Below, in pieces: positions 1 through 64,000 of a stretch of 64,000 nucleotides of DNA. Both the position numbers and the translations under genes were made by a program. Below the pieces are notes generated by a model. That model made no database searches, was not told where the DNA came from, and saw only the letters and a list, made by a program, of their open reading frames with translations. Numbering within the stretch: position 1 is the stretch's first letter; every line of letters starts with the position of its first letter. The stretch is from Hyphomicrobiaceae bacterium. Lineage in GTDB: Bacteria > Pseudomonadota > Alphaproteobacteria > Rhizobiales > Devosiaceae. Location of the stretch: the NCBI GenBank assembly GCA_020638095.1, contig JACKJF010000004.1:372001-436000 (forward strand), read 5' to 3'.

Positions 1-460
1 CCTTGATGCCGCCGAGGTCGCGCTCGAGCCGTTCCTTTTCGCGGGAACGCTGCAGCCGCTCCTTCTTGGTCAGGCCGGTTGTGCCTTCGTCATCCTGGGC
101 TTCGAGCTCACGAAGCCGCGAAATCGAGTTGGAAATCGTCTGCCAGTTGGTCAGCGTGCCGCCGAGCCAGCGTGAATTGACGAAATACTGCGCCGACTGC
201 CGCGCCGCATCGGCAACCACCGGGGCCGCCTGGCGCTTGGTGCCGACGAACAGAACGCGTCCGCCATCGGCAACCACGTCGCTGATCAGCTGCAGGGCAC
301 GCTGAAGCAACGGCACCGTCTGGCTGAGATCGAGAATGTGGATGTCGTTGCGCACGCCGAAAATGAACCGCTCCATCTTCGGGTTCCAGCGATGTTTCTG
401 GTGACCGAAGTGAACGCCTGCTTCAAGCAACTGACGAATCGAAAAATCTGGCAATGCCAT
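1..460 (-). CDS. rpsB: 30S ribosomal protein S2 (partial, C-terminus outside window)
   Basis: Ribosomal protein S2 of the small subunit. The minus strand from 460 reads [20 protein letters not shown], the typical alphaproteobacterial S2 N-terminus, and continues with HRWNPKM. About 153 codons are visible before the window edge; the rest of the protein is missing. The ATG at 458-460 is preceded by AGGAG at a good distance. dnaE lies upstream in the same orientation, with a 194-bp gap (461-654) that must hold the rpsB promoter and leader; I see no clear operator there. Confidence 0.95.
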
Positions 461-654
461 CTGGCATGTCTCCTTTGACCGGTTGTGCCGCCACGGACTG
501 TGCAACGCTGAAAAATCAGGTCACCGGAAGGGCGGAAAGCCCGAAAATCCGTGTGTGAGATTGGTAGACCGCAGGCGCTCTATCCCAAATGCCACCAAAG
601 CGCAACCCCCGGGCACCGGGGTCGGACAATGGCGCGAACTGGCCAACACCGGCA

Positions 655-3600
655 TCAGCTCAACCGCGCGTCGCGCACACCTGGTATCGATTTGACCCCG
701 CCGGCCAGTTCAGGCGTGACCTTGAAACGGCCCTCGAGTGCAATCTCGAATTCGGTTGCCCGATCCTCACCAAGCACCCGGAACGAAACCGAGCCGTTGC
801 CGCCGGTCCTGAGAAGTCTCGAAATCGGACCGAGGCAGTCTTCGCTCTCGGCGTGAATGGTCAGGTGCCGCTCCGCCGCCAGCGCCACATGATCGAGCGC
901 TTCGGCCTTGAGGAGCCGCACACGGATGCCTTCTGCCTGCTCCTCCGCTCCCACGTCGAGAATGAGGAGGTTGCCCGCCACCAGAACATCGGACGAAGTG
1001 GCCAGCTGCTCCGAAAAGACCAGGCATTCGTATGAACCCGTCGGGTCCGACAGCGTCAGGATCGACATCGGCGCACCTTTGCGCGTCCGCCGGTCCTGCC
1101 GCGAGGCCAGAAGCCCGGCGAGTTTGCCCGCCGTCGCGCCCCGCTTGACCGCTTCGGCAAAGCCCGACCACAAATGCACATTCTTTTCCGAAAGAAGATC
1201 GAGATACTCGTCGAGCGGATGCCCCGAAAGGTGAAAGCCGATGGCCGCGAACTCGCGTTCCAGCCTTTCCGATGGTTTCCATTTCTGCGCCCGACCGTTG
1301 AGCGGAACTTCGGCCACCTCCATTTCGCCGAACATGTCGGTCATCCCGGCCGCCTTGTCCTGGCTTATCCGTTGGGAGGTTCCGACCATCGCCTCGATCG
1401 CTTCGAACGCCTGCTCCCGGTAATCAACCAGGCTGTCGAAAGCCCCGGCGGCGACGAGCGATTCAAGCGTCCGGCGACCAATGATCCTTGGGTCGACCCG
1501 CTTGGCGAAATCGGAAAGCGTCGTGAACGGCCTGTCGCCCCGGACGGCAACGATATGCTCGGCAACCTGCCGCCCTACCCCCTTGACCGCGCACAGCGCG
1601 TAAAGAATGTCGCCGTCCCGGACGTCGAAAACGTCGGCCGACCGGTTGATGTCCGGCGCCTTGACCTCGATCCCCAGCCGGTTGGCATCGCGTTTGAACT
1701 CGGCCAGCTTGTCTGTATTGCCCATGTCGAGGGTCATCGACGCCGCGAGAAATTCGCGCGGAAAGTGGGTCTTGAGATAGGCGGTCTGGATCGAGACCAG
1801 CGCGTATGCGGCCGCGTGTGACTTGTTGAAGCCGTAATCGGCGAACTTGGCCAGAAGGTCGAATATCTGGTTCGCAAGATTCTCCGAAATGTTCTCGCGC
1901 GCGCAGCCTTCGACGAACCGCGTCTGCTGCTTGTTCATCTCCGCGCGGTCTTTCTTGCCCATGGCGCGCCGCAGCACGTCGGCTTCACCGAGCGAATAGC
2001 CGGCCAGAACCTGGGCGATCTGCATCACCTGTTCCTGGTAGACGATGATGCCGTAGGTCTCCGCAAGGATGGGCTCCATTTTCGGATGAAGCACGGAAAA
2101 CTTCTCCTTGCCGTGCTTGCGGGCGCAGAAGCTAGGAATGTTCTCCATCGGGCCGGGCCGGAACAGCGCCACAAGCGCAATGATGTCCTCGAACCGGTCA
2201 GGCTGCATGTCGAGGAGCGCCCGCCGCATGCCCGCGCTTTCAATCTGGAAGATGCCGACGGTTCCGCCTTTCCGCAGCATGGCGTAGGTCGCATCGTCGT
2301 CGATCGGAATGCGCGCCGGCGTCAGACCGGCTCCGGTCCGGTTGGCCATGGCAATGGCGTGCTTGATGACGGTTAGAGTCTTGAGGCCAAGAAAGTCGAA
2401 CTTGACCAGCCCGGCCGGTTCGACCCATTTCAGCGAGTACTGGGTGACCGGCATGTCCGATCTCGGATCGCGATAGAGCGGCACGAGATCCTGCAGCGGC
2501 CGATCTCCAATCACGATGCCCGCCGCGTGGGTCGAAGCGTGCCGGTAAAGACCTTCGATATGCTGGGAAATATCGATCAGCTGGCCGACGGTCTCATCAT
2601 CGTCGCGCAACGCCCGAAGCTGGGGCACATCGTCCAGCGCCTTGGCGATCGTCACCGGGTTTGCCGGATTGGCCGGCACCAGCTTGCAGATCCGGTCAAC
2701 CTGGCCATACGGCATCTGCAGTACGCGACCGACATCGCGCAGCGCCGCCCGGGCCTGCAGCGAGCCAAAGGTGATGATCTGGGCCACCTGGTCGTGCCCG
2801 TATTTCCCCTGAACATAGCGGATCACGTCCTCGCGCCCATCCTGGCAGAAATCGATATCGAAGTCCGGCATCGAGATGCGGTCGGGATTGAGAAAGCGCT
2901 CGAAGAGCAGGTTGTAGCGCAAGGGATCGATATCGGTGATCGTCAGCGCATAGGCGACAAGAGAGCCGGCACCCGACCCGCGCCCCGGCCCCACCGGAAT
3001 ATCGTGGTCCTTGGCCCATTTGATAAAGTCGGCCACGATCAGGAAATAGCCGGGATACTTCATGTTCTCGATGATTTCGAGTTCGCGTTCGAGCCGCGCT
3101 TCGTAGTCTCCGACCGAAAAGTCAGGCGCCGTCCCGAACGCGTCTATTCGAACCTTCAAACCTTCCCTTGCCTGTCGCGCCAGTTCGCTGGCCTCAAGCG
3201 CAACGGCCCGCTCGGGATCGCCCGCGGCCTCCGGGGCGAAAGAGGGTAAAATTGGTCCGCGCGTCAGCGGCCGGAACGCCACCCGGCGCGCGATCTCGAC
3301 CGTATTGTCGAGGGCTTCGGGCAGGTCGGCGAAAAGCGCCATCATCTCGTCGCGCGACTTGAAATAGTGCTGGTCGGATAGCTTTCGCCGCTCGGTCTGG
3401 GCCAGCACCGAACCCGCGGCGATGGCAAGAAGCGCGTCATGCGCCTCGTAATCGTCGATCGTCGGGAAAAAGGGTTCGTTAGTCGCAACCAGCGGCAAAC
3501 CTCGGTCGTAGGCAAGATCGATGAGCACCGGTTCCACGCGCGCTTCCCGCGCCAGTCCATGGCGTTGCAGCTCGACATAAAGCCGGTCACCGAAGAGACG

Positions 3601-4098
3601 CATGAGCACGTTGAGCCGTTGCTCGGCGTGCGGCTGACGCCCGTCCCCGATCAGCGTGTCGATGGCCCCTTCCGGTCCACCCGTGAGACAGACCATTCCC
3701 GTGAGGTCAGCCGCCTCCAGCCACTCCTCGGCAACCGCAACGTGACCCGGCTCGCTCTCGAGATAGGCGCGCGACACGAGCCGTGACATCTGAAGAAAGC
3801 CGCTCTCGTTGAGCGCGATCAAGACGATGCGGCCGGAATCCGCATGGCGTTCGTCAGGCGCCTCGTCACCCGTGGCGAAGTCAACCTGCATCTGCACGCC
3901 GACAATCGGCTGGATGCCCTTCTTGGCCGCCTTTTCCGAGAATTCCAGCGCGCCAAAGAGATCGGACGTATCGGCAATGCCAAGCGCGGGCTGCCCGTCG
4001 GCTGCGGCGAGATCGAGCAGCCGCCCGACCGGCAGCGCACCTTCGAGTAGCGAATAGGCCGTGTGCACGTGAAGATGCACGAACCCCGGTGACGCCAT
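655..4098 (-). CDS. dnaE: DNA polymerase III alpha subunit (replicative DnaE1 type)
   Basis: Catalytic subunit of the replicative DNA polymerase. An N-terminal PHP domain starts almost at once (FVHLHVHTAYS). The polymerase motif PDFDIDF, with catalytic aspartates, lies near residue 410. A helix-hairpin-helix and OB-fold region follow toward the C-terminus. At 1147 residues the length fits DnaE1. I chose the ATG at 4098 because AAGGGA lies just upstream; the ATG nine codons earlier has no ribosome site. The only promoter-like sequence upstream in this orientation is the LexA-type promoter at 4268-4296, before the small ORF 4144-4242, so dnaE may be read partly from an SOS-controlled transcript, although a weaker constitutive promoter cannot be excluded. 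Confidence 0.97.
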   Translation of the reverse strand: MASPGFVHLHVHTAYSLLEGALPVGRLLDLAAADGQPALGIADTSDLFGALEFSEKAAKKGIQPIVGVQMQVDFATGDEAPDERHADSGRIVLIALNESGFLQMSRLVSRAYLESEPGHVAVAEEWLEAADLTGMVCLTGGPEGAIDTLIGDGRQPHAEQRLNVLMRLFGDRLYVELQRHGLAREARVEPVLIDLAYDRGLPLVATNEPFFPTIDDYEAHDALLAIAAGSVLAQTERRKLSDQHYFKSRDEMMALFADLPEALDNTVEIARRVAFRPLTRGPILPSFAPEAAGDPERAVALEASELARQAREGLKVRIDAFGTAPDFSVGDYEARLERELEIIENMKYPGYFLIVADFIKWAKDHDIPVGPGRGSGAGSLVAYALTITDIDPLRYNLLFERFLNPDRISMPDFDIDFCQDGREDVIRYVQGKYGHDQVAQIITFGSLQARAALRDVGRVLQMPYGQVDRICKLVPANPANPVTIAKALDDVPQLRALRDDDETVGQLIDISQHIEGLYRHASTHAAGIVIGDRPLQDLVPLYRDPRSDMPVTQYSLKWVEPAGLVKFDFLGLKTLTVIKHAIAMANRTGAGLTPARIPIDDDATYAMLRKGGTVGIFQIESAGMRRALLDMQPDRFEDIIALVALFRPGPMENIPSFCARKHGKEKFSVLHPKMEPILAETYGIIVYQEQVMQIAQVLAGYSLGEADVLRRAMGKKDRAEMNKQQTRFVEGCARENISENLANQIFDLLAKFADYGFNKSHAAAYALVSIQTAYLKTHFPREFLAASMTLDMGNTDKLAEFKRDANRLGIEVKAPDINRSADVFDVRDGDILYALCAVKGVGRQVAEHIVAVRGDRPFTTLSDFAKRVDPRIIGRRTLESLVAAGAFDSLVDYREQAFEAIEAMVGTSQRISQDKAAGMTDMFGEMEVAEVPLNGRAQKWKPSERLEREFAAIGFHLSGHPLDEYLDLLSEKNVHLWSGFAEAVKRGATAGKLAGLLASRQDRRTRKGAPMSILTLSDPTGSYECLVFSEQLATSSDVLVAGNLLILDVGAEEQAEGIRVRLLKAEALDHVALAAERHLTIHAESEDCLGPISRLLRTGGNGSVSFRVLGEDRATEFEIALEGRFKVTPELAGGVKSIPGVRDARLS

Positions 4099-4143
4099 TG
4101 ATCCCTTCCCTGCTTCGCCGACCATTTTAACCCGGATGACCGG

Positions 4144-4242
4144 TCAGGAAAGCCGCTGCAGGATGTCCATCCACATGAATGCCGAGCCGCACACCGCGCT
4201 AAGCGTCGTGAAAGCCATCAGGTCTTTGAAGAATGTGGACAT
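4144..4242 (-). CDS. 32-residue single-span membrane peptide, LexA-type promoter
   Basis: I do not recognise a family. The ATG at 4242 is preceded by a strong AAGGAG four to six bases upstream. The product has a short charged start (MSTFFKD), about 18 hydrophobic residues (LMAFTTLSAVCGSAFMWM) and a short tail DILQRLS, so one membrane span is predicted. A -35/-10 promoter with an exact GAAC-N7-GAAC operator in its spacer lies 26 bp upstream. dnaE begins 45 bp after the stop. Size, topology and control resemble the Caulobacter SOS peptide SidA (29 residues, inner-membrane division inhibitor). That is an analogy of architecture; I cannot claim sequence homology. Confidence 0.72.
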   Translation of the reverse strand: MSTFFKDLMAFTTLSAVCGSAFMWMDILQRLS

Positions 4243-4267
4243 CGCTGGTCTCCTTGTTCGACGTCCG

Positions 4268-4318
4268 ATGGTATGTTCCCTGTTTGTTCTTTTCAAGCGG
4301 TTTGTTCTTGTTTTGATC
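4268..4318 (-). promoter_or_regulatory. SOS promoter with two LexA-type boxes
   Basis: Read on the minus strand: -35 TTGAAA (4296-4291), a 17-bp spacer and -10 TACCAT (4273-4268). The spacer contains GAAC-N7-GAAC (4289-4275), an exact match to the alphaproteobacterial LexA operator. A second copy with one mismatch, GATC-N7-GAAC (4318-4304), lies 29 bp upstream, just before the -35. Operator inside promoter spacer is the classic repressible layout. Nothing in the upstream gene lolD shares this promoter, as lolD ends at 4372. Confidence 0.8.
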
Positions 4319-4371
4319 TTTTCGAGCCGATGCCTTAACAATTTGTGAATTCGCTGGGATCAGCCGAAAAA

Positions 4372-5058
4372 TCAGAGGGTTGCCGGAACGACCCTGCCGC
4401 CCTCGAGGGTGATCACGCGATCGGCCTTTCGCGCAAGCGAATGATCATGGGTAACGAACAGCGTTCCCGACCCCTGGTTCCGCATGAGGTCAACCAGCGC
4501 GTCGAACACCATGCCGCTGGTCGCCGGATCGAGATTGCCGGTCGGTTCGTCAGCGAGAATGATATGTGGCTTGTTTGCCGCCGCCCGGGCAATGGCCACC
4601 CGCTGCTGTTCCCCGCCCGAGAGTTCGGTTGGCCGGTGTTCTGCCCGTGCCCCGACCCCCAGAAGGTCGAGCAATTCCTTGCCGCGCACCCGCGCCGCCG
4701 CTTCCTTGTGACCTGCGATCAACATGGGAATCACAAGGTTCTCGAGCGCCGTGAACTCTGGAAGCAAATGGTGAAACTGATAGACGAAACCGATCGCCGT
4801 CCGCCTGAGCTGGGTCCGCGCCCGGTCGCCGAGATTGTGGGTTGGCTGTCCGTCAACAACCACCTCGCCTGCGCTCGGTTGATCGAGAAGTCCCGCAATG
4901 TGCAGAAGCGTCGACTTTCCTGCGCCCGACGGCGCGACCAGGGCCACCAGTTCTCCCGAGCCTACCGAGACCGTTGCATCGCTCAGGACTTCGAGCCGCG
5001 CCTCCCCCTTGCCATAGGACTTGGCGATGTTCTTGAGTTCGAGCAGTACCCTATTCAT
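4372..5058 (-). CDS. lolD: Lipoprotein-releasing ABC transporter ATPase LolD
   Basis: ATPase of the LolCDE machine that releases lipoproteins from the inner membrane. Visible motifs are Walker A APSGAGKST (residues 42-50), signature LSGGEQQRVAIARA (from 146) and Walker B IILADEPTGNLD (166-177). At 228 residues it has the usual length. The gene overlaps the end of the permease gene by 8 bp, so the two are translationally linked. It is the last gene of the proS-lolE-lolD run before the LexA-type promoter. Confidence 0.94.
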   Translation of the reverse strand: MNRVLLELKNIAKSYGKGEARLEVLSDATVSVGSGELVALVAPSGAGKSTLLHIAGLLDQPSAGEVVVDGQPTHNLGDRARTQLRRTAIGFVYQFHHLLPEFTALENLVIPMLIAGHKEAAARVRGKELLDLLGVGARAEHRPTELSGGEQQRVAIARAAANKPHIILADEPTGNLDPATSGMVFDALVDLMRNQGSGTLFVTHDHSLARKADRVITLEGGRVVPATL

Positions 5059-6421
5059 AGCGCAGCGCCTCGACCGGATCGTAGCGCGCCGCGCGCAATG
5101 CGGGGTAGAGCGTCGCTAGGAACGTCAGGATCAGCGACAGGCCGACAACCACGGTCACTTCGAGCGGATCGATCTTCGTCGGCAGCGCCGAAAGGAAGAA
5201 GACCTCCGGCGGAAAGAGCCGGATGCCCAACAGGTCCGACAGCCATGCCCGCAGCGCCTCCGCATTCGCCGCGATGACCAGTCCAAGTACTAGCCCGAGC
5301 ACGGTTCCCGCAATGCCGATCGCTGTCCCGGTCATGCAGAATATCCGCATGATCGAACTCCGCGTCGCTCCCATCGTGCGGAGAATGGCAATATCCGCAC
5401 CCTTGTCTTTGACGAGCATGACCAGCGACGAAATGATGTTGAAGGCCGCCACCACCACGATCATCGACAGAATGGTGAACATCACCACCCGCTCGACCTG
5501 AAGCGCCGAAAAGAAGGTCTGGTTGCGCTGTTTCCAGTCCGTCAGAACCATTGGCCGGTCGACGTCGGAATAGATCGTCTCCGCCATCACATCGGTGTCG
5601 TCGGGTTTGGCGATGAAAATCTCGATGCCCGTCGCCTCATAGATACGCTCGTAGGCGGCATCGATTTCCGCGTCCGTCGCATCGAATCCCGGCGGATCGA
5701 CCCCGGGTTTCAACTGATCTTCGTAAAGCTTGAAATAGGTCTGTGCCTTTTCGATCGGCATGTAGACGTAGAAGGAATCGAACTCGACCATGCCGAGATT
5801 GAAGATCACCGTCACCGGGTAGGACCGGATTTGCGGGGTTGCCCCGAACGGCGTCATGGCCCCATTGGGATTGACGAGCGTGATCGAATCCCCGAGCGAA
5901 ACACCAAGTTTTTGCGCCAGGCGGCTGCCAATCGCCACACCTTCGCTCTCGTCCCATCCGTCAAAGCTGCCAAAAATGGCCGAAGTCGCAAGAAGCGGAA
6001 GCTTGCTGATGTCGGCAAAGGTCATGCCGCGCACCGAAACACCCGACGCGTCTCCCGCGCCAGAAGCGAGCGCCTGGCCTTCGACAAAGGCGACAGCGTG
6101 AGTCACACCGGGCACATCCTCGATCCGCGTCACCAGCTCCTTATAGTCGGTCAGCTTGGTCTCGACCGGATAGGCGGTGAAATGGCCGTTGAGCCCCAAT
6201 ATCTTGGACAAAAGTTCGTCGCGGAACCCGTTCATCACCGACATCACGACGATGAGGGTCGCAACCCCGATGGCGACCCCCGTCAGCGTCAAGCCGGCGA
6301 TGACCGAGATGAAGGCATCCTTGCGCCGTGACCTGAGATAGCGTCCCGCCATGAGCCATTCGAACCGCGAGAAGGCTCGCGATCCGGCCGGATTGATTTT
6401 TGCGGCGCTGGCCTCGGTCAA
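5051..6421 (-). CDS. lolE: Lipoprotein-releasing permease, LolC/LolE family
   Basis: Membrane subunit of the Lol lipoprotein release complex. Residues about 20-60 hold [20 protein letters not shown] followed by the first membrane span. A long periplasmic MacB-like domain comes next, then an FtsX domain with three spans near the C-terminus. At 456 residues it is slightly longer than usual. Only one permease gene is present, as in most alphaproteobacteria, so it probably acts as a homodimer and could equally be called lolC. The start is a TTG that overlaps the proS stop (TTGA); no better ATG precedes the first span, so the start is less certain than the gene. Confidence 0.92.
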
Positions 6422-7767
6422 ACTTTGTCTCTGCGCTCCGGCTCGATGGCCGCCTTGAGAAAGGCAATCGCGGCATCGAAGCCCATCGTGTCGCGGGCGC
6501 CCGTCTTGCGGTTCTTGATCTCGACTTCGCCTGCCTTGATCCCGCGCGGGCCTGCAATCAGCTGATAGGGAACGCCGATCAGGTCGGCCGTCGCGAACTT
6601 CGCACCGGCCCCGCCTTCCCTGTCGTCGTAGAGCACGTCCAGCCCTGCGGCCTTCAACTTCCCGTAGAGATCTTCACAAGCCGCGTCGCATTCCGCGTCA
6701 CCGCTCTTGAGGTTGAGCAGCATCACCTCGAACGGCGCAACGCTGACCGGCCAGACGATGCCGTCATCGTCATGCGATGCCTCGATGATCGCCGGCACCA
6801 GGCGCGTCAGCCCGATCCCGTAGGAGCCGCAGTGAACCTCGGCTTCCTGCCCGTCCGGTCCGGTCACGGTTGCGCCCATGGGTCCGGTATATTTTGTGCC
6901 GAAGTAGAAGACCTGCCCGACCTCGATGCCGCGTGCCGCAATGCGCTTGGGCTCGGGCACGGTCTTTTCAAACTCCGCCATGTCGATCATGTCTTCCGTC
7001 GCCGCATAGAGCGAGGTCCACTGGTCGATGATCGGCGTCAGATCGCCGTTGAAATCCGTATTCGCGGCCGGGATGGGCATGTCGAGCAGGTCGGCATGGC
7101 AGAAGACACCGCTTTCGCCCGTATCGGCAAGAACGATGAATTCATGGCTGAGATCGCCGCCAATCGGGCCGGTTTCCGCCTTCATCGGAATGGCGGTCAG
7201 CCCCATCCGGTAATAGGTGCGGAGATAGGCGACGAACATCCGGTAATAGGATTTTCGCGCCTCCTCCATGCCGAGGTCGAACGAATAGGCGTCCTTCATC
7301 AGGAATTCGCGGCTGCGCATGGTGCCGAAGCGCGGCCGGATCTCGTCGCGGAACTTCCACTGGATATGGTAGAGATTGAGCGGCAATTCCTTGTAGCTCT
7401 TGACGAACGTGCGGAAGATGTCGGTGATGACCTCTTCGTTCGTCGGCCCGTAAAGCAGGTCGCGCTCGTGCCGGTCGGTAATGCGCAGCATCTCCTTGCC
7501 GTAGGCGTCATAGCGGCCGCTTTCGCGCCAGAGATCGGCCGATTGCAGCGTCGGCATCAGCATTTCGATGGCGCCGGCCCGCGCCTGCTCCTGCTCGATA
7601 ATGTCCTGGATCTTGCGCAGAACCTTGTAGCCGAGCGGCAGCCATGCATAGAGGCCCGCCGCCTGTTGCCGGATCAGGCCGGCACGCAGCATCAGCCGGT
7701 GCGAAACGATTTCGGCCTCTTTGGGCACTTCTTTGAGCACGGGCAGGAAATAGCTGGACAGGCGCAT
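6418..7767 (-). CDS. proS: Prolyl-tRNA synthetase (short type without editing insertion)
   Basis: Charges tRNA-Pro. This is a class II synthetase with motif 2 [20 protein letters not shown] and motif 3 [18 protein letters not shown]-terminal anticodon-binding domain follows, around residues 350-449. At 449 residues it matches the short alphaproteobacterial ProRS, which lacks the INS editing domain. The ATG at 7767 ([13 protein letters not shown]) is chosen because family members start with this segment; a TTG 16 codons upstream is possible but has no clear ribosome site. First gene of the proS-lolE-lolD run. Confidence 0.95.
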
Positions 7768-8084
7768 CGAACGCACAAGCCCCCTTCGACTCGTCTGGAA
7801 TGTCGAGGCAGTCAAACCTCAGCAAACCGGATTATGCAAGCATTTCCGGCGCTTTGATGGCGCTTCCTGAACCCTGGCAGACCAATTTAACGTGACAGCA
7901 CCACGAACATGCTCTAGGGTTTCTTTCCACAACAAAGGACGGAGCGAAGAACCGTCTCGCGCAGACAGCTTTTCAGGGAGGAGTGCTGGCATCATTTCAG
8001 GTGACTAAGACCAGTAGGTTGTCGCGGAACTTTTTCATGCAGGGCGATTGCCCTGCTTTCTTTTTGAGCCGCTACCGCGGTTTC
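7768..8084. other. Intergenic region with an orphan plus-strand terminator
   Basis: 317 bp between proS and the DUF1467 gene. It must hold the proS promoter on the minus strand. The only strong structure is the plus-strand terminator at 8039-8065, which no annotated plus-strand gene needs. This suggests a small RNA running left to right somewhere in about 7890-8065. I see no convincing promoter or ORF for it. Confidence 0.45.
8039..8065 (+). terminator. Rho-independent terminator, plus strand
   Basis: Stem GCAGGGC (8039-8045), loop GATT and GCCCTGC (8050-8056), followed by TTTCTTTTT. The T tract is on the plus strand only, so it stops rightward transcription, opposite to both neighbouring genes. 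Confidence 0.8.
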
Positions 8085-8330
8085 CTACCGCCAATATTCC
8101 TGAATGACCGGGTTCGAAAGTCCCCAGAACAAAAGCGCCGTCACAACCGCGGAAATAACCGTGGTAATCAGGATTTTGCGAATGAGCATAGGGCGTTGCG
8201 GAGCTCCGGGCTCCGTGCCTTCGACGACCGTTGAGCCCTCCGCCTGGCTCTTTATACCAAACGGCAGCACCATGAACAGGCACAGCCACCAGACGACAAA
8301 GTAGATTGCGATGATCCAGGCGATATCCAT
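8085..8330 (-). CDS. DUF1467 family small membrane protein
   Basis: 81-residue protein with two membrane spans, about residues 4-24 and 53-72, joined by a polar loop rich in E, G and P. It matches the DUF1467 pattern (IYFVVWWLCLFMVLPFG). Function is unknown in the family. It starts 7 bp after the rnj stop and is the last gene of the nuo-birA-rnj run, so it is probably co-transcribed with rnj. Confidence 0.85.
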   Translation of the reverse strand: MDIAWIIAIYFVVWWLCLFMVLPFGIKSQAEGSTVVEGTEPGAPQRPMLIRKILITTVISAVVTALLFWGLSNPVIQEYWR

Positions 8331-8337
8331 TTTCGCC

Positions 8338-10002
8338 TCATACCCTGTGAACGATCACGGACACATTGGGCTTTTTGCCCCACCATTCATTGAGATCCGA
8401 TCGGATCGCGCGGCGTAGCGCTTCCTGCAGCACGAGGGCGTCGCGACGCTTCTTTGCCGGCATGGATTTGCCGACACTTTCGATCGCCGCCATCACCACA
8501 TCTTCCGCGCCGCCCTCTTCGTCTTCGACCTCCGGCAGCCCCTCGATCACCAGCGCCGGCTTGCCGACAAACCGGCCATCTGAACCGACGCAAAGGCTGA
8601 CGACCACGGCCCCCCCGAACTGCAGCCGCCGCCGGCCTTTGATCCCGCTTTCATCGCGCGTGCACAAAAGGGTGCCGTCAAGATAGAGCCTGCCGACCGG
8701 TGCCTCTTCCTCCGAGATCTCGGGCCGTGGAAAGAGAACCGCCATGTCGCCGTTCCGGATCGGCAGCACGTGCTCGATTCCCGCCTCCCGGCCGAGCTCT
8801 GCATGGGCCTGAAGATGCGCCGCCTCACCATGGACCGGCACGAGGATTTCGGGCTTGAGCCACGAATAAAGAGTTCGAAGTTCGTCCCGGCGCGGGTGCC
8901 CGCTGACATGAATGACGGCATCATTGTTGGTGAAAACGTCGATGCCCCGGTCGATGAACCGGTTCTGGATATCGGTCACCGCCCGCTCGTTTCCAGGTAT
9001 GGCCCAGGACGAGAAGATCACCCGGTCGCCCGCGTCGAGGTGAAGTGCCGGGTGGGTATCTTCGGAAATGCGCGCGATCGCCGCGCGCGCCTCTCCCTGG
9101 CTGCCCGTGCAGATCAGCACCACCTTGTCGCGTGGCAGGAATTGAAGGGCATCCTGGTCATGAAAATTTGGCACGCCGTCGAGAAGTCCCAGTTCCCGGC
9201 CCACATTGACGACGCGATGAAGCGACCGTCCTGCCAGAACCACTTCACGCCCGGCGGCGTGCGCCGCGCGAGCCACGGCCGCAACACGCCCGAGGTTCGA
9301 CGAGAACAGGGTCACGGCAACGCGCTGCGGCGCGCTTTCAATCAGGCCTTTCAACCCCTTTTCGGCCTCGGCCTCCGAAGGGCTCTTGCCGCTCTTGAGC
9401 GCGTTCGTGCTGTCGCAGATCAGGGCAAGCGGACGGCCCTCATCCCCGATTTCCCGAATTCGTTTCACGTTCATGCCCGCGCCAAGGCTCGGATGGTCCT
9501 CAAGTTTCCAGTCGCCGGAATGAAAGACCCGTCCCGCAAGGGTATCGATCAAAAGGGCCGAACTTTCCGGAATCGAATGAGCCATGGCGACAAATTCGAG
9601 ATGGAAGGGTCCGATTTCGAACTTCACGCCCTGATCAACCGTTCGAATATCGAGGCGAACCCCCTGCCCGTCCGTCGCAAGCTTGGCCCTCAGCATTCCG
9701 ACCGTGAACGCCGTCGCGTAAACCGGCAGGTCGAACCCCGACCACAAATCGATGACCGCGCCATAATGATCTTCGTGGGCGTGGGTCAGAACCAGTCCCA
9801 CAACGTCATCGAGATTGGCCTCGATAAAGGTCGTGTCGGCCATGATCAGGTCGATGCCCAGCTCCTCCGGCCCGGCAAAACTGACACCACAATCGACCAC
9901 CAGCCATTTCCGGCTGCCTTCCGGCCCGAACCCGTAAACCGCCATGTTCATGCCGATTTCGCCAACACCGCCAAGGGGCACGAAAACCAGTTCGTCGCTC
10001 AT
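8338..10002 (-). CDS. rnj: Ribonuclease J
   Basis: Metallo-beta-lactamase/beta-CASP exo- and endoribonuclease for rRNA maturation and mRNA decay. The zinc motif LTHAHEDHYGAV lies at about residues 73-84. Further metal and CASP motifs include HSGDWKLEDHP, STNALKSG and the late histidines in HVSGHPRRDEL and VPVHGEAAHL. The C-terminal RNase J domain follows. At 554 residues the length is normal. The ATG overlaps the birA stop by 4 bp (ATGA). Confidence 0.95.
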   Translation of the reverse strand: MSDELVFVPLGGVGEIGMNMAVYGFGPEGSRKWLVVDCGVSFAGPEELGIDLIMADTTFIEANLDDVVGLVLTHAHEDHYGAVIDLWSGFDLPVYATAFTVGMLRAKLATDGQGVRLDIRTVDQGVKFEIGPFHLEFVAMAHSIPESSALLIDTLAGRVFHSGDWKLEDHPSLGAGMNVKRIREIGDEGRPLALICDSTNALKSGKSPSEAEAEKGLKGLIESAPQRVAVTLFSSNLGRVAAVARAAHAAGREVVLAGRSLHRVVNVGRELGLLDGVPNFHDQDALQFLPRDKVVLICTGSQGEARAAIARISEDTHPALHLDAGDRVIFSSWAIPGNERAVTDIQNRFIDRGIDVFTNNDAVIHVSGHPRRDELRTLYSWLKPEILVPVHGEAAHLQAHAELGREAGIEHVLPIRNGDMAVLFPRPEISEEEAPVGRLYLDGTLLCTRDESGIKGRRRLQFGGAVVVSLCVGSDGRFVGKPALVIEGLPEVEDEEGGAEDVVMAAIESVGKSMPAKKRRDALVLQEALRRAIRSDLNEWWGKKPNVSVIVHRV

Positions 10003-10793
10003 GCCTCTGTCCTTTCAACCGGCGCCGCTGCGGCGGGAAAAACGTCTGCCGCAGTCACGAGCCTCGTCGACCCGTCATCCATCCGAACAATCAGCCGGCC
10101 CTCATCGTCGAGCCGCTCGAAACTGCCCTCAAAACTTCCGTCGGTCTGCCGCACGACGATGCGTTCTCCGAGCCCTGCCGCGTGCGCCCGCCAGTAGTCG
10201 AGAACGTCAGCCAGTCCGGCTCCAAGGTTCCACACACCAAACCAGTGCGAAAACGCCTCGGCCAGCAGTTCGAACACCGTTTCGGCTCCTGCCGCAATGC
10301 CCATCTTCGAAAGGCTTGTCGCGGCATAGGGGAGCCCGGTGGGGGCTTCCGAAACATTGACGCCGATACCAATCGCAAGATTAACCCGGTCGCCCGCCGT
10401 TTCGGCCTCGATCAGAATGCCGACGAGCTTGTGCCCGTCATAAAGTACATCGTTGGGCCATTTCAGCGCCAGCCGAGCGTCACCCTCATCAACCAGTCGC
10501 GCCAGTGCGGCATATGTCGATACCCCGGCAACGAAACCGAGATTGGCAAGCCCCGCCTGGCCCGGCGCAGCGGAAATCAGAACGCTCGCCGCGAGGTTTC
10601 CCTTTGAGGAAGACCACTGCCGCCCACGCCGGCCCCGGCCGGCCGTTTGTTCGAGCGCCGCGAACCAGACCCGGTCGCCGCCGCCAGCACGCGGATGTTC
10701 GAGCGCTCTGAGATTGGTCGACTCGACGCTTTCGAAGCCATGGACGGAATACCCCGCCCCTCGGGCAATCGGACCAAGTCGGAAGTCCACCAC
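9999..10793 (-). CDS. birA: Biotin--[acetyl-CoA-carboxylase] ligase BirA (catalytic, no DNA-binding domain)
   Basis: Attaches biotin to carboxyl-carrier proteins. Visible motifs are the ATP/biotin loop QTAGRGRRGRQWSS and the core LKWPNDVLYDGHKLVGILIE. A small C-terminal SH3-like domain follows (GRLIVRMDDGST). There is no N-terminal winged helix, so it is not a repressor. I prefer the GTG at 10793, immediately after the nuoN stop; a TTG at 10826 inside nuoN is the alternative. birA directly after nuoN is a common order in this bacterial group. Confidence 0.9.
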   Translation of the reverse strand: MVDFRLGPIARGAGYSVHGFESVESTNLRALEHPRAGGGDRVWFAALEQTAGRGRRGRQWSSSKGNLAASVLISAAPGQAGLANLGFVAGVSTYAALARLVDEGDARLALKWPNDVLYDGHKLVGILIEAETAGDRVNLAIGIGVNVSEAPTGLPYAATSLSKMGIAAGAETVFELLAEAFSHWFGVWNLGAGLADVLDYWRAHAAGLGERIVVRQTDGSFEGSFERLDDEGRLIVRMDDGSTRLVTAADVFPAAAAPVERTEA

Positions 10794-10794
10794 C

Positions 10795-12243
10795 CTAGAA
10801 CAGGCTTCCCGCGGCCCCGTGGGCAAGCGCTGCCAATGGTCCTGCCACGGTGAAGTAATAGCCGATGACCAAAAATCCGCTGATCGCCATCACCACCCGC
10901 AATTCCTGCGGTGCTGCGGCGAACTCGAGCTTGGGATCGTCGAAGTACATCGTCCGGACGATGCGGAGATAGTAGTAGGCACTGACCGCGCTTGCGAGCA
11001 CGCCGATTACCGCCAGCACATAGAACCCGGCTTCGATGGCAGCGACGAAAACGTGCCACTTGGCAAAGAATCCGGCGAGTGGCGGCAGGCCGATCAGCGA
11101 GAACATCATCAGGGCAATGATCGCGGCCACATACGGCCGGGTCTGGGCGAGGCCGGCCAGATCATCGATCTTTTCGATATATTCGCCGTTCGCCTTGAGC
11201 GACAGCACAGCGGCGAAAAGCCCGACCGTCATCGTCAGGTAGATCGCCATGTAGATGGCAACGCCCTCAACGCCCAACTGGTGCCCGGCCGACAACCCGA
11301 CCAGGGCGAAGCCCATATGTCCGATCGAAGAATAGGCGATCAGCCGCTTGATGCTCGACTGCCCGATGGCTGCGAACGCCGCCAGCACCATGGAAACGAT
11401 GGACAGGAAGATGATGATCTGCTGCCATTGCGGCGTGATGCCACCAAACCCTTCGACCAGAATCCGGATGAAGATCGCCATAGCCGCGACCTTCGGCGCG
11501 GAAGCCAGAAACGCGGTGATCGGAGTCGGTGCGCCCTCGTAAACGTCGGGTGTCCACATGTGGAACGGCACCGCCGAAATCTTGAATGCCAGCCCGGCGA
11601 CCATGAAGACGAGCCCGAATATCACCCCGAGATGGTCGGGCGTCAGTTGGATCGTGCCGGCGATCTTGTCGAGCTCCGTCTGCCCGGTGAACCCGTAGAT
11701 CAGCGACATGCCATAGAGCAGCATGCCCGACGACAACGCACCGAGTACGAAATATTTGAGGCCCGCCTCTGTCGCCCTCGCGCTGTCGCGCTTCATGGCC
11801 GCGAGCACGTAAAGCGCAAGCGACTGCATTTCGAGCCCGATATAAAGAACCATCAGGTCATTGGCGGAAACCATGACCATCATGCCCAGCGTCGAGAGAA
11901 CGACGAGGACGGAATATTCGAACTTGTCCAGGGCGTGCGTCGAGGCAGCGGAAACAGAAAGGATAAGCGCAAACGCCGCACCCGCCAGCACCAGAACCTT
12001 CATGTAGCGGGCAAAGCCGTCCTGAATGAAGCCGCCATTGAACAAGACGCCCTGGGCCGGCTGAAAGACCAGAAGAGCCAGAACCGCAACCAGAAGGCCA
12101 ATGGCAATTCCAGCAATCCGAACCGAATTGTCGGCCCGCGTGAAAACGCCAAGAAGCAAAAGGACCAGCGCGCCCACGGCCAGCAGCATTTCGGGAAAGG
12201 CTGCGGCCAGATCTGCAAAAGTCATCGGACCGGATCCCATCAT
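10795..12243 (-). CDS. nuoN: NADH-quinone oxidoreductase subunit N
   Basis: Antiporter-like membrane subunit of complex I, about 14 spans over 482 residues. The proton channel segment with Lys and Glu residues is visible (YFVLGALSSGMLLYG, and KRLIAYSSIGHMGFALVG later). AGGAG lies just upstream of a double ATG, so the start is 12243 or 12240. Last of the nuo genes; birA follows with almost no gap. Confidence 0.96.
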   Translation of the reverse strand: MMGSGPMTFADLAAAFPEMLLAVGALVLLLLGVFTRADNSVRIAGIAIGLLVAVLALLVFQPAQGVLFNGGFIQDGFARYMKVLVLAGAAFALILSVSAASTHALDKFEYSVLVVLSTLGMMVMVSANDLMVLYIGLEMQSLALYVLAAMKRDSARATEAGLKYFVLGALSSGMLLYGMSLIYGFTGQTELDKIAGTIQLTPDHLGVIFGLVFMVAGLAFKISAVPFHMWTPDVYEGAPTPITAFLASAPKVAAMAIFIRILVEGFGGITPQWQQIIIFLSIVSMVLAAFAAIGQSSIKRLIAYSSIGHMGFALVGLSAGHQLGVEGVAIYMAIYLTMTVGLFAAVLSLKANGEYIEKIDDLAGLAQTRPYVAAIIALMMFSLIGLPPLAGFFAKWHVFVAAIEAGFYVLAVIGVLASAVSAYYYLRIVRTMYFDDPKLEFAAAPQELRVVMAISGFLVIGYYFTVAGPLAALAHGAAGSLF

Positions 12244-12249
12244 CTTCTC

Positions 12250-13764
12250 CTAGTGAACCGCCTGCGCGGCGTCCGCCGCCATACCCACGGCGGCGTGATA
12301 TTGACCGACGAGCGCCGACACCGAGGCTGCCGTCGCGTCGAGAAGCGGCGCCGGATAGAAGCCGAACAGGATCGTCAGAAGAATCAGCGGCACAAGCACC
12401 CACATTTCCCGTGTGCTGAGATCGAGGATGTTCTTCAGAGTTTCCTTCTCCAGCACCCCGAAAATCACCCGGCGATAGAGCCAGAGGGCATAGCCGGCCG
12501 ATAGAATGACGCCGAGCGCCGCTCCGGCCGCAACCCAGGTATTGACCTGGAAAATACCGATCAGAGTCAGGAACTCGCCAACAAATCCCGATGTGCCCGG
12601 CAACCCGACATTGGCCATGGTGAAGACCATGAACAGCGCCGCATAGCGCGGCATTCGTTCAACCAGTCCGCCATAGGCGGCGATCTCGCGGGTGTGCATG
12701 CGGTCGTAGATCACCCCGACGCAGAGGAACAGCGCAGCGGACACGATCCCGTGGCTGAGCATCTGGAAGATCGCGCCCTGCACGCCAAGCTGGTTGGCCG
12801 CAAAGATGCCCATCGTGACGTAGCCCATATGGGCCACCGACGAATAGGCGATGAGCTTCTTCATGTCCTCCTGCACCAAAGCCACAAGCGAAGTCAGAAC
12901 GATGGCGCCGACCGAAAGCACGAAGACGAAATTGGTGAAATAGGCCGACGCGTCCGGGAACATTGGCAACGAGAACCGCAGGAACCCATATCCGCCCATC
13001 TTGAGCAGGATTGCCGCCAGCACCACCGAACCCGCCGTCGGCGCCTCGACGTGCGCCTCGGGCAGCCAGCGGTGGAACGGCCACATCGGCAGTTTGACCG
13101 CGAACGAAGCAAAGAAGGCGAGCCAGAGCCAGGTCTGCATCTCCGGCGGGAACGAAGTCTTGAGCAGCTGCCGGATGTCGAGCGTCCCGGCCTGCCAGTA
13201 CATGGCCATGATCGCCAGCAGCATCAGCACCGAGCCGGTGAAGGTGTAAAAGAAGAACTTGTAGCTCGCCTGAATCCGCCGCTTGCCGCCCCAGATGCCG
13301 ATGATCAGGAACATCGGGATCAGCCCGCCTTCGAAGAAGACGTAGAACATCGCGAGATCAAGCGTCGCGAAGACCCCGTTCATCAGCGTCTCGAGCACGA
13401 GGAACGCGATCATGTATTCGCGAACCCGCGTTTCAACCGATCCCCAGGTAGAAAGGATCACGATCGGCATCAGCATCGCGGTAAGCACGATGAACAGCAT
13501 CGAAATGCCGTCGACACCCATCCGGTATCCGATGGAATTCTGGATCCACTCGTAATTCTCGACAAACTGGAAGTCGCTCGTCGAATTGTCGAACATGGCC
13601 CACATGGCCAGCGACAGAACGAAGGTGACCAGCGTTGTGACCAGCGCGATGCGGCGCATGTTGTTGAGCGCGACCGCGTCGCTGCCCGGCACGATAAGCA
13701 CGAACAGTGCCCCCACCAGCGGCAGGAAGGTCACATAGGTCAGAATGTGGGCCGAAATGGTCAT
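12250..13764 (-). CDS. nuoM: NADH-quinone oxidoreductase subunit M
   Basis: Antiporter-like proton-pumping subunit of complex I, 504 residues with about 14 spans. Family motifs include [19 protein letters not shown] and [18 protein letters not shown]. The ATG overlaps the nuoL stop by 4 bp. It ends 7 bp before nuoN. Confidence 0.97.
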
Positions 13765-15773
13765 CCCAGAAGTCCCCCGGAGGCGATGGCCCAGGTCAGA
13801 AGCGCCGCGACGCCGATCAGCATGGCGAAGGCATAGTGGTAGAGATAGCCAGACTGCAGCCGGACGACCCAGCCGGTCACGTCCTTGACCCGCCGGCCCA
13901 GCCCCTCGACGATTGTCTGGTCGATCAGCCAGTCATCGAAGAACTTCCAGATGAACCGGCCGATGGCCTTGGCCGGCTTGACGAAGATGAGATCGTAAAG
14001 CTCGTCGAAATACCACTTGTTGAGCAGGAACTTGTAGATCGTGTTGAAATCGCTCGCCAATTGGGCGGGAACGCCGGGGCGCACGATATACATGTACCAG
14101 GCGGTAACAAAACCGATCAGCATGGCGATGGTCGCGGACCACTTGGCCCAGAGCGGCGCCGCATGGGCGCTTTCGATGAACTCGTGGTCGACCACGAGCG
14201 CGCCCTTGAAGAAACCATCGATTACGTTCACGTCGGCAAAGAACTGGTTGTAAAACAGCACGCCGGACAGAACCGCGCCGGCACCCAGAATGTAGAGTGG
14301 CCAGAGCATCACGCTCGGGCTTTCGTGCGCGTGACCCATGACTTCCTGGCTGGCGCGCGGTGCGCCGTGGAACGTCAGGTGGATCAGCCGCCAGGAATAA
14401 AAGCTCGTGAACATGGCGGCGATCACCAGCGACCAGAAGGCGAACTGGCCATTGTAGCCGCCGACCGCGTAGGCCGCTTCGATGATCGAATCCTTGGAGA
14501 AGAACCCGGCAAAACCGAGCGGTGTGCCCGGAATGCCGACGCCGGTCAGCGCCAGTGTACCGATGATCATCATCCAGTAGGTGATCGGAATGGTGCGCGC
14601 GATGCCGCCCATCTTTCGCATGTCCTGTTCGTGGTGCATCGAGTGGATGACCGCGCCAGCACCAAGGAACAGCAGCGCCTTGAAGAAGGCATGGGTGAAG
14701 AGGTGATAGATGCCGGCCGAATAGGCGCCCGCGCCAAGGGCCACGAACATGTAGCCGAGTTGCGAACAGGTCGAATAGGCGATGACGCGCTTGATATCGT
14801 TCTGCACCAGCCCGACGGTCGCCGCGAAGAAGGCGGTGATCGCACCAACGTACAGCACCACGGTCATCGCCACGTCCGACGCCTCGAAGATCGGCGACAA
14901 CCGCGCCACCATGAAAACGCCGGCGGTCACCATAGTCGCAGCGTGGATGAGGGCGGACACCGGCGTCGGGCCTTCCATCGCGTCCGGGAGCCAGGTGTGA
15001 AGCAGGAATTGCGCGCTCTTGCCCATTGCGCCGAGGAACAGCAACAGCGCGATAACCGTCAGCGCATCCCAGTCGCCCCAGAGGAAGTGGATCATCGTTC
15101 CCTTGGCGCCCTCGACGGCCTGGAACGCACCGTCGAAGTCGAGATGCCCGAGGATCATGTAGGCGCCGAAAATCCCAAGCGCGAAACCGAAATCACCGAC
15201 CCGGTTGACGACGAATGCCTTGATCGCCGCCGCATTGGCCGAAGGCTTGTGGAACCAGAAGCCGATCAGGAGATAGGACGCGAGACCCACCCCCTCCCAG
15301 CCGAAGAACATTTGCAGGAAATTGTCGGCCGTCACCAGCATCAGCATGGCGAAGGTGAACAGCGACAGATAGGCGAAAAAGCGCGGCCGGCTCGGATCGT
15401 CGTGCATGTAACCGATCGAGTAGATGTGGACGAGCGACGACACGGTCGTGACCACAACCAACATCACCGCAGTCAGGGAATCGACGCGCAGGACCCAGCG
15501 GAGGTCCAGATCGCCCGAAGCGATCCAGCGCATCACTTCGACCTTGGTTGACTGGGCCAGCGCGAGAGCATGTTCAGCGCCGTGAGCAGCTTCGCCCGCG
15601 GTTTCGGCAGCACCGCCGAAATTCGACGTCAGGAACACGATCCAGCTCAGGATCGCGGCAACCACCAAAAGCCCGGACGTGATCAGTTCGGACGGGCGGT
15701 CGCCGATCCGCCGACCAAGAAGCCCCGCGATCAGCGCCCCGATGAGGGGGAAGAAGACAATCGCCTGGATCAT
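13761..15773 (-). CDS. nuoL: NADH-quinone oxidoreductase subunit L
   Basis: Largest antiporter-like subunit of complex I, 670 residues. It carries the [20 protein letters not shown] segment, the conserved [12 protein letters not shown] and [20 protein letters not shown] motifs, and the long C-terminal lateral helix region. It begins 4 bp after nuoK and overlaps nuoM by 4 bp. Confidence 0.97.
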
Positions 15774-15777
15774 CGCG

Positions 15778-16101
15778 TCAGCCCTTCATCATGTTGACGT
15801 CGTCGACGGCAATCGACCCGCGGTTGCGGAAGAAAACCACGAGGATGGCGAGGCCGATGGCCGCCTCCGCCGCCGCGACGGTGAGGATCAGTAGCGCGAA
15901 GACCTGTCCGGCAAGATCACCCAGCGCAGAGGAGAAGCCCACGAAATTGATGTTGACCGCCAGAAGAATGAGTTCAACCGACATCAGGATGATGATCACG
16001 TTCTTGCGGTTGAGGAAAATGCCGAACACACCCAGCGTGAACAGGATGGCCGCGACGGTCAGGTAATGGCCGAGCCCGATGGCCGGCGCCAGAGTATCCA
16101 T
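15778..16101 (-). CDS. nuoK: NADH-quinone oxidoreductase subunit K
   Basis: Small three-span membrane subunit of complex I, 107 residues. It has the conserved glutamates in [11 protein letters not shown] and [16 protein letters not shown]. The N-terminus is about five residues longer than the usual form. It begins 3 bp after the nuoJ stop. Confidence 0.96.
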
Positions 16102-16104
16102 GGT

Positions 16105-16713
16105 CTAAAGCCCCTGCCCGCTTTTCACTTTGACAACTTCAATGGCTGTGGCTGGCGTCCGTGCCACCTGGGCCGCCACGTCCTGCCGCTTCACACCCTG
16201 CTTGTGTCTGAGGGTCAGGACGATGGCGCCGATCATCGCAATCAGCAGCACAAGCCCCGCTCCCTGGAACAGGAAAACATAGCGTGTGTAGATGACCTGG
16301 CCGAGCGCCCGCGTATTCGAGATCGTGCCGTCGAGCGGCAGAACGCTCGAACCGGCAACCAGCGGCGAGACGATGGCCGTCCCTGCGAGCATCAGGAGCT
16401 CGAGCAACAGGATCGCGCCGATAATGACGCCGACTGGCATATATTGCAGCGCGCCACGCCGGAACTCGGCGAAATCGACGTCGAGCATCATGACAACAAA
16501 GAGGAACAGCACCGCGACCGCGCCGACATAGACGACGACCAGAATGAGCGCCAGAAACTCGGCGCCCGAGATCATGAAAATGCCGGCCGCGTTGAAAAAG
16601 GCGAGGATCAGGAACAGGACCGAATGCACCGGGTTGCGCGAGGAAATCACCATCACCGCAGCAGCAATCGCGACCGCCGAGAAGAGATAGAAAAAGAAGT
16701 GAACCAAGGTCAT
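16105..16713 (-). CDS. nuoJ: NADH-quinone oxidoreductase subunit J
   Basis: Membrane subunit of complex I, 202 residues with five spans. The conserved third-helix segment is VVYVGAVAVLFLFVVMMLDV. I use the ATG at 16713 (MTLVHFFFYLF), with GAGGAG six bases upstream; any longer reading would run back into nuoI. It ends 3 bp before nuoK. Confidence 0.96.
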   Translation of the reverse strand: MTLVHFFFYLFSAVAIAAAVMVISSRNPVHSVLFLILAFFNAAGIFMISGAEFLALILVVVYVGAVAVLFLFVVMMLDVDFAEFRRGALQYMPVGVIIGAILLLELLMLAGTAIVSPLVAGSSVLPLDGTISNTRALGQVIYTRYVFLFQGAGLVLLIAMIGAIVLTLRHKQGVKRQDVAAQVARTPATAIEVVKVKSGQGL

Positions 16714-16723
16714 CCCGCTCTCC

Positions 16724-17212
16724 TCAGCGATACGGCGCGTCGGCGGCGATATTGCGCGCAATCTCGCGCTCCCAGCGGTCGCCGTTGGCGAGAAGCCTTT
16801 CCTTTGAGAAATAGAGCTCTTCGCGGGTTTCAGTGGCAAATTCGAAATTCGGACCCTCGACGATGGCGTCGACCGGGCAGGCTTCCTGGCAGAAGCCGCA
16901 ATAGATGCATTTGACCATGTCGATGTCGTAACGAACCGTGCGGCGCGTGCCATCGTTCTGGCGCGGTCCCGCTTCGATCGTGATGGCCTGGGCCGGGCAG
17001 ATCGCTTCGCAAAGCTTGCAGGCGATGCACCGTTCTTCGCCGTTGGGATAGCGTCTGAGCGCGTGTTCGCCGCGGAAACGCGGGCTCACCGGTCCCTTTT
17101 CAAACGGGTAGTTGATCGTCGGTTTCGGCGCGAAGAAATAGCGCATCGACAGGAAGAACGCCCCGACGAACTCCTTGAGAAGCAGCGAATTGAGGAATTG
17201 CAAAGCCCGCAT
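16724..17212 (-). CDS. nuoI: NADH-quinone oxidoreductase subunit I (two 4Fe-4S clusters)
   Basis: Ferredoxin-like subunit carrying clusters N6a and N6b. Both cysteine motifs are complete: [12 protein letters not shown] near residue 63 and [12 protein letters not shown] near residue 102. About 162 residues. Two ATGs stand in a row (17215 and 17212); AGGAGG favours the second. It starts 9 bp after the nuoH stop. Confidence 0.96.
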
Positions 17213-17221
17213 CATGCCCTC

Positions 17222-18325
17222 CTACGCCGCCATCATTCCGCTGTTCCAGCCCCAGCCGGTGAGCTGGAGCACGAACGCCACCACGAAAATCATCACGATG
17301 GAAAGCGGCAGGAAGACCTTCCAGCCGAGGCGCATGAGCTGGTCGTAGCGGTAGCGCGGCACAAAGGCCTTGACCATGGCGAACATGAAAAAGACCGCGC
17401 TGAGCTTCAGGACGAACCAGATCACCCCCGGTATCCACGTGAACGGCGCGAACCCGAGCGGCGAATCCCAACCGCCGAGGAAAAGGATCGTCGTCATTGC
17501 GCACATCAGGACGATGGCGACATATTCGCCGAGCATGAACATCATGTAGGGCGTCGAGCCATATTCGACCATGAAGCCTGCAACGAGCTCGGACTCGGCC
17601 TCGGGCAGGTCGAAGGGCGGCCGGTTGGTTTCCGCCAGCGCCGAAATGAAGAAGATGATGAACATCGGAAAAAGCGGCAGCCAGAACCAGTTGAGGAAAT
17701 TGAGCCAGGGCACGCCGAGCATGTGCGCCAGCCCCATCTCCTGCTGCGCCACGACGATATCGTTGAGGTTCAGAGAACCGACGCACAGAAGAACCGTCAC
17801 GATCACGAAGCCGATCGAGACTTCATACGAAACCATCTGCGCCGCCGAGCGCAGCGCACCAAGGAACGGATATTTCGAGTTCGACGCCCAGCCGCCCATG
17901 ATGATGCCGTAAACGCTGAGCGAGGAAATCGCGAAGATATAGAGGATGCCGACATTGATGTTGGCCAGGGCCCAGCCATTGTCGAGCGGCACCACGGCCC
18001 ATGCTGCCAGCGCCAGAAGCACTGTGACCAGCGGCGCCAGAAGGAACACAACCTTGTCCGCGCCGGCCGGAATCATCGGTTCCTTGAATACGAACTTGAG
18101 AAGGTCCGCAAAGCTCTGGAACAGCCCGAATGCGCCGACAACGTTCGGACCGCGCCGGATCTGCACCGCTGCCCAGATCTTGCGATCGGCCAGAAGCACA
18201 TAGGCCACGAAGATCAACAACGCCACCAGCAGCAGCAGCGCCTTCCAGACGAACCCGATCATCGTGCCAAGCCCGAGGAACGGAACCCCAAGCAGGTAGT
18301 CGAGCGCGCTGAGAATAAAGTCCAT
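17222..18325 (-). CDS. nuoH: NADH-quinone oxidoreductase subunit H
   Basis: Membrane subunit forming much of the quinone chamber, 367 residues with eight spans. Conserved segments are [10 protein letters not shown] and [20 protein letters not shown]. The ATG at 18325 ([12 protein letters not shown]) follows the nuoG stop after 4 bp with GGAG upstream; a longer reading would overlap nuoG. Confidence 0.96.
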
Positions 18326-18329
18326 CAAC

Positions 18330-20333
18330 TTACTCCGCCGCCTGTTGCAGGCCCGATTGAATCTGGGCGCATTCACCCATCACCGCCGAAGCGCGGGCGA
18401 TCGGGTTGGTCATGTAAAAGTCGCTGATCGCGTTTGCGAACTTGGCGTTTGCCGGCTTCTTCACCGGGATTGGCTTCCAGCCATTGTCCGGCACCACATC
18501 GATTTCGGCGAGGTGCGGATGCGCCGCATACATCGCCGACCTCAGCTCCGTCAGCGAATTCCAGCCCTGCGCCTTTCCGGCTTCGGCGGAAAGGGCCCTG
18601 AGCACCGCCCAGTTCTCCTTGGCTTCGCCAGGCGCGAAAACGGCTCGCTGCGCCAGCTGCGGCCGCCCTTCGGTGTTCACGAATGTGCCGCTTTCTTCGG
18701 TGTAGGCCGCCGAAGGCAGGATGACGTCGGCACGATGTGCGCCGCGGTCGCCATGCGACCCGACATAAATGACAAACGGGCCGCTGCCGATTTCGATTTC
18801 GTCCGCACCGAGATTGACGATCACGTCGGCGCCTTCGAGCGCCGCCTCGATCCCACCCTCGGTGACTGCCCCCACATCCATTGCCCCGACCCGCGAAGCG
18901 GCCGTGTGCAGCACGAGCAGTTTCGACTGCGCCTTGTCGGCAGCCTTCATCGCCTGGCTCAAAACCGCGTCGCCGTCTGGTCCCGTCAGAGCCCCCTGTC
19001 CGACAATCATGACACCCGGAACACCATGTTTTTCCGAATGATCGAACCCGGCGAGCTCCACCACATCCTTGCTGCCTTCGCCAATCGTCGCGACCGCGTA
19101 ATTAAGGTCGGCAGGCGCGCCGATGCGGGCCAGCCGGGCACCCCTGAGCCACGCCTTGCGCAATCGGGCGTTGAGAACCGGCGCTTCGATCCGTGGATTT
19201 GCCCCGATCATGATCATCATGTCGGCGGTGTCGATATCGGCAATCTTCGCGTTGCCGACGTAAGCGGAGCGGTTGCCGATCGGCAGCTTGGCGCCATCCG
19301 TGCGGCATTCCACATTGCCGCCAAGGCTTGTCACCAACTGCTTGAGCGAATAGGCCGCCTCAGTCGAGGCGAGATCACCAACCAGGCCAGCGACCTTCTT
19401 GGCGCTTTTCATCGCGCGACCGGCCGCCTTCAGCGCCTCATCCCATTCGACCGCCACAAGTTTTCCGCGCTTGCGAACATAGGGCCGGTCGAGCCGCTGC
19501 GACCGCAAACCGTCCCAGATGAAGCGGGTCTTGTCGGAAATCCATTCCTCGTTCACGCCCTCGTGCGTCCTCGGCACGATCCGCATGACTTCGCGTCCGC
19601 GGCTGTCGACCCGGATATTGGACCCAACCGCGTCCATCACATCGATGGTTTCAGTCTTCGTCAGTTCCCACGGCCGCGCGGTGAACGCATAAGGCTTGCT
19701 CGTCAGCGCCCCGACCGGGCACAGATCGATGACGTTGCCCTGCATTTCGCTGGTCATTGCCTTTTCGAGATAGGTCGTGATTTCGGCATCTTCGCCGCGC
19801 CCCACCAGGCCGAGTTCGGAAATGCCCGCAACCTCGGTCGTGAACCGGACGCAGCGCGTGCAATGGATGCACCGCGTCATCACGGTTTTGACCAGCGGTC
19901 CGATATATTTGTCTTCAACCGCGCGCTTGTTTTCTTTGTAGCGTGACGCATCAATGCCATAGGCCATCGACTGGTCCTGCAAATCGCATTCGCCACCCTG
20001 ATCACAGATCGGGCAATCGAGCGGGTGGTTGATAAGCAGGAATTCCATCACGCCTTCGCGTGCCTTCTTGACCATCGGCGTGTTGGTGAAGATTTCCGGC
20101 GGTTCGCCATTTGGCCCGGGCCGAAGGTCCTTGACCCCCATGGCGCAGCTCGCCTGCGGCTTCGGAGGGCCGCCTTTCACCTCGATCAGGCACATCCGGC
20201 AATTGCCCGCGACGCTCAGGCGTTCGTGGTAGCAGAAACGCGGAATTTCCGCGCCTGCCGCCTCCGCCGCCTGCATCAGCGTATAGTGGTCTGGGACCTC
20301 GATCAGTTCGCCATCGACCTTGATCTGCGCCAT
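18330..20333 (-). CDS. nuoG: NADH-quinone oxidoreductase subunit G
   Basis: Large Fe-S subunit of the peripheral arm. The 2Fe-2S ligands are in [16 protein letters not shown], followed by [16 protein letters not shown] and HCTRCVRF for the 4Fe-4S clusters. A degenerate molybdopterin-oxidoreductase domain fills the rest. At 667 residues it is on the short side for the family. The ATG at 20333 ([16 protein letters not shown]) is the family start and lies 11 bp after nuoF. Confidence 0.96.
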
Positions 20334-20344
20334 TCTTCTTGCCC

Positions 20345-21652
20345 CTACTCCGCCGCCACCGAGGGCACGGCCCCGTCGCGGTCGGACCGATAGGTATATT
20401 CGTCGATCCGCTTTTCCATTTCGCCACGGAAATTGCGGATCAGTCCCTGGATCGGCCACGCCGCAGCGTCGCCAAGTGCGCAGATCGTATGGCCTTCGAC
20501 CTGTTTGGTGACCTCGAACAGCATGTCGATCTCGCGCTTTTCCGCGCGCCCCTCGACCATGCGTTCCATCACCCGCATCATCCAGCCCGTGCCTTCGCGG
20601 CAGGGCGTGCACTGGCCGCAGCTCTCGTGTTTGTAGAACGCCGAAAGCCGCCAGATCGCTTTGACGATGTCGGTCGACTTGTCCATGACGATGACAGCCG
20701 CGGTGCCGAGCGATGACCCGACTTCGCGCAGCCCGTCAAAATCCATGACTGCGTCCGGCATTTTCGCGCCGGGCACGCAGGGCACGGACGACCCGCCGGG
20801 AATGACCGCAAGAAGATTGTCCCAGCCGCCGCGAATGCCGCCGCAATGCTTCTCGATGAGCTCCTTGAACGGCGTGCCCATCTCTTCTTCGAACGTCGCC
20901 GGAGCGTTGACGTGCCCCGAGACGCAAAAAAGTTTGGTGCCCGTATTGTTCGGCCGCCCGAACCCGGCGAACCAGGCGCCGCCGCGTCTCAGGATTTCCG
21001 GCACAACCGCGATCGACTCGACATTGTTGACTGTCGTCGGGTTGCCATAAACGCCCATGCCGGCCGGGAACGGCGGCTTGAGGCGCGGCTGGCCCTTTTT
21101 GCCCTCGAGCGACTCCATCAGCGCCGTCTCTTCGCCGCAAATGTAGGCCCCGGCGCCATGATGAACGATGATGTCGAAATCCCAGCCGTGGATGTTGCTC
21201 TTGCCGATCAGCCTGGCGTCATAGGCCTGCTGCACCGCTGCTTCGAAATGCTCGCGCTCGCGGATGAACTCGCCGCGCACATAGACGAAGGCCAGATGGG
21301 CATCCATGGCCCGGCCCGCCAGAAGGCATCCCTCGACCAGATGATGCGGGTCATGCCTCAGGATTTCCCGGTCCTTGCACGTTCCGGGCTCGGACTCGTC
21401 GGCGTTGACCAGAAGATAATGCGGCCGCCCGTCGCTCTGCTTGGGCATGAACGTCCACTTGAGCGCGGTCGGAAAACCCGCCCCGCCACGTCCGCGCAGA
21501 CCCGAAACCTTGACTTCGTTGGTGATCCAGTCGCGGCCCTGCTCGATGAAGCCCTTCGTGCCCGACCATGCGCCACGCGATTTTGCGCCTTCAAGGCCCC
21601 AGTCGCCCTGGCCGTAGAGGTTGGTGAAGATGCGATCCTTGTCCGTCAGCAT
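20345..21652 (-). CDS. nuoF: NADH-quinone oxidoreductase subunit F (NADH/FMN binding)
   Basis: Subunit that oxidises NADH with FMN and cluster N3. It has the nucleotide loop [11 protein letters not shown] near residue 55, [15 protein letters not shown] for FMN binding, and the 4Fe-4S motif [10 protein letters not shown] near residue 350. At 435 residues it has the normal length. It begins 9 bp after nuoE. Confidence 0.97.
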
Positions 21653-21661
21653 GTCCCGCCC

Positions 21662-22669
21662 CTACTTCGGCTGTTTTCCGAAGACGCGGACATATTCGTC
21701 CACGCCCTTGGCGAGTGCCTTGGCCTGCTTGACCCATTCGTCGCGTTCGATGCGGCCTTTGAATGAAAGCCCATCGTCGAGCGCGGTGATATCGGCCTTC
21801 TTGAAAGCAGCGATCTGATCGAACCGGGTCACGCCGAAATCGTTGAGCTTCCTTTCGAGAACCGGACCCACACCCGAAATCAGTTTCAAATCGTCTGGCG
21901 CGCCTTCGGGCCGCGCGAACAGCTGGCCTTTGGGAAGCTCAGCCGCCTTGGCAGGTTTCGCCTCTGCATTCACAGCTTTGTCAGTAACCTTGGGTTCCGG
22001 CTTGGCCTTCTCCGGCGTCGCGGCCCTGGCCGGCGCGGTCTTTGCGCTCGTGCGCTTCGGCACATCGGTCAGCGTTGTCGCCCCGGTGATCGCCATCGCG
22101 AATTGGCGTCCATTCTGGGGCCCGGCCGGAACCGACGCGCCCTCGCCCGCCGCGAAAGCGTCGATGATCTCCTCAAGGCGACCGGGAGTCAGGTCTTCAT
22201 AAGTATCCCGGCCAATCGCCACCATCGGTGCATTGACGCAGGCCCCCATGCACTCGACCTCTTCCCAGCTCAGCGTACCATCCGCGTTCACTTCATGTGG
22301 ATGCTGATGGATCTTTCGCTGGCAAACGGCTCTCAAGTCCTCAGCGCCGCGCAGCATGCACGGCGTTGTGCCGCAAACCTGGACGTGCGCGCGCGTTCCG
22401 ACCGGCTGAAGCTGAAACTGCGTATAAAACGTCGCGACCTCGAGCACCCGGATCCTGGCCATGCCGAGCATCTCGGCCACCTTTTCGATGGCCGCCCGGC
22501 TGACCCAGCCTTCCTGCTCCTGCGCCCGCATCAAGAGCGGAATGACCGCCGATTGCTGCCGCCCTTCCGGGTATAGCGCCATGCGCTTTTCCGCCCACGC
22601 GGCATTGGCCGCGTTGAACGCGAAACTTTCCGGCTGAACCGATTCTTCTGCGAGCCGACGCACGGACAT
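21662..22669 (-). CDS. nuoE: NADH-quinone oxidoreductase subunit E with C-terminal helix-hairpin-helix-like extension
   Basis: 2Fe-2S subunit (cluster N1a). The thioredoxin-like core covers about residues 20-180, with ligands in CGTTPCML and [11 protein letters not shown] low-complexity A/K/P linker (about 195-255) follows. A separate domain then runs to residue 335, beginning [20 protein letters not shown], a helix-hairpin-helix type fold. At 335 residues it is about twice the E. coli subunit. This kind of extension occurs elsewhere in alphaproteobacteria, to my knowledge. Its ATG overlaps the nuoD stop by one base. Confidence 0.95.
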
Positions 22670-23859
22670 CAGCGATCGACCTCCCCGAACACGATATCGA
22701 GCGAACCCAGCACCGCGGAAACGTCTGCCAGCATGTGACCGCGGCAAAGGAAATCCATGGCGCTCAGATGAGCGAAACCCGGCGCCTTGATCTTGCACCG
22801 ATAGGGCTTGTTGGTGCCGTCGGCGACGAGATAGACGCCGAACTCGCCCTTCGGCGCCTCGACCGCCGCATAAACCTCGCCCTCGGGCACGTGGTAGCCT
22901 TCGGTGTAGAGCTTGAAATGGTGGATCAACCCTTCCATCGACTGCTTCATTTCCCCGCGTTTCGGCGGTGAAATCTTGTGATCAGTGGTCGACACGGGTC
23001 CTTTACCTTCAGGTGAATTCATCAGCGCAATGCATTGTTTCATAAGTGAAACAGATTGACGCATTTCTTCCATGCGAATGAGATAACGGTCGTAGCAATC
23101 GCCGTTCTTGCCAATTGGAATATCGAATTCCAACCGGTCGTAGCACTCGTATGGCTGGGCTTTCCTGAGGTCCCACGCAGCACCCGACCCGCGCACCATC
23201 ACGCCTGAAAAGCCCCACTTCCACGCATCCTCAAGCGACACAACACCGATATCGACGTTGCGCTGCTTGTAGATCCGGTTTCCGGTCAGGAGTCCTTCAA
23301 TGTCGTCACAGACCTTGAGGAATGGATCGCAGAACGCCTCGATATCGTCGATCAGGTCCTGCGGCAGGTCCTGGTGTACCCCGCCCGGCCGGACATAGGC
23401 CGCATGCATGCGTGAACCTGATGCGCGCTCATAAAAGACCATCAGCTTTTCGCGCTCTTCAAAGCCCCAGAGCGGCGGCGTCAGGGCCCCGACGTCAAGC
23501 GCCTGCGTGGTGATGTTGAGAAGATGGCTGAGAAGCCGTCCGATTTCCGAATAAAGAACGCGGATCAGCTGCCCGCGGAACGGCACTTCGATGCCGAGCA
23601 TTTTCTCGACCGCGAGCGCAAACGCGTGCTCCTGGTTCATCGGCGCGACATAGTCGAGCCGGTCGAAATAGGGCACCGCCTGTAGATAGGTCTTCTGTTC
23701 GATCAGCTTCTCGGTGCCGCGGTGCAGCAGTCCGATATGCGGGTCGACGCGCTCGACGACCTCGCCGTCAAGCTCCAGCACCATACGCAACACGCCGTGG
23801 GCGGCCGGATGCTGCGGCCCGAAATTGATGGTGAAATTGCGGACTTCGGCTTCGCTCAT
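22669..23859 (-). CDS. nuoD: NADH-quinone oxidoreductase subunit D
   Basis: 49-kDa type subunit that forms the quinone site with NuoB. It opens with the typical [15 protein letters not shown] and has [12 protein letters not shown] and [17 protein letters not shown]. At 396 residues it matches the unfused alphaproteobacterial form, separate from nuoC. It overlaps nuoC by 4 bp. Confidence 0.97.
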
Positions 23860-24461
23860 TGCGTTTTCGCCTTTTCATCACCGGGCAGCACGTAATCCGG
23901 CCCCTCCCAGGGGCTGAGATTGTCAAACGTGCGGAATTCCTGCGCCAGCTTGACCGGCTCATAGACCACCCGCTTGCGCTCTTCGTCGTAGCGAAGTTCG
24001 ACATAGCCGGAGACCGGGAAGTCTTTGCGAAGCGGATGCCCGTCGAAGCCGTAGTCGGTCAGGATCCGGCGCATATCCGGATGCCCTTCGAACCGCACGC
24101 CGAAAAAGTCGAACGCCTCGCGTTCATACCAGTTGGCGCCGGGAAAAATCTCCGTGATCGAGGCGACAGGTGTTTCCTCGTCGGTTGTCACCTTCACCCG
24201 AATGCGCAGGTTCAGCGTGGGGCTGAGCAGGTGATAGACGATCTCGAACCGCTCCTCGCGCGTCGGATAGTCGGCGCCACAGACATCCGTGAGACTGACG
24301 AAGCGGAACTGGTTGTCGTCGTGAAGGGTGCGAATGACATCGACGATGTCGTCGCGTTTGACCACGATGGTCAGTTCGCCAAACGCCATCGCCAGCGAGA
24401 TCACCCGATCGCCCAGCCGCGTCGCGACTGCCTCGCTGAGTTCGTTGAGTGCCTCGTCCAT
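23856..24461 (-). CDS. nuoC: NADH-quinone oxidoreductase subunit C
   Basis: 30-kDa type subunit of the peripheral arm, 201 residues. The family signature region is [20 protein letters not shown], followed by [20 protein letters not shown]. Its start directly abuts the nuoB stop and its end overlaps nuoD. Confidence 0.96.
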
Positions 24462-25043
24462 TTATCTCTCGATCGTGCCCGTGCGCCGGATTTTCTTTTG
24501 CAGCAGCAGGATGCCATAGACCAGAGCTTCGGCTGTCGGAGGGCAGCCGGGAACGTAGATATCCACTGGTACCACCCGGTCGCAGCCCCGAACCACCGAA
24601 TAGGAATAGTGATAGTAGCCGCCGCCATTGGCGCAGCTGCCCATCGAGATGACATAACGCGGCTCCGGCATCTGGTCGTAGACCTTGCGAAGCGCAGGCG
24701 CCATCTTGTTGGTCAGGGTTCCGGCAACAATCATCACATCCGACTGACGCGGGGACGCGCGCGGCGCAAATCCGAACCGCTCGACATCGTAGCGCGGCAT
24801 CGATGCCTGCATCATTTCGACGGCGCAGCACGCCAGACCAAAGGTCATCCACATCAGCGACCCGGTTCGGGCCCAGTTGATGAGTTCATCGGTCGAGGTA
24901 ACCAGGAATCCCTTGTCGGCGAGCTCGTTGTTGATCTCGACATAGTAGGAATCGTCAGCGCCAACTGGCCGTCCGGTGGCCGGATCCATGAGGCCCTTGG
25001 GCTGTGGCGCAACCACGGTGCTACGCGGCTCGGTCAATCCCAT
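24462..25043 (-). CDS. nuoB: NADH-quinone oxidoreductase subunit B (cluster N2)
   Basis: Holds the terminal 4Fe-4S cluster N2 next to the quinone site. All ligands are visible: the tandem cysteines in [10 protein letters not shown], then [10 protein letters not shown] and [11 protein letters not shown]. 193 residues from the ATG at 25043, which has AAGGGAG upstream and overlaps the end of nuoA by 10 bp. Confidence 0.96.
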
Positions 25044-25399
25044 TCGAGCGCTCCCTTCCGCCATTCGTAGACGAACCCGATGGTCAGAACCACGAGAAAG
25101 ACGATCATCGACCAGAACCCGAGCCAACCCACGTCGTGAAACGCAACCGCCCATGGAAAGAGAAAGGCCACTTCCAGGTCGAAGATGATGAAGAGGATCG
25201 ACACGAGGTAGAACCGCACGTCGAACCGCATGCGCGCGTCATCGAAGGCTTCAAATCCGCACTCATAGGCCGAAACCTTTTCAGGATCAGGCTTTTTGAC
25301 CGCAATGAGGAACGGCGCAACGAGCAGCGCCAAGCCAATTACACCGCTGAGGGCAAGAAAGATGAGGATGGGAAGATAGCTGGAGAGAAGTTCCTGCAT
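25034..25399 (-). CDS. nuoA: NADH-quinone oxidoreductase subunit A
   Basis: Small three-span membrane subunit of complex I, 121 residues. The conserved loop [20 protein letters not shown] lies near residues 40-60. First gene of the nuo operon. The 244-bp gap upstream holds the operon promoter and the terminator of the facing-away barrel gene; I cannot assign the -35/-10 with confidence. Confidence 0.96.
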
Positions 25400-25567
25400 G
25401 ACACCAACCTGTTCCGTTGGTTCGGGCCAACTGGTCCGAGCCCAGGGCAGCCCTCAAGGGCCGCATTCTGGCTCCGCCTTAGCCCACATGCTCCCGCGTG
25501 GCAAGGGCAAGTCAGGCAATGGGAACCGGAATTGAACTATCCCAAAAAATGCATGTTTAACAAACAA

Positions 25568-25589
25568 AAGGCCTCCCGAAGGAGGCCTT
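25568..25589 (-). terminator. Terminator of the outer-membrane barrel gene
   Basis: On the minus strand a 9-bp stem AAGGCCTCC/GGAGGCCTT closes a TTCG tetraloop and is followed by a T-rich tail (TTGTTTGTT). It lies 54 bp after the stop at 25644. Confidence 0.88.
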
Positions 25590-25643
25590 GAAAAGATTGC
25601 TTCAAACGCCGCTTTTATCGATGTTCGCGGCGCTCGCCTTGCC

Positions 25644-26192
25644 CTACTGCATGTGCCACAGAAGGCCGACATTCGCCTTGGCGGCATTGGGCAGCGCGCC
25701 CCAGGGGCCAACGCCCAAAACCTCGCCGCGAACGCTCAGCGAATCGGTAGCCGCAAATTCAACGCCGCCACCGAGGCCATAAACCGCGGTGCCGCCCGCG
25801 ACGCCGGGACCGCCCGCCGCGTAGACCATCAGATTATCCGACGGCGCATAGCCGAGACGGCCAAGCAGGAATCCGTCAAACACCGTGCCGGACGCGCCGA
25901 TATCGGCCGTGCCCTGCACTTCGAGACCGCCGAGAACGGTGTCGGTGAGATAGAAGTTCACACCGGCCACACCGCCAACGCTGAACGCAGCGGTGTCACC
26001 TAGAGCCAAATACGCTGAGGTGCTGTCCCACATGCCGCCGCCGGTCACGCCGACATAAAAGCCCTCGAAGCTGAACGCCGAGGACGTCGGTGTGTAGGGC
26101 GAATAGGGCTGGGAGAAATCGGCCGCCTGGGCCGCGCCCGCCAAACCGGCGGTCGCCAGAAGTGCCAGTGCCAATGTACGCAATTTGCTCAT
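25644..26192 (-). CDS. Small outer-membrane beta-barrel protein
   Basis: 182 residues with a clear signal peptide (KLRTLALALLATAGLAGAAQA, cleavage before ADFSQ). Alternating glycine- and aromatic-rich strands follow, such as FEGFYVGVTGGGMWD and LLGRLGYAPSDNLMVYAAGG, ending in a hydrophobic strand LLWHMQ. This pattern fits an 8-stranded porin-like or OmpA-transmembrane-like barrel of the type common in Hyphomicrobiales. The ATG at 26192 has AGGAG upstream. A paralogue, now interrupted, lies immediately upstream. Ligand or role cannot be told from sequence. Confidence 0.85.
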   Translation of the reverse strand: MSKLRTLALALLATAGLAGAAQAADFSQPYSPYTPTSSAFSFEGFYVGVTGGGMWDSTSAYLALGDTAAFSVGGVAGVNFYLTDTVLGGLEVQGTADIGASGTVFDGFLLGRLGYAPSDNLMVYAAGGPGVAGGTAVYGLGGGVEFAATDSLSVRGEVLGVGPWGALPNAAKANVGLLWHMQ

Positions 26193-26339
26193 GTCCCCAC
26201 TCCTATGGGTAAGTGTCATCAATTCAACCGCAATTTAGGCGCGACTGGGCCCGGTTTTCAATGTCCCGCACCGATCACGTTTATCTGTGGTAAGCAATTC
26301 CATGCAAATTTGTCGAAATTGTATCAAATTGAAACAAAA

Positions 26340-26357
26340 CGGGCCCCGAAGGGCCCG
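26340..26357 (-). terminator. Terminator of the interrupted barrel gene
   Basis: Minus-strand stem CGGGCCC/GGGCCCG around a TTCG loop, followed by TTTTGTTT, 30 bp after the TAG at 26387. Same style as the terminator of the neighbouring paralogue. Confidence 0.88.
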
Positions 26358-26386
26358 CATTCGTTTGATTCAAAAGGATCGAAATC

Positions 26387-26896
26387 CTAGAAGTGCATGA
26401 AGGCGCCGGCGCTGACGCTCGCCCAATCGACAATACCGCTGCCGAAGTAGGAGTTGCCGTCCACCTCAAAGCGGACCGACATATTGTCCGTGGCCGCGAT
26501 CCATACGCCGCCGCCATAGGTGAAGTATGGTGCACCAGTGTCGGAGCCGATACCGCCGAGGCCGTAGATCATCACGTTGTCCATGGCATAGCCAAGACGG
26601 GTCACGCCTTCGGCGAGCCAACCCGAAGAGGTTCACGCATAGCCGAGGAATGCACCCGAAACGTCAACCTTGAAGTTGTCGTTCAGGGAAAAGATCACGC
26701 CCGCTTCACCACCGCCCTCAACCCAGCTGCCGCCGACAAAGTCGGTTTCCCCGCCAAGTGTGAGGCCTGCATAGAAGCCGTCCCAGTCAAAACCGGGATC
26801 GGTCATCTGCACCGCCGGCACAGCCAAGTCTGTTGCATATGCCGCGCCGGTCATCAGCAGTCCGAACGCCGCTGCTGTAAGAAGTTTGATTTTCAT
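26387..26896 (-). pseudogene. Outer-membrane barrel protein interrupted by in-frame TGA
   Basis: Reading from the ATG at 26896 gives a signal peptide (MKIKLLTAAAFGLLMTGAAYA) and a barrel start (FDWDGFYAGLTLGGETDF). A TGA then comes at 26635-26633, after AFLGYA. The same frame continues without a further stop as TSSGWLAEGVTRLGYAMDNV and ends in a proper C-terminal strand, SAGAFMHF, at 26387. Total length would be about 169 residues, similar to its neighbour. The intact frame, RBS and terminator imply that a single TGG-to-TGA change broke it recently. A sequencing error is the other simple explanation. Confidence 0.78.
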
Positions 26897-27108
26897 CGTC
26901 ATCCCCAAGGCTCGCAATTCACGTTGACAAAGAGTTAACGCCCGACTCACGCCGCGATCAACCCTGACCGCCCCGAGCGGATGAATCCGGTTCTCATTTG
27001 CAACTGCTGTTGCATTGATGCAACAATTACGGTCATGCAGACAGATCTTCGATTTGAGAAATGGTGGGAGTGACGGGACTCAAACCCCCGGCCTCCGGCG
27101 TACGGCGA

Positions 27109-27151
27109 GTTTGCCAGCAAAAGTGGGAACCGCTTTTGCGTTTCGGCAAAC
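27109..27151. repeat. Palindromic element, copy 1
   Basis: Outer arms GTTTGCC/GGCAAAC (7 bp) enclose an inner hairpin of about ten pairs, GCAAAAGTGG with CCGCTTTTGC, around a GAA loop. It resembles the intergenic palindromes (RIME/RPE-like) frequent in Rhizobiales genomes. Confidence 0.8.
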
Positions 27152-27207
27152 CGCAACAAAACCCGTCACGCAGATATCGGCAAACATATTGAGGAAATGG
27201 CGGGAGT

Positions 27208-27238
<31 letters not shown>

Positions 27239-27244
27239 CGGCGA

Positions 27245-27287
27245 GTTTGCCAGCAAAAGTGGGAACCGCTTTTGCGTTTCGGCAAAC
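27245..27287. repeat. Palindromic element, copy 2
   Basis: Second copy of the same nested palindrome, 136 bp from the first and identical over its length. Each sits in the spacer between successive tRNA-Asp fragments. Confidence 0.8.
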
Positions 27288-27333
27288 CGCAACAAAACCT
27301 GTCGCGCAGATACCTTCAAGCTTGGGTGGGAAA

Positions 27334-27410
<77 letters not shown>

Positions 27411-27564
27411 AGGGCCCGGCTGATCCGGGCGAGGACGCGCTCGTTTACCCACGTCGCAATACCCTGTCAAGCGTTCCCGCCGCCGCCATCAAATCGGCGT
27501 CGTACCCTTGTCTGACCGCTCGAAATGCACCAGATAATGGGGCATCGAAACGGAGGGGTTCGGC

Positions 27565-27774
27565 ATGAAACTCGACCAGATCGTTCTGGGACTGATTGTC
27601 CTGGTAGCCCTCGCCTACCTCGTTTTCGTCATCGTCGGCATCGCCTTGACTGCGCCCTGGGGCCTTCTTCTGCTCATTCCGCTCGGAATTGTTCTGGGGA
27701 TTCTCTTTGTCGTGATCCGCCAACGCATGACCAATCGCGAAGACGACTACTACGAAAAAAACGTGGACAAATAA
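27565..27774 (+). CDS. Small two-span membrane protein
   Basis: 69 residues, mostly two hydrophobic segments (about 6-30 and 33-52), then a charged tail RQRMTNREDDYYEKNVDK. Family not recognised. GGAGGGG precedes the ATG at a good distance. It stands 10 bp ahead of a YbjQ-family gene, and similar membrane-protein/YbjQ pairs exist in other bacteria, so the two probably act together. Confidence 0.78.
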   Translation: MKLDQIVLGLIVLVALAYLVFVIVGIALTAPWGLLLLIPLGIVLGILFVVIRQRMTNREDDYYEKNVDK

Positions 27775-27784
27775 GGAGTTCGCA

Positions 27785-28102
27785 ATGATTTGTTCGACCT
27801 CGGAAGCAATCGCCGGCCGCACCATTGCCGAAACCCTTGGCGTTGCGCGCGGCAACACCATACGCGCCCGGCACGTGGGAACCGACATCGTTGCCGGTCT
27901 TCGCAACATCGTGGGCGGTGAGGTGGTGGAATATACCAAGCTGATGGCAGAAGCCCGCGAGCAGGCATTCGACCGCATGGTCGAAGACGGGCGTCGCATG
28001 GGCGCCGACGCCATAATTTGCATGCGGTTTTCGACTTCGATGATCGCCCAGGGTGCGGCTGAAATTCTTGCCTACGGCACGGCGGTCAAGCTCGCGCCCT
28101 AA
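27785..28102 (+). CDS. YbjQ/UPF0145 family protein
   Basis: 105 residues. Typical family pattern: GNTIRARHVGTDIVAGLRNIVGG, then AREQAFDRMVEDGRRMGADAII and a glycine-rich end. The family forms pentameric rings and is called a putative heavy-metal-binding domain, but no activity is firmly known. TAAGGAG stands 6 bp before the ATG. It follows the small membrane protein gene and converges on mntH. Confidence 0.88.
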   Translation: MICSTSEAIAGRTIAETLGVARGNTIRARHVGTDIVAGLRNIVGGEVVEYTKLMAEAREQAFDRMVEDGRRMGADAIICMRFSTSMIAQGAAEILAYGTAVKLAP

Positions 28103-28106
28103 GCAC

Positions 28107-29414
28107 TCAAATCAGACCGAACACGGCTGCCAGCAGCGTGAAATTGAGCGCCAGAACCAGCACGGCGGCGATCACGGCAAACGCGATCGTGACCGGCCGG
28201 TTGGCAAATTGTCCCATGATCGAGCGTTTCGACGTGAAGTGTAGCAGCGCGATCATCGGGATCGGCAGCGCCAGCGACAGGATCACCTGGCTGACGACCA
28301 ATGCCTGCGTCGCGCCGACGCCAAAAGCCACAACGGCGAAGGCCGGAACCATCGTCACGAGGCGGCGCACCAGCACCGGAATGCGGAAGCCGACAAAGCC
28401 CTGCATGATCATCTGACCCGCCATCGTCCCGACCACGGAACTCGAAATGCCGGAGGCAATCAGCGAGACCAGGAACACTGCGCTCGCCGCCACGCCAAGC
28501 AACGGCGTCAGCGTGTGGTAAGCCGTCTCGATTTCCGCCACCTCCGGATGCCCGGCATGAAAGGCGTTCGAGGCCATGACGACCATCGCCATGTTGACGA
28601 GCCCTGCCCCGGCCAGTGCCACCAGCACCTCGCGGTTGGAGAACTTGACGAGAATCGAACGTTCGCGGTCGTCGTTGGGCTTCACCCGCGCCTGAGTCAG
28701 GCCGGAGTGAAGAAAGACCGCATGGGGCATCACCGTCGCGCCGATGATGCCCACCGAAATCAGAAGGGCGTTGTGATCCGGAAAGCCCGGCTGCACCAGA
28801 CCCAGCGCCACCCCGCCCCAATCGGTTGGCGAAAGGAACAGTTCAACCGCGTAGCAAAGTCCGATGACGCCAACGAAACCACCGATCAGAAGCTCCATTG
28901 GGCGAAACCCGCGCCGCTCCATCATCAGGATCGCATAAGTCACGATCGCGGTGATGCCCATGCCGACGAGAAGCGGAATGTTGGCCAGAAGCGACAGGCC
29001 AATCGCGCCACCGAGAAATTCGGCAAGATCGGTCGCCATCGCCGCGATCTCCGACACGATCCACATGCCGAAAACGACCGGACGCGGGTACGATTCGCGG
29101 CACATTTCCGCAAGGTTGCGTCCCGTCACGATGCCGAGTTTGGCCGACAGCGCCTGAAACAGCATGGCAATGAGATTGGCACCGAGCAGAACCCAGAGCA
29201 GCGAATAACCGTATCCTGCCCCGGCCTGGATGTTGGTCGCGAAATTGCCCGGATCCATGTAGGCGATCGAAGCAATCACCGCAGGACCGAAAAATGGCAG
29301 CATTGCACGCCAGCCACGGGTCCTGCCCGACAGCACATCGCGGACCTTGCTTTCCGTCCGGTCCGTCAAACTCTTGAACCCGGCCGCTCGGCGCTGCGTT
29401 TCGAAAAGCGACAT
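28107..29414 (-). CDS. mntH: Nramp-type Mn2+/H+ symporter MntH
   Basis: Imports manganese across the inner membrane. 435 residues, about 11 spans. The metal-site motif DPGN is at residues 54-57 and the second motif is in [12 protein letters not shown] near residue 230. It is divergent from a DtxR/MntR regulator. The intergenic region holds a MntR-type operator overlapping the -10 of its promoter, so repression by Mn-bound MntR is expected. Confidence 0.95.
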
Positions 29415-29434
29415 TTTTATCCAACACTAAGTTT

Positions 29435-29450
29435 TATAGCATAGGCTATA
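29435..29450. promoter_or_regulatory. MntR operator in the mntH promoter
   Basis: Palindrome TATAGC-ATAG-GCTATA. Its core ATAGCATAGGCTAT differs by one base from the E. coli MntR site core (ATAGCAAAGGCTAT). On the minus strand TTGACA (29472-29467) and TATAGC (29450-29445) are 16 bp apart, so the operator covers the mntH -10. It lies 21 bp before the mntH start. Confidence 0.82.
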
Positions 29451-29566
29451 TTCAATTTTGCGTTTATGTCAAGTCGAAAGCAATACGTGCCGGGGCGCCT
29501 GCGGATTTTTCAGACAAACGGAAAACGGCAACCTTCCCACACGCATTTCGAAGAAAGGCAAGGCCA

Positions 29567-30001
29567 GTGAAGCGCGACATTCCTGAACCCGCCGCCCGCG
29601 CAGCAGCCTTTCAGAAGGTCCGGGAGTCGCAGGGCAACGCGCTGTTCGAAGATTATGTCGAGCTCATCGACGATCTGGTCCGGTCAACCGGCGAGGCGCG
29701 GCAAGTCGACATCGCCGCCCACCTCGGCGTCGCCCAGCCAACCGTTGCCCGCGCGCTCGACCGCTTGGCCGAGGCCGGTTTAGTCGAACGGCGGCCCTAT
29801 CGGGGTGTTTTCCTCAGCCCAAAAGGTGAAAAGCTCGCAGCCGAGGGCCGGCGCCGCCACGCCATCGTCGAGCGGTTCCTCGTCGATATCGGCGTGGATG
29901 CCGAAACCGCCCGCATCGATGCCGAGGGCATTGAACACTATGTCAGTGATGAGACGTTGGCGATTTTCTCGGCATTTTCCGAGGCGCGCAAAAAGGACTG
30001 A
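29567..30001 (+). CDS. mntR: Manganese-responsive regulator MntR (DtxR family)
   Basis: 144 residues. A winged helix occupies about residues 30-85 ([20 protein letters not shown] as helix-turn-helix, then a wing with [13 protein letters not shown]). A metal-binding dimer domain with [20 protein letters not shown] and a [10 protein letters not shown] segment follows. There is no SH3 domain, as in MntR rather than DtxR. It starts with GTG at 29567, with AAAGGCAAGG upstream. Divergent from mntH. Confidence 0.93.
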
Positions 30002-30023
30002 CATCGTCGGTCGACCCTGCGCC

Positions 30024-30099
30024 TGGTGGGCGGTGAGAGACTCGAACTCCCGACATCCTCGGTGTAAACGAGGCGCTCTACCAACTGAGCTAACCGCCC
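30024..30099 (-). tRNA. tRNA-Val (TAC)
   Basis: Cloverleaf on the minus strand: acceptor GGGCGGT/ACCGCCC, D loop AGTTGGTA, anticodon loop with TAC, T loop TTCGAGT and encoded CCA. 76 nt. It sits 22 bp after mntR on the opposite strand. Confidence 0.97.
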
Positions 30100-30174
30100 T
30101 GCCCGCATGCGTGCAGCGCCAACTCCATAGGCACTGCCCCTAATTCCGTCAACTCGCCCGCTGATCGAATCAAA

Positions 30175-30199
30175 AAGGCTCCGGTATTGCCGGAGCCTT
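30175..30199 (-). terminator. Terminator downstream of HU gene
   Basis: Minus-strand hairpin with stem AAGGCTCCGG/CCGGAGCCTT followed by a T run (CCTTTTTGATT). It lies 100 bp after the HU stop. Confidence 0.85.
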
Positions 30200-30298
30200 C
30201 AGTTGCCGGCGCGCATGAAGCAACTCAATCGCATTGAGTGCCGTCGAAGCGCGCGGGCGTCCCGCCCTATCAGGCGGAACGAATCCCGTAACGCAAGA

Positions 30299-30571
30299 TC
30301 AGTTGATCGCGTCCTTCAGGCCCTTGCCGGGCTTGAACTTGGCCTGGTTGGAAGCCGGAATCTTGATTTCCGCACCAGTTGCCGGGTTACGGCCCTTGGT
30401 CGCCTTGCGGTGGGAAACGGCAAAGGTGCCGAAGCCGACCAGACGCACATCATCGCCGCTCTTGAGCGCAGACGTGATCGCGTCAAACACGGCGTCCACA
30501 GCAGCGGATGCCTGCGACTTTGTGATACCTGCACGCTCGGCAACAACGCCGGCCAGATCATTCTTGTTCAT
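30299..30571 (-). CDS. hupB: DNA-binding protein HU
   Basis: Histone-like nucleoid protein, 90 residues. It starts MNKNDLAGVVAERAGITKSQ and carries the DNA-contact arm GRNPATGAEIKIPASN and the end KFKPGKGLKDAIN. The ATG at 30571 has GAGG nine bases upstream. In many genomes of this order hup lies directly next to lon; here an MFS gene lies between them. Confidence 0.95.
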   Translation of the reverse strand: MNKNDLAGVVAERAGITKSQASAAVDAVFDAITSALKSGDDVRLVGFGTFAVSHRKATKGRNPATGAEIKIPASNQAKFKPGKGLKDAIN

Positions 30572-30731
30572 GGAACTTACCTCACGAAATTTGCGCCGCG
30601 GCCGATAGTGGCCGTGGGTGCCGGGACATTTTGGCGATTCTGCCCCAAAGGCAAGGATTTCTGCGCCTTTGCGGCGGATTTTCAGGGGATTGCAGGCCCG
30701 AAAGACACAATTTCGTGGCCGCCCACGCCAA

Positions 30732-31943
30732 TCAGGGCGTGTCGCCGGCAATCGGGGCGGACTGGCGCGGCCCGTTGCGGTCCTGCCTCAGCGTCATAAG
30801 CCCGATCACAAAGGCATAAAGCAGCGCCGCGCTCATCCACAACATGCCCGGCCACCAGCCCTTCGATGCGGCATAGACAGAGGTGAAAAGCAGCGGCCCG
30901 AATATGGCCGACAACGAGGCAAGGCTCGTCAGCACACCCTGCAGCCTGCCCTGGAAATCCGCCCCGACGGTTCTCGTCGCAAGCGATTGCAGGGCCGGCA
31001 CGCCCATGCCGCCAATGGCAAAGAGCGGCATCACCACGAACACCCAAAACCCGTCCGTCAGGAAGGCGAGGATGACCAGCGCGACGCATTCGCCGGCAAA
31101 ACCGATCAGCGCCGCATTGAGATCACCGAACCGTTTGGACGCCCAGCCTGGTAGCAGCGCCTGCGCTCCGGCGTGCAGCAGGCCGAAAAAGGTCAGCGAC
31201 AGGCCGATCATCCATGGCGTCCACGCGAATTGCTCGCCGCCATAGAGCGCCCAGGTCGTACCGTAAACTGTGCCGATCAGATTGAGGAGACCGAAGATCA
31301 CGAGATAGGGAATTAGCGGCCGGATACCGAGCGCCCATTGCAACGGCTTGACCGGGTTGAGTTCCGACCAGCTGAAACCCTCATGCGTGGTGTGCCGGGT
31401 CTCCGGCAGGACGAAAAGCGCAAGCGCGAAATTGGCAAAATTGAGCACAGCGGCCGCCAGAAACGGTGCCCTCAGCCACCATTCCCCGAGAAGTCCGCCA
31501 AGCGCCGGCCCGATGATGAAGCCGATGCCGAACATGGCATGCAGATATCCAAAGCGCTGGGCCCGCTGGGATTCGTCGGAAATGTCGGTGATGTAGGCGA
31601 CGGCCACGGAAAGGTTGGCGCTCGTCAAGCCGGCAATCATCCGCGTGACGAAGACCACCCACAGGTAGGGCGTCAGCGCCATCACCACATAGTCGATCGC
31701 GGCCCCCGCCAGCGAAATCATCAGAACCATCCGGCGCCCGAACCGGTCACTGAGCACGCCCAGCACCGGCGCAAAGATGAACTGCATCAGCGCATAGACT
31801 GCAACGAACACGCCGTAGAGCAGGTCGACATCCTGCAAATGCGCCAGTTCGCGCATCAGGTCCGGCAGAATTGGAAAGATCAGCCCGATCCCGACCGCGT
31901 CGAGCGCGACGGCGAACAGAATGATGACCAGGGCCCGGTTCAA
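30732..31943 (-). CDS. MFS efflux transporter, TetA/TCR-like
   Basis: Twelve-span drug:proton antiporter type, 403 residues. Motif A GVLSDRFGRRMVL lies after the second span, and the motif C-like FGIGFIIGPALGGLLGEW in the fifth span marks an exporter. The overall pattern is like class A/G tetracycline exporters, but chromosomal relatives with unknown substrate are common, so no resistance should be inferred. The start is TTG at 31943 with a strong AGGAGGG four bases upstream. Confidence 0.88.
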   Translation of the reverse strand: MNRALVIILFAVALDAVGIGLIFPILPDLMRELAHLQDVDLLYGVFVAVYALMQFIFAPVLGVLSDRFGRRMVLMISLAGAAIDYVVMALTPYLWVVFVTRMIAGLTSANLSVAVAYITDISDESQRAQRFGYLHAMFGIGFIIGPALGGLLGEWWLRAPFLAAAVLNFANFALALFVLPETRHTTHEGFSWSELNPVKPLQWALGIRPLIPYLVIFGLLNLIGTVYGTTWALYGGEQFAWTPWMIGLSLTFFGLLHAGAQALLPGWASKRFGDLNAALIGFAGECVALVILAFLTDGFWVFVVMPLFAIGGMGVPALQSLATRTVGADFQGRLQGVLTSLASLSAIFGPLLFTSVYAASKGWWPGMLWMSAALLYAFVIGLMTLRQDRNGPRQSAPIAGDTP

Positions 31944-31974
31944 GCGTCCCTCCTGCTTGAGCGGTTCAGAAAAA

Positions 31975-31998
31975 GAGCCGCGTCCGGAAACGCGGCTC
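31975..31998 (-). terminator. lon terminator
   Basis: Minus-strand stem GAGCCGCGT/ACGCGGCTC, 6-nt loop, then TTTTTCT, 24 bp after the lon stop. It overlaps the leader of the MFS gene. Confidence 0.88.
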
Positions 31999-32021
31999 CC
32001 GATTGGTCGTGTTGGCAGGCG

Positions 32022-34454
32022 CTAATGCGCCAGGCCGGCGCCCTCGCCTTCGCTGTCGGCGAGATCCTCGACCTTCGCGTGGGCTTCGTCTTCCGCCGTC
32101 CACTCGATGGGTTCGGGCTGGGTCACAAGCGCATGCTTGATCACCTGATCCATGCGCGAGACCGGAATGATCTCGAGCCCCTTGGTCACAGATTCGGGCA
32201 TGTCCCTGAGGTCATGCACGTTGTCCTCGGGGATCAACACCGTCTTGATGCCACCCCTCAGCGCGGCAAGGAGTTTTTCCTTGAGGCCGCCGATTGGCAA
32301 CACACGACCGCGAAGGGTGATTTCCCCGGTCATGGCCACGTCGTTGCGCACCGGAATCTGCGTCAGTATCGAGACAATTGTCGTCGCCATGGCGATGCCG
32401 GCCGACGGACCGTCCTTGGGCGTCGCGCCCTCGGGCACGTGCAGGTGCACGTCGGTCTTGTCGAATTTCGGCGGTTCGATGCCGAAATCGAGCGCCCGCG
32501 ACTTCACATAGGCCGTCGCCGCAGTGACGCTTTCCTTCATCACGTCCTTGAGGTTACCGGTCACGGTGAACCGGCCCTTGCCGGGCGAGGACACGCCTTC
32601 GATGGTCAATAGTTCGCCGCCCACGGCAGTCCAGGCAAGACCGGTCACCACGCCAACCTTGGCATCCTGCTCGATCTCGCCATACCGGAACGGTGGCGGG
32701 CCGAGATAGTCATCCAGAACGTCGGGCGTGATCGTGACGGAGGTCTTGCCCTCGGCCATGATCGTCTTGATCGACTTGCGCATCAGCTTGGCGATCTCAC
32801 GCTTGAGATTGCGGACACCTGCCTCACGCGTGTAGCGCCTGACGATGGTCAGAAGCGCCTCGTCGGGAAGCTCGAATTCACCTTCCTTGAGACCGTTTTC
32901 CTTCATCGCCTGCGGAATGAGATGCGCCTTGGCGATCTCGCACTTTTCTTCCTCGGTGTAACCGCTGAGCCGGATGATCTCCATGCGGTCCATCAACGGT
33001 CCGGGAATGTTGAGCGTGTTGGCCGTGGTCACGAACATCACATCGGACAGGTCGAAATCGACCTCGAGATAGTGGTCCGAGAACGTGTTGTTCTGTTCCG
33101 GATCAAGCACTTCAAGCAGCGCCGATGACGGATCGCCGCGGAAATCCATGCCCATCTTGTCGATCTCGTCGAGCAGGAACAACGGATTGCTCTTGCCCGC
33201 CTTCTTGAGCGACTGGATCACCTTGCCCGGCATCGAACCGATATAGGTCCGCCGGTGACCACGAATTTCCGCTTCGTCGCGCACGCCGCCCAGCGACATG
33301 CGGATGAACTCGCGCCCCGTTGCCTTGGCAATCGACTTGCCAAGCGACGTCTTGCCGACGCCCGGAGGACCGACGAGGCAGAGAATCGGGCCCTTGAGCT
33401 GGCCAATGCGCGCCTGAACCGCGAGATATTCGAGAATGCGTTCCTTGACCTTTTCGAGGCCGTAGTGGTCGTTGTTGAGGATCGACTCGGCCTGCTTCAA
33501 GTCCTTCTTGATCTTGCTCTTCTTGCCCCAGGGCAGGTTCAAAAGCCAATCGAGATAGTTGCGAACGACCGTTGCTTCCGCAGACATCGGGCTCATCTGC
33601 TTGAGCTTCTTGAGCTCGGCATTCGCCTTGTCGCGGGCCTCTTTGCTCAGCTTCGTCTTAGCGATCTTTTCCTCGAGCTCGCCGAGCTCGTTACCGCCGT
33701 CGTCGCCCTCGCCAAGTTCGCGCTGGATCGCCTTCATCTGCTCATTGAGATAGTACTCGCGCTGGGTCTTCTCCATTTGCCGCTTGACCCGGCCACGGAT
33801 ACGCTTTTCGACCTGCAGCACGCCAATCTCGCTCTCCATGAGAACGAGAATCTGCTCCAGCCGTTCGCCCACCGAGACCATGCCGAGAAGCTGTTCCTTC
33901 TCTTCGATCTTGATCAGAAGGTGCGAGGCGAGCGTGTCGGCAAGCTTTGAAGGCTCGTCGATCTGCTTGACGGCGGCGACAACGTCCGACGCGATCTTCT
34001 TGTTGAGCTTGACGTAGTTCTCGAACTCGGTGACCGCGGAACGCGCCAGCGCCTCGACCTCGATCTTGTCATAGGCCGCTTCGACGAGCTCGCTTGCCCG
34101 CGCCACATAGTATTCGTCGGTCTGGACATATTCGTCGACCTTGGCCCGCTTCAGGCCCTCGACGAGAATCTTGACCGTTCCGTCCGGAAGCTTAAGCAGC
34201 TGCAAGACAGAACCGATCGTGCCGGTCGGATAGATATCCGCGGGCGCCGGATCGTCTTCCTGCTCGTTCTTCTGCGTGACGATGAGGATGTGTTTGTCCT
34301 CACGCATCACTTCTTCGAGCGCCTTGACCGATTTTTCGCGCCCGACGAACAGAGGCACGATCATGCCTGGGAAGACGACGATATTGCGCAGAGGCAGCAC
34401 CGGATAGGTGCGCCCGTCACTTGGCGGCGAAGATTGCAGATTCACATCAGCCAT
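32022..34454 (-). CDS. lon: ATP-dependent protease Lon
   Basis: Degrades misfolded and regulatory proteins. Domains in order are the N-terminal LON substrate domain (about 15-210), coiled region, AAA+ with Walker [13 protein letters not shown] near residue 360, and protease domain with the Ser in KDGPSAGIA (about 684) and Lys in [14 protein letters not shown] (about 726). 810 residues. The ATG at 34454 ([11 protein letters not shown]) has AAAGGA upstream. A RpoH-type promoter at 34543-34570 fits heat induction. Confidence 0.97.
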
Positions 34455-34767
34455 TTGATATCCTTTCGGCATCGGTCGCCTGACCGATGCAAATCGGGCA
34501 GAACGACCATCACCCTGCCCGACAAACCTGATTCTTGACAATAGATAGGGCGCGACGGCCCGCCGACAAGCCATGTGGCTGCATTTTGTGCCACACTTGT
34601 TTCATGCCGGACGTCCGCGTGAAGCATGCGGCCCCGTCACGGGACACGAAACCGCTGGACGCCACACCGTCGCGGCCGCATATCGTCATCAAGACGTCTG
34701 GAAACCGCGAGATCATGGCCGCGCACGAGGTGCATTTGTGCAGGCGCTGAAACCGATGGAGGCTGAA
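34455..34767. other. lon / small membrane protein divergent intergenic region
   Basis: 313 bp without an ORF I can support. It holds the lon heat shock promoter at 34543-34570 and the lon leader with its ribosome site. No convincing promoter for the plus-strand gene at 34768 was recognised. Confidence 0.5.
34543..34570 (-). promoter_or_regulatory. RpoH (sigma-32) promoter of lon
   Basis: Minus strand CTTG (34570-34567), 17-bp spacer, CCTATCT (34549-34543). This matches the alphaproteobacterial heat shock consensus CTTG-N17/18-CYTATNT at every defined position and lies 88 bp before the lon start. Confidence 0.78.
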
Positions 34768-35055
34768 ATGAACTTCTGGGTGCTTCTCGCACTGATATTG
34801 GGGCTCACGGGCATCATGTACCTGGTGCTGCGGCCACTTCGGGTCATCAGGACCAGGGAGTTCTGGCTGTCCCATCTCTTCATCTGGGCGGGCCTGTGGC
34901 TCATCTGGTGGTTTGTCGTCTTTCAGAATCCTGAAAAGGACCTGAGCGACCTGACCATGCTCATGGGCGCGCTCTGGACGCTGGGCGGAGGCGTCTGCTT
35001 TGCGTTTCTTTATGCGTCCCGCCGCCTCGCGGCGGGAAAGCGCGACACGGACTGA
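34768..35055 (+). CDS. Three-span small membrane protein
   Basis: 95 residues with hydrophobic segments at about 3-24, 37-56 and 66-86, a conserved-looking RPLRVIRTREFW linker and a basic tail. I do not recognise the family. GGAGG lies five bases before the ATG at 34768. It stands alone on the plus strand between lon and clpX, with only 32 bp before the clpX stop. Confidence 0.78.
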   Translation: MNFWVLLALILGLTGIMYLVLRPLRVIRTREFWLSHLFIWAGLWLIWWFVVFQNPEKDLSDLTMLMGALWTLGGGVCFAFLYASRRLAAGKRDTD

Positions 35056-35087
35056 GCCCGCGTCGCCACTGCTGAGATTGCCGCAAA

Positions 35088-36362
35088 TCAAGCCTCGACG
35101 GGCTTGGCTTCCTTGCGCTCCGAATAGATGTAAAGCGGGCGAGCGTCCGTGCCGTTCACCACTTCCTCGGAAATCACCACTTCTTCGACTCCATCAAGGC
35201 TCGGCAGGTCGAACATGGTATCGAGCAGGATGCCCTCCATGATCGAGCGCAGCCCGCGTGCACCCGTCTTGCGTTCGATCGCGCGCTTGGCGATTGCCGT
35301 CAGCGCATCCTCGTGGAAGGTGAGTTCGACGCCTTCCATGTCGAACAGGCGCTGGTACTGGCGCACTAGTGCGTTCTTCGGTTCGGTGAGGATCTTGATC
35401 AGCGCATCCTCGTCGAGGTCCTCAAGTGTCGCGATAACCGGCAGACGGCCGATGAATTCCGGAATAAGGCCGAACTTGACCAGGTCCATCGGCTCGACTT
35501 CGGCGAAGATTTCGCCCACGCGCCGGTCGTCAAGATCCTTGACGTCGGCACCAAAGCCAATCGTCGTCGTGCGACCGCGCTCGGAGACGAGCTTTTCAAG
35601 GCCCGAAAATGCGCCGCCGACGATGAAGAGGATATTGGTCGTGTCAACCTGCAGGAATTCCTGCTGCGGATGCTTGCGTCCACCCTGCGGCGGCACCGAG
35701 GCAACCGTGCCTTCCATGACCTTCAGCAAGGCCTGTTGCACGCCCTCGCCCGACACGTCGCGGGTGATCGAGGGATTGTCGGATTTGCGCGAAATCTTGT
35801 CGACTTCGTCGATATAGACGATGCCGCGCTGCGCCTTCTCGACGTTGTAGTCAGCCGCCTGCAGAAGCTTGAGGATGATGTTCTCGACGTCTTCGCCAAC
35901 ATAGCCGGCTTCGGTCAGCGTCGTGGCATCCGCCATCGTGAAGGGCACATCGATGATGCGCGCAAGGGTCTGGGCCAGAAGCGTCTTGCCGCAACCCGTT
36001 GGGCCAATGAGCAGGATATTGGACTTGGAAAGCTCCACGTCCTGGCTCTTTTGCGCATGCGCCAGCCGCTTGTAGTGATTGTGCACGGCCACAGCCAGAA
36101 CGCGTTTGGCGCGGGTCTGCCCGATCACGTAATCATCAAGCACCTGGTTGATTTCGGCCGGCGTCGGCACGCCGTCGCGCGATTTGACCAGCGTGCTTTT
36201 GCTCTCTTCGCGGATGATGTCCATGCACAGTTCGACGCATTCATCGCAGATGAACACGGTCGGACCCGCAATCAGCTTGCGCACTTCGTGCTGGGACTTG
36301 CCACAGAATGAGCAATAGAGGGTGTTCTTGGATCCCTCGCCGCCCGCTTCGTCTTTAGCCAT
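35088..36362 (-). CDS. clpX: ClpX ATPase of the ClpXP protease
   Basis: Unfoldase that recognises substrates and feeds ClpP. The N-terminal zinc-binding domain has four cysteines (YCSFCGK and ICDECVELC). Walker [13 protein letters not shown] is near residue 120, Walker [11 protein letters not shown] follows, and the ClpP-docking IGF-type loop region is TTIGFGA. 424 residues. The ATG at 36362 has AGGAG upstream. clpP lies 183 bp upstream in the same direction, and the gap contains two perfect inverted repeats. Confidence 0.97.
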
Positions 36363-36405
36363 TAAGCTACTCCTGTTATTGGCCGGGTCCACGCCATCCG
36401 GATTC

Positions 36406-36470
36406 GCTCAGCTTAGGCTGAGCCTCCTAACAAAGCGTGAGTCCGGCCAGAAGCCTAGCCACCCGGACTC
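36406..36470. other. Two inverted repeats in the clpP-clpX gap
   Basis: GCTCAGC-TTAG-GCTGAGC (36406-36423) and GAGTCCGG/CCGGACTC (36439-36446 and 36463-36470). Neither has a T tract on the minus strand, so they are more likely leader structures or partial pause sites than full terminators. Confidence 0.5.
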
Positions 36471-36545
36471 ATGCTGACAATTCTACAACCCCTGTCAAGC
36501 GTTACAAAAGACGCGGCAGCGTTAACGCGCCGCATCTCCCGTCGC

Positions 36546-37175
36546 TTACTTGGCATCGTCGGGCGTTGCACGCTTGACGTGGATCTGGTCGATCAGACCG
36601 AATTCCTTGGCTTCCTCGGGCGACATGAAGTTGTCGCGCTCCAGCGCGTTGTGCACGACTTCATAGTCCTGGCCGGTGTGTTTCACGTAGATTTCGTTGA
36701 GCCGCTTCTTGAGCCGCTCGGTGTAGGCGGCATGGATCAGAATGTCGGTCGCCTGCCCCTGATAGCCGCCCGACGGCTGATGCACCATGATCGAGGAATT
36801 GGGCAGTGACGTCCGCATCCCCGCCTCGCCTGCCGTCAGAAGCAGCGAACCCATGGACGCGGCTTGGCCAGTGCAGAGCGTCGCCACTGCTGGCCGGATA
36901 AACTGCATCGTGTCGTACATCGCGAGCCCTGCAGTCACAACGCCGCCCGGCGAGTTGATGTACATATAGATTTCCTTCTTCGGATTTTCCGACTCGAGGA
37001 ACAGGAGCTGCGCCACCACCAGCGACGCCATTCCGTCCTCGACCACGCCGTTGACGAAGATGATCCGCTCCTTGAGCAGGCGGGAGAAGATGTCATAGGC
37101 GCGCTCGCCCCGGTTGGTCTGTTCGACCACCATCGGCACGAGGTTGTTCATGTAAAATTCGACCGGATCCTTCAT
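36546..37175 (-). CDS. clpP: ClpP serine protease subunit
   Basis: Proteolytic chamber of ClpXP/ClpAP. The catalytic triad is visible: Ser107 in GQAASMGS, His132 in IMVHQPSGG and Asp181 in [13 protein letters not shown]. 209 residues from the ATG at 37175 ([11 protein letters not shown]), preceded by AAAGG. A RpoH-type promoter lies at 37250-37279. Confidence 0.97.
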
Positions 37176-37249
37176 CTCTATGCCTTTCGGGAACGAATCA
37201 GTGCTGGGCCCGATTTCAGGCCCCGCCACCTTAACGGATGGTAAAACTT

Positions 37250-37279
37250 CAAATAGGCAGCCCGAACCCGAGCGGCAAG
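37250..37279 (-). promoter_or_regulatory. RpoH (sigma-32) promoter of clpP
   Basis: Minus strand CTTG (37279-37276), 18-bp spacer, CCTATTTG (37257-37250). It fits CTTG-N17/18-CYTATNT plus the following G, and lies 74 bp before the clpP start. Confidence 0.78.
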
Positions 37280-37434
37280 CCCCGTGCGGCGATCAATTCG
37301 AAGCGATCGCGCCACCACTTGCGACAAGTCTTTGGCGCGGCGCTCTTGCGCGCAAATCCGCGAACATGCACTCATTGAATTTCAGGATGTCGGCCAGAAA
37401 GGAAACTGGCCAGAACCAAGGATCGGAGGTCTCA

Positions 37435-37821
37435 ATGCCGCCTGCCAAAGCGATTGCAGCAGTTCCGGTCCTTTTCCTTTCAACCCCATGCTTCGCGGAC
37501 TCGCTCGATTTCGACGGTTCGTCGATCCTCAGTCTCAGCCGCAATCAGGAACCGCGATCCTGCTGGGTCGAGATGGACTGCCCGGAGGGGGAAATCTGTC
37601 ACGCAGCTGTTACCATTCGCGGCGAGGCCGCCGCCAACCTGGCCAAAATTCTGGCTGCCAAGGTGGAAAAGGACGCCGAGTTCGCGGACTGGGGCCTCGA
37701 AATCTACGTGACGAACGACGGCATGCTCTATTGCGACGTCACGGAGCCGGACGATCCGCGCTGCACCGTCAACTACAATCCGCAGAAAGCCGAGCTCGAA
37801 GGACCGCTGAGCTGCGAATGA
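37435..37821 (+). CDS. Secreted small cysteine-containing protein
   Basis: 128 residues, family not recognised. A signal peptide is clear (AKAIAAVPVLFLSTPCFA, cleavage before DSLDF). The mature part has CWVEMDCPEGEICHAAV, a helix rich in A/K/E, then LYCDVTEPDDPRCTVNY and a terminal Cys. Even pairing suggests disulfides in the periplasm. GGAGG lies five bases before the ATG. It precedes the aminotransferase gene by 42 bp and may share its transcript. Confidence 0.75.
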   Translation: MPPAKAIAAVPVLFLSTPCFADSLDFDGSSILSLSRNQEPRSCWVEMDCPEGEICHAAVTIRGEAAANLAKILAAKVEKDAEFADWGLEIYVTNDGMLYCDVTEPDDPRCTVNYNPQKAELEGPLSCE

Positions 37822-37863
37822 CCGCGACCTCTGGCCTGCAGCATTGAACCGGATGCCATCATC

Positions 37864-38787
37864 TTGAACGACGCCCACCGTTTGACGGCCCACGACGCTG
37901 ACGACGACCCGCGCAATCGGGACATTCTCATTTACGTGGACGGAAGGCTCGTTGCCCGCACCGACGCAACGGTCTCCGTCTATGATTCCGGCTTCATGCT
38001 GGGTGACGGTGTTTGGGAAGGAATGCGGCTCTACAACGGCAAGTGGGCATTTTTCGACGACCACATGGATCGCCTGTTCGAGGCCGCGAAATATCTCTCC
38101 ATTGATATCGGCATGGACCGCGCCGGCATTCTCGATGCCCTTGGCCGAACCGCTGCGGCCAACGGCATGACCAACGACGTGCACTGCCGTCTGATGGTCA
38201 CGCGCGGCATCAAGGTCCGCCCGTTCCAGCATCCTTCCCTGTCGCGGTCGGGACCGACCATGGTCATCATCATGGAACATTCGAAGCCCGCTGAGCATTT
38301 GGCCCAAACCGGCATCCGCCTGGCAACGGTGCCTCAGGTGCGCGGACTGCCGATGAGCCAGGACCCGAAACTCAATTCCCACTCCAAGCTCAATTGCATT
38401 ATTGCGTGCCTTCAGGCCGAACAGGCTGGCGCCGACGAAGCGCTGATGCTCGATCCGCATGGCTTCGTGAACACCACCAACTCGTGCAATTTCTTCATCG
38501 TTCGCAGGGGCGAAGTCTGGACCTCGACCGGCGATTACTGCCTGAACGGCGTCACCCGCGCCAAGGTCATCGCCCTTTGCCGCGCCAAAGGAATCCCGGT
38601 TTTCGAGCGGAACTATTCCCTGGTGGACACTTACGGTGCCGACGAAGCCTTTCTGACAGGGACCTTCGGAGCACAAACGCCAGTTGCTTCGATCGATGGC
38701 AGGATGATCGGCGCAGGCGGTGCCGGACCCGTCACTCGGCGCATCCGTGAACTCTACAAGGACCTGATCGCGCGGGAATGCGCCTGA
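37864..38787 (+). CDS. Class IV (BCAT/D-AAT-like) PLP aminotransferase family protein
   Basis: 307 residues. The fold-type IV pattern is clear: VYDSGFMLGDGVWEGMRLYN, the presumed Schiff-base lysine in NSHSKLNCII (Lys175) and ADEALMLDPHGF. In most members a Glu two residues after the strand Val (as in VTEG) contacts the PLP nitrogen; here the aligned segment reads VNTTNSCN, with Thr204 in that place. Substrate therefore cannot be transferred from BCAT or D-AAT. The start is TTG at 37864; no ATG fits before the conserved N-terminal strand. The stop overlaps the start of the sulfotransferase-like gene by one base. Confidence 0.85.
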   Translation: MNDAHRLTAHDADDDPRNRDILIYVDGRLVARTDATVSVYDSGFMLGDGVWEGMRLYNGKWAFFDDHMDRLFEAAKYLSIDIGMDRAGILDALGRTAAANGMTNDVHCRLMVTRGIKVRPFQHPSLSRSGPTMVIIMEHSKPAEHLAQTGIRLATVPQVRGLPMSQDPKLNSHSKLNCIIACLQAEQAGADEALMLDPHGFVNTTNSCNFFIVRRGEVWTSTGDYCLNGVTRAKVIALCRAKGIPVFERNYSLVDTYGADEAFLTGTFGAQTPVASIDGRMIGAGGAGPVTRRIRELYKDLIARECA

Positions 38788-39521
38788 TGCGCATCGCCAT
38801 GTGGTCGGGGCCGCGCAACTTGTCCACGGCGATGATGTATTCCTTCGCGTCGCGCTCGGACTGCGCCGTTTGGGACGAGCCATTTTACGCCCCGTTTCTG
38901 GCCACAAGCGGCCGGGTCGACCCGATGCGCACAGAAACGCTGGCCAGGGAAGAAGCCGATCCTGTAACGGTGGCGTCACGCTGTCTCGGACCCGTTCCCA
39001 GAAACAAGCCGGTCTTTTACCAGAAGCATATGCCGCACCACATGCTTCCCGGCTTCCCACTCGATTGGGCAGCAGAGGTCACAAACGTGTTTCTCATTCG
39101 TCACCCGGTCCGGGTCATTGAGAGCTACCTGAAGAAGCGTTCGCACCCGAACGAAGATGACATCGGATTTGGTGCGCAAATCCGGCTGTTCGACCAACTG
39201 ACCAAGCGCATTGGCCATGCCCCTGTCGTCATCGACTCCTCCGACATCCGGCGAAATCCTGAAGTCATGCTGCGCGCACTCTGCGAAGCGATCGGGCTCG
39301 ACTTCGACCCGGCCATGCTCTCATGGCAGGCCGGCCCGAAACCCTTTGATGGTGCCTGGGCGCCGCATTGGTATCCCGAAGTCTGGAACAGCACCGGCAT
39401 CGCGCCCGCGGAAGGTCCTTTGCCCGAACTGGGAGCCGAATATGACGGATTGCTCGCAGGCGCCCTGCCTCACTACGAGCGGCTGGCCGCCTACGCGCTG
39501 AAATCGCCATCCGGATCCTGA
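38787..39521 (+). CDS. Sulfotransferase-like P-loop protein
   Basis: 244 residues. The N-terminus [19 protein letters not shown] resembles the 5'-phosphosulfate loop of sulfotransferases. [16 protein letters not shown] matches the 3'-phosphate loop with Arg and Ser. [20 protein letters not shown] follows. Donor and acceptor are unknown. The ATG at 38787 forms TGATG with the aminotransferase stop; another ATG three codons earlier is possible. Plant and fungal proteins combining such a domain with a BCAT-like domain in one chain are known to me, so a shared pathway is likely. The 3' end overlaps the convergent nnr gene by 31 bp. Confidence 0.8.
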
Positions 39522-40990
39522 AGGCCCGCCAGCACCTCCGGCAGAAGATCGGGCAAATCCTCTGAAACAAGGCCCGGCCCGCCAAAAGCGTTGGCCGCCG
39601 CGCCGTGCAGCCAGACGCCAGCCGCAGCCGCCTCGAATGCATCCATGCCTTGCGCCAGCAGTCCGCCGATAATTCCTGCGAGCACATCGCCGCTTCCCGC
39701 GGTCGCGAGCGTCGCCGGCGCAGTGTCATTGATCGCCGCTCGTCCGTCGGGCGCCGCGACCACCGTGTCGGACCCCTTCAGTACGACAACAGCTCCGCTT
39801 CGCGCCGCGGCCGCCCGCGCCCGTTCGACTTTGCTGCCGTCTGTCAGGTCCGGGAATAACCGTGCGAACTCGCCCTCGTGCGGCGTCATAACCACCGGCC
39901 GTTGCGCTTTGGCCGTCACCAGGCCGAATAGCGCCGAACTCTCATCGGCAAACGACGTGAGCCCGTCCGCATCAATTACGCATGTGGCTCCGGATTGCAG
40001 CGCCGCCGCGACCATTGACTGTGTTTCGCCGCCAACGCCGAGCGCCGGCCCCAGCACAACCGCATTTTTTCGGGTGTCGGCCAGAACCGAGGCCAGCCCG
40101 GCTGCGCCATCGGCTTCAGCCAGCATGATCGCCGTAACATGTGCCGCGTGAATCAGCAGCGCGTCGCGGGTTCCTGCAAGCGTAACCAAACCCGCGCCGG
40201 CCCTCAACGCCGCTCGGGCAGCCAGCCGCGCTGCGCCGCTATGCAACTCATCGCCTGACACCACCACGCAATGTCCGCGCTGATACTTGTGTGCGCCCGC
40301 TGCCGGAAACGGCATTTGCCACAGGCCGGGATCGTTCAGAAAAGTCCGGCAATCGATCGATGCGACCGTTTCATCCGAAATGCCAATATCGGCCAGAACC
40401 ACGTCACCGCACAAGACTTTGCCCGGCAACAGCAGGTGCCCCGGCTTCAGCCGGGCAAAGGTCACCGTAAGGTCAGCGTCAACCGCAACGCCCCGCACCT
40501 GCCCGGTCGCGCCATCGAGCCCGCTCGGAACGTCAACCGCGACGACGTCAACACCCGATTGATTGACCGCGCCGACGAGCGCCGCCAGTTCTCCGGTAAC
40601 GCTCCGATCGAGTCCAGCGCCAAGAAGCGCATCGATCACAAGATCTGCCTCCAGAAGCAGATCGGGATCAGCCTCGAGGATTTCGCCGGCCCATCGCTCC
40701 GCCATAACGGCGGCGTCGCCCTTGAGCCGCTCGGGCGAACCGAAGAGTGCCAATCGCACGGGCCAGCCGGCCTCAGCCAAAAGCCTTGCGACGACAAATC
40801 CGTCGCCGCCATTGTTTCCCGGCCCGCACAAAACGAGCACGCGGCACACTTGGAAAGCCTCGAAGATGGCCTCGGCAATCGCCGCACCCGCATTTTCCAT
40901 CAGGTCCACGCCCGGCATTCCCGCTGCAATCGTGCGCCGGTCCGCCTCGGCCATTTCTTCCGGTGTCAGAAGCTCAAGTCCGATCGTCAT
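39491..40990 (-). CDS. nnr: Bifunctional NAD(P)H-hydrate epimerase / ADP-dependent NAD(P)H-hydrate dehydratase
   Basis: Repairs hydrated NADH and NADPH. The N-terminal YjeF_N epimerase domain (about 1-215) has [18 protein letters not shown] and VDVPSGLDG. The C-terminal ribokinase-like dehydratase domain (about 225-495) has [10 protein letters not shown] and [15 protein letters not shown]. 499 residues, normal for the fused form. Its end overlaps the convergent sulfotransferase-like gene. Confidence 0.95.
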
Positions 40991-41024
40991 TGTTCCTCGC
41001 TCGCCCCTCGGCCAAGTGAAACAA

Positions 41025-41052
41025 AAAGGGCTCCTCTTTCAAGGAGCCCTTT
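41025..41052 (-). terminator. tig terminator
   Basis: Minus-strand stem AAAGGGCTCC/GGAGCCCTTT followed by TTGTTT, 24 bp after the tig stop and just before nnr. Confidence 0.85.
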
Positions 41053-41075
41053 CAATATCTCTAATCGGTCGCAGA

Positions 41076-42476
41076 TCAGTGGTCGTGATCGTGCCCGTGG
41101 GCATGGCTCGACGAAATCGGCCCTTCCTCGTCGCCTTCTTCGACCGCCCTGACCAGGGCGTTTCTCGAGACGGTCTTGTCCTTGACCGCCGCGAGCGCCG
41201 TCACGAAATCTATCACCTTGTTCTCGAAGACCGGGGCACGGAGCGACGCCAGCGCATCCGGATTGTTCCGGTAGAAGTCATAGACCTGCTGTTCCTGACC
41301 GGGGAAGCGCTGCACTTCTGCGATCAAAGCCTGCTGGTGCTCTTCCTGGGTCACTTCGATATTGTTCGTGTTGCCGATTTCGGCGACCACGAGACCAAGG
41401 CGCACCCGCCGTTCAGCGATCTTGCGATAGGTCGCGCGCGCTTCTTCCTCGGTCGTGCCTTCCGACTCGAAGGTTTTGCCGTGATGCTCGATCTCGTGCA
41501 TCACCTGCTTCCAGATCTGGTCGAATTCTGCCTCAACCAGCATGTCCGGCAGTTCAAACGTGTGGCCTTCGTCGAGCGCATCGAGAACCAGCCGCTTCAG
41601 GCGCTGACGGGAAAGTGAATCAAGGCTCGCCTGAACCTGATCGCGAATGGCGTTGCGCAGCGCCTCGAGATCATCGAGCCCCAGCGACTTTGCGAATTCG
41701 TCGTCGGGCTCCTTCTTTTCCTTCGGTGCCTGAACGTGGATGATTTCGGTCTCGAACACGGCTTCCTTGCCGGCGAGCTCGGAATTCACATAGTCCTCGG
41801 GGAAGGTGATGGTGATGTCCTTCTTGTCGCCCGCCTTGAGGCCGACGACCTGATCTTCAAATCCGGGCACGAACTGGCCCGAGCCAATGATCAGGTGGGC
41901 ATGTTCCGCCGAACCGCCTTCGAACGCCTCGCCGTCGATCTTGCCAACAAAGCTGAGGCCGACGCGGTCGCCCTTCTTGGCCTTGCCGGTCTTGTCTTCA
42001 TATTCCTGCCGGTCGGTGAAGAGGCGGCTGAGTTCGCGCTCGACCTCGGCCTCCTCGGCCTCGGCAACCGGCTTTTCGACCTTGATTTTCTTGAAATCCA
42101 TCAATTCGACTTTGGGCAGGATTTCGTAGCTGACACCGAGCGTCAGGTCCGCTTTGCCCTCAAGGATATCGTTGATCTTGGCCTGATCTTCGGGCAGTTC
42201 GATCGCCGGCTGCGCCGCAGCGCGTTCGGCGCGCTCGGCCAGCGCCGTCTGCACGCCGACATTGATCGCATCCTGCATCGCTTCGGACATGGCGGAGCGG
42301 CCATACACCTTCTTGAGATGCGCCATGGGCACCTTGCCCGGACGGAAACCCTTTATGCTCGCCTTGGTGCGGAGCTCATTGAGCTTTGCGTCGAGGCGCG
42401 AATTAAGATCCGCGGCAGGGATGACCATGTCGAGTTTGCGTTTCAGACCCTGGTTGAGGGTTTCGGTAACTTGCAT
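41076..42476 (-). CDS. tig: Trigger factor chaperone with His-rich tail
   Basis: Ribosome-bound chaperone and prolyl isomerase. The ribosome-binding signature is GFRPGKVP near residue 43. The FKBP-type PPIase domain is about 155-245 (GDRVGLSFVGKIDGEAFEGG), with the C-terminal chaperone arms after it. 466 residues. The last residues are SSHAHGHDHDH, a histidine-rich end that could bind divalent metal. The ATG at 42476 (MQVTETLNQG) has AGGA ten bases upstream. Confidence 0.95.
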   Translation of the reverse strand: MQVTETLNQGLKRKLDMVIPAADLNSRLDAKLNELRTKASIKGFRPGKVPMAHLKKVYGRSAMSEAMQDAINVGVQTALAERAERAAAQPAIELPEDQAKINDILEGKADLTLGVSYEILPKVELMDFKKIKVEKPVAEAEEAEVERELSRLFTDRQEYEDKTGKAKKGDRVGLSFVGKIDGEAFEGGSAEHAHLIIGSGQFVPGFEDQVVGLKAGDKKDITITFPEDYVNSELAGKEAVFETEIIHVQAPKEKKEPDDEFAKSLGLDDLEALRNAIRDQVQASLDSLSRQRLKRLVLDALDEGHTFELPDMLVEAEFDQIWKQVMHEIEHHGKTFESEGTTEEEARATYRKIAERRVRLGLVVAEIGNTNNIEVTQEEHQQALIAEVQRFPGQEQQVYDFYRNNPDALASLRAPVFENKVIDFVTALAAVKDKTVSRNALVRAVEEGDEEGPISSSHAHGHDHDH

Positions 42477-42530
42477 TCGCAGCATTCCTAAAGACGTTGT
42501 TCGGCTCAGCGCCTGGTCAGCACTAGCGGA

Positions 42531-42615
42531 TGGTGCGGGTGGAGGGACTTGAACCCCCACACCTTGCGGTACAAGAACCTAAATCTTGCGTGTCTACCAA
42601 TTCCACCACACCCGC
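42531..42615 (-). tRNA. tRNA-Leu (TAG)
   Basis: Class II tRNA with a long variable arm on the minus strand. Acceptor GCGGGTG/CACCCGC, anticodon stem CAAGA/TCTTG around loop TTTAGGT (anticodon TAG), T loop TTCAAGT, encoded CCA. 85 nt. Confidence 0.97.
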
Positions 42616-42831
42616 CCGAAAGCCGGCTGTGCTGACGGCCGCCATTCGCGCGCGGTCCTAACCCGAAATTATCTTGCAGTCAAAACCTGATTTCGCCGGA
42701 AATATGGGGATTCTTGCCCGGAACCATCACCCGAAATCGACCACGAGGTGAGTTCGCCTCAATCGGCACTTTCGTTCGCCGGGCGCGATTGCTAGGCAGA
42801 GGCCGGCGCAATTCTTCGCGGATGCAAATTC

Positions 42832-43584
42832 ATGGACAAAAAGGTCTCACTCGTCACCGGCGCTGCGCGCGGCATCGGTCTCGCCACCACGAAACTCTTT
42901 CTCGCCGAAGGTCACGACGTCGTCATGGTCGACCGCGACCGAGACGAACTCTCGCGCGCTTCCGCTGAATTGTCTGGCGTCTTGCCCCTGCCCTACGACG
43001 TTTCCATACCGGCTCAGGTCGATGCCATGATTGCCGACACTCTGAAAATGTTCGGCCGTATCGACAATCTCGTCAACAATGCCGGCGTTGCGGATTTCGG
43101 TCCCATCGAACAGACCGATTTCGAACGCTGGCGGGCGGTCATGGCCACAAATCTCGACGGCGTGTTTTTGTGCTCCCAGGCCGCGACGCCTGCCCTGAGG
43201 CAAAGCCGTGGCGCCATCGTCAACATCGCCAGCATTTCCGGGCTCCGCGCCTCAACCCTGCGCGTCGCCTATGGCACCTCCAAGGCTGGCGTGATGCAGT
43301 TGACACGGCAGCAGGCGGTGGAACTTGGCGAATACGGCATCAGGGCAAATTGCGTCGCCCCGGGGCCGGTGCGCACCAAACTGGCCATGGCCGTTCACAC
43401 CCAGGACATCATCGACGCCTATCACGATGCCATCCCGCTCAATCGCTACGGCAGCGAAGATGAAATTGCCAACCTCATCGTCTTTCTATGCTCTGAAAAG
43501 GCCAGCTACATCACCGGCCAGATCGTTGCCGCCGATGGCGGTTTCGAGGCGACTGGCGTGGGTCTTCCGGCCCTCCGCAAGTGA
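42832..43584 (+). CDS. Short-chain dehydrogenase/reductase
   Basis: Classical SDR of 250 residues. Cofactor motif TGAARGIG (9-16), NNAG (82-85), catalytic Ser in IASISG, and Tyr147 with Lys151 in AYGTSK. Asp34 after the second strand (VMVDRDRD) suggests NAD rather than NADP preference. The C-terminus has the usual ITGQIVAADGGFEATG. The substrate is not predictable. No strong ribosome site was seen before the ATG; the gene stands alone between tRNA-Leu and glnB. Confidence 0.9.
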   Translation: MDKKVSLVTGAARGIGLATTKLFLAEGHDVVMVDRDRDELSRASAELSGVLPLPYDVSIPAQVDAMIADTLKMFGRIDNLVNNAGVADFGPIEQTDFERWRAVMATNLDGVFLCSQAATPALRQSRGAIVNIASISGLRASTLRVAYGTSKAGVMQLTRQQAVELGEYGIRANCVAPGPVRTKLAMAVHTQDIIDAYHDAIPLNRYGSEDEIANLIVFLCSEKASYITGQIVAADGGFEATGVGLPALRK

Positions 43585-43786
43585 ACTTGCGCTCGCGCCC
43601 GCAAGCCTCGCATCGCGCCGCAGGTTCAAAACATGCGTTAAACGGAAAACCTCCAATCATTCTGCACATTTTTTGCCCAATCTGCCCATATGCTAAGCAA
43701 ATAGGTGCATAGCATCATGAGATTTTACATCAAAAACACGATGCAACATATTAGGCAAAAATATCTAATCTGGAGTTCGCGCGTTC

Positions 43787-43802
43787 TGGCACAAAGCATG
43801 CA
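43787..43802 (+). promoter_or_regulatory. Sigma-54 promoter of glnB-glnA
   Basis: TGGCAC-N5-ATGCA with the GG and GC elements exactly ten bases apart. This is one base from the consensus TGGCAC-N5-TTGCA. It lies 46 bp before the glnB start. A possible imperfect NtrC half site (TGCACA at 43663) is upstream, but I cannot confirm it. Confidence 0.75.
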
Positions 43803-43805
43803 TGA

Positions 43806-44186
<381 letters not shown>

Positions 44187-44228
44187 CCCCTTTCCCGACA
44201 ACTCAAATCCAAGCCAAGGAAATATGGA

Positions 44229-45638
44229 ATGAGCTCTGCAAGTGATATCCTGAAGAAAATCAAGGACGAGGACATCAAGTTCGTCGACCTGCGCTTTACC
44301 GACCCGCGCGGCAAGCTGCAGCACGTCACGATGGACCAGTCCGCCATCGAAGAGGACACGTTTGAAGAAGGCGTGATGTTCGACGGCTCCTCGATTGCCG
44401 GCTGGAAGGCGATCAACGAGAGCGACATGGTCCTGATGCCCGACGCCAGCTCGGCCTATATGGATCCGTTCTTCGCCCAGTCGACCCTCGCCCTCAACTG
44501 CGACATTCTCGACCCCACGACCTATCAGCCCTACAACCGCGACCCGCGCACCACGGCCAAGAAGGCCGAGGCTTTCGTCAAGTCGACCGGCATCGGTGAC
44601 AGCGTCTATTTCGGGCCGGAACCCGAATTCTTCATCTTCGACGACGTGAAATACTCCACCTCGACCTACGATGTCGGCTTCAAGGTCGACCATTTCGAGC
44701 TGCCCTCCAACACCAATGCCGACTATGAAGCCGGAAATACCGGTCACCATATCGGCCTGAAGAAGGGCTACTTCCCGGTGCCGCCGCTCGACAGCGCCCA
44801 GGACATCCGCTCCGAAATGCTCTCGGTCATGGGCGAAATGGGTGTGCTCATCGAAAAGCACCACCACGAAGTGGCCTCCGCACAGCACGAACTTGGCATC
44901 AAGTTCCAGCCGATCATCAAGTCGGCCGACTCCGTGCAAATCTACAAATATGTGATCCAGCAGGTTGCCAATGCCTACGGCAAGACCGCGACCTTCATGC
45001 CGAAGCCCGTCTATGGTGACAATGGTTCGGGCATGCACTGCCACCAGTCGATCTGGAAGGACGGCAAGCCGCTCTTCGCCGGCGACAAGTATGCGGGTCT
45101 TAGCCAGGAATGCCTGTGGTATATCGGCGGGGTGATCAAGCACGCCAAGGCCGTCAACGCCTTCACCAACCCGACCACCAACTCCTACAAGCGCCTTGTG
45201 CCGGGCTTCGAGGCCCCAGTTCTGCTCGCCTATTCGGCCCGCAACCGTTCCGCTTCGTGCCGTATTCCGTTCGGCCAGTCGCCGAAGGCCAAGCGCGTGG
45301 AAGTCCGCTTCCCCGATCCGCTCGCAAACCCCTATCTCGGTTTTGCCGCGCTTCTGATGGCGGGCATGGACGGCATCCTCAACCGGATTGATCCGGGCGA
45401 TCCGATGGACAAGGACCTCTACGACCTTCCGGCCGAAGAGCTGAAGTCCATCCCGACCGTTTCCGGTTCGCTGCGCGAGGCCCTCGAAAACCTCGACAAG
45501 GACCGCGAATTCCTCAAGGCCGGCGGCGTGTTCGATGACGACCAGATCGACAGCTACATCGCGCTGAAGATGGACGAAGTGATCAAGTTCGAACACACGC
45601 CCCATCCGGTCGAATACGAGATGTATTACTCCGCCTGA
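44229..45638 (+). CDS. glnA: Glutamine synthetase type I
   Basis: Makes glutamine from glutamate and ammonia. 469 residues, GSI-beta type. Signature [10 protein letters not shown] near residue 50, catalytic [13 protein letters not shown], ammonia-site GNTGHHIG region, and [13 protein letters not shown]. The adenylylation tyrosine is in [10 protein letters not shown] near residue 397. AAGGA lies ahead of the ATG. It ends at a bidirectional terminator. Confidence 0.97.
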
Positions 45639-45660
45639 CGGACGCAAAAATTCAAAATGA

Positions 45661-45686
45661 AAAGGCCCGCTTCGGCGGGCCTTTTT
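45661..45686. terminator. Bidirectional terminator between glnA and methyltransferase
   Basis: Perfect 10-bp stem AAAGGCCCGC/GCGGGCCTTT with TTCG loop. T runs follow on both strands, so it serves both convergent genes. Confidence 0.92.
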
Positions 45687-45710
45687 ACAGCGTCCCCGAT
45701 CTCTCGATCG

Positions 45711-46523
45711 TCATCCTGCCGTGCCGCCAATGGCCCATGCCCGCGCGCCGAGTTGGATCGATCCGTCGGTCCGGAGCGGCAACCGACGTTGCAGGGCGTC
45801 GCGCAAGCGTTCCTGATCAATGACGTCCAGGCTCGCGAAATAGCCGGGCGCAGGACCCGCCCCGAGGGTGAACGGCCGCCAGAAGTCGTCAAAATCCTGG
45901 AAGGTTGTCTCAGCTTCAAGGGCTGTCGCCCGCACATCATTGAGTCCCGCACCTGACGCGAGGGCGGACATGGCCTCCAGAGTGCAAAAATCGAACCGGC
46001 GGTCTTCAGCAATTCCGGCGGCTGCACGATCCAGCGAGATCGCCTCCTGCCAAAAAATATCGAGAAATTCGAGACCGCCCCCCGGATAGTCCCAGACATA
46101 GAAAGCGACTTTTCCGCCGCGGCGGACAATGCGGCGAAGCTCGCGGAGCGCAGCGGGCTTGTCTGGCACAAAGTTGAGTACCAGACCTGAGATGGCGACG
46201 TCAGCGCTGTCCGTCTGAACCTCCGGAAGCGCCGTTGCGTCTCCGATCTGGAAGGTCACCCCGGCATCCACGACGTTTCGACGCGCGACAGCGACGAACC
46301 CCTCAGAAGGCTCCAGCGCCAGAACGCTTAGTGGCTTTGAACGCGCGACGATTTCATGCGTCAGGGCCCCCGTTCCACAACCAAGTTCGAGCCATTCCAG
46401 CCCGTCTGACGGTGCGAGCCAATCGATAAAACGCGAGGCAATCCTGCGGCTCCAGCGGCCCATATAGGCATCGTAACTGTCACCGGCCCGCCACGCATCG
46501 TGCTGCGCCTTCGAGTCGACCAT
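45711..46523 (-). CDS. SAM-dependent methyltransferase (class I)
   Basis: 270 residues. Motif I ELGCGTGALTHEI near residue 45, acidic residue in ALEPSEGFV, motif with GDATALPEV and post-motif RIVRRGGKVAFYVWDYPGGG. It resembles UbiE/YcgJ-type small-molecule methyltransferases; the substrate is unknown. GGAGG lies close to the ATG. It ends at the shared terminator with glnA. Confidence 0.87.
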   Translation of the reverse strand: MVDSKAQHDAWRAGDSYDAYMGRWSRRIASRFIDWLAPSDGLEWLELGCGTGALTHEIVARSKPLSVLALEPSEGFVAVARRNVVDAGVTFQIGDATALPEVQTDSADVAISGLVLNFVPDKPAALRELRRIVRRGGKVAFYVWDYPGGGLEFLDIFWQEAISLDRAAAGIAEDRRFDFCTLEAMSALASGAGLNDVRATALEAETTFQDFDDFWRPFTLGAGPAPGYFASLDVIDQERLRDALQRRLPLRTDGSIQLGARAWAIGGTAG

Positions 46524-46567
46524 GGCCTCCCCTCCTCGCCTGCCTTGCGGCTCAGAACCAGCTCAAG

Positions 46568-48085
46568 TCACCCATCATAACCGAGACTGCCGAAAAACGC
46601 ATCGGCATCGTCCTGCTCCACCAACCGCCCCTTCTCGACCACCCAGAACCTGTTGCAGACATTGCGCACGAATTGGCGGTCGTGGGAAACGAGCACGCAG
46701 CTTGCCTCGTGTTCGATGATCTCGCTCTCGAGCGCTTCTTGACCCGGAATGTCGATATGGTTGGTTGGTTCGTCGAGCAGGTAGAAATTCGGCGACAGAA
46801 GCCTCAGATCAAGCAGCCCGAGACGCGAACGTTGCCCGAACGACAGTTTACCGATCGGCGTCGTGATCTGCTCCATCGAGAACCCCGCATCGGCGAGCGA
46901 CGCCCGCGCCCGCTGATCGCCGACATGGTGCCGCGTCGTGATGAAATGGAGCGGCGTTTCGCGCTCGGGCAGCGTATCGAGGTTCTGGTCGGCATAACCA
47001 AGAACGATCGTGGGCGTCGGTTTGATGCCATCAACCACCTCGCCGCCGATCGCCCGCCGCAACATGCCGATAAACTGGCTCTTTCCGGTCCCGTTGGCAC
47101 CGAGCAGCGCGATCCGGTCACCCTGGAAGATGAATTGCTTGCCGGTCGAAAACAGCCTTTCGCCCGATGGCGTCGTCACAACGGTGCCGTCGAGGCCAAC
47201 AAGCACCTTGGCCGCCGTGCCGCGATTGTCGAGCCGGATCGCCCCGCTCCGCTCTTTGTGCAGCTCCCGTTGCGCATCCTCGATCCGGCTGGCCCGGTCC
47301 TTGAGCTGTTTGGCCTTGATCGTCAGCAGATCTGAACCCGAATTGATGCCGATATTGGTGAGCTTGGCCGCCTGCTGCCGCAGTTTCTTGGCCTGCTTGA
47401 GTTCGTTTTCCTGCTGCCGCGCCGCGGCCACGTCCATCTCGTCCAGCGCGGCGCGTGCCTTCGAATAGGGCAACGCGAAATCCATGCTGCCCCTGGGCCT
47501 GAGAAAAAGCGTGCGACTGGTCACCGCATCGAGAAAAGCACGATCATGACTGGCGATGATCGTCGGCGTTCCTCTCGCGGTATTTTGCAGCCAGCTTTCC
47601 AGCATCAGGATTTTTTCAAGATCGAGATGGTTCGTCGGTTCATCGAGCAGCAGCACGTCGGGGTCGCGCACCCAGACGCGCGCCAGAAGCGTCAACCTCT
47701 GCCAGCCGCCGCTCAGCTCGCCCACGAGCCGCGCCTTGAACGCATCGTCCGCGCCAAGTCCGTCGAGCGCCACGTCGGCCCGCCAGCCTTCGATCTCCCG
47801 AATGTCACTGGGCAGCGCGTCAAGCACGGCGTCGCGCATGCTGAGACCCAGGAGCCGGTCGGGCGCCATTTGTTCCATCATGCCGATTCGCCCGCCGCGA
47901 GATCGGGTGATGGCGCCGCTTGTCAGTTCGCCCTCGCCCGCGATGGCGCGCATGAGGGTGCTCTTGCCCCGCCCGTTTCCGGCGACCAGGCCGACACAAT
48001 CGCCGGGGTTTAGCGTAAAGTTGAGCCCCTCGAACAGAAGGGCGCTGGCCGTGATGCCGGCATTTTGGAGAATGATTAGGGACAT
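46568..48085 (-). CDS. ABC-F type ATPase
   Basis: Two ABC domains in one chain, no membrane spans, 505 residues; such proteins act on ribosomes. Domain 1 has Walker A AGNGRGKST, signature ELSGGWQRL and Walker B LLLDEPTNHLDL. A linker of about 80 charged residues follows. Domain 2 has GANGTGKSQ, where the usual Thr is Gln, signature KLSFGQRSR and Walker B YLLDEPTNHIDI. It cannot be placed firmly as EttA, Uup or a resistance type. GAGG lies before the ATG inside a possible leader hairpin. Confidence 0.9.
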   Translation of the reverse strand: MSLIILQNAGITASALLFEGLNFTLNPGDCVGLVAGNGRGKSTLMRAIAGEGELTSGAITRSRGGRIGMMEQMAPDRLLGLSMRDAVLDALPSDIREIEGWRADVALDGLGADDAFKARLVGELSGGWQRLTLLARVWVRDPDVLLLDEPTNHLDLEKILMLESWLQNTARGTPTIIASHDRAFLDAVTSRTLFLRPRGSMDFALPYSKARAALDEMDVAAARQQENELKQAKKLRQQAAKLTNIGINSGSDLLTIKAKQLKDRASRIEDAQRELHKERSGAIRLDNRGTAAKVLVGLDGTVVTTPSGERLFSTGKQFIFQGDRIALLGANGTGKSQFIGMLRRAIGGEVVDGIKPTPTIVLGYADQNLDTLPERETPLHFITTRHHVGDQRARASLADAGFSMEQITTPIGKLSFGQRSRLGLLDLRLLSPNFYLLDEPTNHIDIPGQEALESEIIEHEASCVLVSHDRQFVRNVCNRFWVVEKGRLVEQDDADAFFGSLGYDG

Positions 48086-48089
48086 TTCT

Positions 48090-48144
48090 GCCTCAATGGG
48101 TCTGCCCGTTTGGGGCGGCGCACGGCATTGCGTGCTGTTGAGGC
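48090..48144 (-). promoter_or_regulatory. Possible leader of the ABC-F gene: RBS-sequestering hairpin and 11-codon ORF
   Basis: GCCTCAA (minus strand 48144-48138) can pair with TTGAGGC (48096-48090), which contains the GAGG ribosome site of the ABC-F gene. An inner stem GCACG/CGTGC sits inside. A leader frame 48128-48093 (MPCAAPNGQTH, then TGA) ends exactly on the ribosome site. The leader has no obvious ribosome site of its own, so this is a hypothesis. Confidence 0.4.
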
Positions 48145-48323
48145 TGACGTTTGGCGGTGAAGGTTAGGCCATTCGGTCAGCCCTGCGAACGATGGGGTTC
48201 ACAGGGCGAAGACAGGGCCACGCGAATATCGATGGTCAATGGCTGACATCATCAGAGCCTTCTGCGACGAACGGCTCTTTCTAGACTGCAACGGCGCCCG
48301 GTGGCAACCGCAGTTCGCATCGA

Positions 48324-48497
48324 TCAGATGAAATAGAAGGCTGCCGCCACGAGGCCGGTCATGACGCCCTTCGGAAGGGCAAGATGGGCGAACCGGTACG
48401 CACAACTCTTGAATCCGGTCCGCAGCCATCGAAAAGACGAGCCATACGCCGCACCTGATCCTAAATACGCAGGACTTTCAGGTACTTGGCTCCACAT
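48324..48497 (-). CDS. 57-residue ORF with hydrophobic C-terminus
   Basis: Not a recognised family. The ATG at 48497 has GGAG seven bases upstream, and a -35 TTGAGC / -10 CTATCT pair with 18-bp spacing lies before it. The product starts MWSQVPESPAYLGSGAAYG. It has a basic middle (FRWLRTGFKSCAYRFAHLA) and ends in a hydrophobic stretch GVMTGLVAAAFYFI. The body looks protein-like rather than random, but coding is only inferred from this and the ribosome site. It lies alone between the ABC-F gene and a secreted-protein gene. Confidence 0.5.
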   Translation of the reverse strand: MWSQVPESPAYLGSGAAYGSSFRWLRTGFKSCAYRFAHLALPKGVMTGLVAAAFYFI

Positions 48498-48620
48498 ACG
48501 GTGACTCCGAACTCACAAACCGTATGCATTTGAAGATAGCTGCGAGCCTTTAAAAAAAGCTCAAGAAAGCCCAAACGTTTGGTAAAGAATGCCGGCGATC
48601 CGAGACCCAAAATGAGAAAC

Positions 48621-48646
48621 GGCCCCTCCTCGGTAAAGGAAGGGCC
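48621..48646 (-). terminator. Terminator of the secreted-protein gene
   Basis: Minus-strand hairpin GGCCC-x-TCC / GGA-x-GGGCC (one mismatch) followed by a T-rich tail, about 30 bp after the stop at 48677. Confidence 0.7.
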
Positions 48647-48676
48647 GCCGTTCGAGGCAGGGAGTGCTCGGGAAAA

Positions 48677-49129
48677 CTAGTTGCGGTGATAGATGATCGG
48701 GCCCGGATACGCATACGGGCGCGGGGTCGAATCGATAACCACCACCGTGTTGAAGTTCTGCTGGACGCGCTGGACGTTGCTGACCACGCCGGTGCAGCGG
48801 TCGACCTGGGCCTGATAGACCCAGCCACTCGACCAGAAACTGAAGATCGGATGGCCGTAGCGGGCCTCGCCGACATATTCGACGTCGCGATAGCCCTGAT
48901 CCTTGAGGCCGCGAATAATCTCGCGGTTGGTCAGGCAGGCCTGAACGACCTGGGGCTGCTGCTGAACGTACACATAGGGCTGGTTGGTCGTATAGACCTG
49001 AACGTTCGGCGTGCCGAAGCTGAAGGTGAATGCGACATTGGCCGCCTGGGCCGGTGCTGCCGCGAGGCCGATTCCGGCGGCGGCGATGCCGGCTGCGAGC
49101 GCGGCGCGTTTGATCAGATTGTGGGTCAT
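48677..49129 (-). CDS. Secreted protein, PepSY-like pattern uncertain
   Basis: 150 residues. Signal peptide HNLIKRAALAAGIAAAGIGL and AAAPAQA, cleavage before ANVAF. The mature part has a Q/Y-rich segment (VYVQQQPQVVQ), then CLTNREIIRGLKDQGYRDVE and a cysteine in DRCTGVV. The REIIRGLKDQGYRDV segment resembles PepSY-type repeats, but I am not sure. GGAGGG lies before the ATG at 49129. Own terminator at 48621-48646. Confidence 0.8.
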   Translation of the reverse strand: MTHNLIKRAALAAGIAAAGIGLAAAPAQAANVAFTFSFGTPNVQVYTTNQPYVYVQQQPQVVQACLTNREIIRGLKDQGYRDVEYVGEARYGHPIFSFWSSGWVYQAQVDRCTGVVSNVQRVQQNFNTVVVIDSTPRPYAYPGPIIYHRN

Positions 49130-49329
49130 TTTGCCCTCCGTTGCAAAGTCTGTCCGGGTCATGCCCGTTTGATGACCGGACTATGCCCCCTGCGCGCTGA
49201 ACCGATTTGGAACCCGCCATTCATCTGCCGTTCATTTTGGCGATGCGGTTTTGCCGACCCGCAACCGCTTCGCGGTATGCTAGACGTGAACAAAAGGTGA
49301 TTCGCTCAGCCGGGAGTGCAAGGGCACCC

Positions 49330-51372
49330 ATGTCCGACGATCTTTTTTCGCAAAGTGAACCGCCTGCCAGGCCTCAACGCGTGACTCCGCCGCCCGCGCC
49401 GCGTCCCGCGCCCGAAAAAGCTGCGCCTGAAAAAGCCGCGCCAGCCGCAAACGGATCCTATACGGCTGCCGATATCGAGGTTCTTGAAGGCCTTGAGCCG
49501 GTTCGCCGGCGCCCGGGCATGTATATCGGTGGCACCGATATCAACGCGCTGCACCACCTCTTCGCCGAAGTCATCGACAATTCGATGGATGAAGCCATTG
49601 CCGGCCATGCGACCCGCATAGAGGTGGAGTTTCGGTCGGACGGTTCCTTGTCGGTGATCGACAATGGCCGCGGCATCCCCACCGATGCCCATCCACGTTT
49701 CCCCGACCGCTCGGCCCTCGAGATCATCATGACGACGTTGCATGCCGGCGGAAAATTCGACTCCAAAGCTTATGAGACCTCCGGCGGGCTGCACGGCGTC
49801 GGTGTGTCCGTGGTCAATGCCCTGTCCGAGCACCTCGAGGTCGAGGTGGCGCTCAACCAGATCCTCTACCGCCAGACCTTTTCACGCGGTCATCCCACTT
49901 CGAAACTCGAAAATCTCGGCAAGGTCCACAATCGTCGGGGCACCACAGTGACCTTCCGGCCGGATCCGGAGATTTTCGGCGAACGTGCACGTTTTTCGTC
50001 AAAGCGCCTTTTGGCGATGACCCGCTCCAAGGCCTACCTCTTCCGCGGCGTGGAAATTCGCTGGAGCTGCGCGCCCGACAAGATTGAAGAAGGAGTGCCG
50101 GAAAAGGCGGTCTTTCACTATCCCGGCGGGCTCAGGGACTTCCTGGCCGAGCGCATCGAGGGTGAGGTCCGCATCACGGATGACATTTTTGCCGGGACCC
50201 ACGGCAAGCCGGGTTCACATGGCTACACCGAATGGGCCATTTCATGGAATCTCGGCGACGGGTTCATTTCATCCTACTGCAACACCGTGCCCACGCGCGA
50301 CGGCGGTACCCATGAGGCGGGGCTGCGCACGGCACTCTTGCGCGGCCTCAGGAATTACGCCGACCTGCTCGGCAACAAGCGCGCCTCGATCCTGACCGCC
50401 GACGACATTTTCACGTCATGCGGCGCCTTGCTCTCCGTCTTCGTGCGCGAACCCGAATTTGTCGGCCAGACCAAGGATCGGCTGGCAACGGGCGAAGCAA
50501 CGCGCATTGTCGATACCGCGATCCGCGACGCCTTCGAATTCTGGCTCACCCACACGCCGACCCAGGCGGGCAAACTCCTCGACTGGTGCCTTGACCGTGC
50601 GGACGAACGTCTCCGCCGCCGCAAGCAGAAGGAAATCGACCGCGCCAGCGCGACCAAGAAGCTGCGCCTGCCCGGCAAGTTGGCCGATTGCACGCTCAAC
50701 GCCGCCCAGGGTGCCGAAATCTTCATCGTCGAGGGCGACAGCGCCGGGGGCAGCGCCAAGCAGGCACGCGACCGCAAGACGCAGGCGGTGCTGCCCCTCC
50801 GCGGCAAAGTGCTCAACGTCGCGGGCGCGTCACGCGAGAAGCTGTCGGCCAACCAGCAGATCGGTGACATCGTCCAGGCGCTCGGGGCCGGCACCGGCAG
50901 CAAGTATCGCGACGAAGACCTGCGCTACGAGAAGGTCATCATCATGACCGACGCCGACGTCGATGGCGCACATATCGCGTCTCTGCTCATGACGTTCTTC
51001 TTTCAGGAACAGCCGCAACTCATTGACAATGGACACCTTTACCTTGCACTTCCGCCGCTCTATCGCATGACCCAGGGTGCCAAAACCCTCTATGCGCGCG
51101 ACGATGCGCACAAGGAGGAACTTCTCGCCTCCGAATTCTCCGGCAAGGGCAAGGTCGAGGTCACCCGCTTCAAAGGCTTGGGCGAGATGCCGCACTTGCA
51201 CCTGAAGGAAACCACCATGGACCCCCGATCGCGCACGCTATTGCAGGTCCGGGTGGTCGATGATCGGCACGAAACGAAAGACGCGGTCAATCGCCTGATG
51301 GGCAACAAACCGGAACTCCGCTTCGCCTTCATTCAGGAAAATGCCGCTTTTGCCGAAAACCTCGACATCTAG
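49330..51372 (+). CDS. parE: DNA topoisomerase IV subunit B
   Basis: ATPase subunit that decatenates chromosomes with ParC. After a proline/alanine-rich N-terminal tail (about 1-40) come the GHKL ATPase motifs (EVIDNSMDEA, GRGIPTD, SGGLHGVGVSVVNALS). The TOPRIM part follows with EGDSAGGSAKQARDR and IIMTDADVDGAHI. 680 residues. The ATG at 49330 has AAGGG upstream. The lack of the long GyrB insertion and the ending favour ParE over GyrB. Confidence 0.94.
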   Translation: MSDDLFSQSEPPARPQRVTPPPAPRPAPEKAAPEKAAPAANGSYTAADIEVLEGLEPVRRRPGMYIGGTDINALHHLFAEVIDNSMDEAIAGHATRIEVEFRSDGSLSVIDNGRGIPTDAHPRFPDRSALEIIMTTLHAGGKFDSKAYETSGGLHGVGVSVVNALSEHLEVEVALNQILYRQTFSRGHPTSKLENLGKVHNRRGTTVTFRPDPEIFGERARFSSKRLLAMTRSKAYLFRGVEIRWSCAPDKIEEGVPEKAVFHYPGGLRDFLAERIEGEVRITDDIFAGTHGKPGSHGYTEWAISWNLGDGFISSYCNTVPTRDGGTHEAGLRTALLRGLRNYADLLGNKRASILTADDIFTSCGALLSVFVREPEFVGQTKDRLATGEATRIVDTAIRDAFEFWLTHTPTQAGKLLDWCLDRADERLRRRKQKEIDRASATKKLRLPGKLADCTLNAAQGAEIFIVEGDSAGGSAKQARDRKTQAVLPLRGKVLNVAGASREKLSANQQIGDIVQALGAGTGSKYRDEDLRYEKVIIMTDADVDGAHIASLLMTFFFQEQPQLIDNGHLYLALPPLYRMTQGAKTLYARDDAHKEELLASEFSGKGKVEVTRFKGLGEMPHLHLKETTMDPRSRTLLQVRVVDDRHETKDAVNRLMGNKPELRFAFIQENAAFAENLDI

Positions 51373-51704
51373 AGCCTGGCCATCGGCGCGCCAGCGCCCC
51401 CCGGGTTGATGCGCCACAGCGAAGATGCGGGAACGCAACTCAACCGCATTCGCCTCAACCAGGCCCACAAATCGTCACGCCAGCGCCATATCGTCCGGTT
51501 AAACATGCGGCGCAAGCCGCGTTGACATGACGCCGCGCTTCGCTTAGTCCCGGAACAGCAGGCCACACGGTCGAAACGCGCAATTGCGGCGCGCAACGGT
51601 CTTTCTCGCGTATCCCCCTTTCGGGGGCCAATAGGTCGGGCCTGCAACTCCGGCCATTTTCAGCAGAGCACACCCTGGTGTGCGCAAGACAAGAACAGGT
51701 CACA
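51373..51704 (+). other. Long 5' region of the DEAD-box gene
   Basis: 332 bp without a gene. A promoter candidate TTGACA (51522-51527), 17 bp, TAGTCC (51545-51550) would give a leader of about 150 nt. It contains a GC-rich hairpin CCCCC-TTTC-GGGGG near 51615. Long structured leaders are usual for cold-induced helicase genes; the assignment here is inference. Confidence 0.45.
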
Positions 51705-53087
51705 TTGACCCAGACATTCGACACTTTGGGCCTCAGCAAAAAAGTCACCGACGCCGTTTCGGCCGCCGGCTATACCGAGCCCACCAAGATCCAGGCCGAG
51801 GCCATCCCCCTCGCCGTCAAAGGCCACGACATTATCGGCATCGCCCAGACCGGAACCGGCAAGACCGCGGGTTTCGTTTTGCCGATGCTGACCCTTCTTG
51901 AAAAGGGTCGGGCCCGGGCGCGCATGCCGCGCACGCTCATTCTCGAGCCGACGCGCGAACTCGCCGCGCAGGTCAACGAGAATTTCGAAAAGTATGGCGC
52001 CAATCACCGGCTGAACGTCGCCCTTCTCATCGGCGGGGTCTCGTTTGAAGACCAAAACCGGATCATCGACCGAGGGGCAGACGTTCTGATCGCCACGCCC
52101 GGCCGCCTGCTCGATCATTTCGAGCGCGGCAAGCTCTTGATGACCGGTGTCGAAATCCTCGTCATCGACGAGGCTGACCGCATGCTCGACATGGGCTTCA
52201 TTCCCGATATCGAGCGCATCTGCTCGCTTCTGCCGACCCGGCGCCAGACGCTTTTCTTCTCGGCAACGATGCCGGCCGAAATCCGCAAGCTGACCAACCG
52301 GTTCCTGAAGCATCCGATCGAGATCGAAGTCGCACGTCAGAATTCAACCGCCGAAACAATCGACCAGAAGCTCGTCAAGTCGGGCGGCAAGCCCCACGAA
52401 AAGCGGGAGACGCTGCGCAGCCTCATCGATTCGGCCACCGAAATGAAGAACGCCATCGTCTTCTGCAACCGCAAGCGCGATGTCGCGACGCTTCAGCATT
52501 CCTTCGAACGGCATGGTTACAATTCCGGTGCGCTGCACGGCGACATGGATCAGGAAAACCGGACAAAAACTCTCGCCCGTTTCCGCGATGGCGATCTCAA
52601 GATCCTGCTGGCTTCGGACGTTGCCGCGCGTGGCCTCGATATTCCGGACGTCAGCCACGTTTTCAATTTTGACGTCCCGACCCACGCCGAAGACTATGTG
52701 CACCGCATCGGCCGCACGGGCCGCGCCGGCCGGTCTGGCCAGGCCTTCTCCATCGTCACGCCGGCGGATGCCAAATATATCGATGCGATCGAAAAGCTCA
52801 TCGGCAAGGACATCGACTGGCTCGACGGTGCTGCGCCGAAGCCCCGGCGCGAAGATCAATCGCGGCCAGCGAAAACTCCACGGCCGGAAAAGGCCCCAAG
52901 GCAAAACGAGCAGCGAAACGCAAAACCCGACCATCCTGCCAAACCCCAGCAAACCGCCAAACCCCAACAACCTGCCAAGGCCGAACCGTCTCGCCAGAAG
53001 CCTGCGAAGGATTTGCCGGACTCGACGCCTTTCGGCCAGACCGACCAGATTCCGGCCTTCCTTCGCCAGACTTTTGCCAAGGCCTGA
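51705..53087 (+). CDS. rhlE: DEAD-box RNA helicase, RhlE-like
   Basis: Remodels RNA in ribosome assembly or decay. Motifs in order are the Q motif (EPTKIQAEAIPLA), I AQTGTGKT (about 49), Ia PTRELAAQV, II DEADRMLDMG (about 154), III SAT and VI HRIGRTGRAGR. The C-terminal tail from about residue 390 is rich in P, K, Q and R and likely binds RNA. I favour the TTG at 51705 (then TQTFDTLGLSKKV), with AGG upstream; a GTG nine codons earlier is the alternative. 460 residues. Confidence 0.93.
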   Translation: MTQTFDTLGLSKKVTDAVSAAGYTEPTKIQAEAIPLAVKGHDIIGIAQTGTGKTAGFVLPMLTLLEKGRARARMPRTLILEPTRELAAQVNENFEKYGANHRLNVALLIGGVSFEDQNRIIDRGADVLIATPGRLLDHFERGKLLMTGVEILVIDEADRMLDMGFIPDIERICSLLPTRRQTLFFSATMPAEIRKLTNRFLKHPIEIEVARQNSTAETIDQKLVKSGGKPHEKRETLRSLIDSATEMKNAIVFCNRKRDVATLQHSFERHGYNSGALHGDMDQENRTKTLARFRDGDLKILLASDVAARGLDIPDVSHVFNFDVPTHAEDYVHRIGRTGRAGRSGQAFSIVTPADAKYIDAIEKLIGKDIDWLDGAAPKPRREDQSRPAKTPRPEKAPRQNEQRNAKPDHPAKPQQTAKPQQPAKAEPSRQKPAKDLPDSTPFGQTDQIPAFLRQTFAKA

Positions 53088-53196
53088 CCCCCGCAAAACC
53101 AGCCAAGCGATGGGTGAAAGTCCGTATTTTTCACCATAATTTAAGATTGATCCCCTAGCCTTCCGGCAAAACAATAACCGCTGGTCTGGGGTCGAA

Positions 53197-54255
53197 ATGG
53201 CGGAGTCCGAATTTGAACGGGTGATGAAGTATTCCAACGTCGCGATGGACCACCTGCGACGCGGTGAAATTCCGCCCTACCCGCAATTCTACGAGCTCTT
53301 CTACACGTACGCGACAGGCGTCATTCCGCCGCTGAACGACCGCATCAACGCGCTGCTCGTCAATCCGCCGGCATCTTTCGTCGACGTGGCCGAAGACCTC
53401 TACAACGAGTTCATGCGCTCCAAATCGGTCGACGAACGTATCGCCGCCGTTTCGAAGCGCATCGCCAAGAACATCGAGAACGTCAATTCCGCCATCGAAC
53501 AGGCGACTGAGAATGCGACGACCTATTCAGGTTCGCTCGCCGAGGCTGAGACTGTACTCGGCGGCGAAATGGACCCGGCGACCCTTCGGGGCATGACCGC
53601 GGCCCTGCTTCGCCAGACCCAGGAAATGCGCGAAGCCAATGCCAAGCTCGAACAGCAGCTCGATTCGTCGCGCGCTGATATTGCCATGCTCAAGCGCGAC
53701 CTGGACGACGTCCAGCGCGAAACCATGACCGACGCCCTGACCAAGATTTCCAATCGAAAGTGCTTCGACATGGAGATTGAGCGGGCGATTGAAGATACGA
53801 TCGAGTTCAAGCAGTCGCTGGCACTGGTCATGGTCGACATCGACCATTTCAAGAAGTTCAACGACACCTATGGCCACCAGATCGGCGATCAGGTGCTTCG
53901 TCTTGTTGCGATGACCCTTCGCGCCCACACCAAAGGCCAGGACCTGGCCGCCCGCTATGGCGGCGAAGAATTTGCCATCATCCTGCCGGACACGGACGCC
54001 GATGGCGCCGGTGCGCTGTGCGAGAAGATCCGCAAGGCGGTGCAGGCCAAGGAATTGCTGCGGAAGTCGACCAATGAAAAGCTCGGCCGCATCACCGCCT
54101 CGTTCGGCATTGCCGTGTTCCGGGAAGGCGACACGCCGGCAAGGCTGATCGAGCGGGCCGATAAGGCCCTCTATGCGGCCAAGGAAAACGGCCGCAACCA
54201 GGTCATGTCGGAGTTCGACAAGCTCGCCAAGTTGAAATTGATCGAAGCTGCCTGA
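53197..54255 (+). CDS. Diguanylate cyclase (GGDEF domain)
   Basis: 352 residues, cytosolic. The N-terminal helical domain (about 1-150) is of unknown type, with a coiled-coil-like stretch (MREANAKLEQQLDSSRADIA) leading into GGDEF at about 180-345. The active-site motif is GGEEF, which is competent. The allosteric I-site position before it reads KGQD instead of RxxD, so product inhibition may be weak. It makes cyclic di-GMP by inference. It follows the helicase gene with its own short intergenic region. Confidence 0.92.
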   Translation: MAESEFERVMKYSNVAMDHLRRGEIPPYPQFYELFYTYATGVIPPLNDRINALLVNPPASFVDVAEDLYNEFMRSKSVDERIAAVSKRIAKNIENVNSAIEQATENATTYSGSLAEAETVLGGEMDPATLRGMTAALLRQTQEMREANAKLEQQLDSSRADIAMLKRDLDDVQRETMTDALTKISNRKCFDMEIERAIEDTIEFKQSLALVMVDIDHFKKFNDTYGHQIGDQVLRLVAMTLRAHTKGQDLAARYGGEEFAIILPDTDADGAGALCEKIRKAVQAKELLRKSTNEKLGRITASFGIAVFREGDTPARLIERADKALYAAKENGRNQVMSEFDKLAKLKLIEAA

Positions 54256-54267
54256 GTAGCTTCGTCG

Positions 54268-54669
54268 TCAAACCGCGTTGGCGGCGCGTGCCGCCGCGAG
54301 GTCCGCAAGGTCGGCCTTATTGAGTTCGACGCTTTCACCGCACCCGCAGGCGCTGACCTCGTTCGGGTTCTTGAAGGTGAATCCCGCCGAAAGCTTACCG
54401 GACTCATAGTCCATCACCGTGCCGAGCAGAAACAGCATCGCCTTGGGTTCGATGTAGACGTCGACACCGTGCTCGCGCACGTGATCGTCACCTGCGATGG
54501 GCTCTTTCACATAGTCCATGGTGTAGGCCATGCCGGCGCATCCCGCATTTTTGACCCCGACCCTGAGCCCGGTCACCGCGCCATCGGCATTTTCGATGAT
54601 CTCGTGCAGGCGCGCCGCCGCCGCCTCGGTTACCGACATCAGTTTCATTGCTGGAGCCATCATCGCCAT
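54268..54669 (-). CDS. sufA: A-type Fe-S carrier, SufA/ErpA-like
   Basis: Carries Fe-S clusters from the Suf scaffold to targets. 133 residues with the three ligand cysteines: one in NAGCAGMAY and two in SACGCGESV. A 15-residue alanine-rich tail follows. The start is the ATG at 54669, after a GGTGAG just past the sufT stop; several in-frame ATGs follow closely. Last gene of the suf operon. Confidence 0.93.
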   Translation of the reverse strand: MAMMAPAMKLMSVTEAAAARLHEIIENADGAVTGLRVGVKNAGCAGMAYTMDYVKEPIAGDDHVREHGVDVYIEPKAMLFLLGTVMDYESGKLSAGFTFKNPNEVSACGCGESVELNKADLADLAAARAANAV

Positions 54670-54674
54670 TCTGC

Positions 54675-55088
54675 TCACCACCAGTTGAGCGCAACCTGCG
54701 CTTCTTCGCTCATCCGCTCCGGGGTCCAGGGCGGATCGAAAACCATGTTCACCTTGACGTCCTGAATGCCCTCGACCGTCCGCGCCGCGTTCTCGACCCA
54801 GATCGGCAATTCTCCTGCCACGGGACAGCCCGGCGCCGTCAGCGTCATATCGATATCAAGGTTGCTGTCGTCGTCGAGATCGACCCGGTAGATCAGCCCG
54901 AGTTCGTAGATATCGACCGGAATTTCCGGGTCGTAGACCGTCTTTAGCGCCGAAATCAGATCGTTGGTGATCCGCTCGACATCTTCCGGCGACCGGCCGG
55001 CAGCGTCCGAAGACGCGATCGATATCCGGGCGTCCGTCGCGGGAGCTTCGGCCGCGTCGTGATCGTCGTTCTGAACCGTATCCGTCAC
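54675..55088 (-). CDS. sufT: SUF assembly protein SufT (DUF59)
   Basis: 137 residues. An acidic, likely disordered N-terminus (1-30) precedes the DUF59/MIP18-like domain with KTVYDPEIPVDIYELGLIY and the cysteine in TLTAPGCPVAGEL. The family helps mature Fe-S proteins. It lies 10 bp after sufS and overlaps the sufA region closely. Confidence 0.93.
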   Translation of the reverse strand: MTDTVQNDDHDAAEAPATDARISIASSDAAGRSPEDVERITNDLISALKTVYDPEIPVDIYELGLIYRVDLDDDSNLDIDMTLTAPGCPVAGELPIWVENAARTVEGIQDVKVNMVFDPPWTPERMSEEAQVALNWW

Positions 55089-55098
55089 CGATCATTCC

Positions 55099-56319
55099 TC
55101 ACGCGAAAAACTGGATGGCCTTGTTGAGCGCTTCGATCAGCACATCGACATCGTCCCGGCCATTATACATGGCAAAAGACGCTCTGCATGTGGAGGTTGC
55201 ATCGAAGCGCTTCAAGAGCGGCTGGGCGCAGTGCGTTCCGGCGCGCACGGCAACGCCATACCGGTCCAGTATGGTCGAAATGTCGTGCGCATGCACGCCT
55301 TCGACCACGAAAGTATGAATCGCTCCCTTGTCTGGTGCGTCGCCGATCAGCCTGACCTTGTTGATGCGGCGCAGCTGTTCCAGCGCATACTGCCCGACCT
55401 CGTGCTCATGGGCGGCAATCGCCTCGCGTCCGATACCGGTAATGTAGTCGAGCGCAGCCCCAAGTCCGATCGCCTGAACGATCGGCGGTGTACCAGCTTC
55501 GAACCGGTGCGGTGCTTCGGCATAGGTCACGCCATCCAGCGTCACGTCGGCGATCATTTCGCCCCCGCCCATGAAGGGGCGCATGCGGTTCTGCAGGTCC
55601 GCCGGCGCATAGAGCACGCCGATTCCGGTCGGGCCATAAAGCTTGTGGCCGGTCATCACGTAGAAATCCGCGCCAAGTTCCTGCACGTCGACAGGCAGGT
55701 GCACGGCCCCCTGGCTGCCATCGACGACAACCTTGATGCCGCGCCGATGGGCGATTTCGACGACCTCTTTGACCGGAACCACCGTCCCGGTGACATTCGA
55801 CATGTGCGTGATCGCGACAATTTTTGTGCGATCGCTCAGCGCCTCCTCGAACCGGTTGAGATCGAACGATCCGTCATCGTTCACATCCACCCATTTCAGG
55901 ACAGCCCCCTGCCGCTCGCGCAGGAAATGCCATGGTACGATGTTGGAATGGTGTTCGAGAATGGAGAGAACGATCTCGTCCCCCTCTCCCACGATCGGCG
56001 CGGCATAGCTCGACGCAACAAGGTTCAGCGCCTCGGTCGAAGACCGCGTGAAGACGATATCGTCCACGCTTAGAGCGTTGAGAAACGCGCGAACCGTTTC
56101 GCGGGCCACCTCGAATGCGTCCGTCGCGCGCATCGACAGCGTGTGCAGCCCGCGATGGACGTTGGCATATTCGTGCTCGTAAGCATGGCGCATCCGGTCG
56201 AGCACCTGACGTGGCTTTTGCGCCGATGCCCCGCTATCGAGATAGACCAGACGCTTGCCGTTGATCTCCTCGCGGAGAATCGGAAAATCAGCCCTGACGC
56301 TATCGAGATCAAATCCCAT
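55099..56319 (-). CDS. sufS: Cysteine desulfurase SufS
   Basis: Provides sulfur to the Suf scaffold. 406 residues, group II. The PLP lysine is in MTGHKLYGPTG. His in LEHHSNIVPW stacks on PLP. The active cysteine is in STCRASF near the C-terminus. The ATG at 56319 comes two bases after the sufD stop; a GTG ten codons earlier is less likely. This is the second desulfurase of the operon. Confidence 0.95.
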   Translation of the reverse strand: MGFDLDSVRADFPILREEINGKRLVYLDSGASAQKPRQVLDRMRHAYEHEYANVHRGLHTLSMRATDAFEVARETVRAFLNALSVDDIVFTRSSTEALNLVASSYAAPIVGEGDEIVLSILEHHSNIVPWHFLRERQGAVLKWVDVNDDGSFDLNRFEEALSDRTKIVAITHMSNVTGTVVPVKEVVEIAHRRGIKVVVDGSQGAVHLPVDVQELGADFYVMTGHKLYGPTGIGVLYAPADLQNRMRPFMGGGEMIADVTLDGVTYAEAPHRFEAGTPPIVQAIGLGAALDYITGIGREAIAAHEHEVGQYALEQLRRINKVRLIGDAPDKGAIHTFVVEGVHAHDISTILDRYGVAVRAGTHCAQPLLKRFDATSTCRASFAMYNGRDDVDVLIEALNKAIQFFA

Positions 56320-56321
56320 GG

Positions 56322-57539
56322 TCAGGCGCGGCCCTCGCTGGTCAGCCACTCATCGACCAGGCCTGTCAGCGCCTCGTTGAGCTCTGCATCTTCAACCCGG
56401 TCAAGCAGTTCCTGCACGAAGGCGCAGGTCAGAATACCCGCCGCCTCGTCTTTCGGGATGCCACGGCTCATCAGATAGAAAAGCGAATTCTCGTCGAGAT
56501 CGCCTGTGGTCGCGCCATGCCCGCACTGAACGTCGTCGGCATAGATTTCGAGTTCCGGCTTGGTGAAGATCTGCGCCTCGTCGGAAAGCATCAGTCCCTG
56601 GCTCATCATCTTCGCGTCGGTCTTCTGCGCATCCTGCGCCACGACGATCCGGCCCTGGAACGCCGAGGTGCCGTCACCGCGCACCACGGCCTTGTAGAGT
56701 TCCGTCGAGGTGGTGTCGGGCACGGCATGGGTCAGGTCGAGCTTGACGTCGCAGTGCATCCTGGCGTCGATCAGATTCATGCCCGAAAAGTCCGCATGCG
56801 CGCCGCCGCCGTTGAAACTGCCGAAGATGCTCGTCCGCGAAAGGCCGGCGCCGAGATTGATCCCCAGCGTCTTGAGCTGAACCTTCTCATCGATCGCATA
56901 TTCCATCGTGTGGAAATGCCGTGTCGCCATTCCCGACTGGTCGATGATGACATGCAACAGATGTGCGTCCTTGCCCAGCACAATGCGGGTGCCGTGATTG
57001 CCGAGATGGGCGGCGTCCGAGCCGGAAAAACTCTGAACCACCGTCGCTGTCGCCCCATCGGCGACCTCGATCAGAACCGATGTCGCCACGTGGTGCGCCT
57101 CGCCGGCCAGCCGGTAATCGAGATGAACCACCGGATCGACGGACCCTTCGAACCGGACTTTCAGGTGCGAAGAAGTGAGACCACGATTCATGCCGACAAT
57201 CACGTCGTCGCGCGGGTTGAGGGCGTTTCCCTCTTCCTCGCTGACGATGATGCCGTTGGGCGGCGTGCCGTCGTGCGACGCCACACCGTTGGCGATCAAC
57301 ACCCGATAGGCGCCGGCGATCTGGAACTTTGGCGCCGAAACAGCATCCGCCGAAGCCGTGGTCCCGGGAACGTCCCGGAGCATCGTCTTGAGGTCCGTAT
57401 AGTGATAGGCCTCGACCTTGCGATTCGGCAGGCCCTTGGCCCTAAGGGCGTCGGCGGCCTCTTTCGCGCCGGTGCTTTCCAGCTGGGCAATCAGCACCTC
57501 CTCGGCCGGGCCGAGGCGAATGGGCATGGCAATCGTCAT
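56322..57539 (-). CDS. sufD: Fe-S scaffold subunit SufD
   Basis: 405-residue partner of SufB and SufC. Family features are PNRKVEAYHYTDL near the N-terminus, the beta-helix core, and DVQCGHGATTGDLDENSLFYLMSRG near the C-terminus. It lies 11 bp after sufC and just ahead of sufS. Confidence 0.95.
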   Translation of the reverse strand: MTIAMPIRLGPAEEVLIAQLESTGAKEAADALRAKGLPNRKVEAYHYTDLKTMLRDVPGTTASADAVSAPKFQIAGAYRVLIANGVASHDGTPPNGIIVSEEEGNALNPRDDVIVGMNRGLTSSHLKVRFEGSVDPVVHLDYRLAGEAHHVATSVLIEVADGATATVVQSFSGSDAAHLGNHGTRIVLGKDAHLLHVIIDQSGMATRHFHTMEYAIDEKVQLKTLGINLGAGLSRTSIFGSFNGGGAHADFSGMNLIDARMHCDVKLDLTHAVPDTTSTELYKAVVRGDGTSAFQGRIVVAQDAQKTDAKMMSQGLMLSDEAQIFTKPELEIYADDVQCGHGATTGDLDENSLFYLMSRGIPKDEAAGILTCAFVQELLDRVEDAELNEALTGLVDEWLTSEGRA

Positions 57540-57550
57540 CTCGGATCCTT

Positions 57551-58318
57551 TCAGGCGGCCTTGCCGTCAAAGGCCGCATAGCCTTTGCTTTCGAGTTCGA
57601 GCGCCAGGTCTTTGTCACCGGACTCGACCACCCGGCCGTCGGCAAAAACATGCACCCGGTCCGGCACGATATGATTGAGAAGCCGCTGGTAATGCGTAAT
57701 GACCAGCATCGAGCGGTCCGGCCCGCGTAGCGCGTTGACCCCGTCCGAAACCACCTTCAGCGCGTCGATGTCGAGACCGGAATCCGTCTCGTCGAGAATG
57801 CACATTTTTGGCTTCAGCAGCGCCATCTGCAGAATTTCGGCCCGCTTTTTCTCGCCGCCCGAAAAACCGACATTGAGCGCCCGCTTCAACATTTCGTTGT
57901 CGATGGAAAGGCCCGCGGCCGCGTTCCGGACCTCTTTCATGAATTCCGGCGTGCCGAGTTCATCTTCACCGCGCGCCTTGCGCTGGGCGTTCATCGCCGC
58001 CTTGAGGAAAGTCATCGTCGCAACGCCCGGAATTTCGATCGGATATTGAAACGCGAGGAACAGACCCGCCGCCGCGCGTTCATCCACTTCCATATCGAGA
58101 ATGCTTTTTCCGTCGAGCAGCACGTCACCCTCGGTGATCTCGTAGCCTTCCCGGCCTGATATCGCATAGCTCAGGGTCGACTTGCCCGAACCGTTCCGGC
58201 CCATGATGGCATGCACCTCGCCGCGCGGCACCGTCAGGTTCACGCCCTTGAGGATTTCGGTGCCCTCATCCTCGATGCGGACGTGCAGGTCCCTGATTTC
58301 AAGCATGGGTGTCGTCAT
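57551..58318 (-). CDS. sufC: Fe-S assembly ATPase SufC
   Basis: ABC ATPase of the SufBCD scaffold, 255 residues. Walker [10 protein letters not shown] near residue 40, signature [11 protein letters not shown], and Walker [15 protein letters not shown] with the characteristic DETDSGLD of SufC. Its ATG overlaps the cupin stop by 4 bp. Confidence 0.96.
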
Positions 58319-58827
58319 TCGTCTTCTTCTCCAATGTCTTCGCCATCCCAGTAGCCGCGCTCGGTGATGCCGGTGCGCACCTTGTAGGTGGAATCGCCGT
58401 ACCAGATGCCCTTCGGGCCAGCGGCCACAAGCAGCGTTCCGGTATCGGTATATTCAACTACTTCGGCATTCGTGTTGTTCGAAAACCCGATATATTTCAG
58501 GTCACTGGACCCGGAATTGATTATCTGATGGGCGATCCCGCCCGCCGGCGCGCCAAGGCAGTCGCCCGGCTTGATCGGAAAAGTGCCCTTGTCAGTACGG
58601 AATTCGCCCGTGCCTTCGAGAATGAAGAACATCTCGTCAGACACGTGATGCCGGTGCATCGGAAACGCCGTCTTGCCCGGCGGCACGACGTGCAACATGG
58701 CGCCGAGCACGTCCAGGCCGAGCGTCTGGCCGATCTCACCCGTCGACACTTCGAACCGCGTGCCCTTCGAAGAATGGTCGAGCGGCAGGTCGGCGATATT
58801 GACCACGATTTTGGTATCCACAGCCAT
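58315..58827 (-). CDS. Cupin-domain protein inside the suf operon
   Basis: 170 residues with a single cupin barrel. The metal motif is [20 protein letters not shown] (His58, His60, His61) and the second motif has PAGGIAHQI (His100), so a divalent metal is likely held. It is coupled on both sides: its ATG shares a base with the sufB stop (TAATG) and its stop overlaps the sufC ATG by 4 bp. A cupin is not a standard Suf component. Role unknown; expression is tied to SufB and SufC. Confidence 0.88.
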
Positions 58828-60296
58828 TAGCCAACCGATCCTTCGAGTGAAATCGCGATCAGCTTCTGCGTTTCGACCATGAATTCCATCGGCAGGTGCT
58901 GAAGCACATCCCGAACAAAGCCGTTGACGATCAGGGCGACCGCCTCTTCCTCGTTCAGCCCGCGCTGCTGGCAATAAAACATCTGATCGTCCGAAATCTT
59001 GCTGGTCGTCGCCTCGTGCTCGAACTGCGAACTTGAGTTCCGCGCCTCGATATAGGGCACCGTGTGCGCCCCGCAGCGGTCACCGATCAGAAGAGAGTCG
59101 CACTGGGTGAAGTTGCGCGCATTCGTTGCCTTGCGGTGCGAGCTGACGAGACCGCGATAGACGTTTTCCGAATGCCCGGCGGCGATGCCCTTGGAAATGA
59201 TCCGGCTCGACGTGTTCTTGCCCAGATGCGTCATCTTCGTGCCGCTGTCGATCTGCTGGTAGCCGTTCGAAACGGCGATCGAATAGAACTCACCGCGTGA
59301 ATTGTCGCCGCGCAGGATGCAGCTTGGATATTTCCAGGTGATCGCCGAGCCGGTTTCGACCTGCGTCCAGGAAATCTTGGAGTTCTTGCCCCGGCAGTCG
59401 CCGCGCTTGGTCACGAAATTGTAGACGCCGCCCTTGCCGTTCTTGTCGCCCGGGTACCAGTTCTGCACCGTCGAATATTTGATCTCGGCATCATCGAGCG
59501 CGATCAGCTCCACAACTGCCGCATGAAGCTGGTTTTCGTCGCGGGTCGGCGCCGTGCAGCCTTCGAGATAGCTCACATACGAACCCTCGTCGGCGATGAT
59601 CAGCGTGCGCTCGAATTGGCCCGTCTTTTTCTCATTGATGCGGAAATAGGTCGACAGTTCCATCGGGCAGCGCACGCCCTTGGGAATGTAGACGAACGAC
59701 CCATCGGTGAAGACCGCCGTGTTCAGCGTCGCGTAGAAATTGTCGGTCACCGGCACGACCGAGCCGAGATATTTCTGCACCAGCTCGGGGTGCTCGCGCA
59801 CCGCCTCTGAAATCGAACAGAAGATGATGCCGTGCTTGGCCAGTTCCTCGCGGAAAGTCGTCACCACCGACACGGAATCGAATACAGCGTCGACGGCAAC
59901 CTTCGCGCCCTCGACGCCGGCCAGAACTTCCTGCTCTTTCAGAGGAATCCCGAGCTTCGCATAGGTCTCGAGCAGAGCCGGATCGACCTCGTCGAGGCTC
60001 TTGGGTCCGGACGTCTTTTTCGGGGCAGAATAGTAGTACAGGTCCTGAAAGTCGATCTGCGGATATTCGACATGCGACCAGGTCGGCTCGATCATCGTCT
60101 GCCAGCGCTTGAAGGCTTCAAGCCGCCAGTCGAGCAGCCATTGAGGCTCGTTCTTCTTGGCCGAAATGAACCGGATCACGTCCTCGTTGAGGCCCTTCGG
60201 GGCCTTTTCCGACTCGATCTCCGTCTCGAAGCCATACTTGTACTTGTCGACGTCGATGGCCTCGACCTGTGCGATGGTTTCCTTGACCGCTGGCAT
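58827..60296 (-). CDS. sufB: Fe-S scaffold subunit SufB
   Basis: 489-residue scaffold on which clusters are built with SufC and SufD. Hallmarks are [40 protein letters not shown] and [20 protein letters not shown] near the C-terminus. It follows the first cysteine desulfurase gene by 22 bp. Confidence 0.96.
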
Positions 60297-60318
60297 TCTT
60301 CTTCCTCAGCTTGTCTGT

Positions 60319-61488
60319 TCAGGCCGTTGCCCGAATTCGGTTCGAAGCGTCCGCTCCGTTGACGTTCAGAATTTCGCTCAATGCATCCAGAAGCCGCGCG
60401 ATGTCGGCGCGGGTCGAGTTCCAGCCAACGCTCACCCGAAGGGCGCATTCGCTCAGTTCCTGTGCCACGCCCATCGCATCAAGCACGTGCGAGCGGCCGA
60501 CCTTGCCCGACGAACAGGCCGATCCGGACGAGATCGAAACGCCCTTGAGGTCAAGCTGCATCAAGCTTGTGGCATGCTGGTGACCGGGCAGCGCGAAATT
60601 GCTCACATAGCCCGTGCGCGTTACCCCGGCGCCAAAAATGATTGCATCCGGGCATATTTCGATGAGGCGTGCCTCGAAGTCTTCGATCAGGTCACGTGCA
60701 TCGGGCGCTGCCAGACGGACGGCAAAATGTTCCGCCGCCGCACCGAAACCGGCAATCAGGCTCAAGGGTTCCGTGCCGCCGCGCCGTCCGACTTCCTGTC
60801 CGCCGCCCGGAATGAGCCGCACATCGTCGCAATGCGCCTTCATCATCAAGGCCCCGACACCCTGCGGCCCGCCGATCTTGTGGGCCGAAATGGCCATCAT
60901 GTCCGCCGCCGATGCAGCAAATTCGAGGGGCAATTTGCCGAAGGCCTGCACCGCATCGACAAACAGATAATGCCGCGATGCGCCGACCAGCGCCGCAATC
61001 CGTTGAATGTCCTGCACCACGCCGGTTTCGTTGTTCACCCAGTGAACCGCAACCAGAAACGTCTGTCCGGCGGTTTCGGCTTCATCGATCATTGCCCTGA
61101 GGGCATCAACATCGATTCGTCCGTCGCCATCGAGCCCGACGGTCAGAACGGGCAATCCACTCGCCTCAGCCGCCCGCAGGACCGCCTTGTGCTCTCCCGC
61201 GGAAACCACAATGTCCGTGCAGCCGAGCACCTTTGCGCCGGCTGATATTGCCTGGGTAATTGCCTCGCTGGCCGAACTGGTGAACACAACCTGCCTGGGT
61301 TCCGCACCCGCCGCCGCCGCAACTTTTCGCCGCGCCATTTCAATCATCGCCCGCGCCGCGCGGCCATTCTGATGGACCGAACTCGCATTGCCCGTAAGAT
61401 CGAGCGCAGCAATCACCGCCGCGCGCGCCTCGGGCAGAAGCGGTGCCGAAGCGCAATGATCAAGATATGTCCGTTCGGTTCGGGTCAA
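60319..61488 (-). CDS. Cysteine desulfurase, NifS/IscS-like
   Basis: 389 residues, group I type. The PLP lysine is in ISAHKIGGPQGVG and the active cysteine in SGSACSSGKVGRS. It opens YLDHCASAPLLPEAR. I take the TTG at 61488 (then TRTERTYLDH), with AGGA seven bases upstream; a TTG further up at 61563 lacks spacing for a ribosome site. First gene of the suf operon. No Rrf2/IscR regulator gene precedes it in this window, unlike in many relatives. Confidence 0.92.
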   Translation of the reverse strand: MTRTERTYLDHCASAPLLPEARAAVIAALDLTGNASSVHQNGRAARAMIEMARRKVAAAAGAEPRQVVFTSSASEAITQAISAGAKVLGCTDIVVSAGEHKAVLRAAEASGLPVLTVGLDGDGRIDVDALRAMIDEAETAGQTFLVAVHWVNNETGVVQDIQRIAALVGASRHYLFVDAVQAFGKLPLEFAASAADMMAISAHKIGGPQGVGALMMKAHCDDVRLIPGGGQEVGRRGGTEPLSLIAGFGAAAEHFAVRLAAPDARDLIEDFEARLIEICPDAIIFGAGVTRTGYVSNFALPGHQHATSLMQLDLKGVSISSGSACSSGKVGRSHVLDAMGVAQELSECALRVSVGWNSTRADIARLLDALSEILNVNGADASNRIRATA

Positions 61489-61632
61489 TTCGGGTCCTGA
61501 AGGTCCTCTGGTTGCGCCGCGCTGAATTTCTTCGGCATGCGCAACGCCACGAGGAGCAATCAATCCTTGAAAACGGGTGAGCGCCTCATCTAAAAGGACC
61601 CGTCCGCTGGCAAGGGGGTTGTCAGAAACCAG

Positions 61633-61649
61633 TTTCGAATAATTCTAAA
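61633..61649. promoter_or_regulatory. Irr-type (ICE) iron operator of the suf operon
   Basis: TTTCGAA-TAA-TTCTAAA, one base from the Irr control element TTTAGAA-N3-TTCTAAA. On the minus strand it contains TAGAAT (61647-61642), a good -10 hexamer, so the protein would cover the suf promoter. It lies about 145 bp before the desulfurase start. Confidence 0.7.
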
Positions 61650-61762
61650 CTAGTTTTTCGCTGCCCTCACTTAATGAAAGCCAGCCCCATCCGTCAAGCT
61701 CCGGCGCCCGACCTGCGACCGGAATTCTGACGCACCCGAAACGACGCCGAGGTTAGTAACGA

Positions 61763-62425
61763 ATGCCCGAAGTCATCTTCAACGGACCCGCCGGACGCAT
61801 TGAAGGCCGCTACCAGCCAGGCAAGGACTCAACGTCGCCGACCGCCGTGGTGCTGCATCCGCATCCCGAGTTCGGCGGCACCATGAACAACCAGATCATC
61901 TATCAGCTCTATTACATGTTCGTTGAGCGGGGGTTTGCGACGCTGCGGTTCAATTCGCGTGGCGTGGGCCGCTCGCAGGGTCTCTTCGACCATGGGCTAG
62001 GCGAACTCTCCGACGCCGCGGCCGCGCTCGACTGGCTGCAATCGCTCAACCCAGAATCGAAGGGTGGCTGGATCGCCGGCTTTTCCTTCGGTGCCTGGAT
62101 CGGCATGCAGCTTCTCATGCGCCGCCCGGAGGTCGAAGGTTTCATTTCCATCGCTCCGCAAGAAAACCTCTACGACTTTTCCTTCCTCGCCCCCTGCCCC
62201 TCGTCCGGCCTGATCATCCATGGCTCTGAAGACCGCGTTGCGCCGCCGGAATCGGTCCAGCGCCTGGTCGACAAGCTGAAACAGCAAAAGGGCATCACCA
62301 TCGAGCAGCAGACCATCGAAGGCGCCAACCACTTCTTCAAGGATCACGTCGACGAACTCGTCGAGCGCTGCGGCGACTATCTCGACCGCCGCCGGGCGCA
62401 GATCCTCGCCGGTGGTGGCAGATAG
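61763..62425 (+). CDS. Alpha/beta hydrolase
   Basis: 220 residues. Oxyanion segment VVLHPHPEFGGTMNN, NSRGVGRSQG, nucleophile elbow GFSFGAW with Ser, acid in IHGSEDRVAPPESV and His in EGANHFFKDH. It matches the short dienelactone-hydrolase-like group often next to tyrS in this order. Substrate unknown. GAGG lies about ten bases before the ATG. Confidence 0.9.
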   Translation: MPEVIFNGPAGRIEGRYQPGKDSTSPTAVVLHPHPEFGGTMNNQIIYQLYYMFVERGFATLRFNSRGVGRSQGLFDHGLGELSDAAAALDWLQSLNPESKGGWIAGFSFGAWIGMQLLMRRPEVEGFISIAPQENLYDFSFLAPCPSSGLIIHGSEDRVAPPESVQRLVDKLKQQKGITIEQQTIEGANHFFKDHVDELVERCGDYLDRRRAQILAGGGR

Positions 62426-62454
62426 CCCCAAACCTGAGCCAGCGAACCTCATCC

Positions 62455-62507
62455 TGAGCCTGTCGAAGGATGGCGTTCAATCGGAGCCTCATGGTTCGAC
62501 AGGCTCA
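62455..62507. repeat. Intergenic palindrome (REP-like)
   Basis: TGAGCCTGTCGAA (62455-62467) and TTCGACAGGCTCA (62495-62507) form a perfect 13-bp inverted repeat with a 27-nt loop. This CCTGAGCCTGTCGAAGG sequence is a familiar dispersed repeat in alphaproteobacterial genomes. No T tract follows. Confidence 0.8.
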
Positions 62508-62539
62508 CCAAGGGCCCCACGCATTTTTAGGGTAGTCAA

Positions 62540-63784
62540 ATGACCAAATTCAAATCCGACTTCCTGCAGGTGATGGAAGAGCGCGGCTTCATCCATCAGA
62601 TCTCCGATCCCGAGGGCCTCGACGCCCTGTGCCTTAAGGGCCCGATCACCGGCTATGTCGGTTACGACGCGACGGCGAGTTCGATCCATATCGGCAACCT
62701 GATCACCCTCACCATGCTCTATTGGCTACAGGCAACCGGCAACCGGCCGATCAGCATGATGGGCGGCGGCACCACGATGGTCGGTGACCCCTCCTTCCGC
62801 GACGAGCAGCGCCAGCTGCTGACCATGGACCAGATCAACGCCAATATCCAAGGCATCAAGAACGTCTACGCGCGCATCCTGCGCTATGGCGACGGCCCCA
62901 CCGACGCCGTGATGATCAACAATGCCGACTGGCTGATGGAACTCAAGTACGTCGACTTCCTGCGCGAGGTCGGCCGCCATTTTTCCGTCAACCGCATGCT
63001 CAGTTTCGACAGCGTCAAGATCCGGCTCGACCGCGAACAATCGCTGAGCTTCCTCGAATTCAACTACATGATCATGCAGGGCTACGATTTCGTCGAACTC
63101 AACCGCCGTTATGGCTGCGTGCTGCAAATGGGCGGTTCCGATCAATGGGGTAACATCATCAACGGCGTCGACCTCAGTCACCGCATGGGCGGCGAACAGC
63201 TTTACGCGTTGACCACGCCTCTATTGACCACGTCGTCCGGCCAGAAAATGGGCAAGACCGCCAGCGGCGCCATCTGGCTCAATGCCGACCAATGCCCGCC
63301 TTATGACTTCTGGCAGTACTTCCGCAACACCGAGGATGCTGACGTCGAGAAGTTCCTCAAGATCTTCACCCGCCTGTCGCTGTCCGACATCGCGCACGCC
63401 GTTAAGGACGACATCAACGAGGCCAAGAAACTCCTCGCGACGGAAACCACGGCGATTGTCCACGGCCGTGAAGCGGCTGAACAGGCCGCCGAAACCGCCC
63501 GCGCCACGTTCGAGCAGGGCGCGATTGACCTCAGCCTGCCAACGGTGGAGGTTCGCGCTGTCGACCTTTCCGTGGGGATGGGATTGCTGACCGCGCTCGT
63601 CAACGCCGGCTTGGCAGCGTCAAATGGGGAGGCCCGGCGGCACCTGCAGGCCGGAGCAGTTAAGGTCAACGACGAATCCGTGACCGACGAGCGTACAGAA
63701 TTGACCCCGTCGCGCCTCCTCCCCGAAGGCGTCATCAAGCTTTCCGTCGGCAAGAAGCGTCACGTTCTGATCAAGCCGGTCTGA
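62540..63784 (+). CDS. tyrS: Tyrosyl-tRNA synthetase
   Basis: Charges tRNA-Tyr. Class I synthetase with HIGH-type SSIHIGNLI near residue 49 and KMSKS-type [10 protein letters not shown] near residue 235. Tyrosine-site features are GYVGYDATA and GGSDQWGNI. The S4 RNA-binding domain occupies about 345-410 ([17 protein letters not shown]). 414 residues. AGGG precedes the ATG. Confidence 0.97.
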
Positions 63785-63796
63785 CGGCAGACGGTC

Positions 63797-64000
63797 CTAT
63801 TGCCCCTCGGTCGTCGTTTCCGGCCGCTCCTGCGCGCGGAACTCGAAGAGCCGCCGGAACGCGCCGGGAACGAGCAGCGATGCCGGGTTCACCTGGAATT
63901 GCGGATTGGCAAGATCGCCACGCACGGCAAACGTCACCCCGATCAGGCCCTCGCCGTCCCGCCCGCCAAGCAGTTTGCCGAGCAGCGGCAATTTCTGAAT
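63797..64000 (-). CDS. AsmA-like / DUF3971 envelope protein (C-terminal fragment)
   Basis: Only the last 67 residues are in the window. QKLPLLGKLLGGRDGEGLIG followed by VTFAVRGDLANPQFQVNP and a short polar end is the typical C-terminus of the large AsmA/YhdP-like proteins involved in lipid transport to the outer membrane. The gene next to tyrS in related genomes encodes this family. It ends 12 bp from the convergent tyrS stop. Confidence 0.75.
   Translation of the reverse strand: MQKLPLLGKLLGGRDGEGLIGVTFAVRGDLANPQFQVNPASLLVPGAFRRLFEFRAQERPETTTEGQ

Follow-up and report, generated by a model that had tools for sequence, protein, structure and literature searches.

The window, that is, the whole 64-kb stretch of DNA analysed here, carries a small ORF located between a lolD-type gene and dnaE, with all three genes on the minus strand. 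The features of this locus are listed below with their coordinates in the window.

655-4125, minus strand: dnaE, DNA polymerase III alpha (NF004226, 1413.9 bits), downstream of the sidA-like ORF
4242-4144, minus strand: sidA-like ORF, 32 codons plus stop, translation MSTFFKDLMAFTTLSAVCGSAFMWMDILQRLS (32 aa)
4255-4250, minus strand: Shine-Dalgarno sequence AAGGAG, 7 nt before the ATG of the sidA-like ORF
4296-4268, minus strand: sigma-70-type promoter TTGAAA-17-TACCAT, with the operator inside its 17-bp spacer
4289-4275, minus strand: exact LexA-type operator GAAC-N7-GAAC, GAACAAACAGGGAAC, starting 47 bp before the ATG
4318-4304, minus strand: second LexA-like box GATC-N7-GAAC, GATCAAAACAAGAAC, with one mismatch, 29 bp upstream of the exact box
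4372-5058, minus strand: lolD-type ABC ATPase, the upstream neighbour (the best named models are LolD, under their cut-offs)
5051-6421, minus strand: lolC/E-type permease (TIGR02212, above cut-off)

A scan of positions 4050-4450 recognized TTGAAA-17-TACCAT as the single promoter, with 9 of 12 matches; the mean number found in shuffled sequences was 0.1. The arrangement agrees with what an earlier note had described from the letters of this DNA: the exact GAAC-N7-GAAC sequence does lie inside the 17-bp spacer between the -35 and -10 elements, the one-mismatch second box is indeed 29 bp away, and the first ORF after the operator is preceded by the AAGGAG motif. The predicted operator, placed as it is between -35 and -10, is the reverse complement of the GTTCN7GTTC sequence given for the LexA-type operator of Caulobacter (PMC12700426, PMC9578287). 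The first ATG of dnaE is 18 bp past the stop codon of the small ORF and a second ATG (at 4098) is approximately 45 bp past it; because this gap is so short, the dnaE of the window is probably co-transcribed with the sidA-like ORF.

The box by itself proves nothing, since exact GAAC-N7-GAAC sequences occur 6 times in the 64-kb window vs. 2.47 expected, and 6 or more were counted in 6 of 100 shuffles, a number near chance; its weight derives from its conservation in relatives. One exact box on the plus strand (49199-49213) precedes a gene for a gyrase-B/ParE-type topoisomerase, some 117 bp from its likely ATG (49330), and may be there by chance, with 2.5 boxes expected per window.

The window peptide likely forms one membrane helix, as judged from its sequence. 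The single membrane span claimed in the earlier note has moderate support in this copy of 32 residues, in which the best 17-residue Kyte-Doolittle mean is 1.46, below the usual value of 1.6; in the family, 103 of 118 distinct peptides reach 1.6. A Pfam search of the window peptide named no family, and for 23 family members it returned two stray matches only, with E of 0.098 or worse. A structured RNA in place of a peptide was also considered and rejected: the single Rfam match is on the other strand, and its score (PhrS, 14.4 bits) is to be compared with a gathering score of 37.

We studied the conservation of the locus in 80 genomic loci fetched with the DnaE protein as the sole query (the top 80 of at least 588). 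In 25 of these 80 loci a short ORF belonging to this family is found within 400 bp upstream of dnaE: 15 were chosen visually, with the boxes also in view, and served as seeds together with the window; the remaining 10 were recovered by the seed HMM, the weakest being L019 (E 0.022). An exact box on the same strand within 450 bp upstream is present in 20 of the 25 loci with a family ORF vs. 3 of the 55 loci without one (Fisher p 2e-11). Searching upstream of dnaE in Hyphomicrobiales for a conserved frame with the same operator, the check proposed in the earlier note, thus yields both. Five family loci (L003, L037, L039, L046, L067) have no exact box within this limit; four of them have one-mismatch boxes, and in L046 an exact box occurs at -458, just beyond the 450 bp.

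Among the loci with a box and no recognised family ORF, L018 and L024 have the exact box at -254 and -381 from dnaE, and short hydrophobic ORFs (MLRIWFESFTEILSLAILAGMIGFWAAVGAGV; MLKRLVLTGMVEFMAFGMLFAAVGAWAIALAPVR) start 43 and 46 bp after its first base. The family model does not reach these ORFs, and both loci were counted as misses; they are probably more diverged members of the family. In L060, from Commensalibacter, an exact box is located 198 bp before dnaE, with no recognised family peptide.

Overall, 155 fetched loci (some genomes are included twice) match the family at 15 bits or better. dnaE is found within 400 bp downstream in 147 of them, and lolD within 400 bp upstream in 34 and at 0.5 to 2.2 kb in 47; as the linkage with lolD is loose, synteny rests on dnaE. 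When duplicates and unlinked matches are removed, there remain 142 distinct loci linked to dnaE or lolD. An exact box lies within 200 bp upstream of the family ORF in 119 of these 142, vs. 0.4% of base-shuffled stretches, and it most commonly starts at -47 to -54 from the start codon. On these counts the SidA-like short gene under a LexA-type operator, as proposed in the earlier note, is real and conserved. The family peptides have 26 to 40 residues, with a median of 32; in the first ten positions a basic residue occurs in 114, and an acidic one in 116, of the 118 distinct peptides.

The pattern of nucleotide differences bears on whether the frame is translated. Six Devosia-type copies encode one and the same peptide; the 12 nucleotide columns at which they vary are all third codon positions, in an ORF in which only 27% of the possible single changes are silent. 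Over 141 Devosia-type pairs with at least 75% identity, which share sequences and are not independent, pS is 0.35 and pN 0.10, and the differences at the three codon positions number 648, 288 and 1232, respectively. The Devosia copies are under strong purifying selection, and the short ORF is a protein gene.

As regards the relationship to SidA, the NCBIfam model NF033228 (div_inhib_SidA) matches all 13 Caulobacteraceae peptides of alignment A2 (one row of which is a residue short), the first member scoring 71.2 bits vs. a cut-off of 35. The 13 peptides, from ORFs of about 29 residues, are all encoded directly before dnaE with a gap of 29 to 91 bp; in those Caulobacteraceae loci that show lolD, it mostly lies 0.75 to 1.3 kb upstream, which leaves dnaE as the neighbour common to both groups. 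Since the Caulobacteraceae ORF at this same dnaE-adjacent place scores in the SidA model, homology is favored over convergence. The core idea of the earlier note, an overlooked SidA-like gene under putative SOS control, is right. The note had also regarded the gene as independently placed and as a candidate new effector; the first point fails on the 13 of 13 SidA-model-positive Caulobacteraceae genes that occupy the same place before dnaE, and the second gives way to a syntenic, diverged SidA homologue. We take CCNA_02004 (sidA) and CC1926 (dnaE) to be neighbours in C. crescentus. The labels come from the literature (PMC11034885 for sidA, PMC1839093 for dnaE), and fit a locus with sidA before dnaE.

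NF033228 does not match the window peptide at E≤10. It matches 5 of the 23 members of the mixed alignment, and of 150 genomes from the order of Devosia sp. ZB163 (Hyphomicrobiales) not one reaches its cut-off, so that the wider family goes unnamed by the curated model; in 14 control genomes it is above cut-off in one, C. vibrioides being among the four with any match. For this reason the window peptide, which has V17 where at least 90% of the 23-member alignment has F, is classed as a diverged homologue and is not placed under that equivalog. With an HMM of the Caulobacteraceae peptides only, the window ORF ranks 8th of the 1535 segments of the whole window, and the family ORF ranks ahead of every other six-frame segment for 13 of the 19 other non-Caulobacterales loci (L006 and L072, among the 19, carry an identical peptide); the other six are L003 (12th), L005 (2nd), L015 (36th), L030 (unscored), L050 (73rd) and L080 (7th). 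Profile-profile comparison of the Caulobacteraceae with other Hyphomicrobiales gives Prob 88 and P 3.1e-6, and with the Devosia/window group Prob 64 and P 6.7e-5, in an alignment that needs a five-residue gap. The C-terminal half and the position of the Trp differ between Caulobacteraceae and Hyphomicrobiales.

A position-blind iteration was carried out from the Caulobacteraceae set alone, in a collection of 40,516 segments (half of them reversed decoys) drawn from the window, the 80 loci fetched with DnaE and a further 61; as these 61 were fetched with the family alignment, this collection is rich in members. At E≤0.05 the iteration gathered 79 segments, all family ORFs, and 0 decoys; the window peptide was picked up at E 1e-5, when it was not yet part of the model. 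At E≤0.2 it also ended at 79 segments, with the window recruited at E 0.0066 and no decoy, and at E≤0.01 and E≤0.001 it stayed within the Caulobacteraceae and did not reach the window. On iteration, synteny and operator together, we regard the homology of the window peptide to SidA as established, and the window ORF is very likely orthologous to sidA.

To survey the distribution of the family, groups of genomes were searched at E≤0.1 with A1, the mixed alignment; each group takes its inferred name from the named locus at its center. Matches were found in 226 of 249 genomes in the family of Caulobacter sp. S45, in 18 of 19 in the genus of Devosia sp. ZB163, in 238 of 397 (many of them weak) in the order of the latter, and in 48 of 385 across the whole class, where they are mostly weak and partly due to chance. 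The negative control, the order of Litoreibacter, gave 3 matches in 149 genomes, each of them within a long frame (299 to 576 codons). Of 17 genomes behind chosen loci 12 match, and there is no family match in Bartonella, Litoreibacter, Ruegeria, a Hyphomicrobiaceae MAG and Methylobacterium. SidA-like genes thus appear to be widespread well beyond the reach of the curated model. An extra member with a GTG start and 34 residues (L108/L234, G025:C23:39134-39223, E 5.6e-7) occurs in a genome of the Devosia genus group, elsewhere than at dnaE and lacking an exact box; a long ORF with GPQGPAGPK lies a few kb off.

LexA boxes at dnaE have been noted earlier in alphaproteobacteria. The promoters of the Devosia peptides typically read TGGACA or TAGACA, GAAC-N7-GAAC, ATATAA or ATACAA, followed by more GAAC-like repeats. 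At Devosia recA (L238-L252), with a readable promoter in 15 of 19 genomes and fragments in the others, all 15 have AAAC-N7-GAAC, one mismatch from the exact operator, after TTGAC, with an overlapping second degenerate repeat (GAAC-N7 plus GCAC, GTAC or CAAC); an exact box is near recA in 1 of the 15, far upstream and reversed, in the GTTC orientation. These recA sites fit control by LexA, and indicate that an exact operator is not required for it. In a clade of Hyphomicrobiales with a 27-residue version of the peptide, GAAC-N7-ATAC precedes the peptide and dnaE in 7 of 7 loci (L219, L221, L223, L225, L227, L232, L233), and may represent a weakened or changed operator.

The genomes with the 27-residue version also hold second copies away from dnaE (L218, L220, L222, L224, L228), with no exact box within 150 bp. 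These phage-type copies have 27 to 31 residues, read MIIRD[ILV]LALGSL.., and are on prophage-type DNA. Six neighbouring ORFs were searched, one of which gave nothing useful: L224 is next to an SSB and a repressor-type HTH protein, L228 to an ERF recombination protein, and L218 to a GapR-type protein and a weak polymerase-beta-type match. Integrase-like ORFs, as judged by eye, are also seen near the phage-type copies. A DNA pattern retrieved three IMG/VR contigs (L264, ATG at about 9036; L265; L266), 36 to 44 kb long, that carry a like peptide, again lacking an exact LexA box upstream; L264 and L266 duplicate L222 and L228, so that the distinct copies are six. A pattern for another motif variant found no viral contig, and a tblastn search with one 27-residue peptide found none in 50,697 phage records. 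It is likely that temperate phages captured the SidA-like peptide from their hosts.

These results can be interpreted in terms of what the operator and the short ORF are for. One explanation, a chance ORF next to a chance operator, draws on the near-expected number of boxes in the window; we give it practically no credence, and consider it ruled out because relatives conserve the frame, the box and the spacing. According to another reading, the operator would control dnaE, with the short ORF as an incidental frame or a regulatory leader, as might be suggested by the position of dnaE within about 50 bp in the window. This tenet is challenged by three genomes, those of Mesorhizobium sp. (G006, L004), Aquibium carbonis (G007, L008) and Mesorhizobium kowhaii (G008, L011), which gave weak whole-genome matches (E 3e-4, 0.08 and 0.01, respectively). 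Their peptide loci (L090-L092) have the peptide 144 to 313 bp after lolD and an exact box that starts 48 or 49 bp before the ATG, with dnaE absent from the 3-kb stretch around the peptide; at dnaE itself, in L004, L008 and L011 as well as in a fourth genome (L010), there is neither an exact nor a one-mismatch box in the 450 bp upstream. Peptide and box stay together while dnaE is elsewhere without a box, and therefore the operator belongs to the peptide. Purifying selection at the amino-acid level, and the absence of an exact box in 52 of the 55 dnaE loci where no family ORF was recognised, also speak against a leader of dnaE, which we regard as very improbable; the Mesorhizobium-type loci and the association between box and ORF rule out an operator for dnaE.

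We consider it likely that the gene in the window is a sidA homologue, encoding an SOS-induced, LexA-repressed membrane peptide that arrests division via FtsW. In normal growth LexA would sit on the operator, which is observed between the -35 and -10 elements, and keep the gene off. Upon DNA damage LexA would be cleaved and the promoter would fire, producing a single-helix inner-membrane peptide of about 30 residues; by analogy with SidA of Caulobacter, this would bind the septal machinery at FtsW and hold constriction until repair is complete. Where the gap is short, as in the window and in Devosia, dnaE would be raised on the same transcript, and the operator would still serve the peptide, since the two remain together in the 3 genomes with dnaE elsewhere. 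Against this identification we have counted the missing NF033228 match, the failure of the strict iteration, V17, the moderate hydropathy, the five-residue gap, the inexact recA sites, the degraded operator of the 27-residue clade and the loose lolD linkage.

With the same locus and the same homology, the SOS peptide could also act on an envelope target other than FtsW, either a part of the divisome or the membrane. A shift of this kind would be in keeping with the large divergence between Caulobacteraceae and Hyphomicrobiales, in the C-terminal half and in the position of the Trp, and with models in which SidA is placed, at low confidence, on the opposite side of FtsW TM7 from YneA, ChiZ and SosA (PMC13396833), which suggests that such peptides need not share one site. 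The small size (26-40 aa), the early charged residues and the position of the operator are preserved family-wide and argue against a changed target, which we judge to be unlikely. Returning to the sidA homologue acting at FtsW, a broader proposal can be made, to which we give slightly less than even confidence: SidA, rather than being peculiar to Caulobacter, would be an SOS checkpoint on division that is ancestral to a large clade of alphaproteobacteria (Hyphomicrobiales, Caulobacterales and Rhodobiaceae/PS1-type lineages) and kept beside dnaE, and temperate phages of Hyphomicrobiales would have taken the peptide, freed from LexA, to stop division of the host.

In titles and abstracts among the matches listed we found no description of SidA homologues in Hyphomicrobiales, which does not prove that there is none. 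The locus provides a specific candidate for an SOS division checkpoint in this order (rhizobia, Devosia, Bradyrhizobium and kin), and the 118 distinct diverged sequences offer material for mapping how a helix of about 30 residues could block FtsW.

Several known systems can be compared with the window gene. YneA, SosA, ChiZ and DivS of Gram-positive bacteria, which belong to other phyla, are likewise small damage-induced division inhibitors. YneA, ChiZ and SosA have been modelled at FtsW, with low confidence (PMC13396833). SulA of E. coli is also an SOS-induced division inhibitor, but it disrupts FtsZ polymerisation (PMC4211646). DidA of Caulobacter resembles the window peptide as a small single-span, damage-induced division inhibitor (PMC4211646), and differs from it in its 71 residues, its independence of SOS and its other locus (CCNA_03212). 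SidA itself is a 29-aa inner-membrane protein of Caulobacter that blocks division at FtsW (PMC4211646), and an AlphaFold 3 model, not of high confidence, places it near FtsW TM7 (PMC13396833). Compared with the 29 residues of SidA the window peptide has 32, with V17 and a shifted Trp, and is beyond the reach of the curated model; it shares with SidA of C. crescentus the tiny size, the LexA-type box in the promoter, the place before dnaE (as seen in the 13 Caulobacteraceae members) and the link by profile iteration, and is probably of the same single-helix type. The locus is a member of the SidA family already known in kind, whose range it usefully widens.
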